DNA from: Salegentibacter sp. 24
GTDB lineage: Bacteria; Bacteroidota; Bacteroidia; Flavobacteriales; Flavobacteriaceae
Length of the DNA stretch: 64,000 nucleotides
Assembly (NCBI RefSeq): GCF_004362395.1
Contig: NZ_SNWE01000020.1
Location: 1-64,000, forward strand
Direction: 5' to 3'
Part shown: positions 1 through 64,000 of the stretch, in pieces
How positions within the stretch are numbered: the first letter of the stretch is position 1
How the letters are laid out: each line of letters begins with the position of its first letter
Notes under the pieces: generated by a model
Seen by the model: only the letters and a program-made list of their open reading frames with translations
Database searches by the model: none
What the model was told of the DNA's origin: nothing
Position numbers and translations under genes: made by a program

Positions 1-36
1 TTTCTTTTCAATCTTGTTTAATTCTTCCTGTGTCAT
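1..36 (-). CDS. 5' end of a gene cut by the window edge
   Basis: An ATG at 36-34 on the minus strand opens a frame (MTQEELNKIEKK) that runs off the left edge. Only twelve codons are visible, so neither family nor function can be given. The charged helical start and its position just after a non-coding stretch fit a real gene start, but it could be chance. Confidence 0.3.
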   Translation of the reverse strand, partial: MTQEELNKIEKK

Positions 37-170
37 TTTAAATCTGTTTGAGTATTAATATAAAAATTCTCAGACAGACTTCAAATTACACCCTCCAATG
101 GTAAGACATAAACATTCTTTTTTCACAAATCTATTTTTGCGGCCTATCATCACAACAATAGGGTTTCAAT

Positions 171-196
171 TGGAATTACCTTTTCTGGTAATTCCA
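171..196. repeat. Perfect 10-bp inverted repeat
   Basis: TGGAATTACC and its exact reverse complement GGTAATTCCA flank a 6-nt loop (TTTTCT). There is no clean T-run, so it is not a convincing terminator. It could be an operator or an RNA hairpin. The rest of the gap 37-407 shows nothing recognisable on either strand. Confidence 0.4.
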
Positions 197-407
197 TCCA
201 ACACAAAATGATATCTGGATACTTTCAGTAGTTTTTATGATTAAAGAGAGATTAATAAGTAAAGACGTTAATTTCTAAAGAGAAAATTAAATCCGCAAAT
301 TCCTTATCTTTAGTAAATCAGGGTAAGAAAAAGTTATCACACCTTTAAATCCTGATAATGAATGATTAAAAATCGAAAAACATTTCCAGCACCTTAGAAA
401 GCAAGCT

Positions 408-821
408 TTAAATTATAAAACCCTTTACGTGCTCAAAAATTATCTTTTTGAAAGTTTTAAAATCATTTTCAAAGTCATCCATCCTCATTTTAAGTTTATG
501 ATGTTTTTTACGGTAATCAGAATCAGATAAGCCTTTTACTTCTTTCTGCAAATTCGACAATAATCCTTCGTGTTCTCTGATGCTATCTTCTAAATCTTCA
601 AAGAGATCTCCATGGATTTTATCAAGGTTCACCAGAAGGCCATTATAACTTTGTTTACCAATATCTGAAGAAGTGTTTTTTCTAAGTAAATTTTCAAAAA
701 ACTGAACTTCGTCTTTCCAAAAATCAATTTTAGCAAGCCATTCCATACTTTCAAAATGTAGTACATCTAATCCTGCTCCAATAAGTAAGGTAGCTTTAGG
801 ATTTAAATTTTTAGTTTCCAT
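408..821 (-). CDS. Small helical protein of unknown function (137 aa)
   Basis: I do not recognise a named family. The protein is predicted soluble and almost entirely helical, with many Lys/Glu/Asp and Leu/Ile/Phe in heptad-like spacing and no signal peptide, membrane segment or cysteine. It resembles the 138-aa protein encoded at 17936-18352: both share a W-x(3)-I/L-x-F-x(3)-E-x(2)-FF-x-N-x-L pattern near the N-terminus and a Phe/Lys-rich C-terminal helix with an IF-x(2)-LK/VK ending. The two are probably paralogues. The other copy sits at the end of the candidate sigma-54 gdhA operon, so a nutrient- or stress-related role is possible, but this is inference. It stands alone with a 304-bp upstream gap. 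Confidence 0.75.
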   Translation of the reverse strand: METKNLNPKATLLIGAGLDVLHFESMEWLAKIDFWKDEVQFFENLLRKNTSSDIGKQSYNGLLVNLDKIHGDLFEDLEDSIREHEGLLSNLQKEVKGLSDSDYRKKHHKLKMRMDDFENDFKTFKKIIFEHVKGFII

Positions 822-955
822 AATTTTATATTTTTTAAATTTTTGAAGAATTTTATGTAGTAATTCAAAAGCTCTTTCATTTCCTTATTCTTCGATTAAT
901 AAGCTTAGAAAGGGTATTGAGTGTAAATAATAAAATTGAATTTTCTTGTAGACCT

Positions 956-969
956 TAACGTTAACGTTA
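956..969. promoter_or_regulatory. 14-bp perfect palindrome, possible operator
   Basis: TAACGTTAACGTTA is fully self-complementary and lies about 135 bp upstream of the small helical protein gene that starts at 821. Its CG-centred half sites resemble operators used by LacI-type and other dimeric regulators in general. No regulator gene of that type is nearby. The rest of 822-1125 contains nothing recognisable. Confidence 0.35.
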
Positions 970-1125
970 CCTCCCATTTTAACCTTCGAAAATCTTCAGA
1001 TAAAGGTGCTTAATAATTTCAAAAAAGTAAATGATATTGATCACGCTAAAAATTACATAATTAACTAAATTACCAATCCATAATATTAAACTATACCAAA
1101 ACTCCCCGATATATGTCAATAAGTC

Positions 1126-2043
1126 TTATATTTCCAAATGGTATTTAGAAGTTAAAACATTTGAAAACACATCTCCCATTTCCTTTAATCTTTTGGGTAC
1201 GGTCTTAATATTAAAATCCAAAGGAGAAAATTCACCTTCTTCAATTTCGTTCCAAGATAATGGTGTAGAAACTGGTGTTCCGGTATAGCCACGAAGACTA
1301 TAAGGAGCTACAGTATTTCTGGAAATCACATTCTGCAAATAATCTATACTTATTTTACTGCTTTTATGAGTTGTACCCTGGACCCTTAGTGTGGTGATTA
1401 AATCTGGATGTAATTTTTCAAGTGCAATACCAATCTTTTTCACCCAATTCCTTACTTCAATGAATGTGTATTCTGGAAAAATAGGTACGTACACATGCAT
1501 CCCTGTACCACCGGAGGTTTTAGGAAAACCTGAAATTCCCAATGATAAAAGAAATTCATTTAAATATTTTGTTGCCCTTATAATACGCTCATAGCAAGTA
1601 TTTTTACTGGCATCTAGATCGAAAATGGCTATATCAGGCTTAGAGTAGTCCGGTATTTTTGAAGACCATAAATGAAATTCAAAGCCTCCCTTAGAAGCAA
1701 ACCACAAGATCCCGGCTTGTGAATCTATTATTGGAACCTGGATGGTCTTATCCTGACTAACTTCTTTATAAAAAGCTGTTTTAAATTTTTTTTTGTTTTC
1801 AACCACATCACCAAAATCTCTTTTGTAAAATGAAGAATTTCCTATACCTCTTGGAAAATAATGAACGGTTGCAGGCCTATTTTTAAAATACGGTAACATA
1901 AATTCGGTCATTTCTTTGTAATATTCAAGAACTTTTAGTTTAGTGATGCCTTCCAAGGGCCAGTAAATTTTTTGTGGGTGAGAGATCTTCAAATCATAAG
2001 CACCTACCTTCCAATTAAGCTCTTCTTCCTTTTTTGAAGCCAT
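1126..2043 (-). CDS. Stand-alone LigD-type polymerase domain (primase-polymerase)
   Basis: A 305-aa protein matching the polymerase/primase domain of bacterial ligase D, the AEP-superfamily enzyme that fills and extends ends during non-homologous end joining. Visible hallmarks are the N-terminal IYWPLEGITK and RPATVHYFPRG stretches, the metal-binding FDLD (residues 141-144) and the SGGTGMHVYVP motif (177-187) whose His contacts the incoming nucleotide. The length is that of the isolated domain: no ligase or phosphoesterase domain is fused, and no Ku gene is in this window. It is divergent from the PCMT-esterase fusion gene 126 bp away. Many bacteria carry ligD-pol as a separate gene, so it may work with a ligase encoded elsewhere or independently. 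Confidence 0.9.
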   Translation of the reverse strand: MASKKEEELNWKVGAYDLKISHPQKIYWPLEGITKLKVLEYYKEMTEFMLPYFKNRPATVHYFPRGIGNSSFYKRDFGDVVENKKKFKTAFYKEVSQDKTIQVPIIDSQAGILWFASKGGFEFHLWSSKIPDYSKPDIAIFDLDASKNTCYERIIRATKYLNEFLLSLGISGFPKTSGGTGMHVYVPIFPEYTFIEVRNWVKKIGIALEKLHPDLITTLRVQGTTHKSSKISIDYLQNVISRNTVAPYSLRGYTGTPVSTPLSWNEIEEGEFSPLDFNIKTVPKRLKEMGDVFSNVLTSKYHLEI

Positions 2044-2099
2044 TTTAATATTTCTATAAAACTAATATCTCAAAAGTCGACATTATTTCCAGCATATAG

Positions 2100-2115
2100 A
2101 ATGATTTATATCATT
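2100..2115. promoter_or_regulatory. ATGA-N6-TCAT palindrome in a divergent promoter region
   Basis: AATGAT-TTAT-ATCATT is a perfect 6-bp inverted repeat between the divergent LigD-polymerase (start 2043) and PCMT-esterase (start 2170) genes. The ATGA-N6-TCAT core is shared with the candidate Crp/Fnr-type sites at 47118, 49418 and 56527. Here the flanks differ and no -7 box sits at the same spacing, so membership in that regulon is doubtful. Confidence 0.3.
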
Positions 2116-2169
2116 GGACTGATTTAATTCCTAGAGTAAATTACTTTTCGAATTCCGAAGAATAAAATT

Positions 2170-4113
2170 ATGGTAAACAAGGAGTTTATTAAAGATTTAA
2201 GGAAAACAACAATTAAAAATAACCTATTGCTGGAGGCTTTCAAAGAACTTCCTGAAAGCCTCTTCATGCCGCAGGTTAAACCTCCATTCCCCGTAAAAGA
2301 TACCTATTTGGAGGAAAAGATTATGGCCATTAAACCAAGATCTTTGGTAATATTTAAAATGCTGGAAAGTTTAAATATTGAGAAAGGAGAAAGTATTTTA
2401 TGTATAGGGATAGACTCACCTGCTGTATTAGCTGCACTTTCGAGAATCTATAAAAGAGTCTATCTTGTAGAATTAAATGATATTTATGCCGAATGGGCTT
2501 TAGAAGTATTGAGCAATACAGGGGTGGAAAATGTTTTTATTAAAAGCGGAGATCCTCGAATAGGATGGAAGGAAAAAGCACCTTTTGATAGAATATTAAT
2601 AGCTACAGAATTTGAAAATATCCCTGATGCATTAAAGGCACAACTTAAAATAGCCGGCCGTTTACTGATTCCTATTGGCCCGGATTGGGCCCATATAATG
2701 TTTCAGGTTATCGAGCGTATTTCAGAAACAGAGTATAGAACAGAAAGATTAAGGGATAACTTTTTTATCCCAAACCCTAAATTATTGCCTGAAATTGAAT
2801 CTGAAGATTTTTCTGAAGAAGAGATTATTTCTCAGATCACCTCTAATGCTATAGCTTTTAAAAGCACAGAGGATTTCCCGGTAAACGACCTTTTGAATAG
2901 AATTGGTGATGCCAGGGTAGTATTAATTGGAGAAGCCTCCCACGGAACTTCAGAATTTTACATGGCCCGGCAGAAGATCACCAGGGCTCTTATAGAAAAG
3001 AAAGGCTTTAATATTATCTGTGCCGAAGCAGATTGGAGCGATGCTGAACAAATTGACGGCTATGTAAGGAATAGGACACTTAAGCAAGAGTGGAATCCTT
3101 TTACCCGTTTTCCTCAATGGATGTGGAGAAACAAAGAGGTATTGGGATTTATAGAATGGTTAAAAAAGTACAATCTTAGCCACAAGAATAGCATTGGGTT
3201 TTATGGGTTAGATCTCTACGGTATGGAGAATTCCATAAATCTTGTGATCGATTATTTAGAGAAAAGAGACACCAGTTTAGCCAGCCTGGCAAAAGAAAGA
3301 TATTCCTGCATCACCCCATATATGGCAGATCATGCTAATTACGGAAAAATGGTGTTAAATAAACAACTATTAAGTTGTGAACTGGATGTTTTAAAAATGT
3401 TGACAGATCTGCTCTGGAACAAAAATAAATTGAACCATTCGCCTGAATATTTTTACGCCTATCAAAATGCTAATGTTGTAGTGGATGCAGAAAGATATTA
3501 CAAAGCCATGTACTATGGAAGTGCAGAATCATGGAATTTGCGTGATTTTCACATGTTCCAAACGCTTAAGTCCCTTCTCTCCTATTTTAAGCCAGGAGCG
3601 AAGGCGGTCATTTGGGCCCACAATTCACATATAGGTAATGCCCTGGCCACGGAAATGTATTCCCGGGGAGAAATTAATATCGGTCATTTATGCAAGGAGT
3701 ATTTTGGGGGCAAGTCTTATCATATTGGGTTTGGTACTCACGAAGGCTCAGTTGCTGCAGCACATAATTGGGGAGGAAAAATGGAAGTTATGCAGGTAAA
3801 CCCCTCGTTGAAAAATAGTTATGAAAATCTTTGTTATAAAACACTAATACCTTCCTTCACGCTTCCATTGAAAGAAATAGTTTCAGGAAATAAGTTAAGA
3901 AAACTTTTAAGCACTCCTAAACTGGAGCGTGCTATTGGGGTTATTTACAGGCCTGAAACAGAACGTTCAAGTCATTATTTTCGGGCTGTTTTACCTTCTC
4001 AATTCGATGAATATATTTGGTATAATACTACTAGCGCAGTTACTCCATTAACTACAGCTACACTGGACCAAAAATTACTGGAGAATCATCCGTTTAGTTT
4101 AATAGATGAATAA
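2170..4113 (+). CDS. Fusion of PCMT-like methyltransferase and erythromycin esterase-like domains
   Basis: A 647-aa two-domain protein. Residues 1 to about 215 resemble protein-L-isoaspartate O-methyltransferase (LLEAFKELPESLFMP entry segment, Rossmann strands to about residue 170). Residues about 235-640 match the erythromycin esterase family, with GEASHGT (254-260) carrying a catalytic-type His and WAHNSHIGN (482-490). The methyltransferase glycine-rich motif I is degenerate (LCIGIDSPAV instead of the usual GxGSGY-type loop), so SAM binding may be impaired. The esterase signature residues look intact. Proteins with this fusion usually sit beside phosphoribosyltransferase/dienelactone hydrolase genes, as here. 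The natural substrate is unknown and macrolide resistance should not be assumed. It converges on the phosphoribosyltransferase gene with a 22-bp gap. Confidence 0.88.
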   Translation: MVNKEFIKDLRKTTIKNNLLLEAFKELPESLFMPQVKPPFPVKDTYLEEKIMAIKPRSLVIFKMLESLNIEKGESILCIGIDSPAVLAALSRIYKRVYLVELNDIYAEWALEVLSNTGVENVFIKSGDPRIGWKEKAPFDRILIATEFENIPDALKAQLKIAGRLLIPIGPDWAHIMFQVIERISETEYRTERLRDNFFIPNPKLLPEIESEDFSEEEIISQITSNAIAFKSTEDFPVNDLLNRIGDARVVLIGEASHGTSEFYMARQKITRALIEKKGFNIICAEADWSDAEQIDGYVRNRTLKQEWNPFTRFPQWMWRNKEVLGFIEWLKKYNLSHKNSIGFYGLDLYGMENSINLVIDYLEKRDTSLASLAKERYSCITPYMADHANYGKMVLNKQLLSCELDVLKMLTDLLWNKNKLNHSPEYFYAYQNANVVVDAERYYKAMYYGSAESWNLRDFHMFQTLKSLLSYFKPGAKAVIWAHNSHIGNALATEMYSRGEINIGHLCKEYFGGKSYHIGFGTHEGSVAAAHNWGGKMEVMQVNPSLKNSYENLCYKTLIPSFTLPLKEIVSGNKLRKLLSTPKLERAIGVIYRPETERSSHYFRAVLPSQFDEYIWYNTTSAVTPLTTATLDQKLLENHPFSLIDE

Positions 4114-4135
4114 CTGATGTGTACTGTAGCAAATT

Positions 4136-4768
4136 TCAAGAAGCTTTAGAAGCCTCTTGTAACAGCCGTTGTACTTCCTGGTCTGTCACCTGGTCAAAAT
4201 TCTCGTAGAACTCCCCTACCGCCATAAAAGAATCTGGGACCAAGGGGCATATTACCTGATCTATAATCGGTGAACTTTCAAACTTCTTTATTGTAGAATG
4301 TGGAGCGACCGGAGCTGCCACAACAATTTTAGTTGGTTTTTCTTTGTACAGCATTTCGATAATTGAAAGCATCGTGTTCCCGGTAGCTATCCCATCGTCT
4401 ACAACAATGAGTATCTTATCCTTGAGTGACAATGGTTCCCTATCACCATAATATTCCTTTTGTCTACTGGCAAGCTTTTCTCTTATTCTGCCCGTCTCTT
4501 TTTCAATATAGGAAGCAGGAATCTCTGCTGCAGCATTACTTAAAATCCTGCTTTTAAGGGTCACGGCCCCTATCGCGAATTCCTTATGCAAAGGATGCCC
4601 AATCTTTTTTGAGAGTACGATCTCCATTGGCAGGTTCAGTACTTTGCTAATGATGAAACCCAGCGGCACTCCACCTCTGGGTATGGCAAGAACAACAGCA
4701 TTTTTACCTTTGTAATAATGCAGCTTCTTAGCCAATAATAAAGCCGCTTCTGTTCTATCTTTATACAT
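4136..4768 (-). CDS. Phosphoribosyltransferase family protein
   Basis: A 210-aa type I PRTase. The PRPP-binding signature VVDDGIATGNTM is at residues 122-133, preceded by a hydrophobic strand, and the N-terminal AIPRGGVPLG (29-38) is the usual pyrophosphate-loop region. This subgroup is often fused or adjacent to a dienelactone-hydrolase-like domain; the broken remnant of such a gene lies 48 bp upstream. The substrate is unknown. The family is not a standard purine or pyrimidine salvage enzyme, and the context suggests a stress-related accessory gene. No signal peptide or membrane segment is present. Confidence 0.88.
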   Translation of the reverse strand: MYKDRTEAALLLAKKLHYYKGKNAVVLAIPRGGVPLGFIISKVLNLPMEIVLSKKIGHPLHKEFAIGAVTLKSRILSNAAAEIPASYIEKETGRIREKLASRQKEYYGDREPLSLKDKILIVVDDGIATGNTMLSIIEMLYKEKPTKIVVAAPVAPHSTIKKFESSPIIDQVICPLVPDSFMAVGEFYENFDQVTDQEVQRLLQEASKAS

Positions 4769-4816
4769 TTATTTTAGATATTTTTTAAACCAGTTTGTAG
4801 ACAAAACGGCAACTTC

Positions 4817-5119
4817 TTACAGTTTCCCGGGTTCTTCAAATAAATGAGTTGCGCCCTCGACGATTTCTATCTTTTTTATTCCTGGTAAAAACTCGTAAGC
4901 TTTCTTATTCAGTTCGAGTACCGGTTTATCATTCCCCCCCACTATAAAAAGAGTAGGCGCTTTAACTTCTTTAAGCACGGGCATTGCCATATCTGGTCTG
5001 CCTCCCCGGGAAACGATAGCCTCAATTTTTGTGGTTTTACTTGTTGCCGCCATGATAATAAGATCAATTTCTTGATCTGCAACTATATTTCTTGTAGCTT
5101 CAATAGGTGGTAAGTTCAA
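4817..5119 (-). pseudogene. Dienelactone hydrolase-like gene remnant
   Basis: About 80 residues match the C-terminal half of alpha/beta hydrolases of the dienelactone hydrolase type: AIVSRGGRPDMA, then APTLFIVGGNDKPVLELN with the acid-loop Asp, then IVEGATHLFEEPG with the catalytic His. The nucleophile-elbow region is missing, since the preceding residues do not resemble a GxSxG or GASTGA segment. The frame stops directly after FEEPGKL, about 20-25 residues earlier than usual. The only in-frame starts are weak. It is a decayed partner of the adjacent phosphoribosyltransferase gene. Confidence 0.7.
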
Positions 5120-5207
5120 TATAAAAGGAAGAAAGTATGCTTATCTGGATTAGAAAATTCCTCTATACCTGCCAGAAGCTTATTAAACTAATCTTGACTA
5201 TTATTGT

Positions 5208-5378
5208 CACTCCAAATTTTCAGATTATGATATTCTAATTTCACCGAAAGCCCTTTCAAAACATTGGATTTTTAGCTTAAAAAATATTGATGCAATTTTT
5301 AATATTGGCTATGAGGAGGCTAAAATGGTATTACGAAAAAATAAACATTTACTTTCTCAAACTGAACTCAAGGTCTAA
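5208..5378 (+). pseudogene. Possible patatin-like phospholipase C-terminal remnant
   Basis: A 56-residue open stretch ending at a TAA has no start codon of its own. It reads YDILISPKALSKHWIF followed by KNIDAIFNIGYEEAKMVL, which resembles the C-terminal end of bacterial patatin-like phospholipases (strand, then a helix ending in GYxxAK). The catalytic Ser and Asp regions would lie upstream and are absent. Nothing else is recognisable in the gap 5120-5473. Family assignment is from memory of the motif only. Confidence 0.4.
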
Positions 5379-5473
5379 AGAATGCCTATTATCTCATTTT
5401 TAATTCAAGAAGAATCACCATTTATTTAGTGAACTTAATAGCTGGTATTAACTTCAATTCTTGATTCGTGCTT

Positions 5474-6502
5474 TTAACTAATTCTCAAAACCTTTCCTCC
5501 TCTTATTTTCTTATTCTTAAGTTCTAGTAAAGCTTTATTAGCTTCTTCTAATGGATATAGCTCAACTTCAGGCTTTATACCGCTTTTAGCAGCTAATTTC
5601 AGAAAGTTCTCTACATCCTTGCCAGTTACATTGGCTACACTTTTAATTTCTTTTTCCAGCCAAAGATGGCTCCTATAAGAAAGGGCTTTTAAGTATTCTT
5701 TGTCTGCATTTTCCTTCCTAATCGCATTGATAACCAATCTTCCCCCTTTCTCAAGATTATAAAGGGCATGCACAATAGGTTTCCAGGCTGGAGTAGTATC
5801 AATGATGCAATCCAGTTTATGTGGTGACACAGCTGTACTATTCCCTGTCCAGAAAGCGCCAAGTTCATTGGCGAAAGCCCGTTCCTTTTCTTTTCTGGCG
5901 AACACATAAACTTTAGTTTCAGGATAGCGATAATTCACCATTTTAAGAACGAGATGGGCCGATGCGCCAAAACCTGTAAGTCCCAAATTTTGTCCGTTTT
6001 TTAATTGTGCAAGTTTTAAGGAACGATAACCAATGGCTCCAGCACATAATAATGGTGCCGCTTCGGCATCAGTAAAAACGTCGGGGATTTTATAGGCATA
6101 TTTTTCTGAAACACACATATACTCTGCGTAGCCACCATTCACATCCCTCCCCGTAGCAAGAAAATCATCACATAGGTTTTCATTTCCATCCAAACAAAAC
6201 TTACACTTACCACAGGCAGAAAAGATCCAGGCCACCCCGACGCGTTCGTCAATTTTAAATTTGGAGGTTTCTCCTCCTAACTTTACTATAGTTCCCACAA
6301 CCTGGTGCCCCAGAATTATAGGAAATTGAGCAGGAGCTGTTCTTCCTTCAATTTCATCCAATTCAGTATGGCAAACTCCACAAACTGAAATTTTTATTAA
6401 TACTTCATCAGGTTTAGGCTCAGGAATGGGCATATCCACTAAAATCAGGGGTTGCCTGTTTTCCTCTAAAGAGACTATTTTATTAAGCACCATTGCTCTC
6501 AT
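5474..6502 (-). CDS. Zinc-dependent alcohol dehydrogenase family protein
   Basis: A 342-aa medium-chain dehydrogenase. The catalytic zinc region CGVCHTELDE begins at residue 41, the GHQVVGTIVKLG helix with His66 follows, and a structural zinc loop has four cysteines (97, 100, 103, 111). The NAD(P)-binding Rossmann segment LGLTGFGASAHLVLK lies near residues 173-187, with GxGxSA rather than the commonest GxGxxG. It would oxidise or reduce a small alcohol/aldehyde; the exact substrate is not readable. It lies 40 bp downstream of the phosphotransferase gene on the same strand and is probably in that operon. Confidence 0.9.
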   Translation of the reverse strand: MRAMVLNKIVSLEENRQPLILVDMPIPEPKPDEVLIKISVCGVCHTELDEIEGRTAPAQFPIILGHQVVGTIVKLGGETSKFKIDERVGVAWIFSACGKCKFCLDGNENLCDDFLATGRDVNGGYAEYMCVSEKYAYKIPDVFTDAEAAPLLCAGAIGYRSLKLAQLKNGQNLGLTGFGASAHLVLKMVNYRYPETKVYVFARKEKERAFANELGAFWTGNSTAVSPHKLDCIIDTTPAWKPIVHALYNLEKGGRLVINAIRKENADKEYLKALSYRSHLWLEKEIKSVANVTGKDVENFLKLAAKSGIKPEVELYPLEEANKALLELKNKKIRGGKVLRIS

Positions 6503-6542
6503 TCCTCTATAATTAAAATGATGATATTACCATTTATCAAGT

Positions 6543-7559
6543 TTAAAAACTTACCAATTCATTGTGGTAAGATTTTATCAACTTCAAATATTTTTTGGCT
6601 TCCACCAGTGCTTTCCTTTTAGACGATTTTTCAGAAGAACTGGACGCGCGAAGACTATTTACTTTAGCCCGAACATTAGCACGATAACTTTTATAATAGA
6701 TAAAAAGCTGCTGTTCCGATATATTCCTCATAACTGGAAACAGAAAGTTGTAATGACTAACGAAAAGTGCGGAAAGGTCTTCTCTATTTGAAGCATCAAG
6801 GTCCATACAGAGAAACGCAACTTCATTGAGTACATCTATCTGTCGATAATTGTCATTGAATTCTATACAATCAAAAGGTTGTGGTGCCGGCAAAAAGAAA
6901 ATATTTCCTGTATGTAAATCGCCGTGACAATCCCTGAAAAACCCTGATTTAAGACGTAGTTGAAGTAACTCATGATTTTTATTTAAAAAGTTATTGGATG
7001 TTTCAATACAAGTATCAATGAGTTTATCAATTCCTTTCCCCAGATTTTCAGTAAGAAATTCCTTTTGAGTTTCCAGTTCTGAAAACTCATTCTTTAGATC
7101 CAGTACATTTTTATCATAAATCAACTTTGTTTTCTTATGAAAGGAAACTATGCATACTGCTAGATTTTTTATATCCGTAGAATTCACCGTCTTTTCCGAT
7201 AAAAGTATGTCCATTTGCTTATGAGGATCTAGTTTACGCATTTTGATAGCATAATCTACCACCCTGCAATTTCTCCCTCCTATCGCATAGTTCCCGTTTA
7301 AAAGAAATATTGGTAAGACTCCGAGATATATATTTTCAGAAAATCTTCGGTTCAATTCAATTTCTCGCTTACAATAATATTCCCTCAATTCAAGTGTAGA
7401 AAAATTTAGAAAGGGATAATGAACGGGCCTTTTAATCTTATAAACAAACTCATCGCATAATATTACCCAGGAAATATGAGTTTCAATTAATTCCTTTAGA
7501 TGACTTCTCTCAGGGAAAGAACCATTGGAAAGCAGTTGCTTAATTTGTTGCTTTGTCAT
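6543..7559 (-). CDS. Aminoglycoside phosphotransferase-like kinase (COG2187 type)
   Basis: A 338-aa protein with a protein-kinase-like fold. The phosphotransfer loop HGDLHTGN is at residues 212-219, with a CIEFND segment nearby in the place of the magnesium-binding motif. It matches the N-terminal half of the widespread bifunctional phosphotransferase/ATP-binding protein of about 520 aa. Here the two halves are separate genes, and the ATP-binding half is encoded upstream and overlaps this start by 20 nt, the reverse of the usual fused order. Despite the family name there is no reason to call it a resistance enzyme; the physiological substrate is unknown. Confidence 0.85.
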   Translation of the reverse strand: MTKQQIKQLLSNGSFPERSHLKELIETHISWVILCDEFVYKIKRPVHYPFLNFSTLELREYYCKREIELNRRFSENIYLGVLPIFLLNGNYAIGGRNCRVVDYAIKMRKLDPHKQMDILLSEKTVNSTDIKNLAVCIVSFHKKTKLIYDKNVLDLKNEFSELETQKEFLTENLGKGIDKLIDTCIETSNNFLNKNHELLQLRLKSGFFRDCHGDLHTGNIFFLPAPQPFDCIEFNDNYRQIDVLNEVAFLCMDLDASNREDLSALFVSHYNFLFPVMRNISEQQLFIYYKSYRANVRAKVNSLRASSSSEKSSKRKALVEAKKYLKLIKSYHNELVSF

Positions 7560-8037
7560 TTTTTAGGTAGTTTAAAGCCTTTTGCAGCATATCATCTATA
7601 TTCATATTTGTGGATTTCAGTTTTAGATGTGGCTGTTCTAGGGGTTCCCATTGCTGCTTAATGATTTGATAAATATTAAAATCGGCTTCACTAAACGGCC
7701 TTGCTTTTTTTAATCTCTCTTTAATTACATTTTCATCTGCCCAAATTTCAATAATAGCTAGTCTTTCTTTGGTACTTTGAAAGAATGCCTGTTTTATCTT
7801 ATTACTATAGAATGTAGCATCAACAACTACACCCTTCCCTTTCGATTGTAATTCCTGTACTTTATTTAAAAGAGCACTATAAACCTTTTGCCTTTCGGAA
7901 TCTGAATATGTTCTTTTTGAGAACATTTCCTTCCTCAGTCTATCGCTATTCAAGTACTCGGCATTTAATTTCTTTGCTAGTCTACTACCAAAGTAACTTT
8001 TACCAGAGCCGGGCAAACCAATAACTAGAATTACCAT
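7540..8037 (-). CDS. P-loop kinase / AAA-family ATP-binding protein (COG0645 type)
   Basis: A 165-aa nucleotide kinase-like protein with Walker A GLPGSGKS at residues 7-14, an NSDRLRKEMF segment and a VVVDATFYS strand typical of gluconate-kinase-like or zeta-toxin-like P-loop kinases. It corresponds to the C-terminal half of the bifunctional phosphotransferase/ATP-binding proteins. It overlaps the downstream phosphotransferase gene by 20 nt, implying translational coupling and joint function. The substrate is unknown. Confidence 0.85.
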   Translation of the reverse strand: MVILVIGLPGSGKSYFGSRLAKKLNAEYLNSDRLRKEMFSKRTYSDSERQKVYSALLNKVQELQSKGKGVVVDATFYSNKIKQAFFQSTKERLAIIEIWADENVIKERLKKARPFSEADFNIYQIIKQQWEPLEQPHLKLKSTNMNIDDMLQKALNYLKNDKATN

Positions 8038-8114
8038 ATTAATTTTTAATTATTGAAATTTAATGAAGATAAATACTATTACGAATGACTTAAATCATAA
8101 ACATAGTTTTTAAA

Positions 8115-8324
8115 CTATTTTACCCACTTGAGATAAAATAAGAATACTCCAGTTGAATATTCTATTTCTATGCTGAGTGATCTTAATGCTGCAGCACTCA
8201 AATCAGAGTCTAGATCCCGCCAGCAGTAGCATAAGTAAGATATAAACTGTCTGATTGTATTGTGACCGATAAATTGATTAGTTCCCTCCACAGGATTTTG
8301 ATTGGAAATATCAACATAGTCCAT
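8115..8324 (-). CDS. Small hypothetical protein (69 aa)
   Basis: I do not recognise it. The sequence is mixed helical with an aromatic/cysteine patch (YLCYCWRDLDSDL) and no signal peptide. A near-consensus -7 box (TACTTTTT, 7 of 8) lies at 8337-8344, close upstream of the ATG, which slightly supports expression. It may equally be a degraded remnant in a region with several broken genes. Confidence 0.35.
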   Translation of the reverse strand: MDYVDISNQNPVEGTNQFIGHNTIRQFISYLCYCWRDLDSDLSAAALRSLSIEIEYSTGVFLFYLKWVK

Positions 8325-8509
8325 ATAAAAAACAGCAAAAAGTATCTTTTTCCCTAATTAAATACGATAGCTTCAATTAAAACTAATATTAGCAGGTTTA
8401 ACACGAGAAGTATTAGAATTACACCAAACTTTTTTTAGATAAAATGCCTGATATACATCATTTTATACAATAAATATAGGCTCTAAATTATCCGTAGTAA
8501 TATTAAAAA

Positions 8510-9206
8510 ATGAAACTCATAAAAACACTACTTGTTATTTTAGGAAGGTCGCTTCCCATATTGACTTTTGGACAGAGAACGGAAATAAAGGCCAGGTAAC
8601 GGTCTCAGAAAGACAGGAAGATGATATTTACCATACTGGGGAAACAATTAAGGTCATAGCCCCAGTTTTTGGTGATGTGGTTCTGGCCGGCAGTGACATT
8701 ATCTTAAAAGATACCATATATCAGGACCTATTAGTGGCTGGTGGCGAGATATTTGTATCAGGTTTTGTTGCTGATGATATTAGGGCTGCCGGTGGTAAAC
8801 TTACTATCGATTCTGAAGTTAGAGACGATGTTATCGTAAGTGGAGGTCAGGTAATAATTACAGAAAATGACGTGATTCATGGAAATCTTATCAATTTTTC
8901 CGGAAATATAAATATGAATGGCGTAATAAAAGGTATGTTCAGATCTAATTCGGGTAACTTAACCATGAATGGAACTATAGAAGGGGATGCCCTTTTTAAA
9001 GGGTGGAAACCTTAAATTAAATGGAGAAGTAAAAGGTAAGTCCAAAATAATTTCAGAAAACCTTAAAATAAGTGATAATGCAGTATTCCACCGAAATGTT
9101 AATTATTGGAATGAAAAAGGAACAGTAGATTTTAAAAATTCACTCTTAGGCGCAACCGCTAAAATTGATGAATCCTTAATACAAGGCCAAGAAGAATTTT
9201 CCTGGC
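8510..9206 (+). pseudogene. Bactofilin-like (polymer-forming) protein, frameshifted and truncated
   Basis: An ATG at 8510 starts a signal-peptide-like stretch (MKLIKTLLVILGR...TFG) that shifts frame near 8570. The following frame reads a right-handed beta-helix of six-residue-type repeats rich in GG, G-x-I and D/N (LLVAGGEIFVSG, IRAAGGKLTIDS, VIVSGGQVIITE). A second shift near 8998 moves to another frame that continues the helix (GGNLKLNGEVKG, ISENLKISDNAV). The match ends abruptly near 9206, where sequence from an unrelated convergent gene begins. At least two frameshifts and loss of the 3' part make it non-functional as read. The family call rests on the repeat pattern. Confidence 0.65.
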
Positions 9207-9361
9207 AGCATCTTGACTGGAATAGAAGCAATTTCCTCGGTATTTACATCATTCCGATACTTATAATTTGCATAAATCGTAACTTCAGATAATTCTTGAA
9301 TTTGAGCAAATATTTGTGAAGAAAACACAAAAATTAAAGCTCCAATTAATAATTTTTTCAT
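9207..9361 (-). pseudogene. 5' remnant of a secreted Bacteroidota protein
   Basis: From an ATG at 9361 the minus strand reads a clear signal peptide (MKKLLIGALIFVFSSQIFAQ), then IQELSEVTIYANYKYRNDV and EEIASIPVKML. This is the beginning of a small secreted protein common in Flavobacteriaceae. The similarity stops at about 9207, where the bactofilin-like remnant on the other strand begins, so two broken genes are joined tail to tail. The cytosine-free promoter context was lost or is not recognisable. Confidence 0.55.
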
Positions 9362-9399
9362 GATCTCTCAAGGTGCGTCAGGAGAATAAAGGATTATCT

Positions 9400-9760
9400 G
9401 AAGCCCAGGTTCAAGAGCGCAATCAAAAGCGTATACAATATTCCCGCATAAAAGGGGATATGTACCGGATCCAGGAATCAGTCACAAAATCGCGTACAGG
9501 AACAGCTTAACGTGGGAGATGGGATATCTGTAAGACCAGATGGAACATACCAGGTTCGTAACCAACAACAAATGCGTCTTCAAAATGGCGAATGTTTATC
9601 TATGTATGGTGGGAAACTCGCCAATATGTATCAGTTTCGTAAAAATATAGCGCAGAAAAATATGATCCAGAACAAGATGCAGAAGAACATTGAAAAAGAC
9701 ATTCCAAAGGGCGTCCAAAAACAGGTTCAGAAAACTCCCCAGAAAGGGAAAATCAATTAA
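9400..9760 (+). pseudogene. DUF6799-like small protein remnant, frameshifted
   Basis: The frame ending at 9760 reads ISVRPDGTYQVRNQQQMRLQNGECLSM, which resembles the DUF6799 repeat (G-T/S-x-V-x-x-D-G-T-Y ... M-x-L-x-x-G-x-x-x-x-M). A Gln/Lys-rich tail follows. Upstream, a Gln/Arg-rich stretch in a different frame (QVQERNQKRIQYSR...) indicates a frameshift near 9480; the only start in the intact part is a GTG at 9512. Possibly a short GTG-started protein of 82 aa is still made, but a decayed longer gene is more likely. Confidence 0.45.
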
Positions 9761-9763
9761 TCA

Positions 9764-9799
9764 GAAAGGCGGCAATCAAAATTGGTTGCAGGCTTTTTT
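9764..9799 (+). terminator. Imperfect hairpin with T-run
   Basis: AAAG/CTTT and GCAA/TTGC pairings with two internal mismatches enclose a short loop and are followed by six T residues on the plus strand. It fits a weak rho-independent terminator for the DUF6799-like remnant. It lies immediately before the open frame of the beta-barrel gene. Confidence 0.4.
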
Positions 9800-9921
9800 A
9801 AAATCTTAAAAAGCTACTTCTATTCTTAATAATATTTCAGGGGCTTGGTTTATGGGCCCAGGCCGATAAAAACCTACGAGAAAAGAAAAGCAGTGCAGAG
9901 ATATCTTTACTATTTGCAGAC

Positions 9922-10671
9922 ATGAGCTACTCCAGTGATGCGATTTTAATGGGACGAAGAGATTCAGTGACGGCTCCTTACATAATGCCGTCAGTGGGAT
10001 ATTATAATCGTTCCGGTTTTTATGCCGATGCTTCTCTCTCTTATTTGGTAAAAGATGAAAACAGGGTGGATATGGGTGTGCTAAGTGCCGGTTACCGTTT
10101 TGATGCCAACGGAATTTATGGGGGGATTGCAGCTACTAAATATTTCTTTAATGAAGAAAGCTACAACGTACAATCACAAACTTCCGGAAATGTGATGGCA
10201 TTGTTGGGCTATGAATTTAATTTTTTGGAACTGAGCGTAATGGGAAGCGCTTATTTTTCAGAAGATGGAGATACAGATTTTTTTGCAGGAGTAATTTTGG
10301 ATAACACTCTTAGTTTAATTGAAAACAAACTTATTTTTAATCCTTCTTTCCGGTTGAATGCCAGCTCCCAGTATTTCTATCAGGAATATTATCAAACCAG
10401 CCGTTTGGGAAACCGAAAGAGAAAAAACGTTATGCAACAGGTTCCGGTAGGGACTATAGAGTTAGAAGAAGCTTCAAACTTCAATATTCTATCAGTAGAA
10501 TTGAGTCTTCCCGTTTCATATTATCATAACCAGTTCATTTTCTATTTTAAGCCCCATCTTGCATTTCCGGAGGGAGAGAGCAAAATCATTACCCAAGACG
10601 CCGTGTATGAAGAAACCTTAGATGATATTTTCTATTTTTCTGTGGGGATAGGTTATTGGCTTATTCCTTGA
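9922..10671 (+). CDS. Outer-membrane beta-barrel-like protein, original start apparently lost
   Basis: The frame is rich in alternating aromatic/hydrophobic strands (VGYYNRSGFYADASLSYL, MGVLSAGYRFDANGIYGGI), as in Bacteroidota outer-membrane barrels, and ends with an aromatic strand. The first usable start is ATG 9922. However, the open frame extends back to 9802 and encodes a convincing signal peptide (KKLLLFLIIFQGLGLWAQA) with no ATG, GTG or TTG before it. Starting at 9922 would remove the signal peptide and the first strand (EISLLFADM). So either a start codon mutated recently, or a non-canonical start is used. Function is unknown. Confidence 0.55.
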   Translation: MSYSSDAILMGRRDSVTAPYIMPSVGYYNRSGFYADASLSYLVKDENRVDMGVLSAGYRFDANGIYGGIAATKYFFNEESYNVQSQTSGNVMALLGYEFNFLELSVMGSAYFSEDGDTDFFAGVILDNTLSLIENKLIFNPSFRLNASSQYFYQEYYQTSRLGNRKRKNVMQQVPVGTIELEEASNFNILSVELSLPVSYYHNQFIFYFKPHLAFPEGESKIITQDAVYEETLDDIFYFSVGIGYWLIP

Positions 10672-11068
10672 AAACGCTCTATTAAGAAATGTTTGGTCTT
10701 GCAAAGCAATAGAAAAAGAAATATTCAAAAAGAATTTTTGTGAATTCAAACCGCATTAATTATCTTCTTTACCAAATCCCGATTCGAGTGATTTTGAATA
10801 AAAAAATAACACCATATGGTACTTTTCTATTTGCAAGTTATCGCCTTTATAAATAACTACCTTTTATTGCCTCTTCCATTTTTACAGTAAATTTTTATTT
10901 TTTGATCAATAAAACAAATTGAAATTAATTTCAATCCTTTCTAAATCGTATATTTAAATTACTGATATTCAAGTTCAAAAAATATAAGCCTTTCTAAAAA
11001 CTAAAAAATTTCATAAGTGTTACCTGGAAAATAAAAACTGTGTAATATCGGTTTTTTATAAAGACTTT

Positions 11069-11767
11069 ATGATGAAAATAAGCGCTATAAGTAATAAAAA
11101 TATTCCTAGAGGAGAAGCCGTAAAAGCTAAAGATATCAGGGATGGCATATTTAATTTAATTAAAACAGATTTTCCAAGCTTTGACAAGAATGCTTATATT
11201 TCTATTGCAGAACTGAATAAATATAGAAGACTTTATTTAAGCTCCCTAATACTTCTGGAGAAAGGAGAATTGGCGCTCCTTGATAAAGATGTGATCGATG
11301 CGATAAGAAACAACTCAATTCTTTCGGAAAAAATAGAGGACGAGATAGAAGCTGAACTCACATTGGGGCAAAAATTAGCCGACCAGGTAGCGGCCTTTGG
11401 GGGCAGCTGGACATTCATCATAACCTTTTTTATAGGTATAATAATCTGGGTGGCGATAAATGTTTGGTTTCTTAGCAAAGAACCGTTTGATCCCTATCCT
11501 TTTATCTTGCTAAACCTCATCCTTTCCTGTTTGGCAGCAATTCAGGCCCCTATCATAATGATGAGCCAAAATAGACAAGAACAAAAAGACAGGGAAAGAG
11601 GAGAACACGATTATAAAATAAATCTAAAAGCTGAACTTGAAATCAAATTATTAAGTGAAAAAATTGATCACTTAATGGTTAATCAGAACAGAAAACTTTT
11701 AGAGATTCAGGAAATACAAACTGACTATTTAGAAGATCTCATGAACGAACTTAAAAAAAAACAATAG
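11069..11767 (+). CDS. DUF1003 membrane protein
   Basis: A 232-aa protein whose central part is the DUF1003 signature: GQKLADQVAAFGGSWTFI, a first membrane helix (about residues 112-134), the FDPYPFILLNLILS second helix and the AAIQAPIIMMSQNRQ exit. The C-terminal tail is a charged coiled coil. The N-terminal about 90 residues contain a YISIAEL-type stretch ahead of the domain. The family is widespread and uncharacterised. The 397-bp gap before it (10672-11068) is AT-rich with no recognisable gene or clear promoter. Confidence 0.88.
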   Translation: MMKISAISNKNIPRGEAVKAKDIRDGIFNLIKTDFPSFDKNAYISIAELNKYRRLYLSSLILLEKGELALLDKDVIDAIRNNSILSEKIEDEIEAELTLGQKLADQVAAFGGSWTFIITFFIGIIIWVAINVWFLSKEPFDPYPFILLNLILSCLAAIQAPIIMMSQNRQEQKDRERGEHDYKINLKAELEIKLLSEKIDHLMVNQNRKLLEIQEIQTDYLEDLMNELKKKQ

Positions 11768-11808
11768 AACCAAAATTGTCTTTTTAACTCTGGTTATCTT
11801 ATACACAC

Positions 11809-11907
11809 TTATTTTTTCCCGTTTTCCAGGAATATGATGCGACCGGCTTTTTTAACAAAATCTTCGTCGTAGGTAACTAGTAAAAGCGAAAGCCTCTTTT
11901 TAAGATT
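11809..11907 (-). pseudogene. C-terminal scrap of an ABC-transporter ATPase
   Basis: A 32-codon open stretch ending in TAA reads LLLVTYDEDFVKKAGRI followed by IFLENGKK. This is the H-loop region and final strand of an ABC ATPase (usual form LLLVTHDxxF...RIxxLxxGK), with the switch His replaced by Tyr. It has no start codon and a stop directly upstream, so only the tail of a lost gene remains. The rest of 11768-12282 holds nothing else I recognise. Confidence 0.5.
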
Positions 11908-12282
11908 TTAGAATATTAAAAAGATTTAGAATTATAGCTATCTAGTTTCTCATCGTTTTAATTAAAGGCTCATTTATTAAATCACGTGTTTCAGGATTTA
12001 TCACCGAATTTGCTTGTGATCACCTATCTCTGAGTTATGATGGAAGATTATCTGGCAGGGAAATCATAGGAAATATGCAAGTCCGACGGAACCACAGCAT
12101 GAGTGATTAAATAGTAAAATAGCTAAAAGGTTGGGAGGGAATATATTTGAGTAATTGCTTTTCCTGGGGGGCTTTAAATCAAGAGTAACCTTATTATTCT
12201 TAATTTAAAGCCCCTCCAGAAAATTAAAAAATAGAGTAAGCTTAAGAAAATTATAACCCCACGTACTGCAAATCCCGGTAAG

Positions 12283-12501
12283 CTATGAACCTCCTTCTAG
12301 ATCAGGAATATCCTTCATTTTACCATTTACAGATTTACCTAAAACAATAACCTCTTTACTTTCTTTATATTCTTCAATAGCAAGCATTAATTGCTTTTTG
12401 GTATCTCTTCTAATTTTGATGCCAGTTTTTTGGTTTTTATTTCTAACTTCAATATAGTACCCATCTCTCAGGTCTTTCGCTTTAGTGGAAGGTCTTCCCA
12501 T
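12283..12501 (-). CDS. Small conserved basic protein (72 aa)
   Basis: The sequence MGRPSTKAKDLRDGYYIEVRNKN followed by a basic segment (GIKIRRDTKKQ), a helix (LAIEEYKESKEV) and a short acidic end is a pattern I associate with small conserved Flavobacteriia proteins of unknown function. The N-terminal GRPSTKAKDLRDG resembles an AT-hook-like GRP start, so nucleic-acid binding is conceivable but unproven. It is a single-gene unit. The 478-bp gap upstream (12502-12979) shows no gene. Confidence 0.7.
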   Translation of the reverse strand: MGRPSTKAKDLRDGYYIEVRNKNQKTGIKIRRDTKKQLMLAIEEYKESKEVIVLGKSVNGKMKDIPDLEGGS

Positions 12502-12979
12502 AATTAATGTCTAAATTTAAAATAGTAGTTCAATCTTTTTAATAAATATTTCTTGGGCCTAAAATAAACATAAGAAATAAACCAATAAGGAAATAAGACA
12601 GTAATATCGAAATTATTCGAATATTTTGCCTTATTTCATCATAACCTTAAAACATTGTAAAAATTTATTTTTAATTATGCCCATCGTCCCATTACGGGTA
12701 ATCAATTAGCATTAATCAACCTCTAATTTAATCAATTTTTTGATTCGTTCCTAGGGATAAAAAAGAAAGTTTGCAGATTGTCTTTGGTAAAACATCCAAA
12801 GTTCGACAATGCTACTATTTCCGAGTCTTAAGCCATAACTATTTCAAAGAGGCAAATCCTATTTTGACACTCCGGATAACCATATTCTTAACCGGTAAGA
12901 GAAACCCAGGTAGCTATTTATACTTTAAATAGGGACCACTGAATCTATTAGGAGCTATACCCAAATGAAATTTGCCATT

Positions 12980-13678
12980 TTAGCGCTTTTGTTTATCCCA
13001 ATAAACATATAAAATAAAAAGTACTAAACTGATTAATGAACCCCATAACAAACCGGTTTTGAGTTGCTGTGTACTATCACCTATAACGGCGATAAAAAAT
13101 GTAAGTGGTGCTATCCCTAATAAGGTAGCTCCAATAAACTTCCAGTAGCCAATTTTTAGAATCCCACCAACAAAACTAATCGCATCATTACTTAAAAATG
13201 GATTGATCCTGGTGACAATTACGGCCCAAAAACCATAGTCTTCAATAAAGTCGCTAATCTTATGTTCTGTTTTAACACCAAGTAACTTTTGCACGATTAT
13301 AGGTCCAAAATAACGACCGATAAAATATCCTACGGAAGAGGCACAAAAAATAGCAGCAAAAACAATTAAGCTCCCTCCAAGTGGCCCATATGCTAATATG
13401 GAAACTATCATTAATGCTATTGATGGAATGACTAAAAGGAACATTTGTGCAATCATCGCAACAATTAAAACAAAGGGTCCTATCCACCCAAAATCTGAAA
13501 CCCAGGCTTCTATTTTTTGTTTATCGTTACTGGTAAGTACCTTCCAGGCTTCATTAAAAAATTCATTCATTGCCGGGATAAAAAAATAACCTCCTACAAG
13601 AATAGCAATTACAATAAGTGAAAACACTAATGGAGCCTTGCTTTTTTTTACGTTGGTATGATCTTGTCTTTCTATCAT
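12980..13678 (-). CDS. TVP38/TMEM64 (SNARE-associated/VTT) family membrane protein
   Basis: A 232-aa inner-membrane protein with about five to six hydrophobic segments. The conserved core GPLGGSLIVFAAIFCASSVGYFIGRYFG, the SDFIEDYGFWAVIVTRINPF-type re-entrant region and FVGGILKIGYWKF are the VTT-domain signature related to DedA and TMEM41B/VMP1 lipid scramblases. It is the last gene of the run that starts with the response regulator at 17043, with 4 bp between it and the SdiA-regulated-domain gene. Related DedA proteins act in membrane lipid homeostasis; the substrate here is unknown. Confidence 0.88.
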   Translation of the reverse strand: MIERQDHTNVKKSKAPLVFSLIVIAILVGGYFFIPAMNEFFNEAWKVLTSNDKQKIEAWVSDFGWIGPFVLIVAMIAQMFLLVIPSIALMIVSILAYGPLGGSLIVFAAIFCASSVGYFIGRYFGPIIVQKLLGVKTEHKISDFIEDYGFWAVIVTRINPFLSNDAISFVGGILKIGYWKFIGATLLGIAPLTFFIAVIGDSTQQLKTGLLWGSLISLVLFILYVYWDKQKR

Positions 13679-13682
13679 TGAT

Positions 13683-14546
13683 TTAATTAAAAACTACTTC
13701 CAGAATATTTGCCTTCCCTCCTTTTCCTTCATTGGATATAAATAATCGCCCATCTTCACTAAAAGTAAGTCCTTCAGCCTGCTCAAAATCATCTTCATCT
13801 AAAGCATAGCGTCGCTCTAATTTCATTTTACTATCGGCAATAAGGAGCTGGGGTGCTCTGCCATCGAGGATATAAAATTTATTATTTTCAGGGTGTATGC
13901 TCAACGCCGAAGGCTCTAGTTTTTTACTAAGCTTTGTATCTCTTCCAGCTAATATGCGATCTCCCATATTCAGGCGAAATTCAGGCTGTTTCTGTACTTC
14001 CCCAGATTCCAAAGAAAACTGGTAGATGCCTTTATAGGTTTTATCCTGAGGTTCGCGGTCTTTAATAGCAAGAAGTAAACGCTTATTATTTTTATCCAGG
14101 GCTAAACTTTCCAGGTTTTGTTCCTCGGTCAAAAAGTTACTGTGAGGAATGGTTTGAGAATTGGCGGACAAAAAGTTTCGGACCTCAAAGATTTCTCCAT
14201 CACTTCTCAAAATATAGGCCGTGTCCCCAACAATCCGGATATCTTCATAATCCCCCGATTCTGCAAATGATACGCGCTTAACAATTTTTGAAGTTTTAAG
14301 ATCGAAAATAAAAATGATACCATCTTCATCCTGTATACAAGCCATTTTATCGGCACCCATCCAGTCTATCCCTGAGATCTCATCAAGTTCTTCAGGTAGT
14401 TTCCAGGCCTTGATAATCCTATAGTCAACAGGTAGATCCTGAAGTTTATCTTTCGTTACAAATTCTGTGTAACCCAGCAATATCAGGCCCGCTAGGCTTA
14501 ATACTCCAAAGACGATTAACGCCACTATTTTGTTCACCATTTTCAT
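13683..14546 (-). CDS. SdiA-regulated-domain (beta-propeller) protein
   Basis: A 287-aa protein with an N-terminal membrane anchor or signal (about residues 5-25) and a beta-propeller-like body. LPEELDEISGIDW, MACIQDEDGIIFIFDL, EDIRIVGDTAYILRSDG, ESLALDKNNKRLLLAIKDRE and LEPSALSIHPENNKFYILDG are repeats typical of the SdiA-regulated/phytase-like propeller family. It would sit in the periplasm. The gene is 13 bp downstream of the PepSY-like lipoprotein gene and 4 bp upstream of the TVP38 gene, so it is probably co-transcribed with the two-component system. Ligand or enzyme activity cannot be read from the sequence. Confidence 0.82.
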   Translation of the reverse strand: MKMVNKIVALIVFGVLSLAGLILLGYTEFVTKDKLQDLPVDYRIIKAWKLPEELDEISGIDWMGADKMACIQDEDGIIFIFDLKTSKIVKRVSFAESGDYEDIRIVGDTAYILRSDGEIFEVRNFLSANSQTIPHSNFLTEEQNLESLALDKNNKRLLLAIKDREPQDKTYKGIYQFSLESGEVQKQPEFRLNMGDRILAGRDTKLSKKLEPSALSIHPENNKFYILDGRAPQLLIADSKMKLERRYALDEDDFEQAEGLTFSEDGRLFISNEGKGGKANILEVVFN

Positions 14547-14559
14547 TATTTTATTTTTA

Positions 14560-15003
14560 TTACCAGGTGGAAATCCTACTGGTTACCTGTCCTGATTCAT
14601 CAAAAATTATTTTACTATCATTTGGTTCTTCATCAAATTCTACCTGATAATAGCTGGTTCCCAGAATTTCTATTACCTCCACCTCTTCAATTTTTGTCCT
14701 AACAAAACTCTTCATAATACCAGCCTGGACGCGCTGTGGAAGAGCCTTATAGGTGAAATCATACTTATATTTATCAAAAGTTCCGTCCGGATTTAAGAAA
14801 GCCTGGTATTCCACATTATTGACAGTAAACTCTGCCTCATACATATCAGCATTTTTATCCCATTCCAGGTCCTTGGCATTCGAAAATTGCTGGGTAAATC
14901 CGTTGATTACCACAGAAGGAATGTCCGTATTTCGCATATCATCATCGTCACAAGAACTAAGCCCGAGCCCAATAGCCAGGATCATAAAAAACGTCCTTTT
15001 CAT
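14560..15003 (-). CDS. PepSY-like lipoprotein
   Basis: A 147-aa protein with a lipoprotein signal (MKRTFFMILAIGLGLSSC; lipidated Cys18) followed by an Asp-rich linker and a PepSY-like fold. The repeats VVINGFTQQFSNAKDLEWDKN...YEAEF and LPQRVQAGIMKSF...VEVIEI...YYQVEFD each have the family's helix, then aromatic strand, then acidic end. Such proteins in Bacteroidota are often controlled by an adjacent histidine kinase. The gene starts 88 bp after the kinase and precedes the SdiA-regulated-domain gene. A role as an envelope-stress or metal-related periplasmic sensor partner is inference. Confidence 0.85.
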   Translation of the reverse strand: MKRTFFMILAIGLGLSSCDDDDMRNTDIPSVVINGFTQQFSNAKDLEWDKNADMYEAEFTVNNVEYQAFLNPDGTFDKYKYDFTYKALPQRVQAGIMKSFVRTKIEEVEVIEILGTSYYQVEFDEEPNDSKIIFDESGQVTSRISTW

Positions 15004-15091
15004 CTTTTCTGCTTTTACATTTTAAGCAAAGTTGGGGTACAAAACTGGAATAAACCTGGAATCCAAGAATAAGAGAGTTTTTAGGAAAATT

Positions 15092-16369
15092 TTAAGAATC
15101 TACTTGGGGAAAGGAAAGCAGGAAGCTATGTTTTCCCTCATAGGTATAATTGAGTAGGATATTGTATTTTTCAGCAATGGTATGTGCAATGGCCAGTCCA
15201 ATGCCATTTGATCCCTTGACCTGTGAATTCTTCTGAAAACGGGTAAATACCTTATCAGTATCTAGAGAACCCTGGTTAGAAATATTACTTATATTGAAGC
15301 TTTTTGATGAAATCCTGATATTAATTTCACTACTTCTTTCTCCATGCATAATGGCGTTCTTTAATAAATTAGAGAGTAAAATTCGTGCAAGCCCCTTATT
15401 CATCTTATATTCTAATTGGGAAAAATTTTCTACATTTATTTTCATTTCCTTGTGACTGGCCAGATCTTCAAAATCAAGCTTTAATTCATCTATCAAATCA
15501 TTGAAAACAACTAATTCCTCTTCTGGAAATTGCTGATTTTCAATTTTAGAAAGTAAAAGCAAGGAATTGTTCATTCTGGTAAGACCTTCCAGGTTATTTA
15601 AAACAGAAGCTACCAGTTCGATTTGCTCACTATTAAGGTCTTCATTTTCTACCAGGAGCTCTAATTTGTTGATACTTATAGCCAGGGGAGTTTGTAACTC
15701 ATGGGCCGCATTTTCTATAAATTGTTTTTGGCTATTGTAACTTGAGATAGATTTCCCCAACATTTGTTCTATGCGGGTATTAAGCAAGTTGAATTCCTCA
15801 ATGGTCGAGGGAATCGTTTTAATTTGTTGATCTTTTTCCAACCTGAAATTTTTAAGCTGTTGTAACAGGCCATAGAAGGGATTCCATATTTTTTTTAGGA
15901 TCAGATTATTCAACAAAACAATACTTAAAATTAACCCGATATAAAGAAGAATAAGAGAAAACAACAAGTCTTCTATTAGATCATCCTCCTCTACCATTGA
16001 GGTAATGATCTTTAGTTTATAGAAGTTATCTCCATTTTTAAACACGGTTTCCAGTAATCTAACGGGCTCATATTCTTTTTCATTCTGCATATACATGAGC
16101 GTATCGCGGTAAGAATCCCTAAAATTTATGGCTCGCTGATCACTAATTGGTCTGATGGTATAACTTCCATCTTCAAAATCTAAACGCTGTAAAATTTCGG
16201 GATTATTTTTGGCCTGTTTAATCACCAGCATCTTGTGATTATCCAAGCCATCATCCAGACTGTCATAAATTTCATCAAGCATTTCCAGGTAAAAAATAAC
16301 AGCCCAAATCCCCAGAAGGAGAAACAATATAGCAGCGAAGTAGCTCGTAGTATAATTTAACAGTTTCAT
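15092..16369 (-). CDS. Membrane sensor histidine kinase
   Basis: A 425-aa kinase. Two membrane helices (about residues 9-28 and 133-156) bound a periplasmic sensor of about 100 residues. The HisKA region has the phosphoacceptor His in ENAAHELQTPLAI, and the ATPase domain has N-box NLLKNAIMHGE and G-box GSNGIGLAIAH. The start overlaps the response-regulator stop in an ATGA, so the pair is translationally coupled. It is flanked on both sides by PepSY-like genes, which are its most likely targets. The D-x-G segment of the ATPase domain is poorly conserved (NISNISNQG). Confidence 0.92.
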   Translation of the reverse strand: MKLLNYTTSYFAAILFLLLGIWAVIFYLEMLDEIYDSLDDGLDNHKMLVIKQAKNNPEILQRLDFEDGSYTIRPISDQRAINFRDSYRDTLMYMQNEKEYEPVRLLETVFKNGDNFYKLKIITSMVEEDDLIEDLLFSLILLYIGLILSIVLLNNLILKKIWNPFYGLLQQLKNFRLEKDQQIKTIPSTIEEFNLLNTRIEQMLGKSISSYNSQKQFIENAAHELQTPLAISINKLELLVENEDLNSEQIELVASVLNNLEGLTRMNNSLLLLSKIENQQFPEEELVVFNDLIDELKLDFEDLASHKEMKINVENFSQLEYKMNKGLARILLSNLLKNAIMHGERSSEINIRISSKSFNISNISNQGSLDTDKVFTRFQKNSQVKGSNGIGLAIAHTIAEKYNILLNYTYEGKHSFLLSFPQVDS

Positions 16370-17043
16370 TCTTCCACCAATTTATAGCCAATTCCGTAAA
16401 CCGCCTTTATTTCTATTCCGGCATCAGCAGTTTTAAGTTTCTTACGCAAATTTTTGATCTGGGAATAAATAAATTCAAAACTATCGGCCTGGTCAATATG
16501 ATCACCCCAAACGTGTTCAGCTAAAGCCGATTTATTAACCAGCCGGTTTTGGTTTGAAACGAAAAATAATAGAATCTCAAATTCTTTTCGGTTTAAATTA
16601 AGGAGCTGCTCACCTATACTAGCCTCGTGTTCATCGAGATCTACACATAAATTACCAATCTTAATTTTGTTATTGCCCTTAAACTGTCGCCTCCTAAGTA
16701 CCGCTTTAACCCGGGCATTTAACTCGGCCATATGAAAGGGTTTCGCCAAATAATCATCTGCCCCCAGATTCAATCCCTGTAGTCTATCGTCAAGGGAATT
16801 CCTGGCTGAAACAATTATAATTCCATCTTCTATTTCTTTTTTCTTGAGGTCTTCTAAAAGACTAAATCCGCTCCCGTCCTTTAAATTTATATCCAATAAA
16901 ATGCAATCATAAGTATACACTCCTATTTTATTTCGGGCTTCAGATACGCTTTCTGCCGTCTCTACCACAAAATTTTCCTTTTCCAGAAAATCTTTCATAT
17001 TCTGCAGCATATCCTGTTGGTCCTCTATAATTAGAATTTTCAT
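16366..17043 (-). CDS. OmpR-family response regulator
   Basis: A 225-aa regulator. The receiver domain has an acidic pocket (IIEDQQD), a phosphoacceptor Asp in ILLDINLKDG, Ser/Ala in IIVSARN and Lys in DYLAKPF. The C-terminal winged helix has the LNRKEFEILLFFVSN and ADSFEFIYSQIKNLRKKL recognition region of the OmpR/PhoB type. It is the first gene of a probable five-gene unit (regulator, kinase, PepSY-like, SdiA-regulated domain, TVP38). A perfect TAnnTTTG box lies at 17100-17107. Confidence 0.93.
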   Translation of the reverse strand: MKILIIEDQQDMLQNMKDFLEKENFVVETAESVSEARNKIGVYTYDCILLDINLKDGSGFSLLEDLKKKEIEDGIIIVSARNSLDDRLQGLNLGADDYLAKPFHMAELNARVKAVLRRRQFKGNNKIKIGNLCVDLDEHEASIGEQLLNLNRKEFEILLFFVSNQNRLVNKSALAEHVWGDHIDQADSFEFIYSQIKNLRKKLKTADAGIEIKAVYGIGYKLVEE

Positions 17044-17099
17044 AATCTTGACTATTATTTACCGGAAACTAAAAGATCCGAAGAAAACTTTACAACAAA

Positions 17100-17107
17100 C
17101 AAAATTA
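17100..17107 (-). promoter_or_regulatory. Candidate -7 promoter box (TAATTTTG)
   Basis: The minus strand reads TAATTTTG, a full match to the Bacteroidota -7 consensus TAnnTTTG, about 56 bp before the response-regulator ATG. No convincing TTTG box is seen at the -33 position. The remainder of the divergent gap 17044-17369 shows no other gene. Confidence 0.35.
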
Positions 17108-17369
17108 AAAATCATCTCTTTAAGATAATCTGTTTATAATAGTACAAAGATGATAAACAAAACTGGAAAGAATTGGTAAATCGTAATCCGGATGCTGCAA
17201 CTATATCCCTCTAGAATAGTTCTCTGTCCCAAAAAAAGGCGAAATTCCAACCAGCTTGATTAGAATGAAGGATGCTTTTTAGAAATATTTAGGATTTTCC
17301 CCGGGGCTATTCCTAATTCTTTCCAGTTTTAACGGCTTACTTCGCACAGAATTTAAAAAAACAATGATT

Positions 17370-17801
17370 ATGAAAAAAGTAATTTTATCAGGAATTTTAG
17401 CAATTTCTTCCATCGGAGTCTTTGCACAAACAAGTACGAATAATTTACCAGCTACAGCTCAGGATTTTATCCAGCAGAATTTTTCATCCGTTTCAGTACA
17501 GGAAGTAGCCGAAAATAGTAACTGGAAATTATGGGCAGATGAGAAATATGAAGTAAGCCTTTCTAACGGGGTGGAACTGGATTTTGACAAGGACGGGAAT
17601 ATAATCGAAATCGACAGTAATAAAGATGAAACGATACCATTGTCGGCCTTACCTACTAATATTGTTTCCTATTTAAACCAAAATCATCCTAATGCCCAGG
17701 TTACTGGTTGGGAAAAACAAAATAAAGAACAGGAAGTTGAATTGACCGATGGAACGGAAATAGAATTTGATGGAAAAGGAAATTTCCGAAAAATAGATTA
17801 A
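17370..17801 (+). CDS. Secreted PepSY-like protein
   Basis: A 143-aa protein with a clean signal peptide (MKKVILSGILAISSIGVFAQ) followed by two PepSY-like units: LPATAQDFIQQNFSSVSVQEVAE...YEVSLSNGVELDFDKDGN and LPTNIVSYLNQNHPNAQVTGWEK...EVELTDGTEIEFDGKGN. I start it at the second ATG (17370), because the first two codons (MI) from 17364 add nothing to the signal. It is divergent from the two-component operon whose distal genes include another PepSY-like protein, so both are plausible members of one regulon. Periplasmic location is predicted. Confidence 0.88.
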   Translation: MKKVILSGILAISSIGVFAQTSTNNLPATAQDFIQQNFSSVSVQEVAENSNWKLWADEKYEVSLSNGVELDFDKDGNIIEIDSNKDETIPLSALPTNIVSYLNQNHPNAQVTGWEKQNKEQEVELTDGTEIEFDGKGNFRKID

Positions 17802-17832
17802 GCCTCCTCAAGAAACAGTAGCATCTAACTAT

Positions 17833-17863
17833 TGCCCCAGAAAAAAAAATCCTGGGGCATTTT
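17833..17863 (+). terminator. Rho-independent terminator
   Basis: TGCCCCAG pairs with CTGGGGCA across an A-rich loop and is followed by TTTT on the plus strand. It terminates the secreted PepSY-like gene that ends at 17801. Confidence 0.8.
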
Positions 17864-17875
17864 AGTTAATGATAA

Positions 17876-17902
17876 TAAAAAGGGGCGGTTTAAAACCACC
17901 CC
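17876..17902 (-). terminator. Rho-independent terminator for the gdhA operon
   Basis: On the minus strand GGGGTGGTT and AACCGCCCC form a hairpin with one mismatch around a short loop, followed by TTTTT. It lies 34 bp after the stop of the last gene of the gdhA operon and back to back with the opposite terminator at 17833. Confidence 0.8.
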
Positions 17903-17935
17903 AAACTAGTCAACCAAACACAGTCAATATAAAAA

Positions 17936-18352
17936 CTAGTTGAAACTAAGTTTTAGAAATTTAAAAATCAGTATTTTAAGACCTCTAAAATCCTTGAAAT
18001 GTTTACGAAGTGTGGTTTTAAAAACCAAATGGTCTTTTAAATAAAAATTCTCACACTGCACATCGTCGCATTCTTTTAAACCCTCCAGTTTATTTTTATA
18101 ATCGAAGAAGGTGGTCAAATGAAACTCATTAGCTTTGTTTAATAGCTCAAGTTGCTTTATTAAATAACTAGCATCTTCTTTATTTATCTCAACTCTTACG
18201 GTTTCCTTTAAGCCTGAGTTTAAAATATTACTGAAGAAATTAATTTCCTCATTAATAAAAATCAGGTGCTCCTCCCAATCCTCAGATTCGGATTGGATAC
18301 TTAAGATTTGTATTTCCTCATCATTATGATGTTCCTGAAACTTCTCCATCAT
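17936..18352 (-). CDS. Small helical protein of unknown function (138 aa)
   Basis: This protein is unrecognised by family name. It is soluble and helical, with an acidic N-terminus (EEIQILSIQSESEDWEEH) and a Lys/Phe-rich C-terminal helix. It shares the W-x(3)-I/L-x-F-x(3)-E-x(2)-FF-x-N-x-L pattern and C-terminal layout with the 137-aa protein at 408-821, so the two look like paralogues. It is the last gene of the gdhA operon, 6 bp after the GreA/GreB-like gene and followed by a strong terminator. Two Cys are present in a CDDVQC segment. Co-expression with glutamate dehydrogenase suggests a link to nitrogen status, which is inference. Confidence 0.78.
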   Translation of the reverse strand: MMEKFQEHHNDEEIQILSIQSESEDWEEHLIFINEEINFFSNILNSGLKETVRVEINKEDASYLIKQLELLNKANEFHLTTFFDYKNKLEGLKECDDVQCENFYLKDHLVFKTTLRKHFKDFRGLKILIFKFLKLSFN

Positions 18353-18358
18353 CTTACT

Positions 18359-18772
18359 TTATTTTTGCATTTTTATTTCCTTTGCCATTTGTTCCACTTT
18401 TATAATATTTATGGAATTTTTACCGGTAGGGAATTCCCATTCCACCTTATCCCCCTGGGCATAGCCAAATAAAGCTAGCGCCATAGGAGCAAGAATAGAA
18501 ATCTTATGATCCTTAATGTTGCTGTGATCGGGTGTCACTATCTGGTAAGTTCTGTTTACACCAAACGGAGTAGCGATTTCAACTTTTGAATTAAATCTAA
18601 CCACATCCTCTGGCATCTTTTTTTCACTCACAATTTTTGCAAAATCGAGTTCGCTTCTTAACTTTTCTATAGATGCACGATAGGTACTATCTTTATAGTA
18701 CTGCGCCATAGAAACGATCCGTTTTAAAAGTTCATATTCTAACTTCTCAATTATGATTACATCATATTTCAT
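18359..18772 (-). CDS. GreA/GreB-family elongation factor-like protein
   Basis: A 137-aa protein with a short helical N-terminus and a C-terminal GreA/GreB (FKBP-like) domain: FNSKVEIATPFGVNRTYQIVTPDHSN, then ISILAPMALALFGYAQGDKVEWEFP. The N-terminal part is shorter than the coiled coil of true GreA and resembles Rnk-like anti-Gre or accessory RNA-polymerase-channel proteins. It should bind in the polymerase secondary channel. It lies between gdhA (17 bp upstream) and the small helical gene (6 bp downstream). Whether it has cleavage-stimulating activity is unclear, because the acidic finger tip is not obvious. Confidence 0.82.
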   Translation of the reverse strand: MKYDVIIIEKLEYELLKRIVSMAQYYKDSTYRASIEKLRSELDFAKIVSEKKMPEDVVRFNSKVEIATPFGVNRTYQIVTPDHSNIKDHKISILAPMALALFGYAQGDKVEWEFPTGKNSINIIKVEQMAKEIKMQK

Positions 18773-18789
18773 GTCTTTAAAAGAATTTA

Positions 18790-20070
18790 TTAAGGAAATA
18801 TACCTCGCTGGTTATATGCAGTCTCAATTCTAGAAATCGCCAGGATATAAGCCGCTGTTCGCCAGTCGGTATTTCGATCTTCAACTTCCTTTTCAACTTT
18901 TTTAAATACCTGGAGCAGTTTTTTCTCTAGTTTCCCCATCACCTCTTCCAGTTCCCATAATTCGCCATTTCTATTTTGCAGCCATTCAAAATAACTTCCA
19001 ATTACGCCTCCAGAGTTACATAGGATATCAGGTATAATAGTGATCCCTTTTTCCAAAAGAATGGCTTCCCCTTCCTCGTTTGTGGGACCATTAGCACCTT
19101 CCGCGATTATAGATGCCTTTATCTGATAAGCATTATCCCCGGTTATCTGATTCCCAAGAGCTGCCGGAATTAAAATATCACATTCCAATCCAAAAAACTC
19201 ATCAGAATCAATTTCCTTTGCATCTGCGAACCCCTGAATAGATCCTTTCCTTGGGCTTGAATGTTCAAATAAGCTTTCAACTGAAATCCCTTTCTCATTA
19301 AATAAAGTAGCGTGGGCATCCTGCACCGCAATAAGTTTAGCACCTTCGCCAATTAAAAATTTTGAAGCCCAATAGCCTACATTTCCAAATCCCTGCACGA
19401 TAAAAGTTTTATCCTTTAATGATTCCCCGCGTGATTTTATAAGTTCTTTGGTAGTTAAATACACCCCAAATCCTGTGGCCCGGTCTCGACCTTCCAAACC
19501 ACCAGAACCTACCGGTTTGCCGGTTACCACATGCTGGTTTTGTGAGCGCTCTGAAGTGGATATAGTAGACATATAGGTGTCTGCAATCCATGCCATGGTT
19601 TGCGCATTGGTATTTACATCCGGTGCAGGGATATCATGTTCCGGCCCTATATTTTCTCCCAAAGCATAGGTAAACCTACGGGTAATTCGTTCCAGTTCAG
19701 CGTCAGAATAATTCCTGGGATCCAGTTGGATTCCTCCTTTTGCTCCGCCATATGGTAAACCCGCTAATGAAGTTTTCCAGGTCATCCACATTGCCAGGGC
19801 TTTGGCTGCATCCACATCTACAGTTGGGTGGTATCGCAAGCCACCTTTATACGGTCCCAGGGCATTATTATGCTGTACCCTGTAGCCAGTGAAAATCTCC
19901 ACTTTTCCGTTATCCATTTTTACCGGAAAGTGAACCACGATCTCATTATTAGTAATCTCCAGGATTTTCTTAATATTTGGATTTAAATCGATAATACCGG
20001 CCGTTTTATTAAACTGTTTAATAACCGTATCATACATACTTTGTTTCGGCGTATTCTTTGTCGTTATCAT
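18790..20070 (-). CDS. gdhA: Glutamate dehydrogenase (Glu/Leu/Phe/Val family)
   Basis: A 426-aa hexameric-type amino-acid dehydrogenase. The substrate-binding segment YKGGLRYHP and MTWKTSLAGLPYGGAKGG hold the catalytic Lys residues, APDVNTNAQTMAWI follows, and the Rossmann motif is VQGFGNVG. It interconverts glutamate and 2-oxoglutarate plus ammonia. I choose ATG 20070 rather than a TTG three codons earlier. It lies 12 bp after the 54-aa CxxC gene and 17 bp before the GreA-like gene, forming an operon. A sigma-54 promoter and repeated upstream element precede the operon, next to an NtrC-type regulator, which implies control by nitrogen or another stress signal. Confidence 0.95.
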   Translation of the reverse strand: MITTKNTPKQSMYDTVIKQFNKTAGIIDLNPNIKKILEITNNEIVVHFPVKMDNGKVEIFTGYRVQHNNALGPYKGGLRYHPTVDVDAAKALAMWMTWKTSLAGLPYGGAKGGIQLDPRNYSDAELERITRRFTYALGENIGPEHDIPAPDVNTNAQTMAWIADTYMSTISTSERSQNQHVVTGKPVGSGGLEGRDRATGFGVYLTTKELIKSRGESLKDKTFIVQGFGNVGYWASKFLIGEGAKLIAVQDAHATLFNEKGISVESLFEHSSPRKGSIQGFADAKEIDSDEFFGLECDILIPAALGNQITGDNAYQIKASIIAEGANGPTNEEGEAILLEKGITIIPDILCNSGGVIGSYFEWLQNRNGELWELEEVMGKLEKKLLQVFKKVEKEVEDRNTDWRTAAYILAISRIETAYNQRGIFP

Positions 20071-20082
20071 TTTTATCAAATT

Positions 20083-20247
20083 TTATTGAAAATGCTCGCA
20101 GAACATTTTTCTGTTGTCTTTCCAGGTGCAGTGGTGTCTTAAATCGCAATTGAAACAAAGCGTTTTAAAAAGTTCACTACCTGCTCGCTGTAGCTCCTTT
20201 TCACTTTCCTTCATTACTGCCGGGTTTTCCATTTCAGCTATATTCAT
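20083..20247 (-). CDS. 54-aa cysteine-motif protein, first gene of the gdhA operon
   Basis: This is a short gene easily missed. It has an ATG at 20247 and a TAA at 20085-20083, 12 bp before gdhA. The protein has a helical N-terminus with four Met, then LCFNCDLRHHCTWKDNRKMF and a CEHFQ end. The four cysteines (31, 34, 40, 50) with adjacent His form CxxC-x5-C-x9-C, suggesting a small zinc or Fe-S knuckle. Similar small CxxC...C...CEH(F/Y)-ending proteins occur in Bacteroidota, as far as I recall. The start sits about 15 nt after the start site predicted from the sigma-54 promoter at 20273-20288. Function is unknown; a redox or metal-responsive partner of glutamate dehydrogenase is only a guess. 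Confidence 0.72.
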   Translation of the reverse strand: MNIAEMENPAVMKESEKELQRAGSELFKTLCFNCDLRHHCTWKDNRKMFCEHFQ

Positions 20248-20272
20248 AGAGTCTGTTTTTGGAAAGCATTAA

Positions 20273-20288
20273 AGCTAAAGACGTGCCC
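20273..20288 (-). promoter_or_regulatory. Sigma-54 promoter of the CxxC-gdhA operon
   Basis: The minus strand reads GGGCACGTCTTTAGCT. Against TGGCACGnnnnTTGCw it matches at 10 of the 12 defined positions, keeps the GG and GC dinucleotides exactly 10 bp apart, and places transcription start near 20262, 15 nt before the ATG at 20247. A sigma-54-dependent regulator is encoded 130 bp upstream. Confidence 0.72.
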
Positions 20289-20383
20289 AAAAGATTAAAA
20301 AATGAGCTATTGATATTTAAACCGCTGAATTCCAGACACAATGAGGTTCAAACAAATTTATTCCAAAATTTTCTACTGGAAGG

Positions 20384-20413
20384 AAATTACCCGGTTGGGA
20401 GAAATTTACCCGG
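20384..20413 (-). promoter_or_regulatory. Candidate enhancer (UAS) with repeated CCGGGTAA
   Basis: CCGGGTAA occurs twice on the minus strand, at 20406-20413 and 20387-20394, exactly 19 bp apart, each followed by an AT-rich AATTT. The pair lies about 110-140 bp upstream of the -12 element, the normal distance for an NtrC-type enhancer, and just beyond the stop of the regulator gene. The gap 20289-20383 contains nothing else recognisable. Confidence 0.5.
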
Positions 20414-20417
20414 AAGC

Positions 20418-21737
20418 TTATTTGATTTTTTCCCGTAAGGTTTTACGGTCTATTTGCAAGATTTCTGCAGCCCTGGTTTTATTTTGATCTACTGCCGCAA
20501 GTACTTTTAGGATATGCCTTTTTTCCACCTCTTTTAATGCAGCTAATTCTTCCTCCACTTCTGGAATCTGGTATTTTACGGTAGCGGGCAGATCCTGCGG
20601 AAGAATTTCATCTTCACACATTATAATAGCGCGTTGAATGACATTTTCTAATTCCCGAATATTCCCCGGCCAATTGTAACGAGTTAAAATTTCAACAGTT
20701 TTTTTAGCTAATTTTAAATTGCTTTTTCCATACTCCCGTTGGTATTTATCTAGAAAGGTTTTGGCAAGGGGTAAAATATCTTCCTTTCGATCGCGCAAAG
20801 GTGGAGTAAGAATATCGACCACATTTAAACGGTAATAAAGATCTTCTCTAAAAGTTCCTTTTTCTACCATCTCCTGTAAATCACTGTTAGTAGCCGCGAT
20901 AACCCGAAGCTGGATTTTATCTGAATTTCGGGCGCCAACTTTCCTGACTTCTTTTTCCTGAAGCACGCGCAATAATTTAACCTGAACAGCCAATGTAGCC
21001 GTACCGATTTCGTCTAAAAAGATGGTACCTCCGTTAGCTGCCTGGAAGTACCCTTCTCGGGTTTCAGAAGCACCGGTAAAGGCACCTTTAGTAGATCCGA
21101 ATAATTCCGATTCTAATAAATTTTCCGGAATGGCACCACAGTTCACCGCGATAAACGGGTTTTGCGCAAAAGAACCTTTGTAATGAATGGCCCTGGCCAC
21201 GAGTTCTTTTCCGGTGCCGCTCTCTCCTTTAATTAAAATAGTAGCACGGTTATTTTTCACCCTTTCTATAATATCCACTAGTTCTTCAAACTTTGCTGAA
21301 GAGCCAACCATCCCGGCATAATTGCTTTCTACCTGGGAACGCCTTATTGATTTGTGAATTAAAGGCAGGTTATTAAGAGACTTCTTAACAGAAAAAAGCA
21401 ACTCGCTTTTTGTAAAAGGCTTTGGTAAATAATCTAAAGCACCTGATTTAATAGCGGTGAGTGCATTATCAATAGATGGATAACCGGTAATTACCAGTTT
21501 GGGTATTCCAGGATAATGATCATCCACATATTTTACTAATTCCATCCCATTCATCCCAGGCATTTGTAAGTCAGTTATTAATAGATCGATAGTGCTATGC
21601 TTTAATATATCTATCGCTTCAACCACAGAACCGGCTTTATAAGTATGATAATTTTCCTGGCTAAGGCTCCGGTCCAGAACCTCGAGCATATCAAAATCGT
21701 CATCAACTATTAACAAGTTTTCTTTCCTTAAAGCCAT
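20418..21737 (-). CDS. Sigma-54-dependent response regulator (NtrC family)
   Basis: A 439-aa three-domain regulator. The receiver has the acidic cluster VDDDFD, phosphoacceptor Asp56 in LLITDLQMPG and Lys in YLPKPF. The AAA+ domain has Walker A GESGTGKE (171-178) and the sigma-54 contact loop GAFTGA (218-223). The C-terminus is a Fis-type helix-turn-helix (KRHILKVLAAVDQNKTRAAEIL). It is co-directional with the kinase gene, separated by a single base. The nearest sigma-54 promoter is that of the CxxC-gdhA operon just downstream, making this operon its most likely target. Confidence 0.95.
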   Translation of the reverse strand: MALRKENLLIVDDDFDMLEVLDRSLSQENYHTYKAGSVVEAIDILKHSTIDLLITDLQMPGMNGMELVKYVDDHYPGIPKLVITGYPSIDNALTAIKSGALDYLPKPFTKSELLFSVKKSLNNLPLIHKSIRRSQVESNYAGMVGSSAKFEELVDIIERVKNNRATILIKGESGTGKELVARAIHYKGSFAQNPFIAVNCGAIPENLLESELFGSTKGAFTGASETREGYFQAANGGTIFLDEIGTATLAVQVKLLRVLQEKEVRKVGARNSDKIQLRVIAATNSDLQEMVEKGTFREDLYYRLNVVDILTPPLRDRKEDILPLAKTFLDKYQREYGKSNLKLAKKTVEILTRYNWPGNIRELENVIQRAIIMCEDEILPQDLPATVKYQIPEVEEELAALKEVEKRHILKVLAAVDQNKTRAAEILQIDRKTLREKIK

Positions 21738-21738
21738 A

Positions 21739-22839
21739 TCACAAGTTCAGGGGTAGTTTAATTTTAAAGATAGTTCCTTTTGGATGATTATCCGCAATAC
21801 TAATTTCACCTCGATGGCTTTTAATGATACCGTGCACAACGCTTAAACCAAGACCAGAACCTTCTCCAAGGGGTTTGGTAGTATAGAAAGGTTCAAATAT
21901 CCTATTCTTCAATTCAGGGGCAATTCCTTTTCCTTCATCGGCAATTTCAATACTATAAAAGTTCTCATTGTTATGAATATCAATAACAATTTGTGAATTT
22001 TCCGGAGAATAGTAAATGGCATTAATAACCAGATTAAAAAAGACCTGAGTTAATTGTATAGGGTCTACCTGTGCTTTTAAAGCAGGATCTTCAATATGGA
22101 GTTTAAATCTGATATGCGCCTTTTTAAAATTGGGTTTTAAAAGGGAAAGTGCTTGGGTAATCACCGGTTTTATTTCGATCTTTTTAAAATCCTGTGGCAT
22201 ATCACAAGAGAAAAACATCAGTTTTTTCACCACTTCCCTGGAATAAATGGCGGAGTTAAGAATCTTTTTAGCATCCCGCTTGGTTTGCAATTCCTTGGTT
22301 TTCTCTTCAATAAATTCAGCAAAACCCAAAATGTTACCAAGGGGAGTGTTTAGTTCATGTGCTATTCCCGCAGTGATTTCCCCCAAAATAGATAAGCGGT
22401 CGTTCCTCTGGGCAGTTTGCTTTAAAAGCTCCTCCTGCATTTTAATATTTTGACGCTCAAAAAATAAGGCAATTTCGTCGGCTACCTTGTCAAGCAGTCG
22501 TTGCTCCTCCACCAGGAAATGCGCTTTAGACAAATCTGAAGCTGGATAATGAACTTTTATAAAACCCATTTCCTTTTCGGAAATCTCAATAACACTTATT
22601 TGCGAATAGCTTTCTAATGGAATTAGGTTTGAACTTAGGTGATAAGTTTCACACTTTATCTCCACGCTAGCAAGCTCAGGAAACCGCCAGGCATTTTTGA
22701 GGATCTGGGTGACGGAATTCAAGGTCGCTTCATAAGAACCGTTAAACTCCCTAATAGCTGATGAAACCTGATAAAGACAGGAAAGCTCTTTTATTCGCTC
22801 TTGCAACTTTTCCTCAGTAGAAATATTCTCTGATGTCAT
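21739..22839 (-). CDS. Cytoplasmic sensor histidine kinase paired with the sigma-54 regulator
   Basis: A 366-aa kinase without membrane helices. An N-terminal coiled coil (TEEKLQERIKELSCLYQVSSAI) leads into a GAF-like sensor of about 130 residues. The HisKA motif AGIAHELNTPLGNILGFAEF carries the phosphoacceptor His, and the ATPase has N-box FFNLVINAIYYSPE and G-boxes DEGKGIAPE and GSGLGLSVVHGI. I start it at ATG 22839 because a perfect -7 box lies at 22859-22866, inside the longer reading. It forms a cognate pair with the NtrC-type regulator. The signal is probably cytoplasmic (small ligand or redox). Confidence 0.92.
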   Translation of the reverse strand: MTSENISTEEKLQERIKELSCLYQVSSAIREFNGSYEATLNSVTQILKNAWRFPELASVEIKCETYHLSSNLIPLESYSQISVIEISEKEMGFIKVHYPASDLSKAHFLVEEQRLLDKVADEIALFFERQNIKMQEELLKQTAQRNDRLSILGEITAGIAHELNTPLGNILGFAEFIEEKTKELQTKRDAKKILNSAIYSREVVKKLMFFSCDMPQDFKKIEIKPVITQALSLLKPNFKKAHIRFKLHIEDPALKAQVDPIQLTQVFFNLVINAIYYSPENSQIVIDIHNNENFYSIEIADEGKGIAPELKNRIFEPFYTTKPLGEGSGLGLSVVHGIIKSHRGEISIADNHPKGTIFKIKLPLNL

Positions 22840-22858
22840 AATTACCGGTTTATGTAGG

Positions 22859-22866
22859 CAAAGATA
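22859..22866 (-). promoter_or_regulatory. -7 promoter box (TATCTTTG)
   Basis: TATCTTTG is a full match to TAnnTTTG. Transcription would begin about 13 nt before the chosen kinase start codon at 22839. This housekeeping promoter for the kinase/regulator pair contrasts with the sigma-54 promoter of the gdhA operon. Confidence 0.5.
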
Positions 22867-23162
22867 TGTAGAAGTGGTAGTTTCTCTATTAGATCTGCCA
22901 AGAGAAAACATCATTTAAGAATGTTAAAGTCAGGTGGTACTATTAAAAAACCTGCTTGTATTCATGGAAGATTTTTGAATGTTTACAGAGCATAAAAAAA
23001 TTCTCGGTAATACTATACAAGTTTCTATTTAATTTTTAGTCTACCTTATGAAATTAATTCCAAGAATTAAAATCTTAAGTTTCCGTAAACAGATTTTAAA
23101 AAAACTAAAAACTCTCGAAGCCATTTGAGTGCAACAGTGCGGTCCGCGATTAATGTTTAGCA

Positions 23163-23197
23163 AAAGAAAAAGCTCCAGGAGATCCGGAGCTTTTCTT
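23163..23197 (-). terminator. Rho-independent terminator of the beta-barrel gene
   Basis: AAAAGCTCC and GGAGCTTTT form a strong stem with a 9-nt loop and A/T tracts on both sides, 45 bp after the stop at 23240. It may work in both directions. The rest of the gap 22867-23239 has no recognisable gene apart from a doubtful 26-codon basic frame at 23048-23128. Confidence 0.8.
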
Positions 23198-23239
23198 TCG
23201 CCTTATTTCAACTTGGTTTAATTCACCATAAGGACTTAA

Positions 23240-24382
23240 TTAATCAAACTGTAAATTTGACTCAGGTTCGATTTCAGAAACCGACTTCCTACCTCCTATT
23301 CGGTAAGAAATCCCTAGATTTATTAAATAATCAGCAAAAGCTGCATCACCATTACGAGGTTCCCCTGTGACAATTTGTGTTTCAAGATCTGTTACACTCT
23401 GCGGGCGCTGTCTCCTTAATGCAACGGGTACATTTAAATTGACAGAAAATTTATTATGCATAAAAGATACTCCAGGATCTATAGAAAGAACATTTCCGGG
23501 CCTTCTAAATCCATCGCTTCCACCAATCACATCTTCCACAGGCACTCCTTCAAAACGTGCACCAAGAGAAGCAGAGAAACTTTGGGATAAACTATAGCCA
23601 AGACCGGCGCGCAGCGCAAACTGGTCTGGCACTGACATAACAGATTCATTTTCAAGTATAGGACTCAAGGTTTCTCTGAAAGTTCTTATGCCGTTAGTTT
23701 CCCTTGGGTTAAAAAGATAAAATCCACCACCATAGATAAAAAATTCGTTGATTATCGTTCGATAAAACTGAAAATCAGCGGTAAGACCAAATCCTCCGTC
23801 TCCAGGCTGTATTGACTGATCAACCGGCCTAACTTGAGGTGAATTTTCAGGACCAACATTGTAAAAAATATCTGTAGCATTATAATTTCCAGTAGGAAGC
23901 TTTATACCCAAACCTAATGCCAAATTTCCATTTAGGTGAGTTGTAGGATTAAATAGCCAGTACCCCATTCCTATTCTTATATCTGCAAGACCCCGCGAAA
24001 AAGTTTTATGCCGCTCTTCACGTCCGTGTTCATATAAAGAAGAGCGTTCATTAAGGACAGTGGGGATGGTAATTCCTGCATACAATCTGTCGGTAATTCC
24101 ATAATTCAGGCTAAAATCCCAGGAATGGGAATAATTTATTACTTCAGTATTATTTGAAACCCTATCGGGTTCTTCCTGAGTTCCTTTAAAATGTCTAAAT
24201 GATTTAAAGTATCGATAGTTCATGCCAAGCTGAAAATCTCCCCTGCCAAGCAAATTGCTTTCTAATTCATTACCGACACTACAGGAAAAATGCCTAATAG
24301 CAACACAACCTTGTGCCTTGATCATTTGCGGAAGAATTAAAACTGATAATAGGAAAAGGAAAAGAACGTATTTTGTTTTCAT
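23240..24382 (-). CDS. Outer-membrane beta-barrel protein (transporter-like)
   Basis: A 380-aa protein with a signal peptide (MKTKYVLFLFLLSVLILPQMIKAQ, read from ATG 24382) and a barrel of alternating strands, for example FQLGMNYRYF, FSLNYGITDRLYAGITIPTV, LADIRIGMGYWLF and LALGLGIKLPTGNY. It ends with YLINLGISYRIGG. The pattern is that of porin-like proteins often annotated as transporter or phenol-degradation MetA-like in Bacteroidota. Three N-terminal Cys residues (GCVAIRHFSCSVG) may form a disulphide. It is a single-gene unit with its own terminator. The ligand is unknown; the next genes divergently upstream are a two-component system. Confidence 0.8.
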   Translation of the reverse strand: MKTKYVLFLFLLSVLILPQMIKAQGCVAIRHFSCSVGNELESNLLGRGDFQLGMNYRYFKSFRHFKGTQEEPDRVSNNTEVINYSHSWDFSLNYGITDRLYAGITIPTVLNERSSLYEHGREERHKTFSRGLADIRIGMGYWLFNPTTHLNGNLALGLGIKLPTGNYNATDIFYNVGPENSPQVRPVDQSIQPGDGGFGLTADFQFYRTIINEFFIYGGGFYLFNPRETNGIRTFRETLSPILENESVMSVPDQFALRAGLGYSLSQSFSASLGARFEGVPVEDVIGGSDGFRRPGNVLSIDPGVSFMHNKFSVNLNVPVALRRQRPQSVTDLETQIVTGEPRNGDAAFADYLINLGISYRIGGRKSVSEIEPESNLQFD

Positions 24383-24546
24383 AGGCCTATAATTGAACAT
24401 TTTTACTTTGTCGTAGCACCAAAGTAGTTCTATTTTAAACAGGTATAGGCTAACAGAAAATCAAAAAGATTAAGCAAAGGTTAATTGAATTAATAAGGAA
24501 TTAATTAAGTAGTAGATAGTTAATTTTTAGTAATATAGTTGCTGAT

Positions 24547-25815
24547 TTGAAACGCAGAAAATTTTATATAGCCATCTTTATCATTTCGGTAGTAGGACTA
24601 TTCGTTGTTCAGTACCAATATTTAAGAATTGGGCTCAATCTTGCTAAAATACAGTTTGAACAAAAAATTGAACGCGCCGGGAACGATTTAAAAAAAGACC
24701 TTTCCAAGGAGAATCAGCTTAGTTTTTTAATTGCGGAATCTCTGGAAGGCAGCAATTATTTCACCCTAAGCCAGGATAGTTTACAAGATGCTTCCAAACA
24801 TTTTTTAAATGACTTTATAAGGGACAGGTTGGTGACAAACAAGATTAAAACTGATTTCTCATATAATTTATATTCCGAGGATAAAAGTATTGACTTTAAA
24901 TCTCCATTGAGTTTTAAAAGCAAGGATGTTATTATAAAATATCCGGTAAAATTAGAAGGTTATCTCCCCGAAACCCTTGAAAAGGAGGTCACGCTTGAAT
25001 TACATTTTAAAGACCTTAACTCCTATTTCTTTTCTCAACTTCAGGGACTGCTTATCCCGGGTTTGCTCTTCCTGGGTGTTATTATCTTTGTAGTGATCTG
25101 GATGCTTCGATTGTTTTACTGGCAAAGAAATTTAATTACCATCACCAACGATTTTATAAATAACCTCACTCATGAACTTAAAACCCCGGTGTTTTCCATC
25201 GGGGTAGCCACTAAAATCCTGGAGAAAGATTTAAACCAGACTCAAAAACCAATCGTATTCCATATTAGAAAACAAGTAGATCGCTTGAACAGGCATATAC
25301 AACAAGTGCTGGAACTAGCTAGTTTAGAAACAAAAAAAAGATTTATAGAACTCGAAATGGTTGATTTAAGACCGGAACTTTTGCTGTGGTGTGAAGACTT
25401 TAAAATGCTATCTGAACTGGAAAATTTCATTTTTGAATTTGAACTGGAACCTGGAGAATATAAGGTAAAAATTGCCATATCACATTTTGAAAACGCTATT
25501 AATAACTTATTGGATAATGCTAAAAAGTATGCCGATCATCCACGAATAAAGCTAAAAGCATATACAGAAAAAATGAAGTTGCATATTTGCATTAGCGATA
25601 ATGGAAAAGGAATTTCAGAAAAAGAAAAACAGCATATTTTTAAAAAATTCTACCGGGTTCCTGAAGGCAACTTACACAGCGTAAAAGGATACGGCCTGGG
25701 ACTTAGCTATGTTCAGGAAGTTATAAAAAAGCATCAAGGTCAAATAAACTTAAACAGTGAATTACAAAAGGGTACACAAATCACCCTGATAATCCCTCTA
25801 AAAAATGCCAAATAA
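24547..25815 (+). CDS. Membrane sensor histidine kinase
   Basis: A 422-aa kinase starting at a TTG (no better start fits the N-terminal helix). Membrane helices are at about residues 7-24 and 167-190, with a periplasmic domain of about 140 residues between. The HisKA motif is NLTHELKTPVFSIGVA and the ATPase has NNLLDNAKKYAD, DNGKGISEKE and GYGLGLSYVQEV. The 3' end overlaps the response-regulator start by 11 nt. Regulated genes cannot be read directly; the beta-barrel gene divergently upstream is a candidate. Confidence 0.93.
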   Translation: MKRRKFYIAIFIISVVGLFVVQYQYLRIGLNLAKIQFEQKIERAGNDLKKDLSKENQLSFLIAESLEGSNYFTLSQDSLQDASKHFLNDFIRDRLVTNKIKTDFSYNLYSEDKSIDFKSPLSFKSKDVIIKYPVKLEGYLPETLEKEVTLELHFKDLNSYFFSQLQGLLIPGLLFLGVIIFVVIWMLRLFYWQRNLITITNDFINNLTHELKTPVFSIGVATKILEKDLNQTQKPIVFHIRKQVDRLNRHIQQVLELASLETKKRFIELEMVDLRPELLLWCEDFKMLSELENFIFEFELEPGEYKVKIAISHFENAINNLLDNAKKYADHPRIKLKAYTEKMKLHICISDNGKGISEKEKQHIFKKFYRVPEGNLHSVKGYGLGLSYVQEVIKKHQGQINLNSELQKGTQITLIIPLKNAK

Positions 25816-26506
25816 AAAGCATAAAATATTACTGGTTGAAGACGATGATTCCCTAGGCTATCTTCTTTCGGAATATCTGAAAATCAAAGGATTTGAAGTG
25901 TTTTGGGCCCAATCTGGAAAAAAGGCTTTGGAGCTTATTGAAGCAGATTCGTACGATTTAATAATTTTGGATGTGATGTTACCCGATATAGATGGGTTTA
26001 ATCTAGCAAATAAATTAAAAATCCAATATCCAGAAACTCCCTTTATTTTTTTAACAGCCAGATCCCTAAAAATTGATGTCCTAAAAGGATTTTCTCTTGG
26101 TGCCGTTGATTATCTAAAAAAGCCAATTGATGAAGAAGAACTGGTAGCTAGAATTCAGGCACTTTTATCTAGAATTAGTCCCAATGAGAAGGTAATAGAT
26201 GCAGAAGACTTTACGTATAAAATAGGTGAGTATAAATTTAATAATAAATACCAGGAGCTTATTTTTAATAAAGAAATTATTCAATTAACAGCAAGGGAAA
26301 GTGAATTACTGAATTTTTTGGTACAAAATAAAAATCAGCTTTGCAGCCACAAGGATATCCTGGTTCAGCTCTGGGGTAAAAACGACTATTTTAATCGAAA
26401 AAGCCTAAACGTTTTTGTTTCTCATCTTCGTAAATATTTAGAAAAGGATCCGAAAATTAAAATTGAAAACCGTCATAAAATGGGTTTTATTTTAAAAACT
26501 GAATAA
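25805..26506 (+). CDS. OmpR-family response regulator
   Basis: A 233-aa regulator. The receiver has LLVEDDDSLG, phosphoacceptor Asp in LIILDVMLPDIDG, Thr in IFLTARS and Lys in YLKKPID. The winged-helix output has LTARESELLNFLVQNKN and RKSLNVFVSHLRKYL. It is co-translated with the kinase at 24547. The following 233 bp (26507-26739) show no gene. Confidence 0.93.
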   Translation: MPNKKHKILLVEDDDSLGYLLSEYLKIKGFEVFWAQSGKKALELIEADSYDLIILDVMLPDIDGFNLANKLKIQYPETPFIFLTARSLKIDVLKGFSLGAVDYLKKPIDEEELVARIQALLSRISPNEKVIDAEDFTYKIGEYKFNNKYQELIFNKEIIQLTARESELLNFLVQNKNQLCSHKDILVQLWGKNDYFNRKSLNVFVSHLRKYLEKDPKIKIENRHKMGFILKTE

Positions 26507-26739
26507 TTCATATCTTCTGCTTATTTTATCATAAACATCAAATTCGTAGACAACATTGATTTAAAATATACCGACTATTTTAGCTCCTTATCATAAGGTT
26601 TTTGTTAATTACCTTTTAATAATTAAGTATTTTCTGGATGCTACTTTTTTTTGTAATTACTCCTGCTATAGGAATAATGAAAAAGGCAGCAATATAGGCT
26701 ATTCAATAATCCCAATTGATAATTCAGGGGAACCCCTTG

Positions 26740-27573
26740 TTACCCAATTTTCACAGAAGTCATCGTTAAAGAACCCGCTACAGCTTTATCATTAAAAAAA
26801 GTAAGGTTTTCATTTTTAGCCTTTAGTCCAAGGGTATAAAGCAATGGTATATAATGCTCAGGAGTTGGGATAGCCAGTTTCGCCTCCGCTCCAAGGTTTT
26901 TATAATTAATTAGCGGATTGAAATCTCCCTGAGAAATATACTTTTTCAATCTATCATTCATCTCCAGAGCCCAATCATAACCAAAACCTGGTTCTTCAAT
27001 TTTATCCCAGGCTAGCATTCTTAAATTGTGTACCATATTACCGCTACCGATAATTAAAACACCTTTATTTCTAAGATCCCTTAGCTCTTTAGCAAGTTCA
27101 AAATGGTAGTTTTCGTCCTTACTATGGTCTATACTGAGTTGTAAAACCGGAATATCTGCTTCGGGATACATATGCCTGACTACAGTCCAGGCACCATGGT
27201 CTAAACCCCAATCGTGATCTTCTACAATAGCTGTAGATTTTACCAAGTTTCTGGTTTCTTGGGCTATTAAAGGACTTCCCGGTGCAGGGTACTGAACCTG
27301 AAATAATTCCTGAGGAAAACCTCCAAAATCGTGAATGGTTTTAGGAAATTCCATACTTGTAATTCTGGTGCCTTGAGTGAGCCAATGGGCCGAAACCACC
27401 AGTACAGCTTTTGGAGTAGGCATATCTAAAGCCATTGTCTTCCAACCGGTACTAAATTCATTATCCTGAATGCCATTCATAGGTGAGCCATGCCCAATAA
27501 ACAAGACTGGCATGGGCTTCTCCTGCCTGGGCAGGTTGGCTGTGAACTTATTAAAATCTGAAAGGGCTGCCAT
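26740..27573 (-). CDS. ygiD: 4,5-DOPA-extradiol-dioxygenase-like protein (YgiD family)
   Basis: A 277-aa class III extradiol dioxygenase. The metal-binding region PVLFIGHGSPMNGI is near the N-terminus, followed by AVLVVSAHW, DHDWGLDHGAWTVVRHMYP and GSGNMVHNLR. Plant homologues open the ring of DOPA; bacterial YgiD acts on catechols, but the native substrate is usually unknown. The His ligands appear present. The gene follows the YceI gene by 74 bp on the same strand and belongs to a cluster of redox genes, suggesting a role in quinone or catechol stress. Confidence 0.88.
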   Translation of the reverse strand: MAALSDFNKFTANLPRQEKPMPVLFIGHGSPMNGIQDNEFSTGWKTMALDMPTPKAVLVVSAHWLTQGTRITSMEFPKTIHDFGGFPQELFQVQYPAPGSPLIAQETRNLVKSTAIVEDHDWGLDHGAWTVVRHMYPEADIPVLQLSIDHSKDENYHFELAKELRDLRNKGVLIIGSGNMVHNLRMLAWDKIEEPGFGYDWALEMNDRLKKYISQGDFNPLINYKNLGAEAKLAIPTPEHYIPLLYTLGLKAKNENLTFFNDKAVAGSLTMTSVKIG

Positions 27574-27647
27574 TTTTTGAATTTTAGAGAGAGGAAGCTT
27601 TTGAAAGTTTTTAAGCAGACTTTTTCTCGTAAGCCTCCTCCTAATAT

Positions 27648-28220
27648 TTATTGTTTAATGAACTCTCCGTCCACTTCAATTTTCACCTCATCACTAAGCA
27701 TTGGCTCAGGGAAACCAGCACCTAAATTAAAGTCAGATCGTTTTATGGTTCCTGTAATTGCAAAACCGGAAGTCATATCTTTACTCTGCGGATTTTCTAC
27801 TGTACCACGGTGCCAAACCTCTAAAGTAACCGGTTTTGTAACGCCATGGAAGGTCAGATCTCCGGTGACTTTATATTTGTCATCTCCAATTTTTTCTGAA
27901 GAATTACTTTTAAAACTCATCTTTGGGTGATTTTCAACATCAAAAAAATCGGCGCTTTTAAGGTGGTCATCCCTTCTTTCTACCCCCGTGTTAATAGAGG
28001 CTACATCTATTTCCATTTCGTATTGAGCATCACTAAAGTCGTCCTTAGATGCTGTAATGCTGCCTTGAAATTCTCCGAACTGACCTTCTATTTCAGCAAT
28101 TCCGAGATGAACAATGTCAAAAGAAACCTGCGTATGAGCCGGATCGGCTTTCCAGGTTGTTTGCGCGAAAATGTTTGTACTTAAAAAAGCGATAAACAAA
28201 AAAGAAAATACTTGTTTCAT
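27648..28220 (-). CDS. Periplasmic YceI-family protein
   Basis: A 190-aa protein with signal peptide MKQVFSFLFIAFLSTNIFAQ and a YceI lipocalin-like barrel: WKADPAHTQVSFDIVHLGI, FQGSITASKDDF, DHLKSADFFDVENHPKMSF, YKVTGDLTFHGVTKPVTLEV and GFAITGTIKRSDFNLG. YceI proteins bind polyisoprenoids such as quinones in the periplasm. A second YceI gene without a signal peptide lies three genes upstream in the same direction, which suggests periplasmic and cytoplasmic versions of one function. Confidence 0.93.
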   Translation of the reverse strand: MKQVFSFLFIAFLSTNIFAQTTWKADPAHTQVSFDIVHLGIAEIEGQFGEFQGSITASKDDFSDAQYEMEIDVASINTGVERRDDHLKSADFFDVENHPKMSFKSNSSEKIGDDKYKVTGDLTFHGVTKPVTLEVWHRGTVENPQSKDMTSGFAITGTIKRSDFNLGAGFPEPMLSDEVKIEVDGEFIKQ

Positions 28221-28257
28221 AATATTTCGTTTAAGTTAATTAATAAAGTTTTCATTT

Positions 28258-28908
28258 TTAATAGGCCGCTGTAAAACGCTGATTGATATGTTTGGCATTC
28301 TCGGCCTCATCTACCAGTACCACTGCCATGTCCTGTACAGAAAGTTCACTTTTTCCTTCCTCATCAAACACAGCCTTTTCCAAGCCTTTTCTGTAAGTGT
28401 TTCGTCGCTCATGTGGTTTCCCGGGAGCCATACCTATTGCCGGACTAAAGAAAGTCCAATCGAGATCTTCTTCCCTTTTAATAATCTCGAGGTATTCACT
28501 CGCAGCGGTAGCACCGGGTTTAATTTCTTCGGGAAAATTAGGGTCATCTATCACCCTTGTTCTTTCGTTTAAAAACAGACTTCCGGCACCACCAACAACA
28601 ATTAACCTTTTGACTCCCGATTCTTTGACAGCCTGCTGTATAGCTTGCGCCCCTTCTAAATATTCATTATAAATATTAGGATTAGACCACCCCGGATTAA
28701 ATGCGCTTATCACGAGGTCATTACCCTTAACTGCCTCTGCTAGGTCGTCTGTGCTTTTTACATCGATATCTACTTTTTTGAGCAGTTCGTGTTCAGTTAT
28801 TTTGTTTGTTTTTCTAGCAATTGCAGTCACCTCGTGCCCTCTATTTAATGCTTCTGATAATATGTGTGAACCCACAAATCCGGTTGCGCCTATAAGTGCT
28901 ATTTTCAT
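28258..28908 (-). CDS. NAD(P)-dependent oxidoreductase (atypical SDR)
   Basis: A 216-aa protein of the NmrA/HSCARG-like atypical short-chain dehydrogenase group. The N-terminal nucleotide-binding motif is IALIGATGFVGSHIL, followed by GHEVTAIARK and VSGVKRLIVVGGAGSLF. The usual YxxxK catalytic pair is not clear, so it may be a NADPH sensor or a quinone/flavin reductase rather than a classical dehydrogenase. It lies between the two YceI genes, 12 bp downstream of the DsbA-family gene. Confidence 0.88.
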   Translation of the reverse strand: MKIALIGATGFVGSHILSEALNRGHEVTAIARKTNKITEHELLKKVDIDVKSTDDLAEAVKGNDLVISAFNPGWSNPNIYNEYLEGAQAIQQAVKESGVKRLIVVGGAGSLFLNERTRVIDDPNFPEEIKPGATAASEYLEIIKREEDLDWTFFSPAIGMAPGKPHERRNTYRKGLEKAVFDEEGKSELSVQDMAVVLVDEAENAKHINQRFTAAY

Positions 28909-28919
28909 AATTTTATTTT

Positions 28920-29621
28920 TTAATCACAGTTGCCGTCAGGTGAACAGGAATCACCTTCAGAAATCTCCAGCTGACTTTGCTTTGGTTTAAATTCTTCCCA
29001 TGCTTTCTCCAGGGTTTGTAAAAATGCAGCTGTAGGCTGCGCTCCTGAAATAGCGTATTTATCATCTATCACAAAAAAAGGAACCCCTCTAACTCCAATA
29101 TTGCGTGCCTCCATTTCATCTTGTTTCACCTGGTAGGCAAAAGCATCAGATTCCAGCGTGTTTTTTACTTCTTCGGCTTCCATCCCAATCGAATTACCGA
29201 TTTCCTGTAAAACTTCAGTATCATCAATATTCTTTGCTTCCTCAAAATGAGCTTTAAACAATGCTTCTTCAATTTTATTCCCCAGACCTTTTGATTTAGC
29301 CAGTTGAATAAGCCTGTGAGCCTTAAAGGAGTTAGCAGTGACCGAAGTTTCGAGATTAAATTTCAAGCCTACTTCAGCAGCCATATGGGTTGCCCAGCTA
29401 AACATTTCTTTTGCCTTGGCTTCGCTCACACCTTTAGCTTTAACAAAATACTCCAGGGTACTGAGATTAGGATCTGTCTTTAGGTTTGGATCAAGTTGAT
29501 AACTTTTCCATTCAATATCTACTTCTTTTTCTTGGGGGAACTGTGAGAGAGCAGCTTCGAATTTCTTCTTACCGATATAACAAAATGGGCATCTTACGTC
29601 CGACCATATCTTTACTTTCAT
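28920..29621 (-). CDS. DsbA-family oxidoreductase (FrnE-like)
   Basis: A 233-aa cytoplasmic thioredoxin-fold protein with active site CPFC at residues 11-14, a helical insert, and VRGVPFFVIDDKYAISGAQP with the cis-Pro loop. It ends in a Cys-rich tail (SCSPDGNC). The FrnE group handles disulphides under oxidative stress and lacks a signal peptide, as here. It is co-directional with and 12 bp upstream of the SDR gene. Confidence 0.9.
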   Translation of the reverse strand: MKVKIWSDVRCPFCYIGKKKFEAALSQFPQEKEVDIEWKSYQLDPNLKTDPNLSTLEYFVKAKGVSEAKAKEMFSWATHMAAEVGLKFNLETSVTANSFKAHRLIQLAKSKGLGNKIEEALFKAHFEEAKNIDDTEVLQEIGNSIGMEAEEVKNTLESDAFAYQVKQDEMEARNIGVRGVPFFVIDDKYAISGAQPTAAFLQTLEKAWEEFKPKQSQLEISEGDSCSPDGNCD

Positions 29622-29648
29622 AATTTTTAAATTAAATGATTATTAGAA

Positions 29649-30182
29649 TTACGCTTGTTTTATAAACTGAAGCTCTCCATTAATACGAACCTCGTCACTT
29701 ACCATAACACCGCCGGCTTCTAAAATTGCATTCCAGTTAAGTCCCCAGTCTTTACGATTTATCTTGCCGGTAAAAGAGAATCCTGCTTTTTGATTGCCAT
29801 AAGGATCTTTCATCATTCCACCATAATCTACATCCAGGTTAACCTCTTTTGCTGTCCCTTTTATGGTCAATAGCCCAGTTAGTTTGTAATTATCAGTATC
29901 CAATTTTTCAAAAGAAGTACCTACAAAAGAAATAGTTTTGTGTTTTTCAGTATCAAAGAAATCAGCACTTCTCAAATGGATATCCCTATCCTTATTATTG
30001 GTATAAACAGAATCCGATTTTACCGTAGCATTTAACTTTGCCTTATCGAAATCTTGTCTTATAGATTCAATCTCTCCATCAAATTCCTGAAATTCACCTT
30101 TCACATTACTGATCATAAGGTGTTTTACTTTAAAGTTGATTTCACTATGAGTTGGGTCTAAATTCCATGTGGTCGTTTCCAT
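29649..30182 (-). CDS. Cytoplasmic YceI-family protein
   Basis: A 177-aa YceI barrel without a signal peptide, starting METTTWNLDPTHSEINFKVKHL. It retains DIHLRSADFFDTEKHKTISF, YKLTGLLTIKGTAKEVNLDV and GFSFTGKINRKDWGLNWN. It is the first gene of the run leading to the DsbA-family, SDR, YceI and DODA genes. An imperfect -7 box (GATCTTTG) lies at 30219-30226. Binding of an isoprenoid-type ligand is expected from the family. Confidence 0.92.
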   Translation of the reverse strand: METTTWNLDPTHSEINFKVKHLMISNVKGEFQEFDGEIESIRQDFDKAKLNATVKSDSVYTNNKDRDIHLRSADFFDTEKHKTISFVGTSFEKLDTDNYKLTGLLTIKGTAKEVNLDVDYGGMMKDPYGNQKAGFSFTGKINRKDWGLNWNAILEAGGVMVSDEVRINGELQFIKQA

Positions 30183-30276
30183 AATTTTACGTTTTAGTTA
30201 TACTAAATTATTGTGATACAAAGATCGGGAGTAAGCTCGGTCAAATGATTCACCTATGTTAAGAAAACAGAGACCA

Positions 30277-30852
30277 TTAGAGATTCTTACGAATCCTGCT
30301 TAGCGACTGGGGCTTAATTCCTAGGTAGGAAGCGATTAGATATTGGGGAATGCGTTGAATGAAATGGGGATAGCGTTTTGAAAAACCTTTATATCTATGA
30401 TCGGCATCTTCACTTATAGTTTTGGCAATTCGGGTATGTAGGGAAGCCAATGCATTTTGGAGTAGAATTCTAAAAAACCTATCAAATAGCTGATGAGAAA
30501 AACAAAGTTTTTCAAAGTCTTTTTTATGAATCATTAGAGCTCTGGTTGGTTCCAGGGTCTCTATAGTGGAAACGGCAGCAGTTTCCCTAAAATAACTCGG
30601 AGCATCGGTGATCCAGTATTCTTCAATAGCCAATTGAATTACATTTTTATTTCCTTTTTCATTAAGATAATAGGAATAGCAAGCACCTTCAAGGATAAAA
30701 AATTGATAATTACATGCCTGGCCGGTTTCAACCAAATATTCTTTTTTATCATAGTTTTTCTCAAAGGAAAGCGCTTTTAGATCGGAAAGCATCTCTTCTG
30801 ATATCTCTTCCCCCAAAGTTCTTTCCATATTTTTCCTGATGAGATCCTCCAT
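30277..30852 (-). CDS. Crp/Fnr-family transcriptional regulator
   Basis: A 191-aa regulator with an N-terminal cyclic-nucleotide-binding-like barrel (YQFFILEGACYSYYL, VIQLAIEEYWITD) and a C-terminal HTH ending in YLIASYLGIKPQSLSRIRKNL. This is the short-HTH Crp group common in Bacteroidota. It lies 94 bp upstream of the redox cluster on the same strand and is a plausible regulator of it. It is divergent from another Crp/Fnr gene at 31082. Confidence 0.9.
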   Translation of the reverse strand: MEDLIRKNMERTLGEEISEEMLSDLKALSFEKNYDKKEYLVETGQACNYQFFILEGACYSYYLNEKGNKNVIQLAIEEYWITDAPSYFRETAAVSTIETLEPTRALMIHKKDFEKLCFSHQLFDRFFRILLQNALASLHTRIAKTISEDADHRYKGFSKRYPHFIQRIPQYLIASYLGIKPQSLSRIRKNL

Positions 30853-31081
30853 TTTTAAATTCTTTTTCCTTTTTTTAGTTCCATCATTATGTTTAAAGAT
30901 ACAAAGAAGCGTATGGTATACTTTCAGGAAAAAATTAATTTTATAAAAATCAGATCATGGTATGAATGTCTTGTGCCAGAATTTGGGAATTTGGATTTTA
31001 TTTCCGTTAAAATCTTGTAAAAAAATATTTTCGCTTTTATCAATTCTTAGCTTTAATTTCCACACTTAACTTAGACACAAC

Positions 31082-31642
31082 ATGAATATTGAGCAAATAC
31101 TCGACAAAGTATATCCACTTTCCCACTCAACCAGACTTACACTCCAGGAGAATATCGTTAAAGTAAGTTTTCCCAAACATTACATCATTTTACAAGCAGA
31201 TAGGATTGAAAAAAAAATCTATTTTATCAAAAAAGGAATTGCAAGAACTTTTTTCCTTATTGATGGCAATGAAATTACATTTTCATTTGGAAAAGAAGGG
31301 GATACAATTATTTCCATGGAAAGTTATGTTGCCCACAAAAAAGGTTATGAAAATATCGAACTGCTAGAAGACTGTGAACTCTACAAAATAAATATAGAAA
31401 ACTTGCAAAAGCAATTTCGAGAGAATATAGAAATTGCAAACTGGGGCAGAAAATTCGCTGAATTACATCTTCTAAAAGCAGAAGAAAGACTTATTTCAAG
31501 ACAATTCGGAACGGCAACAGAAAGGTATAAAGAGCTTTTAAAAAACTATCCGGACTTAATTCAAAGGGTTCAGCTAAAGCACATCGCTTCTTATTTAGGC
31601 ATAACGCAAGTCAGTTTAAGTCGCATAAGAGCAAATATATAA
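31082..31642 (+). CDS. Crp/Fnr-family transcriptional regulator
   Basis: A 186-aa regulator with a cyclic-nucleotide-binding-like barrel (IYFIKKGIARTFFLIDGNEITFSFGKEG) and a C-terminal HTH (LKHIASYLGITQVSLSRIRANI). It is divergent from the similar regulator at 30277-30852 across a 229-bp gap that shows no further gene. A near-consensus -7 box (TAGCTTTA) lies at 31048-31055. Signal and targets are unknown. Confidence 0.9.
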   Translation: MNIEQILDKVYPLSHSTRLTLQENIVKVSFPKHYIILQADRIEKKIYFIKKGIARTFFLIDGNEITFSFGKEGDTIISMESYVAHKKGYENIELLEDCELYKINIENLQKQFRENIEIANWGRKFAELHLLKAEERLISRQFGTATERYKELLKNYPDLIQRVQLKHIASYLGITQVSLSRIRANI

Positions 31643-31675
31643 TACAACATATTTCTTATCATATGTAAAATATTT

Positions 31676-31693
31676 TCTGAAACCGGTTTCAGA
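31676..31693. repeat. 18-bp perfect palindrome
   Basis: TCTGAAACCGGTTTCAGA is fully self-complementary, 33 bp after the Crp/Fnr gene stop. Without a loop or T-run it is more likely an operator than a terminator. The rest of 31643-31877 shows no gene. Confidence 0.4.
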
Positions 31694-31877
31694 CCTTTGT
31701 CCAAAATCCGGAAAAATATGAATATAGAAATAAGAAAAACTTCAAAAAATCTTAGTAATCAAATTAAATGGACGCTTTCCTCCTTGCTACAAAAACAGTC
31801 CAAAATCACATAAAATTACTAGGGATCAAGGATATAAAAATTGATTAAATCATAAAAGAAACACAGAGAATAATAAA

Positions 31878-32399
31878 ATGCAAACTATAATAATTAGAAA
31901 AGTAACTACAGAGCACATAAATGAATTACAAAATATCGGAAAGCTGACTTTTACTGAAACTTTCGCTTCAGAAAATAGTGGAGAAAATATGAAAAGCTAT
32001 TTGGAGGAGGGTTTTTCACTCAAAAAACTAAAGGAAGAATTAATGGATGAAAATGCTGAATTTTATTTTGCCGAAATTAATCAAGAGGTAATTGGATATT
32101 TAAAAGTCAATATCGGACAATCCCAAACAGAAATTAAAGACCATAATTCACTTGAAATTGAACGGATATACGTGTTAAAAAAATTTCACGGTAAAAAAAT
32201 TGGCCAACTACTATACGACAAGGCTATTGAATTGGCTAAAGAAAAAAATGTAGATTATGTCTGGTTGGGTGTATGGGAAAAAAACTTAAGAGCAATTCGA
32301 TTTTATGAAAAGAATGGATTTGAAATATTTGACAAGCATATCTTTCAACTCGGAAATGATGCACAAACTGACATTCTGATGAGACTCGCACTTAACTAA
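31878..32399 (+). CDS. GNAT-family N-acetyltransferase
   Basis: A 173-aa acetyltransferase. The acetyl-CoA pyrophosphate loop lies in IERIYVLKKFHGKKIGQLL, with the preceding strand GYLKVNIG and the C-terminal VDYVWLGVWEKNLRAIRFYEKNGFE motif B. The substrate is unknown. The gene ends one base before the outermost tRNA-Leu repeat, so it marks the chromosomal side of the island array or was itself brought in by an older event. Confidence 0.9.
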   Translation: MQTIIIRKVTTEHINELQNIGKLTFTETFASENSGENMKSYLEEGFSLKKLKEELMDENAEFYFAEINQEVIGYLKVNIGQSQTEIKDHNSLEIERIYVLKKFHGKKIGQLLYDKAIELAKEKNVDYVWLGVWEKNLRAIRFYEKNGFEIFDKHIFQLGNDAQTDILMRLALN

Positions 32400-32400
32400 A

Positions 32401-32481
32401 AAAGTCGAGTCGTTAAACTCGGCATCCCATTGGGCGAGAGAGAGAACTCGAACCTCCACACATTGCTGCACTAGATCATAA
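32401..32481 (-). repeat. Outer tRNA-Leu 3'-half remnant (att-like copy R1)
   Basis: Compared with 41281-41363, the copy keeps the TpsiC arm, variable arm and part of the anticodon arm (identical over CGAACCTCCACACATTGCTG and the next bases CACTAGATC) but has lost the 5' half. The terminator hairpin is also present, with paired changes (GAGT/ACTC in place of GACT/AGTC) that keep the stem. It is not a functional tRNA. The crossover for this copy was near the anticodon arm. Confidence 0.8.
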
Positions 32482-32761
32482 GTTGTTAAAATTATTTCAG
32501 AAAATACAGCATAACATCTTAAAATCAATTAATTACAGAATTTGAAGTGTCATTTAATATCAATTAGGTATATATATAAATGAAATCAACAACAAATGTT
32601 ATAAATAATTAACTTAACTAGATGGACAATCAGATTGTTATGAATTCAGGCGCATCAATACCCCTTCAAAAAAACTAATAAAAAAAGGACACTACCTTTT
32701 ACCAATCCGCACCTCACTTTCGAGTCATACCACGCCAGAAAATATTAATCTTTAATTTCTA

Positions 32762-32935
32762 TCAAGTGCAAATAAATGGCTAAATTCTCGTTTGACTGAA
32801 GGGGCAATTAACGCTGGGATAACCATGCACCTTGCCCGACATTGCTTCGGAAATATTGCAGGCGATAAAATTCCGGGTCAAATGATCCAGCAATTATATA
32901 GATATAACTCTGTCACCACGACTATGTTGTGTTAA
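32762..32935 (+). pseudogene. Tyrosine recombinase C-terminal remnant
   Basis: A 57-residue open stretch without a start codon. It reads KWLNSRLTEGAINAGI, then HLARHCFGNIAGDKIPG and LYRYNSVTTTM. HLAR is the HxxR catalytic motif of phage-type integrases, and the pattern matches the family's C-terminal domain. The stop follows TTTMLC, so the nucleophilic Tyr normally found a few residues later is absent. N-terminal and core-binding domains are also gone. It lies 280 bp inside the R1 repeat, the expected place for an island integrase. No other gene is visible in 32482-33057. Confidence 0.75.
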
Positions 32936-33057
32936 TCCTATTTTATAAGCCAGGAAACCGATATAGCTCTCAATAATATTATTGATTTTTTAATAAACCC
33001 CTTCAATAAATTAAAACCTTGAAATTAATTCAAGTAGAAAAAACAGATTTTTAATTA

Positions 33058-33088
33058 TAATAATCCCGAAAAATATTCGGGATTATTA
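33058..33088 (-). terminator. Strong terminator hairpin of the RND operon
   Basis: TAATAATCCCGAA and its exact reverse complement enclose a 5-nt loop, forming a 13-bp perfect stem with AT-rich flanks. It lies 15 bp after the stop of the RND transporter gene. Confidence 0.8.
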
Positions 33089-33103
33089 TGAAAGTTTTAA
33101 AAA

Positions 33104-36100
33104 CTAATCTTTAATGCTTACAAGCTCATAGACACAAGGAATCACTACAAGATTCAAAACGGTTGCAGAAAGCAATCCACCAAGTATGACCACGGCCATC
33201 GGACTCTGGATTTCACTTCCCGGCTCCCCTCCTTTTAAGGCTAGCGGAATAAGTGCAAGGCCCGTTGTAAATGCCGTCATCAGGATAGGATTTAGTCTGT
33301 CGAGCGCTCCGGATTTGATGAGTTCATAACCTTTAAGTCCCTCTTTCCGAAGATCTTCATATCTCGATACCAGTAAAATTCCGTTTCGCGTAGCGATCCC
33401 AAACAAACTGATAAATCCTATTGTGGTAGCAATGCTAACAATCCCGGAAGTAAAGTACACGATTAGGATACCACCTATCAGCGCGAGTGGCAGGTTGATG
33501 AGTACGACAAAAGCTAGTTTCACATTATTAAATTCAAAATACAATAATAGGAAAATCACGAAGATCGCAATAATGGCAGAGATCAAAAGCATTTGTGAGG
33601 CTCTCGACTCGCTTTCAAACTGCCCGCCATATTGTATCCGGTAACCTTCAGGGATAGTAACAGAAGAATTCACGGTTTCACGAATTTCTTCCACCGCACT
33701 CCTTAGATCGCGTCCTTGAACATTGGCAGCAACAACAATCTTACGTTGTACATCTTCCCGGCTTATAGTATTAGGGCTACTTACAGAGGACACATTCGCC
33801 AACTGTTCAAGTGGAACTTGTGAACCATTTGGCAAACCTATCAAAGCGGTTTTGATCTTCTCAATGCTGTTTCTCACATCCTCCTTATATCGAACCACAA
33901 GATCAAAATACTTCTGACCTTCATAAATCTCACCTACCGCGTGGCCTGCAAAGGCCACATCAACCTGTTCCATTAACTGACCAACGCTCATTCCGTAGGC
34001 TGAAAGAATCTGGCGTTTTGGTGAAATCTTGATCTGCGGTACTTCAATCTGCTGATCAACAGCTACATCAACGAGTCCTTCGATTGGAGTAATATTCTGT
34101 TCCACACTTTTACCAATTTCATATAGTTGCTGAAGATCGGGTCCAAATATCTTAATTGCGATATTGGCCCTGGTTCCCGAGAGCATATGGTCAATACGGT
34201 GGGCAATGGGCTGCCCCAACGTTATATTAACTCCTGGAACTATACTTAGCTTTTCCCGTACATCTTCAAAAAATTCCTCTTTGGATTTATCTTCCAGAGA
34301 AAACGGTACATCTATCTCAGCGGCATTTACTCCCTGTGCATGCTCGTCCAATTCTGCCCTTCCTGTCCTTCTGGTTACCACCTCTACTTCGGGCATTTCA
34401 AGTAATAATTGCTCTACCTGCTTCCCTGTCTTATTGCTTTCTTCAAGCGACATAGCGGGAGGACCTACCACACTTATCACCATCGACCCCTCGTTGAATT
34501 CGGGAAGAAAACTTCTGCCTAATTGGGTAAATAAGGCGATGCTTAGAAAAAAGGCAACTACTGTTACCAGAATCACTGTTTTAGGAATTTTAAGAGCACG
34601 ATTTAATGTGGCAGCATATCGTCGCTCCAACCATTTTTCTACCTTGGTTCCTTCAGCCTGCTTTTTTAACATTTTCTCCTTTTTCAAAAGATAGGTACAT
34701 AATACCGGGGTAACCGTAACAGCTACAAACAATGAGGTTAATACGGAAGTTATAAAAGCAATCCCGAGAGGTTTTAGTAGACGACCTTCCATCCCTCCAA
34801 GAAAAAAAAGCGGTATAAAAGAGACGATTATAATAAGGGTTGCTATAATGATAGAACTTCTAATTTCAACCGAAGCTTCCCGTACCACAGTTATCACTGA
34901 CTGTCTTTCAGCTTTAGGTTTTCGAATATTCTCGCGCAGTCGCTTATAAACGTTTTCCACATCAATGATGGCATCATCCACCAGGGCTCCGATTGCAATA
35001 GCCATTCCACCTAAACTCATTGTATTGATCGTGTAACCCAGCATATTCAGGACGATAATCGATACTAATAATGAGATTGGGATTGCCAGAAGTGAGATTA
35101 GAGTGGTACGCCAATTCATCAGAAAAATGAATAATACAATAGCCACAAAAAAAGCTCCTTCAAGCAGGGTCATATTCAGGTTACTGATCGAGGCGTCAAT
35201 AAAATCTGCCTGGCGGAAGATTTGACTCTTTATTTCCACGCTTTCCGGAAGACTTGTTTCCATTTCGGCAATGGCTACATCCAATCTTTCAGTTAGTTCC
35301 AGGGTATTTACATCGGGTTGCTTGGAAATGGTAAGAATAACTGCCGGCTTCGCGTTCAGGGAGGCATCTCCAATCTTATCTGCAGCTCCTATTTTTACTT
35401 CCGCTACATCCTTTATCTTAATGCTCTGTCCGTTCACTTGTTTTACTACGGCTTCCTCCAAGTCTTCTATCGAGTAAGCCCTACCATCTCCGTTAATGAT
35501 ATATTGATTCCCATACTGGTTAAGAAAACCGCCAGGAGCATTGATATTTGCCTCTTTAACCTTCTCAGTTAATTCCTCCAGGCTTACATCATAATATTTC
35601 ATTTTTTCGGGATCAGCCAAAACCTGGTATTGCTTATAATCTCCGCCGATTACCACCACATTGGCAATCCCTCCGATGGCTTTGATCCGGGGACGAATTT
35701 GCCAATCAGATAAGGTTCTCAACTCCATTGGGCTTAGACTGTCTGAGGTTATTCCCAATAACATTACTTCTCCCATAATGGAGGAGATAGGTGCCATGGT
35801 AGGAGCTCCTATTCCGGAGGGAAGGTTTTCACGAACCATCGGAATACGCTCACTCACGATCTGTCGTGCCTTATATATATCGGTACCCCAGTCGAATTCA
35901 ACCCACACAATTGAAATTCCTGCGGCTGAAGAAGAACGAATCCTTCTTACATTTGGCGAACCGTTCATAGCAGTTTCAAGCTGGTAGGTCACCAGTTTCT
36001 CTACCTCCTCGCTCTCCATTCCGTGAGCTTCTGTTAATATAGTCACTGTAGGTGCGGTTAGGTCGGGGAATACATCAACGTTCATATTACGTGCAAGGTA

Positions 36101-36184
36101 AAACCCAGTAACGCTTAGCACTACTGCTGCCAGAAGAACTAAAATCCGATTTTGAAGCGAAATTGACAATATTTTATTTAACAT
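33104..36184 (-). CDS. RND efflux transporter, heavy-metal (CusA/CzcA-like) group
   Basis: A 1026-aa inner-membrane transporter with twelve predicted membrane helices and two large periplasmic loops. TM1 is at the N-terminus (LVLLAAVVLSVTGFYLA). The central block AIAIGALVDDAIIDVENVYKRLREN is the TM4 motif, here with D-D rather than the single Asp patterns described for CzcA or CusA. The adjacent genes encode His-rich proteins, an adaptor and a TolC-type channel, so it should export metal ions from the periplasm. The metal cannot be assigned from the motif. The length is close to other HME proteins. Confidence 0.9.
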   Translation of the reverse strand: MLNKILSISLQNRILVLLAAVVLSVTGFYLARNMNVDVFPDLTAPTVTILTEAHGMESEEVEKLVTYQLETAMNGSPNVRRIRSSSAAGISIVWVEFDWGTDIYKARQIVSERIPMVRENLPSGIGAPTMAPISSIMGEVMLLGITSDSLSPMELRTLSDWQIRPRIKAIGGIANVVVIGGDYKQYQVLADPEKMKYYDVSLEELTEKVKEANINAPGGFLNQYGNQYIINGDGRAYSIEDLEEAVVKQVNGQSIKIKDVAEVKIGAADKIGDASLNAKPAVILTISKQPDVNTLELTERLDVAIAEMETSLPESVEIKSQIFRQADFIDASISNLNMTLLEGAFFVAIVLFIFLMNWRTTLISLLAIPISLLVSIIVLNMLGYTINTMSLGGMAIAIGALVDDAIIDVENVYKRLRENIRKPKAERQSVITVVREASVEIRSSIIIATLIIIVSFIPLFFLGGMEGRLLKPLGIAFITSVLTSLFVAVTVTPVLCTYLLKKEKMLKKQAEGTKVEKWLERRYAATLNRALKIPKTVILVTVVAFFLSIALFTQLGRSFLPEFNEGSMVISVVGPPAMSLEESNKTGKQVEQLLLEMPEVEVVTRRTGRAELDEHAQGVNAAEIDVPFSLEDKSKEEFFEDVREKLSIVPGVNITLGQPIAHRIDHMLSGTRANIAIKIFGPDLQQLYEIGKSVEQNITPIEGLVDVAVDQQIEVPQIKISPKRQILSAYGMSVGQLMEQVDVAFAGHAVGEIYEGQKYFDLVVRYKEDVRNSIEKIKTALIGLPNGSQVPLEQLANVSSVSSPNTISREDVQRKIVVAANVQGRDLRSAVEEIRETVNSSVTIPEGYRIQYGGQFESESRASQMLLISAIIAIFVIFLLLYFEFNNVKLAFVVLINLPLALIGGILIVYFTSGIVSIATTIGFISLFGIATRNGILLVSRYEDLRKEGLKGYELIKSGALDRLNPILMTAFTTGLALIPLALKGGEPGSEIQSPMAVVILGGLLSATVLNLVVIPCVYELVSIKD

Positions 36185-36194
36185 CTAATAGAAT

Positions 36195-37703
36195 TTAGTG
36201 TTGGTGACCATGCCCTGGTGTTTGTTCCGACATCGAAGCCATCTTCACCTGGTAGTTACCTGTAGTTACTACAATTTCTCCAGCCTCAAGGCCGCTAAGC
36301 ACCTGTACATTTTTTCCGTTTCGTTTCCCAATCTTTACCGTTCTTTTTTCGAAACTTTCTCCACCAGTTTGTACGATCACAGAAAAATTACCGTAATCTT
36401 CAAGTAGTGCGGCTTCTGGCACCACAATTCCAGTTTCAGCTTTCCCAAGAGCGATCTGCACTTCGGTAAAACTACCTTCAGGCATTTCAACCACTTGGTT
36501 TACATTGATATATACAGGAATCATTGGTTTATGGTCTTCCACTTCCTTGCCTACGGAAACAATAGACCCATCTTCAATTTCATTCCAACTTTCTTGGTCC
36601 CCTTTATACCAGATATTAGCGATGGATTCCTTGCTCGGGTTATGAGATGCACTTAATTGTGTTTTCAGTAGCTTTGATCTATCCGTTCCTATAGTGATAA
36701 GATTCGCTCCCTGTTCAACATAATCCCCATTAGAGGTGTTGATGGATTTAATAAAGCCTTCAAAAGGGGCACGGATCTGCTTACCGCCTGCTCCGTAATT
36801 AGAAGCAAGTGCCCGGTAATTTGATTCAGCTACACGAAAGTCACTTTCTACCTTTTCAAATTCTGACTTTGGAACGATCTTATCCTTATAGAGTTCCTTC
36901 TTTCGTTCGTACTCAGCTTTCGCCTGCTCGTACCTGGCTTTAGCCTGCGTGATCTCCGCCTGAATATTATTGGAAGAAAGTCCTTCACTGCTTAAATTCA
37001 TCAGCAATTGACCTTTTTTTACTTCACTACCTTCCGTTAAATTTTCTGAAACGAAATTCACCATTCCGTTGGCTCCTGCGGCAAGGGTTTTGTAGGTTCC
37101 CGGTGCCGCCTGCCAGACTCCCGAAGTATGAACGATGTTATAGACTTCACCTTTAGTCACAGGTTCGGTTTGAAAATCGATCTGCCAGGCCTGCTCCTTC
37201 AAAAAACTGATATCGCCATCTTTAGCTTCCACTACATTTTCTGAAGCTTCCGCAGCCGAGCCATACACTTGCACGTCTTCAATCACAATTCTGTCCGAAT
37301 ACTTAGGAGTTTTGAGGTCAAAAACTAGGTCGTATGTACCCGACTCCTTCGGTTGTAAGGCGGGAGAAAAAATTCCGGGCGAAGAAGGTGCTTCCACTGT
37401 ATGGCGGATTCCGCTTTTTCCTTTAATGAGACTCACCGTAACCGATCCATTTCTAACTGGCTGGTGCTCATCCAGAATAGTGAAATGAGCAGCAAATTCG
37501 CTAGTTTCACCTTCCACTAAAGCTGGAAACTCTACAAAAAGTTCTGTCTGGTTTGACCAGATGGTCTTGCTTATTACCGGAACTCCCGAGTCAAGGTGGT
37601 TTCCTTCTGCATCGTGCGGGTGATCTTCCTCTGCATTATTTGCGCAGGAAAAAAGCAAAACCGAGATGCATACTATAAAAATATATCTCATATCTGATTT
37701 CAA
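36195..37703 (-). CDS. RND periplasmic adaptor (CusB-like) lipoprotein
   Basis: A 502-aa membrane-fusion protein with lipoprotein signal (MRYIFIVCISVLLFSC), a His-containing N-terminal segment (EDHPHDAEGNHLD), an Ig-like insert (VEFPALVEGETSEFAAHFTI) and the usual adaptor order: lipoyl halves (GANGMVNF and IRAPFEGFI), coiled hairpin (ITQAKARYEQAKAEYERKKELY), beta-barrel and membrane-proximal domain. It ends GHGHQH, a possible metal-binding tail. It bridges the RND transporter (10 bp downstream) and the TolC-type channel. Confidence 0.9.
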   Translation of the reverse strand: MKSDMRYIFIVCISVLLFSCANNAEEDHPHDAEGNHLDSGVPVISKTIWSNQTELFVEFPALVEGETSEFAAHFTILDEHQPVRNGSVTVSLIKGKSGIRHTVEAPSSPGIFSPALQPKESGTYDLVFDLKTPKYSDRIVIEDVQVYGSAAEASENVVEAKDGDISFLKEQAWQIDFQTEPVTKGEVYNIVHTSGVWQAAPGTYKTLAAGANGMVNFVSENLTEGSEVKKGQLLMNLSSEGLSSNNIQAEITQAKARYEQAKAEYERKKELYKDKIVPKSEFEKVESDFRVAESNYRALASNYGAGGKQIRAPFEGFIKSINTSNGDYVEQGANLITIGTDRSKLLKTQLSASHNPSKESIANIWYKGDQESWNEIEDGSIVSVGKEVEDHKPMIPVYINVNQVVEMPEGSFTEVQIALGKAETGIVVPEAALLEDYGNFSVIVQTGGESFEKRTVKIGKRNGKNVQVLSGLEAGEIVVTTGNYQVKMASMSEQTPGHGHQH

Positions 37704-37706
37704 ATT

Positions 37707-37988
37707 TTAGTGAGCTTCGTGCTCAGTGCCGTCATCATGTGTATGTTGATCCGATTCCTTTTGGATATCAAGTGAATCCTCACCAACCTTAAACTCTTCC
37801 TGTTCCATATGATCTTCGTTTATATGACTGCCGTCTTGATTATGCGGATGTCCATGCTCTTCTTCCTCATGAGCGTGAGCATCTGCGCCTTCTTTATGTT
37901 CGTGTCCGTGGTCTTCATTAGCCGTATCGCGACAAGCCGAAAAACCAAATACTATTATTGATGCGATAAATAAATTCTTGAAATTCAT
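37707..37988 (-). CDS. Histidine-rich periplasmic lipoprotein (93 aa)
   Basis: A short lipoprotein (MNFKNLFIASIIVFGFSAC) with 14 His in the remaining 74 residues, many in HxH pairs interleaved with Asp/Glu. The composition resembles metal-buffering periplasmic proteins. It lies 3 bp before the adaptor gene in the efflux operon and probably captures metal in the periplasm. No known domain is visible. Confidence 0.75.
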   Translation of the reverse strand: MNFKNLFIASIIVFGFSACRDTANEDHGHEHKEGADAHAHEEEEHGHPHNQDGSHINEDHMEQEEFKVGEDSLDIQKESDQHTHDDGTEHEAH

Positions 37989-38004
37989 AATATTTAAATT
38001 TAGA

Positions 38005-39189
38005 TTATAATTGATGTTTTAAAAGTTCTGCTTTTAGCTGAAGAAGTTCTTTTTCCATCTCCAGCATATTGTTATAGGCCTGCCGGTAAAATTCAACTTC
38101 CCGGTAATAATCCATAAATGAGAATTCACCCAGCTCGTAGGCTTTAAACAAAAGTTCTTCGGAATTCAGTTCCCTAAAGGTCTCCCGGTATTCCTCGTAT
38201 TTTCTCTTTAACAACTGATATTGCTGATAGTTTTCCTGAAACCTGGTATAAAGCTCGGCAGTTTCAGCCCCCGTTTTAGCCTGGGCAAATTCCAAATTAG
38301 CTTTGGCCGCTTTCACCTTATTCTTACTATTCCAAAGCGGGATTGAAAGACCGCCTAAAAAGCCGGAATAATTACTGGAATTCACTCCCTGATAATTATA
38401 ACCAATGCTTAGGTCCGGAAGGATCTTACTTTTTTCCAGTTTCACCTGCTGCAGGGCAAGATTCTCTCGAGCTTTGAATTGCTGAATTTCGGCATCATGC
38501 GAAAGTTTCTCTTCCCACAGAATTTGCATTTCGGCCAGTTCAGAATCTACGAAAAATTGGCCCTGATCTGCCTCAATTACATTTCCACCGTTCAATTTCT
38601 GAAGTTCCAGCAATGTGTTGCTGATCCTGATGTTGATCCGGTCCAACTCGAACTGCTCCTGTAACCAGGCCACTTTGGCTTTATGCAATTCCAGGATGCC
38701 GATTTGTTCTTCATCGAATAAACGCTGTATCTGATCATATACCTGTTTGGCCTGCTCTACTCTTTTTTTTTCTAGTTTCTTTCGTTTCTGTAAAATTTGT
38801 AATTCCAGAAGCTGTTTCTTGGCATTCAGTAATACTTTCTGACGTACCATTTCATACTCCAGTTCTAACAATTCTTTCTGCTTTTCTATTCGTTTACTTC
38901 GGGCTCCGTAAACCGTGGGAAATTCAAATCGCTGAGAGATCTGATATTCATAATAATCATCGGTCTGGTGCTCTCCGAAAGGAAGATAGAAGGCAGATAC
39001 CTGTGGATCTTGAAGGTTATTCTCGGTTTTATTACCTAGATTCTGACTAGCTATATAGGATTGATAAGCCTTAAGCTCTCTGTTATTCTGGCTTATCTGC
39101 TGCAAAATATCATTTATCCCTGTAGCTTGAGCAAATGAACCTATAGAGATAAGTATCCCGCATAAAGCAGAAACTATATATCTGTACAT
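38005..39189 (-). CDS. TolC-family outer-membrane channel
   Basis: A 394-aa protein with signal peptide (MYRYIVSALCGILISIGSFAQ) and two long alpha-hairpins rich in Glu/Gln/Leu (KTENNLQDPQVSAFYLPFG; LLQLKAELLKHQL), the CusC/TolC architecture. It forms the outer-membrane duct of the efflux complex. The order of the operon (His-rich, TolC, His-rich, adaptor, RND) supports one tripartite pump. Confidence 0.88.
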   Translation of the reverse strand: MYRYIVSALCGILISIGSFAQATGINDILQQISQNNRELKAYQSYIASQNLGNKTENNLQDPQVSAFYLPFGEHQTDDYYEYQISQRFEFPTVYGARSKRIEKQKELLELEYEMVRQKVLLNAKKQLLELQILQKRKKLEKKRVEQAKQVYDQIQRLFDEEQIGILELHKAKVAWLQEQFELDRINIRISNTLLELQKLNGGNVIEADQGQFFVDSELAEMQILWEEKLSHDAEIQQFKARENLALQQVKLEKSKILPDLSIGYNYQGVNSSNYSGFLGGLSIPLWNSKNKVKAAKANLEFAQAKTGAETAELYTRFQENYQQYQLLKRKYEEYRETFRELNSEELLFKAYELGEFSFMDYYREVEFYRQAYNNMLEMEKELLQLKAELLKHQL

Positions 39190-39261
39190 AGTTTTTGATT
39201 TTAGTTTAATCTATTTAATAAAGGTAGGCCCGCTAATTCTTAGCAGCCTGGCTAGATATAA

Positions 39262-39696
39262 TTAAACTAATTCTGGAGGTCCCCGAAGTGACTGTAAGAA
39301 TAAATATGAGTTAAAATATTCATTGGGAGGCTGATAAATTCCAGATTTTTTTGAATCCTTATCTGCTAAAACCAAATTCTCCAAATAGAATTTATTTAAA
39401 AAGTTCTTTTTGGTTTCTTTGTTTTCAACTCTGAAATCTTCGGTAGATTCCTTTATAACAGGAATTTCATTGGAAGTACCCGTATGAGAATGAATGGCCA
39501 GCAGATAAGACAAGAATCCATTCTGTTTATCTTCCTGCTTCCTTTCGTGGTGATGATCTTCACCGGAATGTTGATGTGCAATTTTTTTGCTTTCCTTTTG
39601 ATGCTCATGATGCGCATGAGGTATGATCTGATGAAACGACATCAGAATAAAGATCCCTAGAAGGAAAAAAGCTTTTATTTGAGATTTAACTCGCAC
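39262..39696 (-). CDS. Histidine-rich secreted/anchored protein (144 aa)
   Basis: First gene of the efflux operon, starting at GTG 39696. A hydrophobic N-terminal helix (AFFLLGIFILMSF) is followed by a cluster of His in the next 40 residues (PHAHHEHQ, AHQHSGEDHHHERK; 12 His in total). Similar small His-rich proteins often head Bacteroidota metal-efflux operons. The C-terminal half has no known domain. A sensor or buffer role in the periplasm is inferred. A full -7 box lies directly upstream, so the transcript may be nearly leaderless. Confidence 0.7.
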   Translation of the reverse strand: MRVKSQIKAFFLLGIFILMSFHQIIPHAHHEHQKESKKIAHQHSGEDHHHERKQEDKQNGFLSYLLAIHSHTGTSNEIPVIKESTEDFRVENKETKKNFLNKFYLENLVLADKDSKKSGIYQPPNEYFNSYLFLQSLRGPPELV

Positions 39697-39700
39697 CTTT

Positions 39701-39708
39701 CAAAGGTA
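39701..39708 (-). promoter_or_regulatory. -7 promoter box (TACCTTTG) of the efflux operon
   Basis: TACCTTTG fully matches TAnnTTTG and lies 5 bp from the GTG start of the His-rich first gene. No obvious -33 box is visible. It implies a very short leader, or that translation starts further downstream. Confidence 0.4.
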
Positions 39709-39789
39709 AAAATAAATACCTAGTTTTTTAACTATTTAAACAATATATGATATCCTAAAAATGATATTAAAAAATTTAAGTGAAAATAA

Positions 39790-39849
39790 ATAAGCCGACT
39801 CGTTAAAGTCGGCTTATCCCTTTGTGCGGGCGAGAGGACTCGAACCTCT
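39790..39849 (-). repeat. Middle tRNA-Leu 3'-end copy (att-like copy R2)
   Basis: The terminator hairpin (AAGCCGACT/AGTCGGCTT at 39792-39815) and the last 24 nt of the tRNA (TpsiC arm and 3' acceptor strand, 39825-39848) repeat 41282-41338 almost exactly. Similarity ends after CGAACCTC, inside the TpsiC arm, further 3' than in copy R1. It is not a functional tRNA. The gap 39850-40017 holds no gene. Confidence 0.85.
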
Positions 39850-40017
39850 ATCTAGTATTTGAAAAATCACCAGCTGCAAGTTGAATACGATGGATTAGAA
39901 ATAAAAATTTTGTAGGTTCATCGCAAAAGATATTGCCGAAGTAGTACAATTTTTCAATAAATGATTTTTCTTTGACAACCTATATTAGAAAAACCTCATT
40001 ATATTTTTTAGTAATTA

Positions 40018-40054
40018 TTCGAGAAATGTAGCAAAAATCACTATATTTCTCGAA
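40018..40054. promoter_or_regulatory. Inverted-repeat operator of the AbiE-type operon
   Basis: TTCGAGAAATGTAG at 40018-40031 and CTATATTTCTCGAA at 40041-40054 are inverted repeats with one mismatch in 14 bp and a 9-nt spacer. They end 12 bp before the AbiEi start codon. AbiEi antitoxins are known to bind inverted repeats in their own promoters, so this is the likely autoregulation site. Confidence 0.65.
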
Positions 40055-40066
40055 ATTTTACTAAAG

Positions 40067-40861
40067 GTGAGTTTAAGCGAATTTATAAAAGAGCGATTAT
40101 CCTATGAGGAATATGCTTTTACGTGGAATGAACTAGTTGAAGGAACGTCTGGTAAATCCGAATCCTTGATACGTAATGATCTTTATTATGCTGTGGGTAA
40201 TGGTGATGTTGTTTCCCTCCGGCATAAATTCTATTTAATTATTCCGCCTAGATATTCTCATTCCGGCAAACTACCAATTGAGCTATATATCGATAAACTG
40301 TTTAGTTTCCTAAATAGGAATTATTATTTAGGATTGTATTCGGCCGCGAGGTATTATGGAGCAAGCCATCAACAAATTCAAAAGGAGTATATACTTCACG
40401 ATAAAACTCCATTGCTTTCAGTCTCCAAAGGAGCTGTTAAACTCGACTTTTTTACCGTTTCCAACTGGCCAGAAAAAAATATCATAAATCGTAAAGGAGA
40501 TGCTGGAATATTTAAAATATCCAGTCCAGCATTAACAGCAGTCGATTTACTACACCATCAATCCAAAATTGGTGGGTTGAACAGAACACTTTCCATTTTA
40601 GAAGAGTTGTTCGAGGAAGTAGAAGTTTCGGATGTAAATGATCTGCTCTCTTGGTATTCCCAAAGAAGCGTATTGCAACGTTTTGGTTTTTTGCTAAATG
40701 AATACAATTCCAATTCTGAACCAGCCGAATTAATTTATAGTCATTTGAAGCTTCAAAAGTTTTATCCTGTTTTATTAAGTCCTAAATCGAATCAAAAAGC
40801 AGGTGCCGTCAACAATCGTTGGAAAGTGGATGTTAATATTAAAATGGAAAGTGATTTATGA
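40067..40861 (+). CDS. AbiEi-type antitoxin / transcriptional repressor
   Basis: A 264-aa protein starting at GTG. An N-terminal winged-helix region (FIKERLSYEEYAFTWNELVEG..SESLIRNDLYYAVGNGDVVSLR) is followed by the AbiEi core: YYLGLYSAARYYGASHQQ, FFTVSNWPEKNI and FKISSPALTAVDLLHH. The family neutralises a nucleotidyltransferase toxin and represses its own promoter. The gene overlaps the toxin gene by 4 nt (ATGA). It looks intact, unlike its partner. Confidence 0.88.
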   Translation: MSLSEFIKERLSYEEYAFTWNELVEGTSGKSESLIRNDLYYAVGNGDVVSLRHKFYLIIPPRYSHSGKLPIELYIDKLFSFLNRNYYLGLYSAARYYGASHQQIQKEYILHDKTPLLSVSKGAVKLDFFTVSNWPEKNIINRKGDAGIFKISSPALTAVDLLHHQSKIGGLNRTLSILEELFEEVEVSDVNDLLSWYSQRSVLQRFGFLLNEYNSNSEPAELIYSHLKLQKFYPVLLSPKSNQKAGAVNNRWKVDVNIKMESDL

Positions 40862-41275
40862 TACCAAGACCAGATATAGCGAAATGGCAGGTGAATGCCC
40901 CCTGGAAAGAGTTTATGCAAGTCGAGCAAGATTTGGTGATCAGTAGGACGTTAGTGGAGTTATTTTCCGATGATTTTTTGAGGGAAAATTTAGCTTTTCG
41001 TGGAGGAACCGCACTACATAAACTTTACTTAAATCCTGCTCCAAGATATTCGGAAGATATTGACCTGGTGCAAATAAAACCGGGACCAATTAAACCAATT
41101 ATGAAACGGATAGGTGAAGTCCTTACTTTCTTTGAAGAAGAAAGGCGTACTCAAGTTAAAGGACACGGAGCAAAAGCACTATATCGATTCAATTCAGAAT
41201 ATGAGAATATCAGACTAAGGCTAAAAAACACAACAATTGGGCTTGATCCAAATGTTGTACCTATGTTGTACCAAA

Positions 41276-41305
41276 ATAAAAAAGCCGACTCGTTAAAGTC
41301 GGCTT
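41276..41305 (-). terminator. Terminator of tRNA-Leu
   Basis: AAGCCGACT and AGTCGGCTT pair around CGTTAA and are followed by TTTTTTAT on the minus strand, 9 bp after the tRNA 3' end. The same hairpin is copied in repeats R2 and, altered, in R1. Confidence 0.9.
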
Positions 41306-41314
41306 ATTCCTTGG

Positions 41315-41396
41315 TGCGGGCGAGAGGACTCGAACCTCCACACATTGCTGCACTAGATCCTAAGTCTAGCGTGTCTACCAATTCCACCACGCCCGC
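41315..41396 (-). tRNA. tRNA-Leu (anticodon UAG)
   Basis: An 82-nt gene starting GCGGGCGTGGTGGAATTGGT and ending CGCCCGC plus discriminator A, with no encoded CCA. The acceptor strands pair fully. The anticodon stem CTAGA/TCTAG encloses CTTAGGA, giving anticodon UAG. A long variable arm and TpsiC loop (GGTTCGAGTCC) confirm a class II tRNA-Leu. It is the attachment gene for the islands to its left. Confidence 0.97.
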
Positions 41397-41505
41397 ATTC
41401 AATATATTTGCTTGTTGTAAGCGGATGCAAATATACATAAATGTTTTAATTCACAAATAGTCTGGAAATATTTTTTTTACCTTTATCTCAGTTAAAAAAT
41501 AAAAT

Positions 41506-42897
41506 ATGACGGATATTAAAAAATACGTTGAAGAAAATAAAGAACGATTTCTTAACGAACTCATTGAATTACTGAAAATTCCTTCAATAAGCGCTGACTC
41601 CAACTACAAAGACGCTATGCTGAAAACGGCAGAAGCTGTGAAGAAAAATTTATTGGCCGCCGGTTGTGATTCTGCCGAAATTTGTAATACTCCAGGCCAT
41701 CCAGTGGTTTATGGAGAAAGAATAATAAATTTAAACCTTCCTACGGTTTTAGTTTATGGACATTATGATGTACAACCTCCGGATCCTTTAAATCTCTGGA
41801 ATTCCCCACCGTTCCAGCCTGTTATCAAAAAAACAGAAATTCATCCAGAAGGAGCAATTTTCGCCCGTGGAGCCTGTGATGATAAAGGTCAGATGTTTAT
41901 GCACGTAAAAGCACTGGAATATATGACCACAAACGACCAGTTGCCTTGCAATGTAAAATTTATGATTGAAGGTGAGGAAGAGGTAGGCAGTGAACACTTG
42001 GGCTGGTTCATTGAAAAAAACAAGGAAAAACTGGCCAACGATGTAATCCTTATTTCAGATACCGGGATGATCGGCAAAAATACTCCCTCTATCACTACCG
42101 GGCTTCGTGGACTCTCTTATATTGAGGTCGAAGTTACCGGTCCAAACCGAGATTTACATTCGGGGTTATATGGGGGGGCTGTAGCAAATCCAATCAATGT
42201 TTTAACTAAAATGATTGCTTCTCTAACCGATGAAAACAATCATATCACAATTCCAGGATTTTATGATAAGGTTGAAGAGTTAAGCAAAGAAGAACGTGCT
42301 AAAATGGCCGAAGCACCTTATAGCGAAGAAGCTTATAAGAAAAAAATAGATATAAAAGATGTTTACGGGGAGGCCGGTTACTCAACTTTAGAAAGAGCTT
42401 CGATACGCCCTACTTTAGATGTGAATGGAATATGGGGCGGGTATATTGGCGAAGGCGCGAAAACAGTACTGCCGGGAAAGGCTTTTGCCAAAATTTCTAT
42501 GAGACTCGTCCCAAATCAGGACTGGCAGGAGATCACTCAACTATTCAAAAAATATTTTGAAAGTATAGCTCCTGAGGCGGTAAAAGTTGAAGTAAAGCCT
42601 CACCACGGTGGGCAGGCATATGTTACGCCTATAGACAATATTGGGTACAAGGCGGCTAGTAAAGCCTATGAAGAATCTTTTGGAAAAACACCAGTTCCCC
42701 AGCGAAGTGGAGGAAGCATCCCTATTGTTACCTTATTTGAAAAAGAGCTAAAAAGTAAAATCATTTTAATGGGCTTCGGTTTTGATACAGATGCCATCCA
42801 CTCCCCTAACGAACATTTTGGAATTTGGAATTATCTAAAAGGCATAGAAACCATTCCGTGGTTTTATAAATATTTTACAGAAATGAGCCAGGAATAA
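41506..42897 (+). CDS. M20-family dipeptidase
   Basis: A 463-aa metallopeptidase. The zinc ligands lie in VYGHYDVQP (His, Asp), GACDDKGQ (bridging Asp), EGEEEVGSEHL (Glu pair) and SDTGM, with the last His near the C-terminus (AIHSPNEHF). The lid domain includes GLYGGAVANP. It resembles carnosinase/CPG2-type dipeptidases that cleave dipeptides in the cytoplasm. No signal peptide is visible. The gene has its own terminator and lies outside the islands. Confidence 0.93.
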   Translation: MTDIKKYVEENKERFLNELIELLKIPSISADSNYKDAMLKTAEAVKKNLLAAGCDSAEICNTPGHPVVYGERIINLNLPTVLVYGHYDVQPPDPLNLWNSPPFQPVIKKTEIHPEGAIFARGACDDKGQMFMHVKALEYMTTNDQLPCNVKFMIEGEEEVGSEHLGWFIEKNKEKLANDVILISDTGMIGKNTPSITTGLRGLSYIEVEVTGPNRDLHSGLYGGAVANPINVLTKMIASLTDENNHITIPGFYDKVEELSKEERAKMAEAPYSEEAYKKKIDIKDVYGEAGYSTLERASIRPTLDVNGIWGGYIGEGAKTVLPGKAFAKISMRLVPNQDWQEITQLFKKYFESIAPEAVKVEVKPHHGGQAYVTPIDNIGYKAASKAYEESFGKTPVPQRSGGSIPIVTLFEKELKSKIILMGFGFDTDAIHSPNEHFGIWNYLKGIETIPWFYKYFTEMSQE

Positions 42898-42952
42898 TCT
42901 TGGCCAGAAAATTCATTGGTATAAGGAAGACTAGATATAACTCACTATTATT

Positions 42953-42980
42953 AACCCGCCCATAAATTCAGGCGGGTTTT
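42953..42980 (+). terminator. Rho-independent terminator of the dipeptidase gene
   Basis: AACCCGCC pairs with GGCGGGTT around a 10-nt loop, followed by TTTTAAA, 55 bp after the stop at 42897. The remainder of 42898-43185 shows no gene. Confidence 0.85.
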
Positions 42981-43185
42981 AAATGTAGCTACTATCTAAC
43001 CTGGTATTAAAATTAGGGATATAAATTTCTCAATTAATAAAAAGATTTCACAGATAGTTGTCTGGGAAAATATCATTTTTATATTACAGGTTTCCATAAA
43101 ATCATTTTTCAACAGGTAAATAGAAATTTCGGGAACTTAGTTTTACTATATTTACAAAGTTTGCTTATAAATTCATTTTAATCTC

Positions 43186-44031
43186 ATGGAAAAGAAAATT
43201 CTTATTCCTACTAATTTCACAAAACACGCCTGGAGTACTCTGGTGTATGCTTTGAATCTTTATAAGAATATTCCCTGTACTTTTTTTATTCTCAATGCTT
43301 ATGAAGTTCCCGTTAGAATTTCTCTTAGCAGAAATCACAGTGCAGAAATAGAATCTGCAAGGGCTGAGTCCGAAAAGGGATTGCAGAAAATTCTGCAGGG
43401 TTTAAATTTCAGAAAAGAAAACCAGAAACATCAGTTCGAAACAATTTCCCGAAATAAAGATCTTGCCGATGCTATACAGGAAAGTATAGATACACATAAC
43501 ATAGATTTGATCTTAATGGTTTCCCGAGGCGAAAATGTTTCGATAAACTCTGCCTTTGAGAATGAAATTTCAGAGGTAACAGAGAAGGTAGAAGACTGTC
43601 CTTTTTTAATTCTTCCGGAGCAAATGCAGGAACTTCCGGAGTCCAATAGAGAAATTGTTTTCCCCACAAATTTTAAATTTCCTTTTAAAAACAAAGAAAT
43701 AGCTGCACTGATAGATATGGCCGTTAATCTAAATGCCAGTATCAGGATTCTGTATATTGATAGCGATGGCCGGCCTCTGTCCAAAGAACAGGAAACCAAT
43801 AAAGAAACGCTAAAAACCTATTTTGCCGAGGTGAATTTTAGTTTCCATAAACTCACCCAAACCACCGTAACCACCGGAATACATCTGTTTATTGAAAGCC
43901 GGGAAAGTAATTTCCTGGCACTTTACAAACGAAAACAGGGGTTTTTCAGTAAGCTTTTCTCCCAGCGATTTAAAGAGGATATTGATTTTAATCCCAAGGT
44001 TCCGGTGCTCATTTTAAAAGAATTGGATTAG
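43186..44031 (+). CDS. Universal stress protein family protein (two-domain)
   Basis: A 281-aa protein with two tandem Usp-like folds. The first contains KILIPTNFTKHAWSTLVYAL and DAIQESIDTHNIDLILMVSRG. The second contains EIVFPTNFKFPFKNKEIAALIDMAVNL. The ATP-binding G-x2-G-x9-G-S/T signature is not obvious, so it may not bind ATP. Cytoplasmic location is expected. It is a single gene with an AT-rich upstream region. Confidence 0.85.
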   Translation: MEKKILIPTNFTKHAWSTLVYALNLYKNIPCTFFILNAYEVPVRISLSRNHSAEIESARAESEKGLQKILQGLNFRKENQKHQFETISRNKDLADAIQESIDTHNIDLILMVSRGENVSINSAFENEISEVTEKVEDCPFLILPEQMQELPESNREIVFPTNFKFPFKNKEIAALIDMAVNLNASIRILYIDSDGRPLSKEQETNKETLKTYFAEVNFSFHKLTQTTVTTGIHLFIESRESNFLALYKRKQGFFSKLFSQRFKEDIDFNPKVPVLILKELD

Positions 44032-44145
44032 AATTATAAGTTTGTAGGGAGATGTTGATAATTTATCCGATGCTGAAAGCATCCTTTAGAAACAAAATAA
44101 ATTATTAAATCTAAGGTGTAAAACTAATTAAAATGAGAAAGTAAG

Positions 44146-44700
44146 ATGAAAACCCTTTCTAAAGAGCAGGAAGAAGGTATAATCCACCACCTAAAAGCGC
44201 GTTTTGAAGACTACGGACATCATTATAAACAATTGGAATGGGCCGGAATTGAAAAAAAATTAAAGGGAAACCCAAAAACACTTTGGTCTTTACATCTTAT
44301 GGAAGAGACCGGGGGAGCACCGAGTATTCTTGATTACAATTCCAAAAAAGAAGAATATACCTTTTGTGATTTTTCAAAAGAAAGCCCCAATGGTAGAAGA
44401 AGCCTGTGTTACGATAGAGATGCACTGGAATCCAGGAAAAAATTCAAACCTAAAAGTAGTGCCCTGGATATAGCTACTGAAATGGGCATTGAGCTGTTAA
44501 CCGAAGACCTATATCGGCAACTCCAGGAGTTTGGAAGTTTTGATACCAAAACCTCAAGTTGGTTAAAAACTCCCTCTGATATAAGAGAGTTGGGCGGGGC
44601 CATTTTCGGAGATTTTAGATATGGAAAAGTCTTTATTTACCATAACGGAGCTGAATCATATTATGGGGCCAGAGGTTTCAGGGGATATTTAAAGGTGTAA
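44146..44700 (+). CDS. DUF4256 domain protein
   Basis: A 184-aa protein covering the whole DUF4256 family: FEDYGHHYKQLEWAGIEKKL near the start, LHLMEETGGAPSIL, the conserved SPNGRRSLCYDRDALESRK block and LKTPSDIRELGGAIFGDFRYGKVFIYHNGAESYY at the end. The function of the family is unknown. It starts at ATG 44146, 114 bp after the stress-protein gene, and is probably a separate unit. Confidence 0.88.
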   Translation: MKTLSKEQEEGIIHHLKARFEDYGHHYKQLEWAGIEKKLKGNPKTLWSLHLMEETGGAPSILDYNSKKEEYTFCDFSKESPNGRRSLCYDRDALESRKKFKPKSSALDIATEMGIELLTEDLYRQLQEFGSFDTKTSSWLKTPSDIRELGGAIFGDFRYGKVFIYHNGAESYYGARGFRGYLKV

Positions 44701-44826
44701 AACTCCCATGAAATGACTTTAAGGTAACTACCTAAAGATACCGGCGAAAAGAATATAATAAGGAATATTTCCAATATTTAGTATTTTTTCCTTTTAAACT
44801 TTCAGAAATAATTATAATTTGGCCGC

Positions 44827-46254
44827 ATGAAAGATGTGAAATTTGCCATAACCGATATTGAAACCACAGGCGGCGGGATCAAGGGGAATAAAATCACCGA
44901 AATTTGTGTTCTGGTCGTACAAAACGCAAAAGTTATAGCCCAATATAGCTCTTTAGTGAATCCAGGCACGGAAATCCCGTTATACATTGAAACCCTTACC
45001 AACATCAATGATAAAATGGTTGCCAATGCGCCAAAATTTTCTGAGATCGCTTCAGAAATTGATAAAATTACCAAGGATTGCGTGTTCGTGGCCCACAATG
45101 TGAATTTTGATTATAATATTATTAAAGCTGAGTTTAGCTATCTGGATCTTGTCTTCCAAAGAAAGCGCCTGTGTACTGTTAGACTAGCTAAAAAACTTAT
45201 CCCGGGACTTTTTTCTTATAGCCTTGGCAACATTTGTACCTCAATAAATATTCCTCACACCGATAGACACAGGGCTTTCGGGGATTGCGAGGCTACAGTT
45301 ACGCTCTTTCAACGTTGCCTTGATTTGGATCCCGACTACGAAGTCTTCAACAATCTTCTAAACCAAAGAACTGCGGCCTCCTACCTTCCCCCGAATTTTA
45401 AAAATTCGGATCTTGACAAATTACCCGCCTCGACCGGAGTTTATTTCTTCAAGGATAAGAACGGTGTTCCTCTTTATATTGGCAAGGCCAAGAATATTAA
45501 GAGCCGGGTAAAATCTCATTTTCAGGAAAAATCAAACCGGAAATATAAATTGATGCAAGCTACTTTTAGTATAGATTATGAGCTTACCGGGAGTGAATTG
45601 CTAGCCCTTTTGCGAGAATCAGCGCTAATATTAAAATATTTTCCCGAATTTAACAAGGCGCAAAAAAAAGTTAGTCGGCCCTATACTCTCACCTCCTATC
45701 ACAATCAAAAAGGTATCGAGCAGTTTGTGATTCATAAAAACAAGGTGTCACCTGTAAGCTGGATGAAATTTTATACCCGCGAAGAAGCGATAAAATTTTT
45801 AGAATTTATTTGCCAGGAATTTGATCTTTGCCCAAGGTATTGTGGTTTACAAACCGGCGTTTCCCATTGCAATCATTATAAGGTTACCAGCTGCAGCGGA
45901 ATGTGTAAGGATGAAATCCATAAAGACCAGTATAACCATCGGGTGTCCAAGGCTATAGATTATATAAACCAGTATGAAAACTCCTGTCTGCTTGTGGAAA
46001 AAGGAAGAACGAAAGTGGAAAAATCATTTATTTACCTTAAAAAAGGTCGTTATGCGGGTTATGGTTTTATAGAAGAGTCGGAGGATATTAAGGGCTTAGA
46101 ACAATTTGAGGACTATTTAATTCCACAGACAAATTCAAGTTATGCGGATAGGATTATAAATAGGTACTTTAATACTAACAAGAACATTACCCGTTTAAAC
46201 CTAAACACCAGTGAAGAAGTTCCGGACAGACAGCCGGAAGAATGGTTCGGTTAA
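44827..46254 (+). CDS. DnaQ-like exonuclease fused to a GIY-YIG nuclease
   Basis: A 475-aa protein. The N-terminal 180 residues are a DEDDh exonuclease: FAITDIETTGG (motif I), AHNVNFDYNII (motif II) and HRAFGDCEAT (motif III). A GIY-YIG domain begins near residue 203 with ASTGVYFFKDKNGVPLYIGKAKNIKSRVKSHF, the UvrC/Cho nuclease signature. A Cys/His-rich C-terminal segment (CPRYCGLQTGVSHCNHYK...CSGMC) follows. It likely acts in DNA repair. Such fusions are seen in Bacteroidota and Actinobacteria. The translation starts at ATG 44827, near an AT-rich promoter region. Confidence 0.9.
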   Translation: MKDVKFAITDIETTGGGIKGNKITEICVLVVQNAKVIAQYSSLVNPGTEIPLYIETLTNINDKMVANAPKFSEIASEIDKITKDCVFVAHNVNFDYNIIKAEFSYLDLVFQRKRLCTVRLAKKLIPGLFSYSLGNICTSINIPHTDRHRAFGDCEATVTLFQRCLDLDPDYEVFNNLLNQRTAASYLPPNFKNSDLDKLPASTGVYFFKDKNGVPLYIGKAKNIKSRVKSHFQEKSNRKYKLMQATFSIDYELTGSELLALLRESALILKYFPEFNKAQKKVSRPYTLTSYHNQKGIEQFVIHKNKVSPVSWMKFYTREEAIKFLEFICQEFDLCPRYCGLQTGVSHCNHYKVTSCSGMCKDEIHKDQYNHRVSKAIDYINQYENSCLLVEKGRTKVEKSFIYLKKGRYAGYGFIEESEDIKGLEQFEDYLIPQTNSSYADRIINRYFNTNKNITRLNLNTSEEVPDRQPEEWFG

Positions 46255-46316
46255 TAGCTTGGGAATCGCAGAATATATTTATATATTTATAAGACTTTAA
46301 GGGTCATCCCTGGAAA

Positions 46317-46345
46317 AAAAAACGGCCTCAAAGAAGCCGTTTTTT
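46317..46345. terminator. Bidirectional rho-independent terminator
   Basis: AAAAAACGGC and GCCGTTTTTT form a stem with A and T tracts on both sides, located between the convergent exonuclease and SYLF genes. It can serve both. Confidence 0.85.
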
Positions 46346-46365
46346 AGTTTATCCAAATTTAGTTT

Positions 46366-46911
46366 CTATTGCACAGGCTGGAAGGTAAATCGCTGTCCTC
46401 CAACGGAAACACCTGCCATAGCACCGGCTTTAGGCATTGTAACTATAGCAACCCCCTCTTCAAAATTAATTGAACTGGAGACTCCTTCTTCCAGTACTAC
46501 TGCTGAGGCATTTGCGGAAAGTTCATAATCATTTTCTTTAAATTCTTCCAGATCTGCCTCTGTTTCAAAAAATAGAACTTCTACAAAAGCTTTCCCCCCA
46601 GCTTGGAGTCCAACATCTAATTGTTTGAGATCTGAATAACCTATAACAGCATCGTTTTTATAAACAACCCCATCTCCGGAAGCAGCTCCTATAATATACG
46701 CTCCTTTTCCAACATTGGGAAAAATTGCATATCCTGCGGAATTCTCGAAAAATTCAGCGGCATTTGGGTAGGTTTGCTTCATTTCTTCTCTTGCCTCCCT
46801 GGCATCTTTTACAAGATCATCTTCAGTGTTCTGCATACTTCCACAACTTGACATTATCAACATAGTTAATACAAATAATGGTTTGTAAAAGTGATTTGTT
46901 AGTAATTTCAT
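46366..46911 (-). CDS. SYLF-domain (YSC84-type) lipoprotein
   Basis: A 181-aa protein from ATG 46911, with lipoprotein signal (MKLLTNHFYKPLFVLTMLIM then SSCGS). The body is the SYLF domain: FENSAGYAIFPNVGKGAYIIGAA, GDGVVYKNDAVIGYSDLKQLDVGLQAGGKAF and FEEGVAIVTMPKAG. The domain binds lipids in eukaryotic homologues; in bacteria it is an envelope protein of unknown role. A start 17 codons upstream would only add a basic tail ahead of the signal, so it is not used. Confidence 0.9.
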   Translation of the reverse strand: MKLLTNHFYKPLFVLTMLIMSSCGSMQNTEDDLVKDAREAREEMKQTYPNAAEFFENSAGYAIFPNVGKGAYIIGAASGDGVVYKNDAVIGYSDLKQLDVGLQAGGKAFVEVLFFETEADLEEFKENDYELSANASAVVLEEGVSSSINFEEGVAIVTMPKAGAMAGVSVGGQRFTFQPVQ

Positions 46912-47117
46912 CTTTATTTTATTTTTTTGGTTCTTTTTCAAATTAAGTTTTATTCCAGACAATCGGTGTTAATCGATTGTTATTTCACTTTATCTTAGCG
47001 TTTTAGTTAAATGTTAAATCTTTAAACATGTTTCCTTAAAATATAATCAGCTCATAGAGATACGTGCGATCCGGACCTGAACCCCGATAGCCAGTATCCA
47101 CAAATTAAAATTTGACT

Positions 47118-47133
47118 TATGACCAGACTCATA
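47118..47133 (+). promoter_or_regulatory. Crp/Fnr-type operator and promoter of the RIC gene
   Basis: TATGAC-CAGA-CTCATA matches TATGAC-N4-GTCATA at 11 of 12 arm positions. Exactly 21 bp downstream is a 7-of-8 -7 box (GATATTTG, 47155-47162), placing the site about 41 bp before the expected start. The same pair and spacing occur before the Crp/Fnr gene (49418) and the nos operon (56527). The rest of 46912-47195 shows no gene. Confidence 0.65.
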
Positions 47134-47195
47134 AAATAGCGGAAGGACAAGGCTGATATTTGTAAAGAAATATTGTTCAACTTAAAGCTAATATT

Positions 47196-47918
47196 ATGAA
47201 TACTGAAACTGTTAAAACCGTAGCCGATTATGTAACAGAAAACATTAAAAACGCACACTTGTTTAAAAAACATGGAATCGATTTTTGCTGTGGCGGCGGC
47301 GTTAGTCTGGCCCAGGCAGCGGAAAAAGCCAATGTGAGCCTTGAGATACTAGAAAAGGAATTACAACAAACCGAGATGGTAAGCAGCCCGGGTTACGATT
47401 ACAAAAACTGGAAGCTGGATTTTCTAACTGATCATATCATAAATGTGCATCATCATTACGTGGAAGAAAATATTCCGCTGCTTATTCAGTATTCAGCCCG
47501 AGTGGCCAAAGTTCACGGACGCCAAAGACCCGAACTCATAAAAATCCAGCAGTTATTTACCAAGGTAGCCCAGGAATTAAGCGCTCACCTAAGAAAAGAG
47601 GAACTTATACTATTCCCCTTTATAAAAAAATTAGTAAAAGCCCAGGAAGAAGCAACGCCAGTTGCACAACCACAATTCGGGAAAATTGATAACCCCATAA
47701 AAATGATGGAAACCGAACACGATGAAGCTGGAGCCATTTTTAAAGAAATTGCTGATTTAAGCGATAATTACACCTGTCCTGAGTGGGCCTGCAATACCTA
47801 TAAGGCATTGTATTCCAAACTTGAAGAGTTTGAAAACGATCTTCACCACCATGTACATCTGGAAAACAATATACTTTTTCCAAAGGCAATCCAACTTGAA
47901 CGCAGCTTAACCAACTAA
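47196..47918 (+). CDS. ric: Iron-sulfur cluster repair di-iron protein
   Basis: A 240-aa RIC (ScdA/YtfE) protein. The N-terminal ScdA-type segment has LFKKHGIDFCCGGGVSLAQAA with a Cys pair. The hemerythrin-like core has iron ligands in INVHHHYVEENI, AHLRKEELILFPF, ETEHDEAGAIF and HHHVHLENNILFP. It repairs nitrosative or oxidative damage to Fe-S clusters and responds to NO in other bacteria. The operator upstream links it with the nos operon and the Crp/Fnr gene. Confidence 0.92.
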   Translation: MNTETVKTVADYVTENIKNAHLFKKHGIDFCCGGGVSLAQAAEKANVSLEILEKELQQTEMVSSPGYDYKNWKLDFLTDHIINVHHHYVEENIPLLIQYSARVAKVHGRQRPELIKIQQLFTKVAQELSAHLRKEELILFPFIKKLVKAQEEATPVAQPQFGKIDNPIKMMETEHDEAGAIFKEIADLSDNYTCPEWACNTYKALYSKLEEFENDLHHHVHLENNILFPKAIQLERSLTN

Positions 47919-48000
47919 AAGTTCCACTGGAAGTGCCCCCAACACCGATATGAAATTTAACTATTTATTTTAGTAAGTTGTTTTAATTGTGTTGAAGATA

Positions 48001-48024
48001 CCCCGTCACAGGAATGTCACGGGG
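48001..48024 (+). terminator. Hairpin after the RIC gene
   Basis: CCCCGTcAC and GTcACGGGG pair around AGGAAT with a single mismatch. There is no T-run afterwards, so it may be a weak terminator or an RNA-stability hairpin. The remainder of 47919-48183 shows no gene. Confidence 0.45.
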
Positions 48025-48183
48025 TTAACACCTTCTTAGCTGTGATTTTATTATGATAATCCTGCACTGCTAAAGGTTTATGTAAATCTCTGTAGGCTTT
48101 TAAGACATAGATCATTTCAACTGGTTTGCGAAGAGTTCAGTGTTTTCTTTTTAAGCTAATTTCTTTTTAGTATCTTTTTCCTT

Positions 48184-49392
48184 ATGCCCCGTTTAAATTT
48201 AAAAGCACACCACCACATTGCATTGGCTTATTTCTTCTTGGCTGCGCTGCTGGGAATATTATTACGATTGTTTTATATAATCCCGGTTGCCGGAAATTAC
48301 AGGTATATTCTCCACGCCCACTCCCATACTGCTTTATTAGGTTGGGTTTATCTGGCTTTAACCGGAATCATTTATCGTTTGTTTTTTCACAGAACAATAC
48401 TTTTAAAAAAATACTGCTACCTATTCCTGGCTACCAATATCAGTTTATTAGGGATGTTGTTTAGTTTTCCTTTTCAGGGTTATGCTATGATTTCTATTAT
48501 CTTTTCCACGCTTTTTCTTTTTTGCTCCTATTTTTATACCGCTTTTGTGTTTAAAAATGTTCCTGAAATCTTCCGTAAAACCCAAAGTTTTAAACTAATA
48601 AAGGCAGCCTTGTGGTATATGGTTTTTTCCAGTATTGGCCCCTGGGCTTTAGGAGTTATTATGAGTACGCTGGGAAAAACATCCCTTTGGTATAAACTCT
48701 CTGTATATTTTTATCTTCACTTTCAATATAATGCATGGTTTTTACTGGCCATACTGGGTATTCTATTCTTTCTCTTTCAAAAATTAGAATTAGATTTTGA
48801 AGCAAGTAAATTCAAGCGCTTTTTCTTCCTGCTGAATTCAGGTGTGATCTTAAGCTTTTTTCTTTCCACCTACTGGACAAAGCCTCCATTAATATTTTAC
48901 TTTCTTGGCGGTCTCGGAGCAATACTGGTATTACTTGCTTTCTTACAACTTTTCGCATTTCTACTTCAAAATAAGAAACTTCTGAAATCCGGATTAAGAT
49001 CAATGGAATATCGGATTTTAAAGATTTCAGGCCTGTTACTGGCTGGCAAAATTTTAATGCAAAGTCTAACGGCAATCCCATACTTTGCTGATCTGGCTTT
49101 TCATAACCTGGATTTTGTTATTGGATACTTGCACTGGGTCTTTCTTGGTTTTGTGTCCCTGGCATTATTCGCTTTTTTAAACTGGTTAAAAATAATCCAA
49201 GTTCCCAGGAATGCATTTTACTTTTACCTGGCCGGATTTATAATTTCTGAAAGCCTTATTTTTTATAAAGGCCTGGTGCTGTGGTTAGGACTTCCATTTA
49301 TCAGCAATTATTTCCTCATACTGGTGTTGGTAAGTGCGTTTATTCCTGTTGCTGTGGGATGGATTTTATGCGCTAATCTTTCAAAAAAATAA
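48184..49392 (+). CDS. Multi-pass membrane protein with N-terminal histidine motifs
   Basis: A 402-aa protein with about 11-12 predicted membrane helices and little else. Near the N-terminus LKAHHHIALAYF is followed by ILHAHSHTALLGWVYLAL, His clusters at a membrane boundary of a kind seen in NnrS-like and haem-copper-oxidase-related proteins. Further His sit in YLHFQYNAW and VIGYLHWVFLGF. I do not recognise an exact family. It lies between the RIC and Crp/Fnr genes in a nitrogen-oxide neighbourhood, so a role in NO or copper/haem handling is possible (inference). Confidence 0.7.
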   Translation: MPRLNLKAHHHIALAYFFLAALLGILLRLFYIIPVAGNYRYILHAHSHTALLGWVYLALTGIIYRLFFHRTILLKKYCYLFLATNISLLGMLFSFPFQGYAMISIIFSTLFLFCSYFYTAFVFKNVPEIFRKTQSFKLIKAALWYMVFSSIGPWALGVIMSTLGKTSLWYKLSVYFYLHFQYNAWFLLAILGILFFLFQKLELDFEASKFKRFFFLLNSGVILSFFLSTYWTKPPLIFYFLGGLGAILVLLAFLQLFAFLLQNKKLLKSGLRSMEYRILKISGLLLAGKILMQSLTAIPYFADLAFHNLDFVIGYLHWVFLGFVSLALFAFLNWLKIIQVPRNAFYFYLAGFIISESLIFYKGLVLWLGLPFISNYFLILVLVSAFIPVAVGWILCANLSKK

Positions 49393-49417
49393 TTGGTGTA
49401 TTCCCAGGCCTCCGAAA

Positions 49418-49433
49418 TATGACCATCCTCATT
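49418..49433 (+). promoter_or_regulatory. Crp/Fnr-type operator and promoter of the Crp/Fnr gene
   Basis: TATGAC-CATC-CTCATT matches TATGAC-N4-GTCATA at 10 of 12 arm positions. A 7-of-8 -7 box (CAAGTTTG, 49455-49462) lies exactly 21 bp downstream, as at the RIC and nos promoters. Autoregulation of the gene at 49484 is implied. Confidence 0.55.
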
Positions 49434-49483
49434 GATAGTCATTTAGTTTTTCACCAAGTTTGTTTTGATTAAACAAGAGAGAA

Positions 49484-50080
49484 ATGATAGCGGAAAGTAT
49501 TTTACTGGAGTTTGGAGCTTCAAAAGAAACTTACCATAAAGCTGACCAGCTTTTTAGTGAAGGAGAAATTGCACTTAATTTTTTTCAGATTATATCTGGG
49601 GAAATCAAGATGAATAATTACAATGCCGATGGTAAGGAATTTATCCAGGGAATATTTGTAGACGGCCAGAGTTTCGGGGAACCGCCCCTACTGGCCGATG
49701 TAAAATACCCGGCCAATGCTGAGGCCATAAAAACTTCAGAGGTTTTAAAACTGCCCAAGCTCAACTTCCTGGAGCTGCTTACCCAACATCCCAAGACCCA
49801 CCTGAAACTTACCCGTACCCTGGCCAAAAGGCTTTTTTACAAAGCCATTATGGTTTCTGAAATTTCCAGCCAGGACCCCGAACATAGAATTATCAGGATC
49901 CTTGATTATCTCAAACGCTACGTGCATCATATTGAAGGCCCCTTTAATTTTAAAGTTAACTTAACCCGCCAGCAAATCGCCGATTTAACCGGACTGCGTG
50001 TAGAAACCGTAATCAGGGCTATGAAAGGTCTGGAAAAAAAAGGTGAACTAAAAATTAAAAGTGGAAAAGTCTATCGCTAA
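49484..50080 (+). CDS. Crp/Fnr-family regulator (cysteine-free, likely NO/O2-responsive)
   Basis: A 198-aa regulator. The effector barrel (FFQIISGEIKMNNYNADGKEFIQGIF, FGEPPLLADVKYPANAEAI) is followed by a long dimer helix and a classical FNR-type HTH (LTRQQIADLTGLRVETVIRAMKGL). There is no cysteine at all, so it is not an Fe-S FNR. A haem or nucleotide-type NnrR/DNR-like sensor is more likely. It is between the RIC gene and the convergent nos operon (6-bp gap) and carries the shared operator in its own promoter. Confidence 0.9.
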   Translation: MIAESILLEFGASKETYHKADQLFSEGEIALNFFQIISGEIKMNNYNADGKEFIQGIFVDGQSFGEPPLLADVKYPANAEAIKTSEVLKLPKLNFLELLTQHPKTHLKLTRTLAKRLFYKAIMVSEISSQDPEHRIIRILDYLKRYVHHIEGPFNFKVNLTRQQIADLTGLRVETVIRAMKGLEKKGELKIKSGKVYR

Positions 50081-50086
50081 TTCGGT

Positions 50087-50869
50087 TTAAAAATCTTTTT
50101 TCCCCGCCAGTCTTAGCATTCCCCAAACCGGAATGAACACCCAGGCTAACAAAACAATAAAACTTATTAGGCTTCCTTTAGTTGTACCGAAGAATTCTTT
50201 AAATACCGCACCAGTATATCCGAGCAAGGCCGAAATATCCAACTTCAATAAAATCAAAGTACGACTTAGATCTATGGGATTGAGCACGCTGGCAACCAAA
50301 GCAAAATCTTCTAAAGGATATTCCTGAAAATACATTAAAAGCAGTAGGAATAAGCCGTCGTATATAATGGCCAGGAATAGCCACATTACAATGGCCATAC
50401 CAAAACCCTTAATCTTATTTTCAAATTTTAGGGCAATTCCGAAAGAAAGTGCAGTAAAAATAAAGGTCAAAAAAGCACCTACTACCAATAAAGAAAAGAA
50501 ATCCCAGATGGCGGAAGATTCAAAAAGTCCATAAATAATAAAAGGAATTCCCAGTCCCAGCACCAGGCTCAATGCAAGTGAAATAGCCACCCCTAAATAC
50601 TGACCTAAAAAAATATGCCTTCGGGCAATAGGCTGGGCCAAAAGCAATTCGGTAAACTCCCGGGAATTATAGAAATACATTATACCAAAAATGGTCCCAA
50701 TAAGGGGGACCAAAACAATAACGACATTCATCAATGTAATAATGGCATTGGAAAGGTCATTATTCAAAAACAATAAAACTAACCCCAGTAAGAGGTAAAA
50801 AAAGAAATAAACGAAACTCCAGCGACTTCTGAAAAGATCAAAAAAACTGTATTTTAGAATTTTATACAT
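50087..50869 (-). CDS. nosY: Nitrous-oxide reductase maturation ABC permease
   Basis: A 260-aa ABC-2-type permease with six membrane helices and the N-terminal YSFFDLFRSRW segment typical of NosY. It pairs with the NosF ATPase, whose stop overlaps this start by 8 nt, to form the transporter needed for assembly of the copper centre of N2O reductase. It is the last gene of the nos operon. Confidence 0.9.
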   Translation of the reverse strand: MYKILKYSFFDLFRSRWSFVYFFFYLLLGLVLLFLNNDLSNAIITLMNVVIVLVPLIGTIFGIMYFYNSREFTELLLAQPIARRHIFLGQYLGVAISLALSLVLGLGIPFIIYGLFESSAIWDFFSLLVVGAFLTFIFTALSFGIALKFENKIKGFGMAIVMWLFLAIIYDGLFLLLLMYFQEYPLEDFALVASVLNPIDLSRTLILLKLDISALLGYTGAVFKEFFGTTKGSLISFIVLLAWVFIPVWGMLRLAGKKDF

Positions 50870-51572
50870 GGGTGGGTGAGGTTAAGATTTGGGCTATAGC
50901 GTGTTCAAGGTCATCCTGCCTGGTTGCAGCTTTTAGTTCACTTACGCTACCATTAAAATAAATTACACCTTCCAAAATAAATAAAATCCGATCGGCAGTT
51001 TCTTCCACAAAATTCATAATATGGGAGGTGATAATTATAGTCTTCCCCGCTGCCTTTTCTCTTCCCAGGAGTTCCCTGAGTTTGATCAAAGAAGCAGGAT
51101 CCAGACCTGAGGTAGGCTCATCTAAAATAATAAGCGGACTGTCAAACATAAAACAAAGCACGATATTCACCTTTTGACGGGTACCACCCGAGAGCTGGCT
51201 TAATTTTTTATCCAAGAAGCTTTGAATGCCGAAAAAAGCAATCAATTCTTCGTCCCGTGCAGGTTTTCCTCTTAAGTCTTTAATCATTCCAATTAGTTCT
51301 TTTACCTTAAGGTTTCCGGGGAAATTAGCGATCTGGGGGAGGTAATCAATTTCTTTACGATAATCACTTTGACCTCGAATTTCCTTTCCATTTACAGCTA
51401 TTCCCCCTTTTTGGGGAATAACCATACCTAATAAACTTTTTATAAGCGTAGTTTTTCCTGAACCGTTTGGCCCCAGTACCGCTATTATACCCGGGATATT
51501 TGTTTCCAGGTTTAGGCCGTTTAACACCTGTTGCGAGCCAAAACGTTTATAAAGATTCGTTACCGTTACCAT
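50862..51572 (-). CDS. nosF: Nitrous-oxide reductase maturation ABC ATPase
   Basis: A 236-aa ABC ATPase. Walker A is GPNGSGKTT, Q-loop YLPQIANFPG, signature LSGGTRQKV, Walker B PLIILDEPTSGLD and H-loop TSHIM. Context between nosD and nosY and the overlaps (7 nt with nosD, 8 nt with nosY) identify it as NosF. It powers NosY in copper-centre maturation. Confidence 0.93.
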   Translation of the reverse strand: MVTVTNLYKRFGSQQVLNGLNLETNIPGIIAVLGPNGSGKTTLIKSLLGMVIPQKGGIAVNGKEIRGQSDYRKEIDYLPQIANFPGNLKVKELIGMIKDLRGKPARDEELIAFFGIQSFLDKKLSQLSGGTRQKVNIVLCFMFDSPLIILDEPTSGLDPASLIKLRELLGREKAAGKTIIITSHIMNFVEETADRILFILEGVIYFNGSVSELKAATRQDDLEHAIAQILTSPTHV

Positions 51573-52801
51573 TGTATTTTTTTTATAAAAGGTTGACTAT
51601 CCAGGACATCGGCCGGGGTAAATATGGGAGAAACTTTTTCTGAAAATTCAATTAGATCAATAAACAAACTTCTAAGCATTACGATACTCTCTGGGGTTTT
51701 GTTTACTAAATAAGAAAACAAGCTCACCGGACGATATGGTATATCGCCAAAACTGTCCTTATCCAGATCATAGCCAGAATAATTACTCCAAAAATTTCCG
51801 TTGAAGCTATTTTCGTTACTGTGGCCGTGATAGGTGAGGTCAAATGAATTATATAAAAAGTTATTTCGCTTAAAGACATTCCTATAACATCCACCTCTAA
51901 TTTTTACCGCATAGCCGTTACTCTTAAAATTGTTTTCGATGTAATTAATACGGCTGGTATTATCGGCGCTAATCCCTACGGTATTTTCTTCAAAAGTATT
52001 TTGTATTAATTCTGAATCAGTAATTTCTTTTAACAACAACCCATAAGAAGCACTCCCCCAGTTATTTTTAAAGGTATTGCGATACATTTTTATATTTTTA
52101 GAATACATCACCGCTACTCCGGCACCATTGTTTTCAAAAAGATTCCCGGAATAAATATTTCCATCAGAAAACATAAAATGAAGCCCGTATCTTAAATTGT
52201 TTTTACAAACATTATTTTTGATCTCAGCATTATCGCTAAACTCCAGGTAAATTCCGTCACGAACACCCTCCACCTGGTTATCCTCAATATGCATTTCTGA
52301 AGTTTTCCAAAGATGAATCGCGTTCCCGGAATGTGCCTGGCTTTTAGCATTGCCACTGAATTTATTCCCGATAATCCTTCCGTTTTTCGAGCGCTCTATT
52401 AATATTCCGAAGAAAATTTTATCAAAACGATTGTTTTTTATTTCAAAATTGGCTGAATTACTGATCAAAATGGCAGCAAAATCACTGGTATGACTCCTTC
52501 CAATATTGATGATTTTAAAACCTTCAATTCTAAATGCTTGAGCACTTACAATAATTGCATACCCCTGCATTTGAGCATCAATGACCGGAAAATCTTCCCC
52601 GATCAGCACCAGGGATTTATCTTTTATACTGATATTATTCTCCTTGTAAAGACCGGATTTCACTCTAATTGTGTCTCCCATTTCGGCCATTTCAACTGCA
52701 TCTTTTACCGAACTGATCTCACAACTTTTACATACCGTAATTTCCCCGCCGTAAAAGTTGAATCCGATAAAAATTAGGAATATAAGGAGCAAAGCTTTCA
52801 T
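51566..52801 (-). CDS. nosD: NosD periplasmic copper-centre assembly protein
   Basis: A 411-aa secreted right-handed beta-helix protein. A signal peptide (MKALLLIFLIFIGFNFYGG) leads into repeated Asn/Phe/Ile-rich turns such as NFEIKNNRFDKIFFGILI, NAEIKNNVCKNNLRYGLHF and DSELIQNTFEENTVGISA. It ends with NGNFWSNYSGYDLDKDSFGD, which is typical of NosD/CASH-domain proteins. It works with NosF and NosY in the periplasm. A CKSC pair sits just after the signal peptide. Confidence 0.93.
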   Translation of the reverse strand: MKALLLIFLIFIGFNFYGGEITVCKSCEISSVKDAVEMAEMGDTIRVKSGLYKENNISIKDKSLVLIGEDFPVIDAQMQGYAIIVSAQAFRIEGFKIINIGRSHTSDFAAILISNSANFEIKNNRFDKIFFGILIERSKNGRIIGNKFSGNAKSQAHSGNAIHLWKTSEMHIEDNQVEGVRDGIYLEFSDNAEIKNNVCKNNLRYGLHFMFSDGNIYSGNLFENNGAGVAVMYSKNIKMYRNTFKNNWGSASYGLLLKEITDSELIQNTFEENTVGISADNTSRINYIENNFKSNGYAVKIRGGCYRNVFKRNNFLYNSFDLTYHGHSNENSFNGNFWSNYSGYDLDKDSFGDIPYRPVSLFSYLVNKTPESIVMLRSLFIDLIEFSEKVSPIFTPADVLDSQPFIKKIQW

Positions 52802-52807
52802 ACCTGA

Positions 52808-53215
52808 TTAATTCAATTGGTTTTTTAATTCTTCCCAGGCCTGGAGATTCCCTCCTTTACGGCTTTGCTTTTTCACTGCAGCAAGATTTGCTCCCATGGG
52901 ACTTCTTAAACTGTCATGTTGAACAAATCCTGCTTCAGTAACGGGGAGCATATTACCTGGCTTATCATAATTGGCAACCAAAATGAAGGAGGTTTGGTAA
53001 TCCTTCTGAAATATATCATGAACCATACATTCGATGGCATCATATTTATACTGCTTCCCTTTATCGGTTACCAATTGGGCCGCGAAGGCCTGATCTACAA
53101 TAGTCATTTGACAAAAATGACAATTGTCTACACCATAATTTATGGGTTCAGGTTGAAAACTACAGGCCGAACATAAGAATATCAGGCCTATTATTGCAAG
53201 AGAGAATTTCATCAT
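52808..53215 (-). CDS. nosL: NosL copper chaperone lipoprotein
   Basis: A 135-aa lipoprotein, read from ATG 53215 (MMKFSLAIIGLIFLCSAC) so that it overlaps the upstream membrane-protein gene in an ATGA. The NosL copper motif CHFCQMTI follows at about residue 33. NosL delivers Cu(I) for the N2O reductase copper centre. A longer start would extend ahead of the signal peptide and is less likely. Confidence 0.92.
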   Translation of the reverse strand: MMKFSLAIIGLIFLCSACSFQPEPINYGVDNCHFCQMTIVDQAFAAQLVTDKGKQYKYDAIECMVHDIFQKDYQTSFILVANYDKPGNMLPVTEAGFVQHDSLRSPMGANLAAVKKQSRKGGNLQAWEELKNQLN

Positions 53216-53826
53216 CTGTGATTTTTGAATGCCTTTTTTCTTATCCACCAGGCGATTAATGTTAGAAACATACCCACAAACATTAGATAAGCACCGATTC
53301 TTGGATAGGAATGGGCCGTAAAATTTAATATGTCCTGAGTACCCAGTAAAGGAGGTTTATAGTTGATCGGATTACCTTCCTTATCCGTTAATTTTATAAT
53401 AGCTTTCGGGTCTAAATCGGTGCCATAATCTAACAACCAATTATTAAAATCATACATTCCCAGCGTTCCCAGAATGATCATTAAAATAAACCAACCCAAA
53501 AACCAGGAAGGATGAATTTTCTTAAAAAAGCCTAGTAAACCAACTAAAACTCCTAAAGCGGCCATCACGGCTATTACCATTGGGAATACCTGAAACTCCC
53601 ACATTTCTTCTGGTTTTGGAATTTTCTTCATCCCTATATAATGGTTTACCCCGTCTATATTTTGAATATCAAATTCTTCTTCCCCTACAATCCCGCTAAT
53701 GAATATGTCCATCCCCATTGGATCGGGATATTGCGGCGCGGCAAGTCGTATATTCCAAAGAGGGAAATAAAACAGGCCTAACAATAAGAGCGAGCCGATA
53801 ATCATTAAAATTGCCGAGCGTTTCAT
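53212..53826 (-). CDS. Membrane protein of the nos operon (unknown role)
   Basis: A 204-aa protein with about four membrane helices (near residues 6-24, 84-104, 111-128 and 180-198) and two periplasmic loops with Asp/Tyr-rich segments (MYDFNNWLLDYGTDLDPKAI). The gene lies between nosZ and nosL, overlapping nosL by 4 nt. Similar small membrane proteins sit in clade II nos clusters of Bacteroidota, and they may assist electron transfer or copper delivery. The exact function is unknown. Confidence 0.8.
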   Translation of the reverse strand: MKRSAILMIIGSLLLLGLFYFPLWNIRLAAPQYPDPMGMDIFISGIVGEEEFDIQNIDGVNHYIGMKKIPKPEEMWEFQVFPMVIAVMAALGVLVGLLGFFKKIHPSWFLGWFILMIILGTLGMYDFNNWLLDYGTDLDPKAIIKLTDKEGNPINYKPPLLGTQDILNFTAHSYPRIGAYLMFVGMFLTLIAWWIRKKAFKNHR

Positions 53827-53890
53827 AAGCTTAGGTATTGTTTATTAAATCTGGAGTTATAAAAAGTCATGGTTTTGTGGAACTTTTAAA

Positions 53891-53932
53891 ATAAAGGAGG
53901 GCGCAATCTATTTTAGGTCAACCCTCCTTTAT
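53891..53932 (-). terminator. Intra-operon hairpin after nosZ
   Basis: ATAAAGGAGGG and CCCTCCTTTAT form a perfect 11-bp stem, followed by TTTT on the minus strand. It lies in the 126-bp gap between nosZ and the accessory genes. A partial terminator or processing stop here would raise nosZ mRNA over the assembly genes. Confidence 0.7.
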
Positions 53933-53952
53933 AAAAAAACCACCTTCAACTA

Positions 53953-55917
53953 TTAACTTTTATATTCGTCGTCCAAGCCCCATTTCATCGGGGTGTTGCT
54001 TCCTTTAGGAGAAACCCGTATATAACCCTGCATTTCCTGGTGCAGCGCCGAGCAGAAATCGGTACAATAGAATGGCCATATCCCTGGTTTTTTAGGTTCC
54101 CAGGTAATCGTTTTTGTTTGCCCGGGCATAATTAATAATTCAGAAGTATTGGCACCAATGACTGAGAAACCATGGGGTACATCAAAATCCTGTTCCAAAT
54201 TGGTAACGTGGAAATATACCTTATCGCCCACGTGAATACCTTCCAGGTTATCAGGAGCAAAATGGCTTCGTACCGTGGTCATAGAAACATGTACTTCATT
54301 TCCATCCCGGACCATTTTGGTTTCGCTTTCATTAAGTGCTGCATACTTATGTTTATTTTCATCAAGTCGATAAATCTTTTTGGAATTTTCTTTGATTTTA
54401 TCGGCCTTAATAGCAGCTGCATAATGCGGTTCGCCATGAGTTGGGAAATCCAACAGTAATTCCATTTTATCCCCTGAAATATCAAACAATTGTGCTGAAT
54501 GCTCTAATTCAGGACCGGTAGGTAAATAGCGATCTTTGGTAATCTTATTCAAGGTTATCATATATTTCCCTTCAGGTTTCCTTGAATTCCCTCCGGGAAT
54601 CATAAGGTGCCCAACAGAATAATAACTTGGCTCTCTATCCAGAACTTCCCAGGTGCCTAATTTCCATTTCACTGCTTCGGAGGAAATAAAAAATGTAGTA
54701 TAAGCATTCCCTTTGTCATCAAATTCCGTATGCAAGGGGCCTAAACCTGCATTTTTTACAATGCCGGCCAATGTAGATTCAAAACTCAGGATTGGAATTC
54801 CGTAGGCCTCACCATCAAATTCCTTATTTTCAATAGCCTTTAGCATCTTGCTAAATGAATGCACCGTAAGGTCACTGGAGAGTTTTCCGTTACCGATAAT
54901 ATATTCCCCCGATGGATCTACATCACAACCGTGAGGAGACTTAGGTGTTGGCATAAAAAATACTGCTCCAGGGACCTGGCGAGGGTCTACTCTAAGCACT
55001 TCGTTTTTAGTTGTTGAGACCGTTGTTTGCGTACTGTGATCAAACACATTATGAACATACTCTGCTTCCATTTTCTGGCCGCCACCATTTTCCACATATT
55101 CACTTATTTTTTTCCAATTTACCGCAGCGATAAAATCCTTATCATTTTGTGAGGCATTTACTTCCTGCATCGTATGTGCTTCCTCCGTGTTATAGGTAGT
55201 AAAGAAAAACCAACCATGAGAATCTCCACGACCCGGATGGGAAAGGTCATAATTAAATCCGGGCATATCCAGTTGAAAATCAATTTCCATATGGCCTTTA
55301 TCATCTACTGCAATAAAAGTCAGGGGACCTTTGAAATTACCCTTCATCTCATTTATAGGCATATCCTTTTGCGGATAAGGAACTGAAAATCGGGTTCCGG
55401 CCACCACATATTCAGTATTTTCAGTAACATAAGAAGAAGAGTGGTTCCCTGCACTGTGAGGAATTTCAATGATTTCCTCTGTTTCAAAGGTTTCCAGGCT
55501 TATCCTGGCTATTCTTGGCGTATTATTTTCGTTGATAAAAATCCAGCGACCGTCTAATTCTCCATTGGTTTGAGAAATATCAGGGTGGTGAGCATCACCC
55601 CAGGGTACCATTCCAAACGAGGTCTTTAACATATCCTTGGTTTCTTCAGAATAACCGTAACCATTGGTCGGGAATTGAGAAAATACAGGAATTTCTTTTA
55701 ACATTCTTCCAGATGGAAGTCCGTATACGGTAATATTGCCACTATACCCGCCCGATAAAAAGGCGTAATATTCGTCGTGTTCTCCCGGACTTACATACAC
55801 CTTTTCAGCCGCGCTGGAAGCCATCGCACCCGATTTTTCGCCTTCTTTATTTTGATTACACGAAGTAAAGCTCGCCATAAGTACAAGAGCGGCTATGATA
55901 TTTTTAATTGGTTTCAT
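53953..55917 (-). CDS. nosZ: Nitrous-oxide reductase (clade II, lipoprotein-type)
   Basis: A 654-aa enzyme, read from ATG 55917 so that the lipoprotein signal MKPIKNIIAALVLMASFTSC is used. A seven-blade propeller holds the CuZ His ligands (DAHHPDIS, SPHGCDVDP, EPHYA). The C-terminal cupredoxin has the CuA motif CTDFCSALHQEM with a preceding His. A Sec-type signal (no twin Arg) marks clade II NosZ. It reduces N2O to N2 in the periplasm. It follows the c-type cytochrome gene by 40 bp. Confidence 0.96.
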   Translation of the reverse strand: MKPIKNIIAALVLMASFTSCNQNKEGEKSGAMASSAAEKVYVSPGEHDEYYAFLSGGYSGNITVYGLPSGRMLKEIPVFSQFPTNGYGYSEETKDMLKTSFGMVPWGDAHHPDISQTNGELDGRWIFINENNTPRIARISLETFETEEIIEIPHSAGNHSSSYVTENTEYVVAGTRFSVPYPQKDMPINEMKGNFKGPLTFIAVDDKGHMEIDFQLDMPGFNYDLSHPGRGDSHGWFFFTTYNTEEAHTMQEVNASQNDKDFIAAVNWKKISEYVENGGGQKMEAEYVHNVFDHSTQTTVSTTKNEVLRVDPRQVPGAVFFMPTPKSPHGCDVDPSGEYIIGNGKLSSDLTVHSFSKMLKAIENKEFDGEAYGIPILSFESTLAGIVKNAGLGPLHTEFDDKGNAYTTFFISSEAVKWKLGTWEVLDREPSYYSVGHLMIPGGNSRKPEGKYMITLNKITKDRYLPTGPELEHSAQLFDISGDKMELLLDFPTHGEPHYAAAIKADKIKENSKKIYRLDENKHKYAALNESETKMVRDGNEVHVSMTTVRSHFAPDNLEGIHVGDKVYFHVTNLEQDFDVPHGFSVIGANTSELLIMPGQTKTITWEPKKPGIWPFYCTDFCSALHQEMQGYIRVSPKGSNTPMKWGLDDEYKS

Positions 55918-55957
55918 ACGATTGGTTTTTATATTCAAAATTGAGATTCAGGTAACA

Positions 55958-56473
55958 TTAGTTTTCAGCATCATACTGTCTAAAATATTCCACAATTGAT
56001 CTGGCTTCATCTTCCTTTAGGCCCTGGTCAGCCATTATGGCCATATTGGATTCCACCATTAACCTTTTTGCGATAGGGTCTTTTTTAATCATTTCTTCAG
56101 GGTTAAGGATCATATTCATGATCCATTCAGGGGAGCGCCTCTGGGTTACCCCAACCAGTGCAGGACCGACAAATTTCTTATCCATCTTATGACAGGCAGA
56201 GCACATATTTTTGAAGATAACCGCTCCCTGATTTGCCATTTCTGAATCAATACCTTCAGGAAAATCCAAAGATTTTACAGGTCCGATACCCTTATTGGAC
56301 AAATCGTCCCCAGCCTTATCTGGAGTACTAATGACTTCAGTTTCTTTTTCTTGAGTTTCTGATGAATAATCATCTAAACTAATATTCTCTTTCTCGTCTT
56401 TCTCAGAATTACCGCAGGCCATAAACGAAAACACTAAAGTTAAAGTCAGGCCTATTTTTACAATTAATTTCAT
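55958..56473 (-). CDS. c-type cytochrome of the nos operon
   Basis: A 171-aa lipoprotein monohaem cytochrome, read from ATG 56473 (signal MKLIVKIGLTLTLVFSFMAC). The haem motif CSACH is followed by KMDKKFVGPALVGV and a Met ligand region (ESNMAIMADQGL). It probably donates electrons to NosZ, encoded directly downstream. It is the first gene of the operon controlled by the Crp/Fnr-type site at 56527-56542. Confidence 0.92.
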   Translation of the reverse strand: MKLIVKIGLTLTLVFSFMACGNSEKDEKENISLDDYSSETQEKETEVISTPDKAGDDLSNKGIGPVKSLDFPEGIDSEMANQGAVIFKNMCSACHKMDKKFVGPALVGVTQRRSPEWIMNMILNPEEMIKKDPIAKRLMVESNMAIMADQGLKEDEARSIVEYFRQYDAEN

Positions 56474-56526
56474 AATGATTGATTTTGATTTCAATGGTAA
56501 AGTTACCGGAGAAGTCAACCCTATTT

Positions 56527-56542
56527 TATGACCCCAGTCATA
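56527..56542 (-). promoter_or_regulatory. Crp/Fnr-type operator and promoter of the nos operon
   Basis: TATGAC-TGGG-GTCATA is a perfect inverted repeat. A 7-of-8 -7 box (TAACTTTA on the minus strand, 56498-56505) lies exactly 21 bp downstream, the same arrangement as at RIC and the Crp/Fnr gene. This is the best of the three sites. The remaining sequence of 56543-56730 shows no other recognisable element. Confidence 0.7.
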
Positions 56543-56730
56543 TCGAAAAATAAAACTTGGTAAATGACTATTTATTAACCGGCCGGTACCATTAATCAGC
56601 CCACTATAGAAAAAATTATACCGCTAAAATGTCAAAAAAGAAAGAATCAAAATTTCATTTACAGATGAATAACCAAAAATCTTACATTATCTTTATAGTA
56701 ATTAAATCACTGAAAAACAACAAGCCACCA

Positions 56731-57825
56731 ATGCGAATAGCCCTTGCCATATTGATTGGATTACACGGGGTCATCCATCTTTTTGGATTTTTAAAGGCAT
56801 TTGGAATTATAGAATTCAACGCAATTGCTCAGCCAATTTCCAAAAGCTTTGGCATGTTATGGTTAGTAGCTTTCATCTTATTGAGCGTGACCCTGAGCCT
56901 ATTGATAATCAATTTTCGTTATTGGTGGATCATAGGAATTGCTGGCGTGATGCTATCCCAGTTTTTAATTTTTAATTATTGGAACGAAGCCAAATTCGGA
57001 ACCATCTTAAACCTGATAATTCTTGCATGCGCCTTAATAGCATTTTCAACATTAAATTTTCAAAGAAAAATAACTGCTGAAATAGATCAATTGCTAACCC
57101 AATCTCAACAACCAGAGAAAATACTCGTCACAGAGCAAATGATTTCAACGCTGCCTGAAGCTGTTCAAAAATGGCTTCTAAGTTCTGGAATTGTTGGCCA
57201 GGAACTAATTCAAAATATATATCTGGAGCAGAATATTAAAATGCTGATGAAACCAGAGCAAAGAAAATGGACCACAGCCAGGGCTAAACAATATTTTACC
57301 GTTGACCCTCCGGGTTTTATTTGGTCCGTCAAACTAAACATCAGACCAGGCATTTCCATTGTAGGGCGTGATAAATTTGTAGCCGGCAAAGGAGAAATGA
57401 TTATAAAACTATTCTCTATTTTTCCAATTGCAAAAGCTCAAGGCAGCCCGAAAATAGATCAGTCTACATTACAAAGGTATTTAGCTGAAATCGTTTGGTT
57501 TCCATCTGCAGCTACAAGCTCTTATATAACATGGGAAGCGATCGATGAATTCTCCGCCAGGGCCACGATGAACTATAAAGGAACAAAGGCTTCTGGTGTG
57601 TTTTATTTTGACAACCATGGAAATTTTAAAAAATTTATAGCGATGCGCTACAAAGAAGCCAGCGATCTAAAGCCCACTAAATGGATCGTTAGCGCAACTA
57701 AAATAGAAAAACGCAATGGTATTAGTATACCCGTAGCATCCAAAGTTTCCTGGAAGTTAGACAGTGGAGACTGGACCTGGTTAAAGCTGGAAATATCAGA
57801 ATTAAAATACAATTGTATTAAGTGA
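56731..57825 (+). CDS. DUF6544/DUF6920-like membrane protein
   Basis: A 364-aa protein, read from ATG 56731 (an upstream ATG at 56629 adds a basic segment without support). Four N-terminal membrane helices (IALAILIGLHGVIHLFGFL, LWLVAFILLSVTL, WIIGIAGVMLSQF, LIILACALIAF) are followed by a soluble domain with LPEAVQKWLLSSGIV, MKPEQRKWTTARAKQYF, PPGFIWSVKLNI and VWFPSAATSSYITWEAID. This matches an uncharacterised family I recall as DUF6544/6920. It is divergent from the nos operon. Confidence 0.75.
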   Translation: MRIALAILIGLHGVIHLFGFLKAFGIIEFNAIAQPISKSFGMLWLVAFILLSVTLSLLIINFRYWWIIGIAGVMLSQFLIFNYWNEAKFGTILNLIILACALIAFSTLNFQRKITAEIDQLLTQSQQPEKILVTEQMISTLPEAVQKWLLSSGIVGQELIQNIYLEQNIKMLMKPEQRKWTTARAKQYFTVDPPGFIWSVKLNIRPGISIVGRDKFVAGKGEMIIKLFSIFPIAKAQGSPKIDQSTLQRYLAEIVWFPSAATSSYITWEAIDEFSARATMNYKGTKASGVFYFDNHGNFKKFIAMRYKEASDLKPTKWIVSATKIEKRNGISIPVASKVSWKLDSGDWTWLKLEISELKYNCIK

Positions 57826-57877
57826 GGCCTGAGAAAAAGATGCAGGAAAGCTGGATTGCTATTATATATATTGATGG

Positions 57878-57909
57878 TGGAGCTAATCCCTCCCTAGGCT
57901 CCATGTTTT
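57878..57909 (+). terminator. Terminator after the DUF6544-like gene
   Basis: TGGAGC pairs with GCTCCA around a 14-nt loop, followed by TGTTTTTATTTT on the plus strand. It is a moderate hairpin between two convergent genes. Confidence 0.55.
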
Positions 57910-57917
57910 TATTTTCG

Positions 57918-60900
57918 CTATGCTTTTGGCGTTTCTACTTTTCGTTTAACAGTCCGGCCTTCTTTAATAAGCAGGCTGATATCTTCTAAAATTAAATAAA
58001 GACAGGGAACAATAACCAGGATAATGGAAGTTGCAAAAACAATCCCGAAGCCTAATGAAATAGCCATGGGAATAAGATATTCTGCCTGGCTTGAAGTTTC
58101 CAGTATAATAGGAGTCAGCCCTCCAAAAGTAGTCAGCGTGGTAAGCATAATTGGCCGGAAACGACGGAGACCGGCTTCATGGATGGCCTGGTAGACTGAG
58201 GAACTTTCGCGTTGCTTATTAGCGAAATCTATCATAATTAAAGAGTCATTTACCACCACGCCAGAGAGGGCAATTACTCCCATCAGGCTTACCACCGAAA
58301 GATCGTATCCAAGTAAAATATGTCCAATCACAGCTCCGACGATTCCAAAGGGAATGGCAGAAAGTACTATAAGAGGTTGCGTATAACTACTAAAGGCAAT
58401 GGCCAGTAAGGCATATATGATTAACATCGCCATTGCAAAACCACCCCAAAGCGACTGGGTGGATTCCCTCATATCTGCCTGACCTCCTTCAAAACTCCAG
58501 GTCAGGCCCGGGTAATCCGCTCTGAGTTGAGGGAGAACCTGGTTTTGAACTGCTTCCAGCACCTGGCTAACGGTATTGGCAGGTTCTACATCCATTCCGA
58601 CATTTACCACCCTGCGACCATCACGGCGGTTTATACTGGTAAAAGCTTCCCGTTGTTCCACTTCTACCACGTCAAGCAGTGGAACTTCGACTCCTGAAGG
58701 GCTACGAACCAGGAAGTTTTCTAAATTATCGATATCCTGTCTTTCTTCCAGCGGCAATTTCACCCGCACTTCAATTTCATTGGTGTTTCTTAATTGTCTC
58801 ATCGCAAGGGCTCCGAAAAAGGCATTTCTTACCTGGCGGCCTATTTCATTGGAAGTAAACCCCAGGTTCCTTCCTTCTGGTAAAAGTTTAAAATCATACT
58901 GTACTTTTCCTTTGTTAAAATTGTCATTCAGATCCCGGGTATTATCAAAGGTTTTCATTTCCTCAAGGAATTTAGCACTCGCCTGTTCCAATACTTCAAT
59001 ATCGGTATGACTAAGGTCCACGCTAATATCCTGTTGATAACCTCCCGGGCCACGTTCTGCTTCGAAAGTTATTTGGTCCACTCCTGCAATGTCGCCAATA
59101 TTATCACGCCATATCGCTATAAGTTCCTTGGCTGACATCTCTCTTTCATCCGGGGGAAGCATGACAATTTCCACATCAATAAAGTTCTGACCACGCACGT
59201 TAGTTTTCACCCCTTCTGCTACTTTATAAAGATCCTTTTCTTCAAACATGCTCAGGGTAGATTCGGTTATTTCTTCTGCAACCCTGGCAGCCTGTTCAGG
59301 AGTCGTGCTTACAGGAAGTCTTACTCCTGCTTCGATCTCATCAGCCGCAACTTCAGGCATCATGATCATTCCCATATGATCACTGTATCCATAACCTCCA
59401 ATGATAAGCAGCAGCGCCATTGCTGCAGTCAGGGTAATGTACCGGTATTTAAGACATACATCAAGAACGGGACGGTAATATTTATCAATGATCCGGTTGT
59501 AGCCCTGAGCAAAAGATTCCTGCATTTTTTCAAGTCGAGCTGCCCATCCCTTTGTTTTTTTAGCTTTAAGATGACCAAGGTGGGAAGGCAATATAAATAA
59601 TGCTTCCAATAAAGAAACTGCAAGAATGACAATAACCACTGCGGGCAAAGGCCACCAGAATTTACCAGTTTCCCCTGGCATAAAAAGCAATGGTACAAAA
59701 GCTATGATGGTGGTAAGGATGCTAAAAACCACTGGCTTGGAAACATCTTTTGTCCCGGCAATAGCCGCATCAATTGCACTTAATCCTTTTTGCCTGTATT
59801 GGTGAACATTCTCTCCTACCACAATAGCATCATCCACAACAATACCCAGCACCACCAGGAAACCGAACATCGAGATCATATTAATACTAAGTCCGAAAAG
59901 GGGCAGGAAGATAATCCCTCCGATAAAAGAAATGGCCATTCCCATCATCACCCAGAAAGCCAGCCTGTACTCCAGGAACAAAGCCAGGATCACCAATACG
60001 ATCACAATGGCCATAATTCCATTTTCGGTGAGCAGGGATAGGCGCTCCCTGTAATCTTCAGCAGTATTGCTATCGATGCGAAATTTTACTCCCGGGGGTA
60101 ACTGGAAATCCTCGATGATCTCCAGTACGGTTTCTTCAATTTCGAGCGGAGACTGATTTCCAATACGAAAAATACTAAGGTCTACGGAAGGTTTTTGGTT
60201 AAATTGACCGTGAAACCCTGTTTCCTCAAATCCGTCGGTAATCATTGCGATATCCTTAAGGAGGACCCTTGCCCCTGAAGAAGAGGAAACAATTGTAATA
60301 TTCCCGAATTCTTCTGCCCATTGCTTGCGTTCCTTCATTCGAAGTAAAATTTCTCCGGAATGTGTTTCAACTGCACCCGCAGGTACGTCCTCACTGGACT
60401 CAGCTATGATATTGGCTACCTGCCCAAGCGTTAGGTTATATTGCCTTAAGTTATGCCTGGGGATCTCAATATGGGTCACATAATCAGGTACATTGCCTAT
60501 CTCTACCTGCGTAATTTGTGGATTGCTCAATAGGCGGTTTCGAAGCCGTTCCGCTAGAATCCTTAGCGTCCAGATGTCTGATTCGCCATAAATGGCAATT
60601 TCCATCACATTGCGCTGGCGGGACTGAAGGTTTACCTGTGGCCGTTCAATATCGTCGGGAAAGGTCTGAATTCGACGCACTCCCTGATCTATATCCTGAA
60701 AAGCCTGCATCCGGTTGGTACCGGCTACCAGTTCAATAAGAATATTACCGGAGCCTTCATTGGCAGTAGAAGTAATCTCTTTAATTCCTTGAATTCCTCG
60801 AATGGCTTCCTCTACCGGGAGTAAAATTCCCTGTTCCACCTCAGCAGGGGCAGCCCCGGGATATGCCACATTCACTTCGACATAATCCAGCTGGAATTGT

Positions 60901-61046
60901 GGAAAGACTTCCTTCTGAATATTGAACATCGTCCAAATTCCACCACCTATTAGGATGATCATAAGCAGATTGGCGGCAATAGAATTCCTGGCCATAAATG
61001 CTATAGCGCCTTCCTTTCTTACTTTTTTATCTTTCCCTTTGCCCAT
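57918..61046 (-). CDS. RND multidrug-type efflux transporter (HAE1-like)
   Basis: A 1042-aa inner-membrane transporter with twelve membrane helices and two large periplasmic loops. It begins [18 protein letters not shown] and contains the HAE-type TM4 motif [21 protein letters not shown]. The later [21 protein letters not shown] marks the second half. Adaptor and outer-membrane channel are encoded directly upstream. It exports amphiphilic compounds of unknown identity by proton antiport. Confidence 0.92.
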
Positions 61047-61051
61047 AACTG

Positions 61052-62263
61052 TTACTGCTCTAGGTTTTTCTGCTGCTCGGCATTGTTTCCAGGGGTTGAT
61101 TCGGATGCTTCGGTCCTAAGTTTGACCCCCTCGGAAACCACACTTAGATTTGTGGTAACCACTTCCTCTCCCTGGCTGAGCCCATGACTTATGTAAGCAT
61201 ATTTAGAATCTGTAAGAATGACCTCTACCTCTCTAATGGATAATTCCCCATCCTGGTTGACCCATACCGTCTGGTTTGTTCTCAAATAATCGCGGTTTAA
61301 ACGAACTACCTCTTCGATTTCCCGACCCTGGACAGCTGCCTTGACAAAACCGCCTATAATGAGTTCTCGCTGGGTATTGGTCGTATCTTCTCTGGCCAAG
61401 GGATCCTCAACGCTAACGAGGACTCGGGCAAGACGGGTCTGATCGTCAAGAGCCCCTATCTGTTGATCCAGATAACCTACACGAGAAATTCCCTCCGGCC
61501 AACCGGTATCTCGTATCTCTACTGTTGATCCTTTTTTCTCTTCAGATTTAGGAAAAGATAACCATTGTAGTTTATCCACCGGAACGCTAAGGATGATCCA
61601 ATACTTTTCGCTGCCTACCAATCGGCCCAGAACCTCACCCGGGCTAACCTGTGATCCCACCGTTACGTTCTGGCTCAAAATATGAGCATCAAAAGGAGCT
61701 TTAATCGTTGCCCGTGATAATTCCAGTTCGGCCTGTGCTACGGCCGCATTGGCTGCCTTTACCTGTGCTTTTATAGCATTTAACTGAGGTGTTCTAAGAA
61801 CCAGGGCTCTTTGATTTTCAGAAAGAGAATCCACTCCTGCAAGTTCCAAATCCTGCTCCGCCACTTCCTGTCGTCCCATTTCCATTTTTAGGTTGGTTTG
61901 GGCCTGGAGTAAATCACTTTTTCTTAATTCCAAAGTATTTCGGAAATCTGAGGGATCAATCCGTAAGAGTACAGTTCCCTTTTGAACAAAGCCTCCGGGA
62001 ACAAATTCATCTGACCTGTATATAATCTGACCACTCACCTGCGAACTTAACATCACATCTTCTACCGGCCGTACCATGCCGGTAGCCTGAATAACGGGTT
62101 GAAAATCTCCCTCTTCTGCTTCCACTACATCTATCAGCATTGGTGTTTGCTTTGTGGCACCTTCAGAACTTGCAGTAGGTTCAGTTGAAAAAATGAGAAA
62201 AGTAACAACTACCGCAAGGAGCAGGATGCCCAAACAGATGATCAATATTTTTTTAGTGCTCAT
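61052..62263 (-). CDS. RND periplasmic adaptor subunit
   Basis: A 403-aa membrane-fusion protein, read from ATG 62263 ([20 protein letters not shown] is a clear membrane anchor). Lipoyl halves flank a coiled hairpin ([44 protein letters not shown]), followed by [10 protein letters not shown] and beta-barrel and membrane-proximal domains. It connects the transporter at 57918 with the outer-membrane protein at 62280; the gap to each is 16 bp or less. Confidence 0.92.
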
Positions 62264-62279
62264 ATAAGCTTTCTCTTTA

Positions 62280-63752
62280 TTAGAATTCCTGGGAATCAAT
62301 TCGTTCTGGTTCAAACCCACCTGCCAATGCGCGATATAAAGTGATCCTGTACTCAAGAAGGGTTTGCCGGGCTTCAAGAATATCCCTTTGTAGCTGTTGT
62401 TCCTGATCCAAAGAAAGCAGCACGTCCAGGTATTCAGTAAGTCCGTTAAGATATTCTACTCTTAATTGTTTATTTGTTTTTTGTACAAGCTGCAGTCGCC
62501 GCTCCAGCACCTCTATTCTTTCCTTTTGTTTTTGTTCCTGTATTAGTGCATTTTCAACTTCTCTAAAGGCATCTAATACCGTTTGTCCATATAAATAAAG
62601 CTGCTGGTTCTTTAGAGCTTCCGTGCGATCAACCTCAGCACGAAGCCGTCCACCGTACAACAGGGGAGCAACCAAATTACCAGCCAGGGTATACGCCCAG
62701 TTCTGGAAAAGATTTCCATAATTATTTGCCCTGGACTGAGCACTCAAATCAAAGGATAGCCGCGGATATTTGCTTCTTATGGCCTGGGCCATTTCCCGGT
62801 CAGAAGCCAAAACTAAATGGTATGCCTGCTTGACATCGGGACGTCGTCTTATAAGTTCTAATGGAAGCCCCGTTTGGGGAAGAGGGGGTAATTCAGGCAG
62901 CCCATTTTCCGGTATTTTATATTGATTTTGAGGTGGACGACCCAAAAGCACAGCCAACTGGTTTTTTAGCAGGGCCAGTTGAGTTTCATAAAATATCTTC
63001 TGGTTCCGGGTACTTTCCAGTAATTGTTGCTGGCGCAGGATATCTACTGCCCTTATTTGCCCACCTGTAAATCTTGCCAGAAAAAGTCGTATGATATTTT
63101 CATTGGTTTCAATTTGCCTATTTGTTAATTCCAATTGTTTTTTCAAGGTGAGCAGTTGAAACCAGGTTGCACCTATTTCTGCTGAAAGGGTCATAGCCGC
63201 AGCCTGATAATCATAAAAGGATGCCTGTGCTCTAAATTTTTCCGCCTGAATTCCAGCGCGAATCCTTCCCCACAGGTCAATCTCATATCCGGCAGCAAGT
63301 CCTGCCTGAAAGTTTTCACCTCCTACAAAATCGGGTTCCGGACGACTTATTCCACTGCGGGCAGTAAATTCAATATCGGGCCATAAAAATGATTTTTCTC
63401 TTCTCACAATGGCCTGGACTGCCATAAACTGCTGCCAGGTCGCGGAAAGATTGAGATTTTCTGAAAGAGCGCTGTCAATAAGCTTATTTAGAACAGGATC
63501 ATCAAATGAAGTCCACCATTTTTCCGGAATGACTTCTGTCCCGGTATAAGAAAACTCCTGAGCTTCTTCAATGGGGGCTTCTATATTTTCAAGTTTTGGG
63601 GAGCAGCTTAACGTACAAAGGCATATCAGTGGTAGCCATATACCAAATGGCAGCTTTACAGCGGATAAACCGGCTTTAGTCTGAAATAGTTTATGAGGTA
63701 AAATAATATCAACTTCAATAGAAACTCCTGCTACTATGATGCGTAATTGCAT
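62280..63752 (-). CDS. NodT-family outer-membrane efflux lipoprotein
   Basis: A 490-aa TolC-like channel. A lipoprotein signal (LPFGIWLPLICLCTLSC) lies about 35 residues after the only clear start, ATG 63752; no closer ATG, GTG or TTG exists, so the N-terminus is unusually long or the start is CTG-like. The body has the two hairpin repeats with NLNLSATWQQFMAVQ, RPDVKQAYHLVLASDREMAQAI and YLNGLTEYLDVLLSLDQEQQLQ. It completes the efflux complex with the two downstream genes. Confidence 0.9.
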   Translation of the reverse strand: MQLRIIVAGVSIEVDIILPHKLFQTKAGLSAVKLPFGIWLPLICLCTLSCSPKLENIEAPIEEAQEFSYTGTEVIPEKWWTSFDDPVLNKLIDSALSENLNLSATWQQFMAVQAIVRREKSFLWPDIEFTARSGISRPEPDFVGGENFQAGLAAGYEIDLWGRIRAGIQAEKFRAQASFYDYQAAAMTLSAEIGATWFQLLTLKKQLELTNRQIETNENIIRLFLARFTGGQIRAVDILRQQQLLESTRNQKIFYETQLALLKNQLAVLLGRPPQNQYKIPENGLPELPPLPQTGLPLELIRRRPDVKQAYHLVLASDREMAQAIRSKYPRLSFDLSAQSRANNYGNLFQNWAYTLAGNLVAPLLYGGRLRAEVDRTEALKNQQLYLYGQTVLDAFREVENALIQEQKQKERIEVLERRLQLVQKTNKQLRVEYLNGLTEYLDVLLSLDQEQQLQRDILEARQTLLEYRITLYRALAGGFEPERIDSQEF

Positions 63753-63976
63753 CTATGGCTGCTTCCGTTTCAGGTTCCTAATTCTTTATACATAGCATCT
63801 TGTAAGTTACTATTTTTTTGGAAGTTGACAACAGCTGCTTTATTTTAGAGAAAAAAGATTATTTAACTGTTGAAAAAACCTTTGTTTTTTGCCTTTTCTC
63901 TTAGCTCATCATGGGTTTAGATGAGGCTTATTTAAAGTCATAAAGAATTCAACCTCAATGGCTCTTTTTGAACAAA

Positions 63977-64000
63977 ATGAAACGATATTTGTTACTAGTT
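63977..64000 (+). CDS. 5' end of a gene cut by the window edge
   Basis: ATG 63977 opens a frame reading MKRYLLLV, the start of a typical signal peptide or lipoprotein, divergent from the efflux operon. Only eight codons are visible. The gap 63753-63976 shows no other gene. Confidence 0.35.

Follow-up and report, generated by a model that had tools for sequence, protein, structure and literature searches.

NssR of Campylobacter jejuni is a Crp/Fnr activator of globin genes, including that of the truncated haemoglobin Ctb, and in the parts of the two sources used here it was described with a small nitrosative-stress regulon and a sensing mechanism given as unknown (PMC4601167, PMC1274295). The sections drawn upon in one of these sources gave the boxes TTGATnnnnATCAA for FNR and DNR and ctTTGcgnnnncgCAAag for NnrR, and a correlation of R180 with G3 and of E181 with A6 in the Crp/Fnr family (PMC1274295). 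The target of HcpR was given there as hcp, and most HcpR2 proteins were found with the motif GTAACnnnnGTTAC and Pro at residue 181, the P. gingivalis protein having another motif and Gln (PMC1274295). The Crp/Fnr homologues of Flavobacteriales from a bioreactor were predicted, in the portion of the report used, to sense carbon (PMC8510549), which counts against a nitric-oxide reading. No description of an operator or a regulator for the nos genes of Bacteroidota was found in searches of the open-licence PubMed Central literature.

The host of the present locus is a marine bacterium, in which the genes for repair of nitric-oxide damage and for destruction of the greenhouse gas N2O may share one regulator. 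Many Bacteroidota reduce N2O, and the analysis supplies a testable motif for their nos genes, together with two candidate oxygen regulators (B and C) and one candidate nitrosative-stress regulator (A).

Operators, boxes and genes of the window

The window (the whole stretch of 64,000 nucleotides that was analysed) was found to contain operators of the TATGAC type upstream of RIC, of a Crp/Fnr gene and of the nos operon, all three as claimed by the sequence-only reading, and the operator was followed by a promoter box at the same fixed spacing in each case. The features were as follows.

47118..47133, + strand: operator of the RIC promoter, TATGACCAGACTCATA, with A-type flanks TTATGA..TCATAA
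47155..47162, + strand: -7-like box of the RIC promoter, GATATTTG, exactly 21 bp past the operator
47196..47918, + strand: RIC, iron-sulfur cluster repair di-iron protein (TIGR03652, E 1.4e-73, over the curated cut-off)
48184..49392, + strand: 402-aa membrane-type protein, between RIC and regulator A
49418..49433, + strand: operator before the Crp/Fnr gene (A), TATGACCATCCTCATT
49455..49462, + strand: -7-like box of the A promoter, CAAGTTTG, exactly 21 bp past the operator
49484..50080, + strand: regulator A, 198-aa Crp/Fnr protein with the recognition helix TGLRVETVIR
50087..56476, - strand: nos operon (cytochrome c, NosZ, membrane protein, NosL, NosD, ABC ATPase, ABC permease)
56498..56505, - strand: -7-like box of the nos promoter, TAACTTTA, exactly 21 bp past the operator
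56542-56527, - strand (that of the nos operon): operator of the nos promoter, TATGACTGGGGTCATA

The 402-aa protein had no match in Pfam, NCBIfam or PDB; elsewhere in the genus, too, it was encoded close to A or RIC. The nos genes were named by matches to cytochrome c, nos_propeller, NosL, NosD and ABC2_membrane, and the ATPase by eye. The right flank of the nos operator, AAATAG, was the same as at RIC and its left flank base was A.

TAnnTTTG is the -7 box of Bacteroidota, and the site of a class II Crp/Fnr promoter is centred at -41.5. The distance of 21 bp between operator and box was exact at all three promoters as had been claimed, but the match of 7 of 8 bases was not upheld, since TAnnTTTG has six defined bases of which each box contained five. 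The candidate operators, TATGA-N6-TCATA, were distinct from the TTGAT-type FNR box, and the class II-like spacing held at all three promoters and family-wide, both in agreement with the earlier claims. The fixed distance and the overlap with the -35/-33 region that mark class II promoters were found with the 21-bp spacer, a spacer of 22 bp being present at part of the A-type sites. From this layout the operators appear to be positioned as class II activation sites at Bacteroidota promoters, where binding and activation are predicted.

A genome-wide count of the motif had been proposed as a check. In the 4.15-Mb assembly the strict operator TATGACNNNNSTCATW was found at four exact places, the three of the window and one within a 503-codon open frame. 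The operator alone, with up to one mismatch, was not enriched, its 53 strand-matches comparing with 90 of the reversed control. The operator followed after 21 bp by the box (TATGAYN5TCATA..TANNTTTR) was found at three exact places and at four with one mismatch, and gave 31 matches against 17 for the control with up to two mismatches; the three units of the window contained 0, 1 and 2 mismatches. The assembly by itself was therefore suggestive only, and further matches of the pair in C17, C10, C20:66387 and C25 were set aside as being, by eye, without a clear nitrogen-oxide role. Across 149 genomes of the family the exact pair was found 283 times and the reversed control 0 times.

A loose operator-box unit was present in 63 of the 70 nosZ upstream regions (20 dinucleotide shuffles gave 0-3 each), and 55 of 55 perfect boxes in nos upstream regions were found at spacer 21 when spacers of 5-45 were scanned. 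The scan covered 70 of the 72 nosZ genomes, leaving out G058 (a fragment) and G128 (a distant homologue) and including two with short upstream DNA (G037, 195 bp; G066, 878 bp).

Three Crp/Fnr regulators and their candidate promoters

Regulator A was placed in the Crp/Fnr superfamily by Pfam (cNMP_binding, 1.4e-16; HTH_Crp_2, 1.5e-8) and by PDB matches to CRP, FNR and DNR. The window copy contained no Cys, in line with the sequence-only reading, and no Cys was conserved in A because 11 of the 27 aligned orthologues have none. FNR proper was rejected as its identity (no cluster-ligating N-terminal cysteines; candidate operators TATGA-N6-TCATA, not TTGAT-type), and cAMP-CRP was also rejected, the place of Arg180 being occupied by Val (once Thr) in the matched copies of a CRP alignment made by eye and the operator containing A at position 3, not TGTGA. 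The recognition helices of A, B and C all kept Glu and Arg and lacked Arg180 in the same alignment by eye, which agrees with the R180/G3 and E181/A6 correlation as given in the sections used of PMC1274295.

The limits of the subfamilies were set by eye at E<1e-40 for A, E<1e-45 for B and E<=1e-50 for C. B is an FNR-like Crp/Fnr protein with an N-terminal CxxC (89 genomes, 30 loci examined), and C is a receiver-Crp fusion (66 genomes, 30 loci examined) encoded beside a FixL-like PAS kinase in 30 of the 30 loci. The PAS part of this kinase had FixL chains as its best PDB matches (E 6.6e-18) and a His of the stretch RYKANHHEHF aligned with a FixL His, as in a FixL-type kinase with putative haem binding. 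The window's genome was found to contain A and C (contig C2:176991-178019) and not B. B/C-type sites were present upstream of hemN and ccoN, and exact operator-21-box sites were found in 103 of the 120 genomes that had B or C, against 3 of the 29 that had neither. The genomes without B and C tended to be small or incomplete, and the co-occurrence counts treat genomes as unrelated.

The RIC operator-box unit was present in 10 of 25 regions from genomes with A, 15 being without it, and in 1 of 42 from genomes without A (Fisher P 1e-4, genomes counted as if unrelated). This co-occurrence links the RIC site with A and agrees with the predicted regulation of RIC by A. The 67 regions left out a partial match (G037) and second copies or pieces (G001, G022, G082, G089, G047) and took in the second RIC copy of G031. 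In the genus, all 11 other genomes with RIC in the fetched region contained the operator with 9-10 of 10 core bases, a 21-bp spacer and a box of 4-5 of 6 bases.

An operon of a membrane protein and a group III truncated globin was often found adjoining A. In the window's genome it was a fourth candidate target, outside the earlier claims. Operator and box stood before the operon at loci where it adjoined A, and its control by A is predicted from that arrangement. Among the best 30 globin loci (40 of the 46 genomes searched gave loci), an operator with 10 of 10 core bases was present in 19 of 25 from genomes with A against 0 of 5 from genomes without, and in 16 a box with 4 or more of the 6 bases stood at 21 bp. 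The named set of A loci comprised the best 80 of 529 relatives. In 66 of these the globin or its partner lay no more than 4 kb away, and in 70 an operator of 9-10/10 stood next to A; the spacer was 22 bp at 43 sites of the set and 21 bp at 7. The 22-bp spacer was found at 5 of the 24 A-linked sites. Among the RIC and globin boxes of A-bearing genomes that stood at spacer 21, 16 of 19 began with G or C; as a general mark of A-linked promoters this first base did not hold fully, 20 of 24 being other than T but 5 of 24 sites combining the 22-bp spacer with a T box.

Of 13 genus genomes, 5 had the operator before the A gene, at an unchanged spacing of 21 bp and with the distance to the ATG ranging from 49 to 156, and the other 8 were without it. 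Autoregulation, as earlier claimed, was matched by this position but not by the A-type score of the window copy, which was ambiguous (+7.1 bits for the whole promoter, -1.3 for operator and flanks). Judged from these sequences, RIC and the globin operon, and probably A itself, are likely targets of A in this genome.

Control of the nos operon

The flanks of the operators were found to separate two promoter classes, A-linked operators being mostly TTATGA..TCATAA and nos operators ATATGA..TCATAT. In leave-one-out assignment of 24 A-linked promoters and 44 nos promoters of genomes without A, 23 and 44 respectively were right with the whole promoter and equally with the operator plus 4 bp on each side, and 22 and 41 with the flanks alone. 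Most Salegentibacter nos operators had flanks of the A type, usually with T..A in place of A..T, the left base in the window being A and not T. The nucleotides AA directly after the operator were found in 18 of the 24 A-linked sites, in 2 of the 44 nos sites and in 11 of 11 genus nos sites with the full core. The held-out window promoters scored as A-type on operator and flanks (RIC +24.3, nos +25.6, globin +12.8 bits), the globin promoter falling to -4.0 once spacer and box were counted. All 10 core bases of the nos operator were kept in 11 of the 13 genus genomes, for the most part as TATGAYTGGRGTCATA, and G156 contained only an 8/10 site with a TT flank. The genus sites are related sequences and may represent one event.

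The earlier suggestion that the window's regulator accounts for the nos site was not supported as it stood by the family-wide comparison. A strong nos site was present in 43 of 50 genomes without A and in 17 of 20 with A, independently of this regulator, and 71 of the 72 nosZ genomes contained B or C, against 20 with A. The nos promoters of A-bearing genomes outside the clade were nos-type in 15 of 15 cases on the whole promoter and 14 of 15 on operator and flanks, so control of nos by A would be lineage-specific at best. The case for local control would be made by two things only, the A-type nos flank in the genus and the gene neighbourhood, A, RIC and nos being side by side in the window.

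The favoured reading, regarded as fairly probable, is that A is an NssR-like nitrosative-stress activator of RIC, of the globin operon and, in some lineages, of itself, and that it recruited nos in Salegentibacter, the oxygen regulon being run by B and C. The three sites would dock dimeric Crp/Fnr activators, with the protein overlapping the -33 region and touching RNA polymerase as in class II. In Flavobacteriaceae three or more Crp/Fnr subfamilies seem to make use of the core palindrome TATGA-N6-TCATA with its spacer of 21 bp (in some cases 22 bp). B and C would drive an oxygen-limitation regulon normally including nos, and A the small nitrosative-stress regulon. Since its operator has the A-type flank, the nos operon of Salegentibacter would most likely answer to A, perhaps jointly with C. 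Binding, activation, NO (or N2O) as the signal and the order of the evolutionary switch are predictions of this scheme. More tentatively, and with rather less confidence, the two regulons may share palindrome and near-same geometry and be kept apart by the A..T or T..A flank, nos of Salegentibacter having crossed to the nitric-oxide regulon by a flank change. The genus would then be a natural example in which N2O reduction may have been shifted from one signal to another by a few substitutions next to an operator.

It could instead be supposed that nos is under the oxygen-responsive FixL-kinase and receiver-Crp protein C as in relatives, with A acting on RIC, globin and perhaps itself, and the shared operator reflecting common descent of Crp/Fnr specificity. 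The near-universal presence of B or C in nosZ genomes and the association of exact sites with B or C (103/120 against 3/29) fit this. Of the 23 nosZ genomes without B, 22 contained C, the exception being 82% complete, which fits it too, and nos could still be bound by C, which this genome contains. The AA after all 11 full-core genus operators and the +25.6 bits of the window nos operator speak for A, however, as do the adjoining genes and the fact that, of 15 genus genomes, 13 contained A together with the nos cytochrome and 2 contained neither; control of nos by C in place of A is regarded as rather unlikely.

It is similarly doubtful that A and C bind all these operators with similar affinity, the O2 and NO signals being combined at the promoters through competition for a single site. 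Such double use would explain the identical core palindrome, the mostly same spacing in both regulons and the same Glu/Ile/Arg pattern of the recognition helices, but the two promoter classes were separable by their flanks, which suggests discrimination between the regulators. Chance matches in an AT-rich genome, to which only the own-genome count of the operator alone (53 against 90) lends itself, are already contradicted by the family count of 283 against 0, by conservation of the RIC and nos sites in the genus and by the position of all 55 perfect boxes at spacer 21, and are given hardly any weight.

Comparison with known systems

Regulator A resembles NssR in being a Crp/Fnr protein with putative globin targets and a small predicted nitrosative-stress regulon, a likeness of regulon that extends as far as the cited portions describe it. 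The NssR box is given there as TTAACnnnnGTTAA with A180/Q181, whereas the candidate operator of A is TTATGAnnnnnnTCATAA with V/E at those positions; RIC is added to the predicted regulon, and nos as well in this genus, and the phylum is different. DNR, NnrR and FNR likewise belong to the Crp/Fnr proteins and act on the promoters of nos and further denitrification genes; the present sites differ in the A at half-site position 3 and in the Bacteroidota TAnnTTTG box. HcpR of Bacteroides and Porphyromonas is also a Bacteroidota Crp/Fnr protein tied to nitrogen-oxide stress, but differs, in the sections of the source used, in its target (hcp), its motif and its residue 181. FixLJ-FixK2 of rhizobia, so far as described in the portions used, is alike in placing a FixL-type kinase above Crp-type control of microaerobic and nos genes, and unlike in that the receiver of C is fused straight to the Crp module and encoded beside the kinase.

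Operator, spacer and box

Three operators with the core TATGA-N6-TCATA were found in the window, and the globin operon elsewhere in the Salegentibacter sp. 24 genome (contig C2) was found to contain a fourth member of the set:

47118-47133, forward strand: operator TATGACCAGACTCATA (RIC, iron-sulfur cluster repair di-iron protein)
49418-49433, forward strand: operator TATGACCATCCTCATT (Crp/Fnr regulator A, 49484..50080, forward strand)
56542-56527, reverse strand: operator TATGACTGGGGTCATA (nos, nitrous oxide reductase operon)
C2:180616-180572: globin operon unit TATGATTTTGCTCATA-21-TAATTTTA

The boxes GATATTTG, CAAGTTTG and TAACTTTA start exactly 21 bp past TATGACCAGACTCATA, TATGACCATCCTCATT and TATGACTGGGGTCATA, respectively. 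The sequence-only reading of one operator at three promoters with identical spacing thus held for the sites and the spacer, whereas each box matched 5/6 of the defined TAnnTTTG bases and not 7 of 8. The strict operator occurred at four exact places in the 4.15-Mb assembly, the fourth inside a 503-codon open frame. The operator alone, with at most one mismatch, was not enriched in the assembly (53 against 90 for the reversed control), and operator, 21-bp spacer and box together, with at most two mismatches, occurred 31 times against 17 for the control; therefore, the single genome was only suggestive of the proposed motif/spacing pair.

The same check was extended to 149 genomes from 148 genera of Flavobacteriaceae, where the palindrome TATGAYNNNNRTCATA occurred 590 times against 301 for the reversed control and the exact unit TATGAYNNNNRTCATN-21-TANNTTTG occurred 283 times against 0. 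A loose unit (8/10 or more of the core and 5/6 or more of the box) was present in 63/70 regions upstream of the reductase gene nosZ and in 0 to 3 regions in each of 20 shuffled sets. The 73 nosZ-upstream operators with at least 9/10 core were followed by a perfect box in 55 cases; across spacers from 5 to 45, all of these boxes stood at 21 bp.

An exact nos-type unit was also found at L188:8348-8392 (C17:62348 in the same assembly), followed by a gene for a Cys-rich protein of 138 aa and by a large efflux-type gene; similar small proteins follow nos-type units in genomes G012 and G049 (L287, L293).

Promoters that track regulator A

The RIC unit was present in 10/25 RIC regions from genomes with A whereas only 1/42 regions from genomes without A contained it (P 1e-4, phylogeny ignored), and this co-occurrence upheld the link of the window regulator to RIC. 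The globin operon encodes a 93-aa membrane-type protein and a globin matching group III truncated haemoglobin 2ig3 (1.1e-12). Among the best 30 globin loci, the full-core operator was present in 19/25 from genomes with A and in 0/5 from genomes without, and a box matching 4/6 bases or more followed after 21 bp in 16 loci from genomes with A. Among the named A loci (the best 80 of 529 relatives), the globin or its partner was encoded no further than 4 kb from A in 66/80, and 70/80 contained an operator of 9-10/10 beside A, in 59 within 250 bp downstream and in 11 within 400 bp upstream. The 59 downstream operators were followed by a perfect box core at 22 bp in 43 loci and at 21 bp in 7; therefore, the 21-bp spacer is not universal. 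Many of the 22-bp sites belong to Flavobacterium and Aquimarina (e.g. L411, L415, L437).

Within Salegentibacter, A and the nos cytochrome were both present in 13/15 genomes, and both were not found at the thresholds used in the other two, one of which is 61% complete. RIC units were present in all 11 other genus genomes whose RIC region was fetched. The nos operator with 10/10 core was found near the cytochrome in 11/13 genomes, followed by AA in 11/11 and flanked by T..A in 8/11; G031 contained a full-core nos operator with AA flank further upstream, and in G156 the site matched just 8/10 and had a TT flank. The operator before A itself was present in 5/13 genomes, with 21 bp constant while the distance to ATG varied from 49 to 156.

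The reading frame at 48184-49392, found beside RIC and A in the genus, encodes a hydrophobic protein of 402 aa that contains the stretch HAHSH. No match was found in Pfam, NCBIfam or PDB, and it is perhaps, as a guess, a haem-copper or NnrS-like protein.

Two promoter classes and the nos site

Profiles of 24 A-linked sites (RIC and globin) and 44 nos sites from genomes without A were compared by leave-one-out. The correct class was assigned to 23/24 A-linked and 44/44 nos sites, both with the whole promoter and with the operator plus 4 bp on each side, and to 22/24 and 41/44 with the flanks alone. AA directly followed the operator in 18/24 A-linked whereas only 2/44 nos sites contained it. The 59 named A-side sites contained T in the left flank in 55 and A in the right flank in 53. 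The box began with G or C in 16/19 A-linked sites with the 21-bp spacer; in the remaining five of the 24 A-linked sites the spacer was 22 bp and the box began with T, as did nos boxes in 44/44.

Held-out promoters of the Salegentibacter sp. 24 genome (positive bits A-type, negative nos-type) scored +24.3 (RIC), +25.6 (nos), +12.8 (globin) and -1.3 (A) on operator plus flanks, and +35.8, +26.1, -4.0 and +7.1, respectively, on the whole promoter. The operator behind the proposed autoregulation of A scored ambiguously in the window. The nos promoters of G031 and G042 scored +14.1 and +10.9 on operator plus flanks and +7.8 each on the whole promoter. In A-containing genomes outside the clade, nos operators were nos-type in 14/15 (operator plus flanks) and 15/15 (whole promoter).

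The A subfamily was found in 32/149 family genomes, the FNR-like subfamily B in 89/149 and the receiver-cNMP-HTH subfamily C in 66/149. N-terminal CxxC was present in 29/30 B loci examined, and a FixL-like histidine kinase adjoined C in 30/30, its PAS part matched in 29. The Salegentibacter sp. 24 genome contained A and C, and B was not found there (best match to the B query only 6.8e-25). The sequence-only reading explained the nos site by A; across the family, this explanation was not supported, the strong site being present in 17/20 scanned nosZ genomes with A and 43/50 without. B or C was present in 71/72 nosZ genomes and A in 20/72, and exact units occurred in 103/120 genomes with B or C whereas only 3/29 genomes without either, which tend to be small or incomplete, contained them. 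Among 30 B/C-type loci viewed, units were found upstream of one tested hemN and one tested ccoN gene and, by eye, before a UspA-like gene and B itself. On this distribution, the nos site as a family-wide feature fits the candidate oxygen regulators B and C. An operator of 9-10/10 core was present upstream of B in 24/30 B loci, mostly without a box at 21.

At L186:5718-8022 (C2:175718-178022), a FixL-like PAS histidine kinase is followed directly by the receiver-Crp fusion. This pair recurs across the family and, where an FNR-like protein is lacking, is a candidate O2 sensor. A conserved protein of ~205-225 aa with a MSYxxYRxLVKxL-like start follows the unit in 4/30 B/C-type loci viewed (L269, L272, L273, L274).

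Recognition helices, proposed regulation and known systems

The commonest recognition helices were TGLRVETVIR (A), GTATESAIR (B) and GIATESLIR (C), in which, aligned by eye, Glu is retained and Arg180 lost. According to Rodionov and others, helix residues correlate with operator bases (PMC1274295); by this correlation, the helices fit an operator with A6 and a non-G third base, and both are seen in the present operator. Regulator A is most likely an activator of RIC and globin, and probably of its own gene, under nitrosative stress, with signal, binding and activation all predicted; in Salegentibacter, it would most likely also activate nos, where C is a second candidate regulator.

A literature search of open-licence PubMed Central articles found none on this operator or regulator. 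In a bioreactor-microbiome study, Crp/Fnr homologues of Flavobacteriales were predicted to act as carbon sensors (PMC8510549). The boxes of DNR, NnrR and Bacteroides HcpR differ from the present operator, and the closest functional analogue of A is NssR of Campylobacter jejuni.
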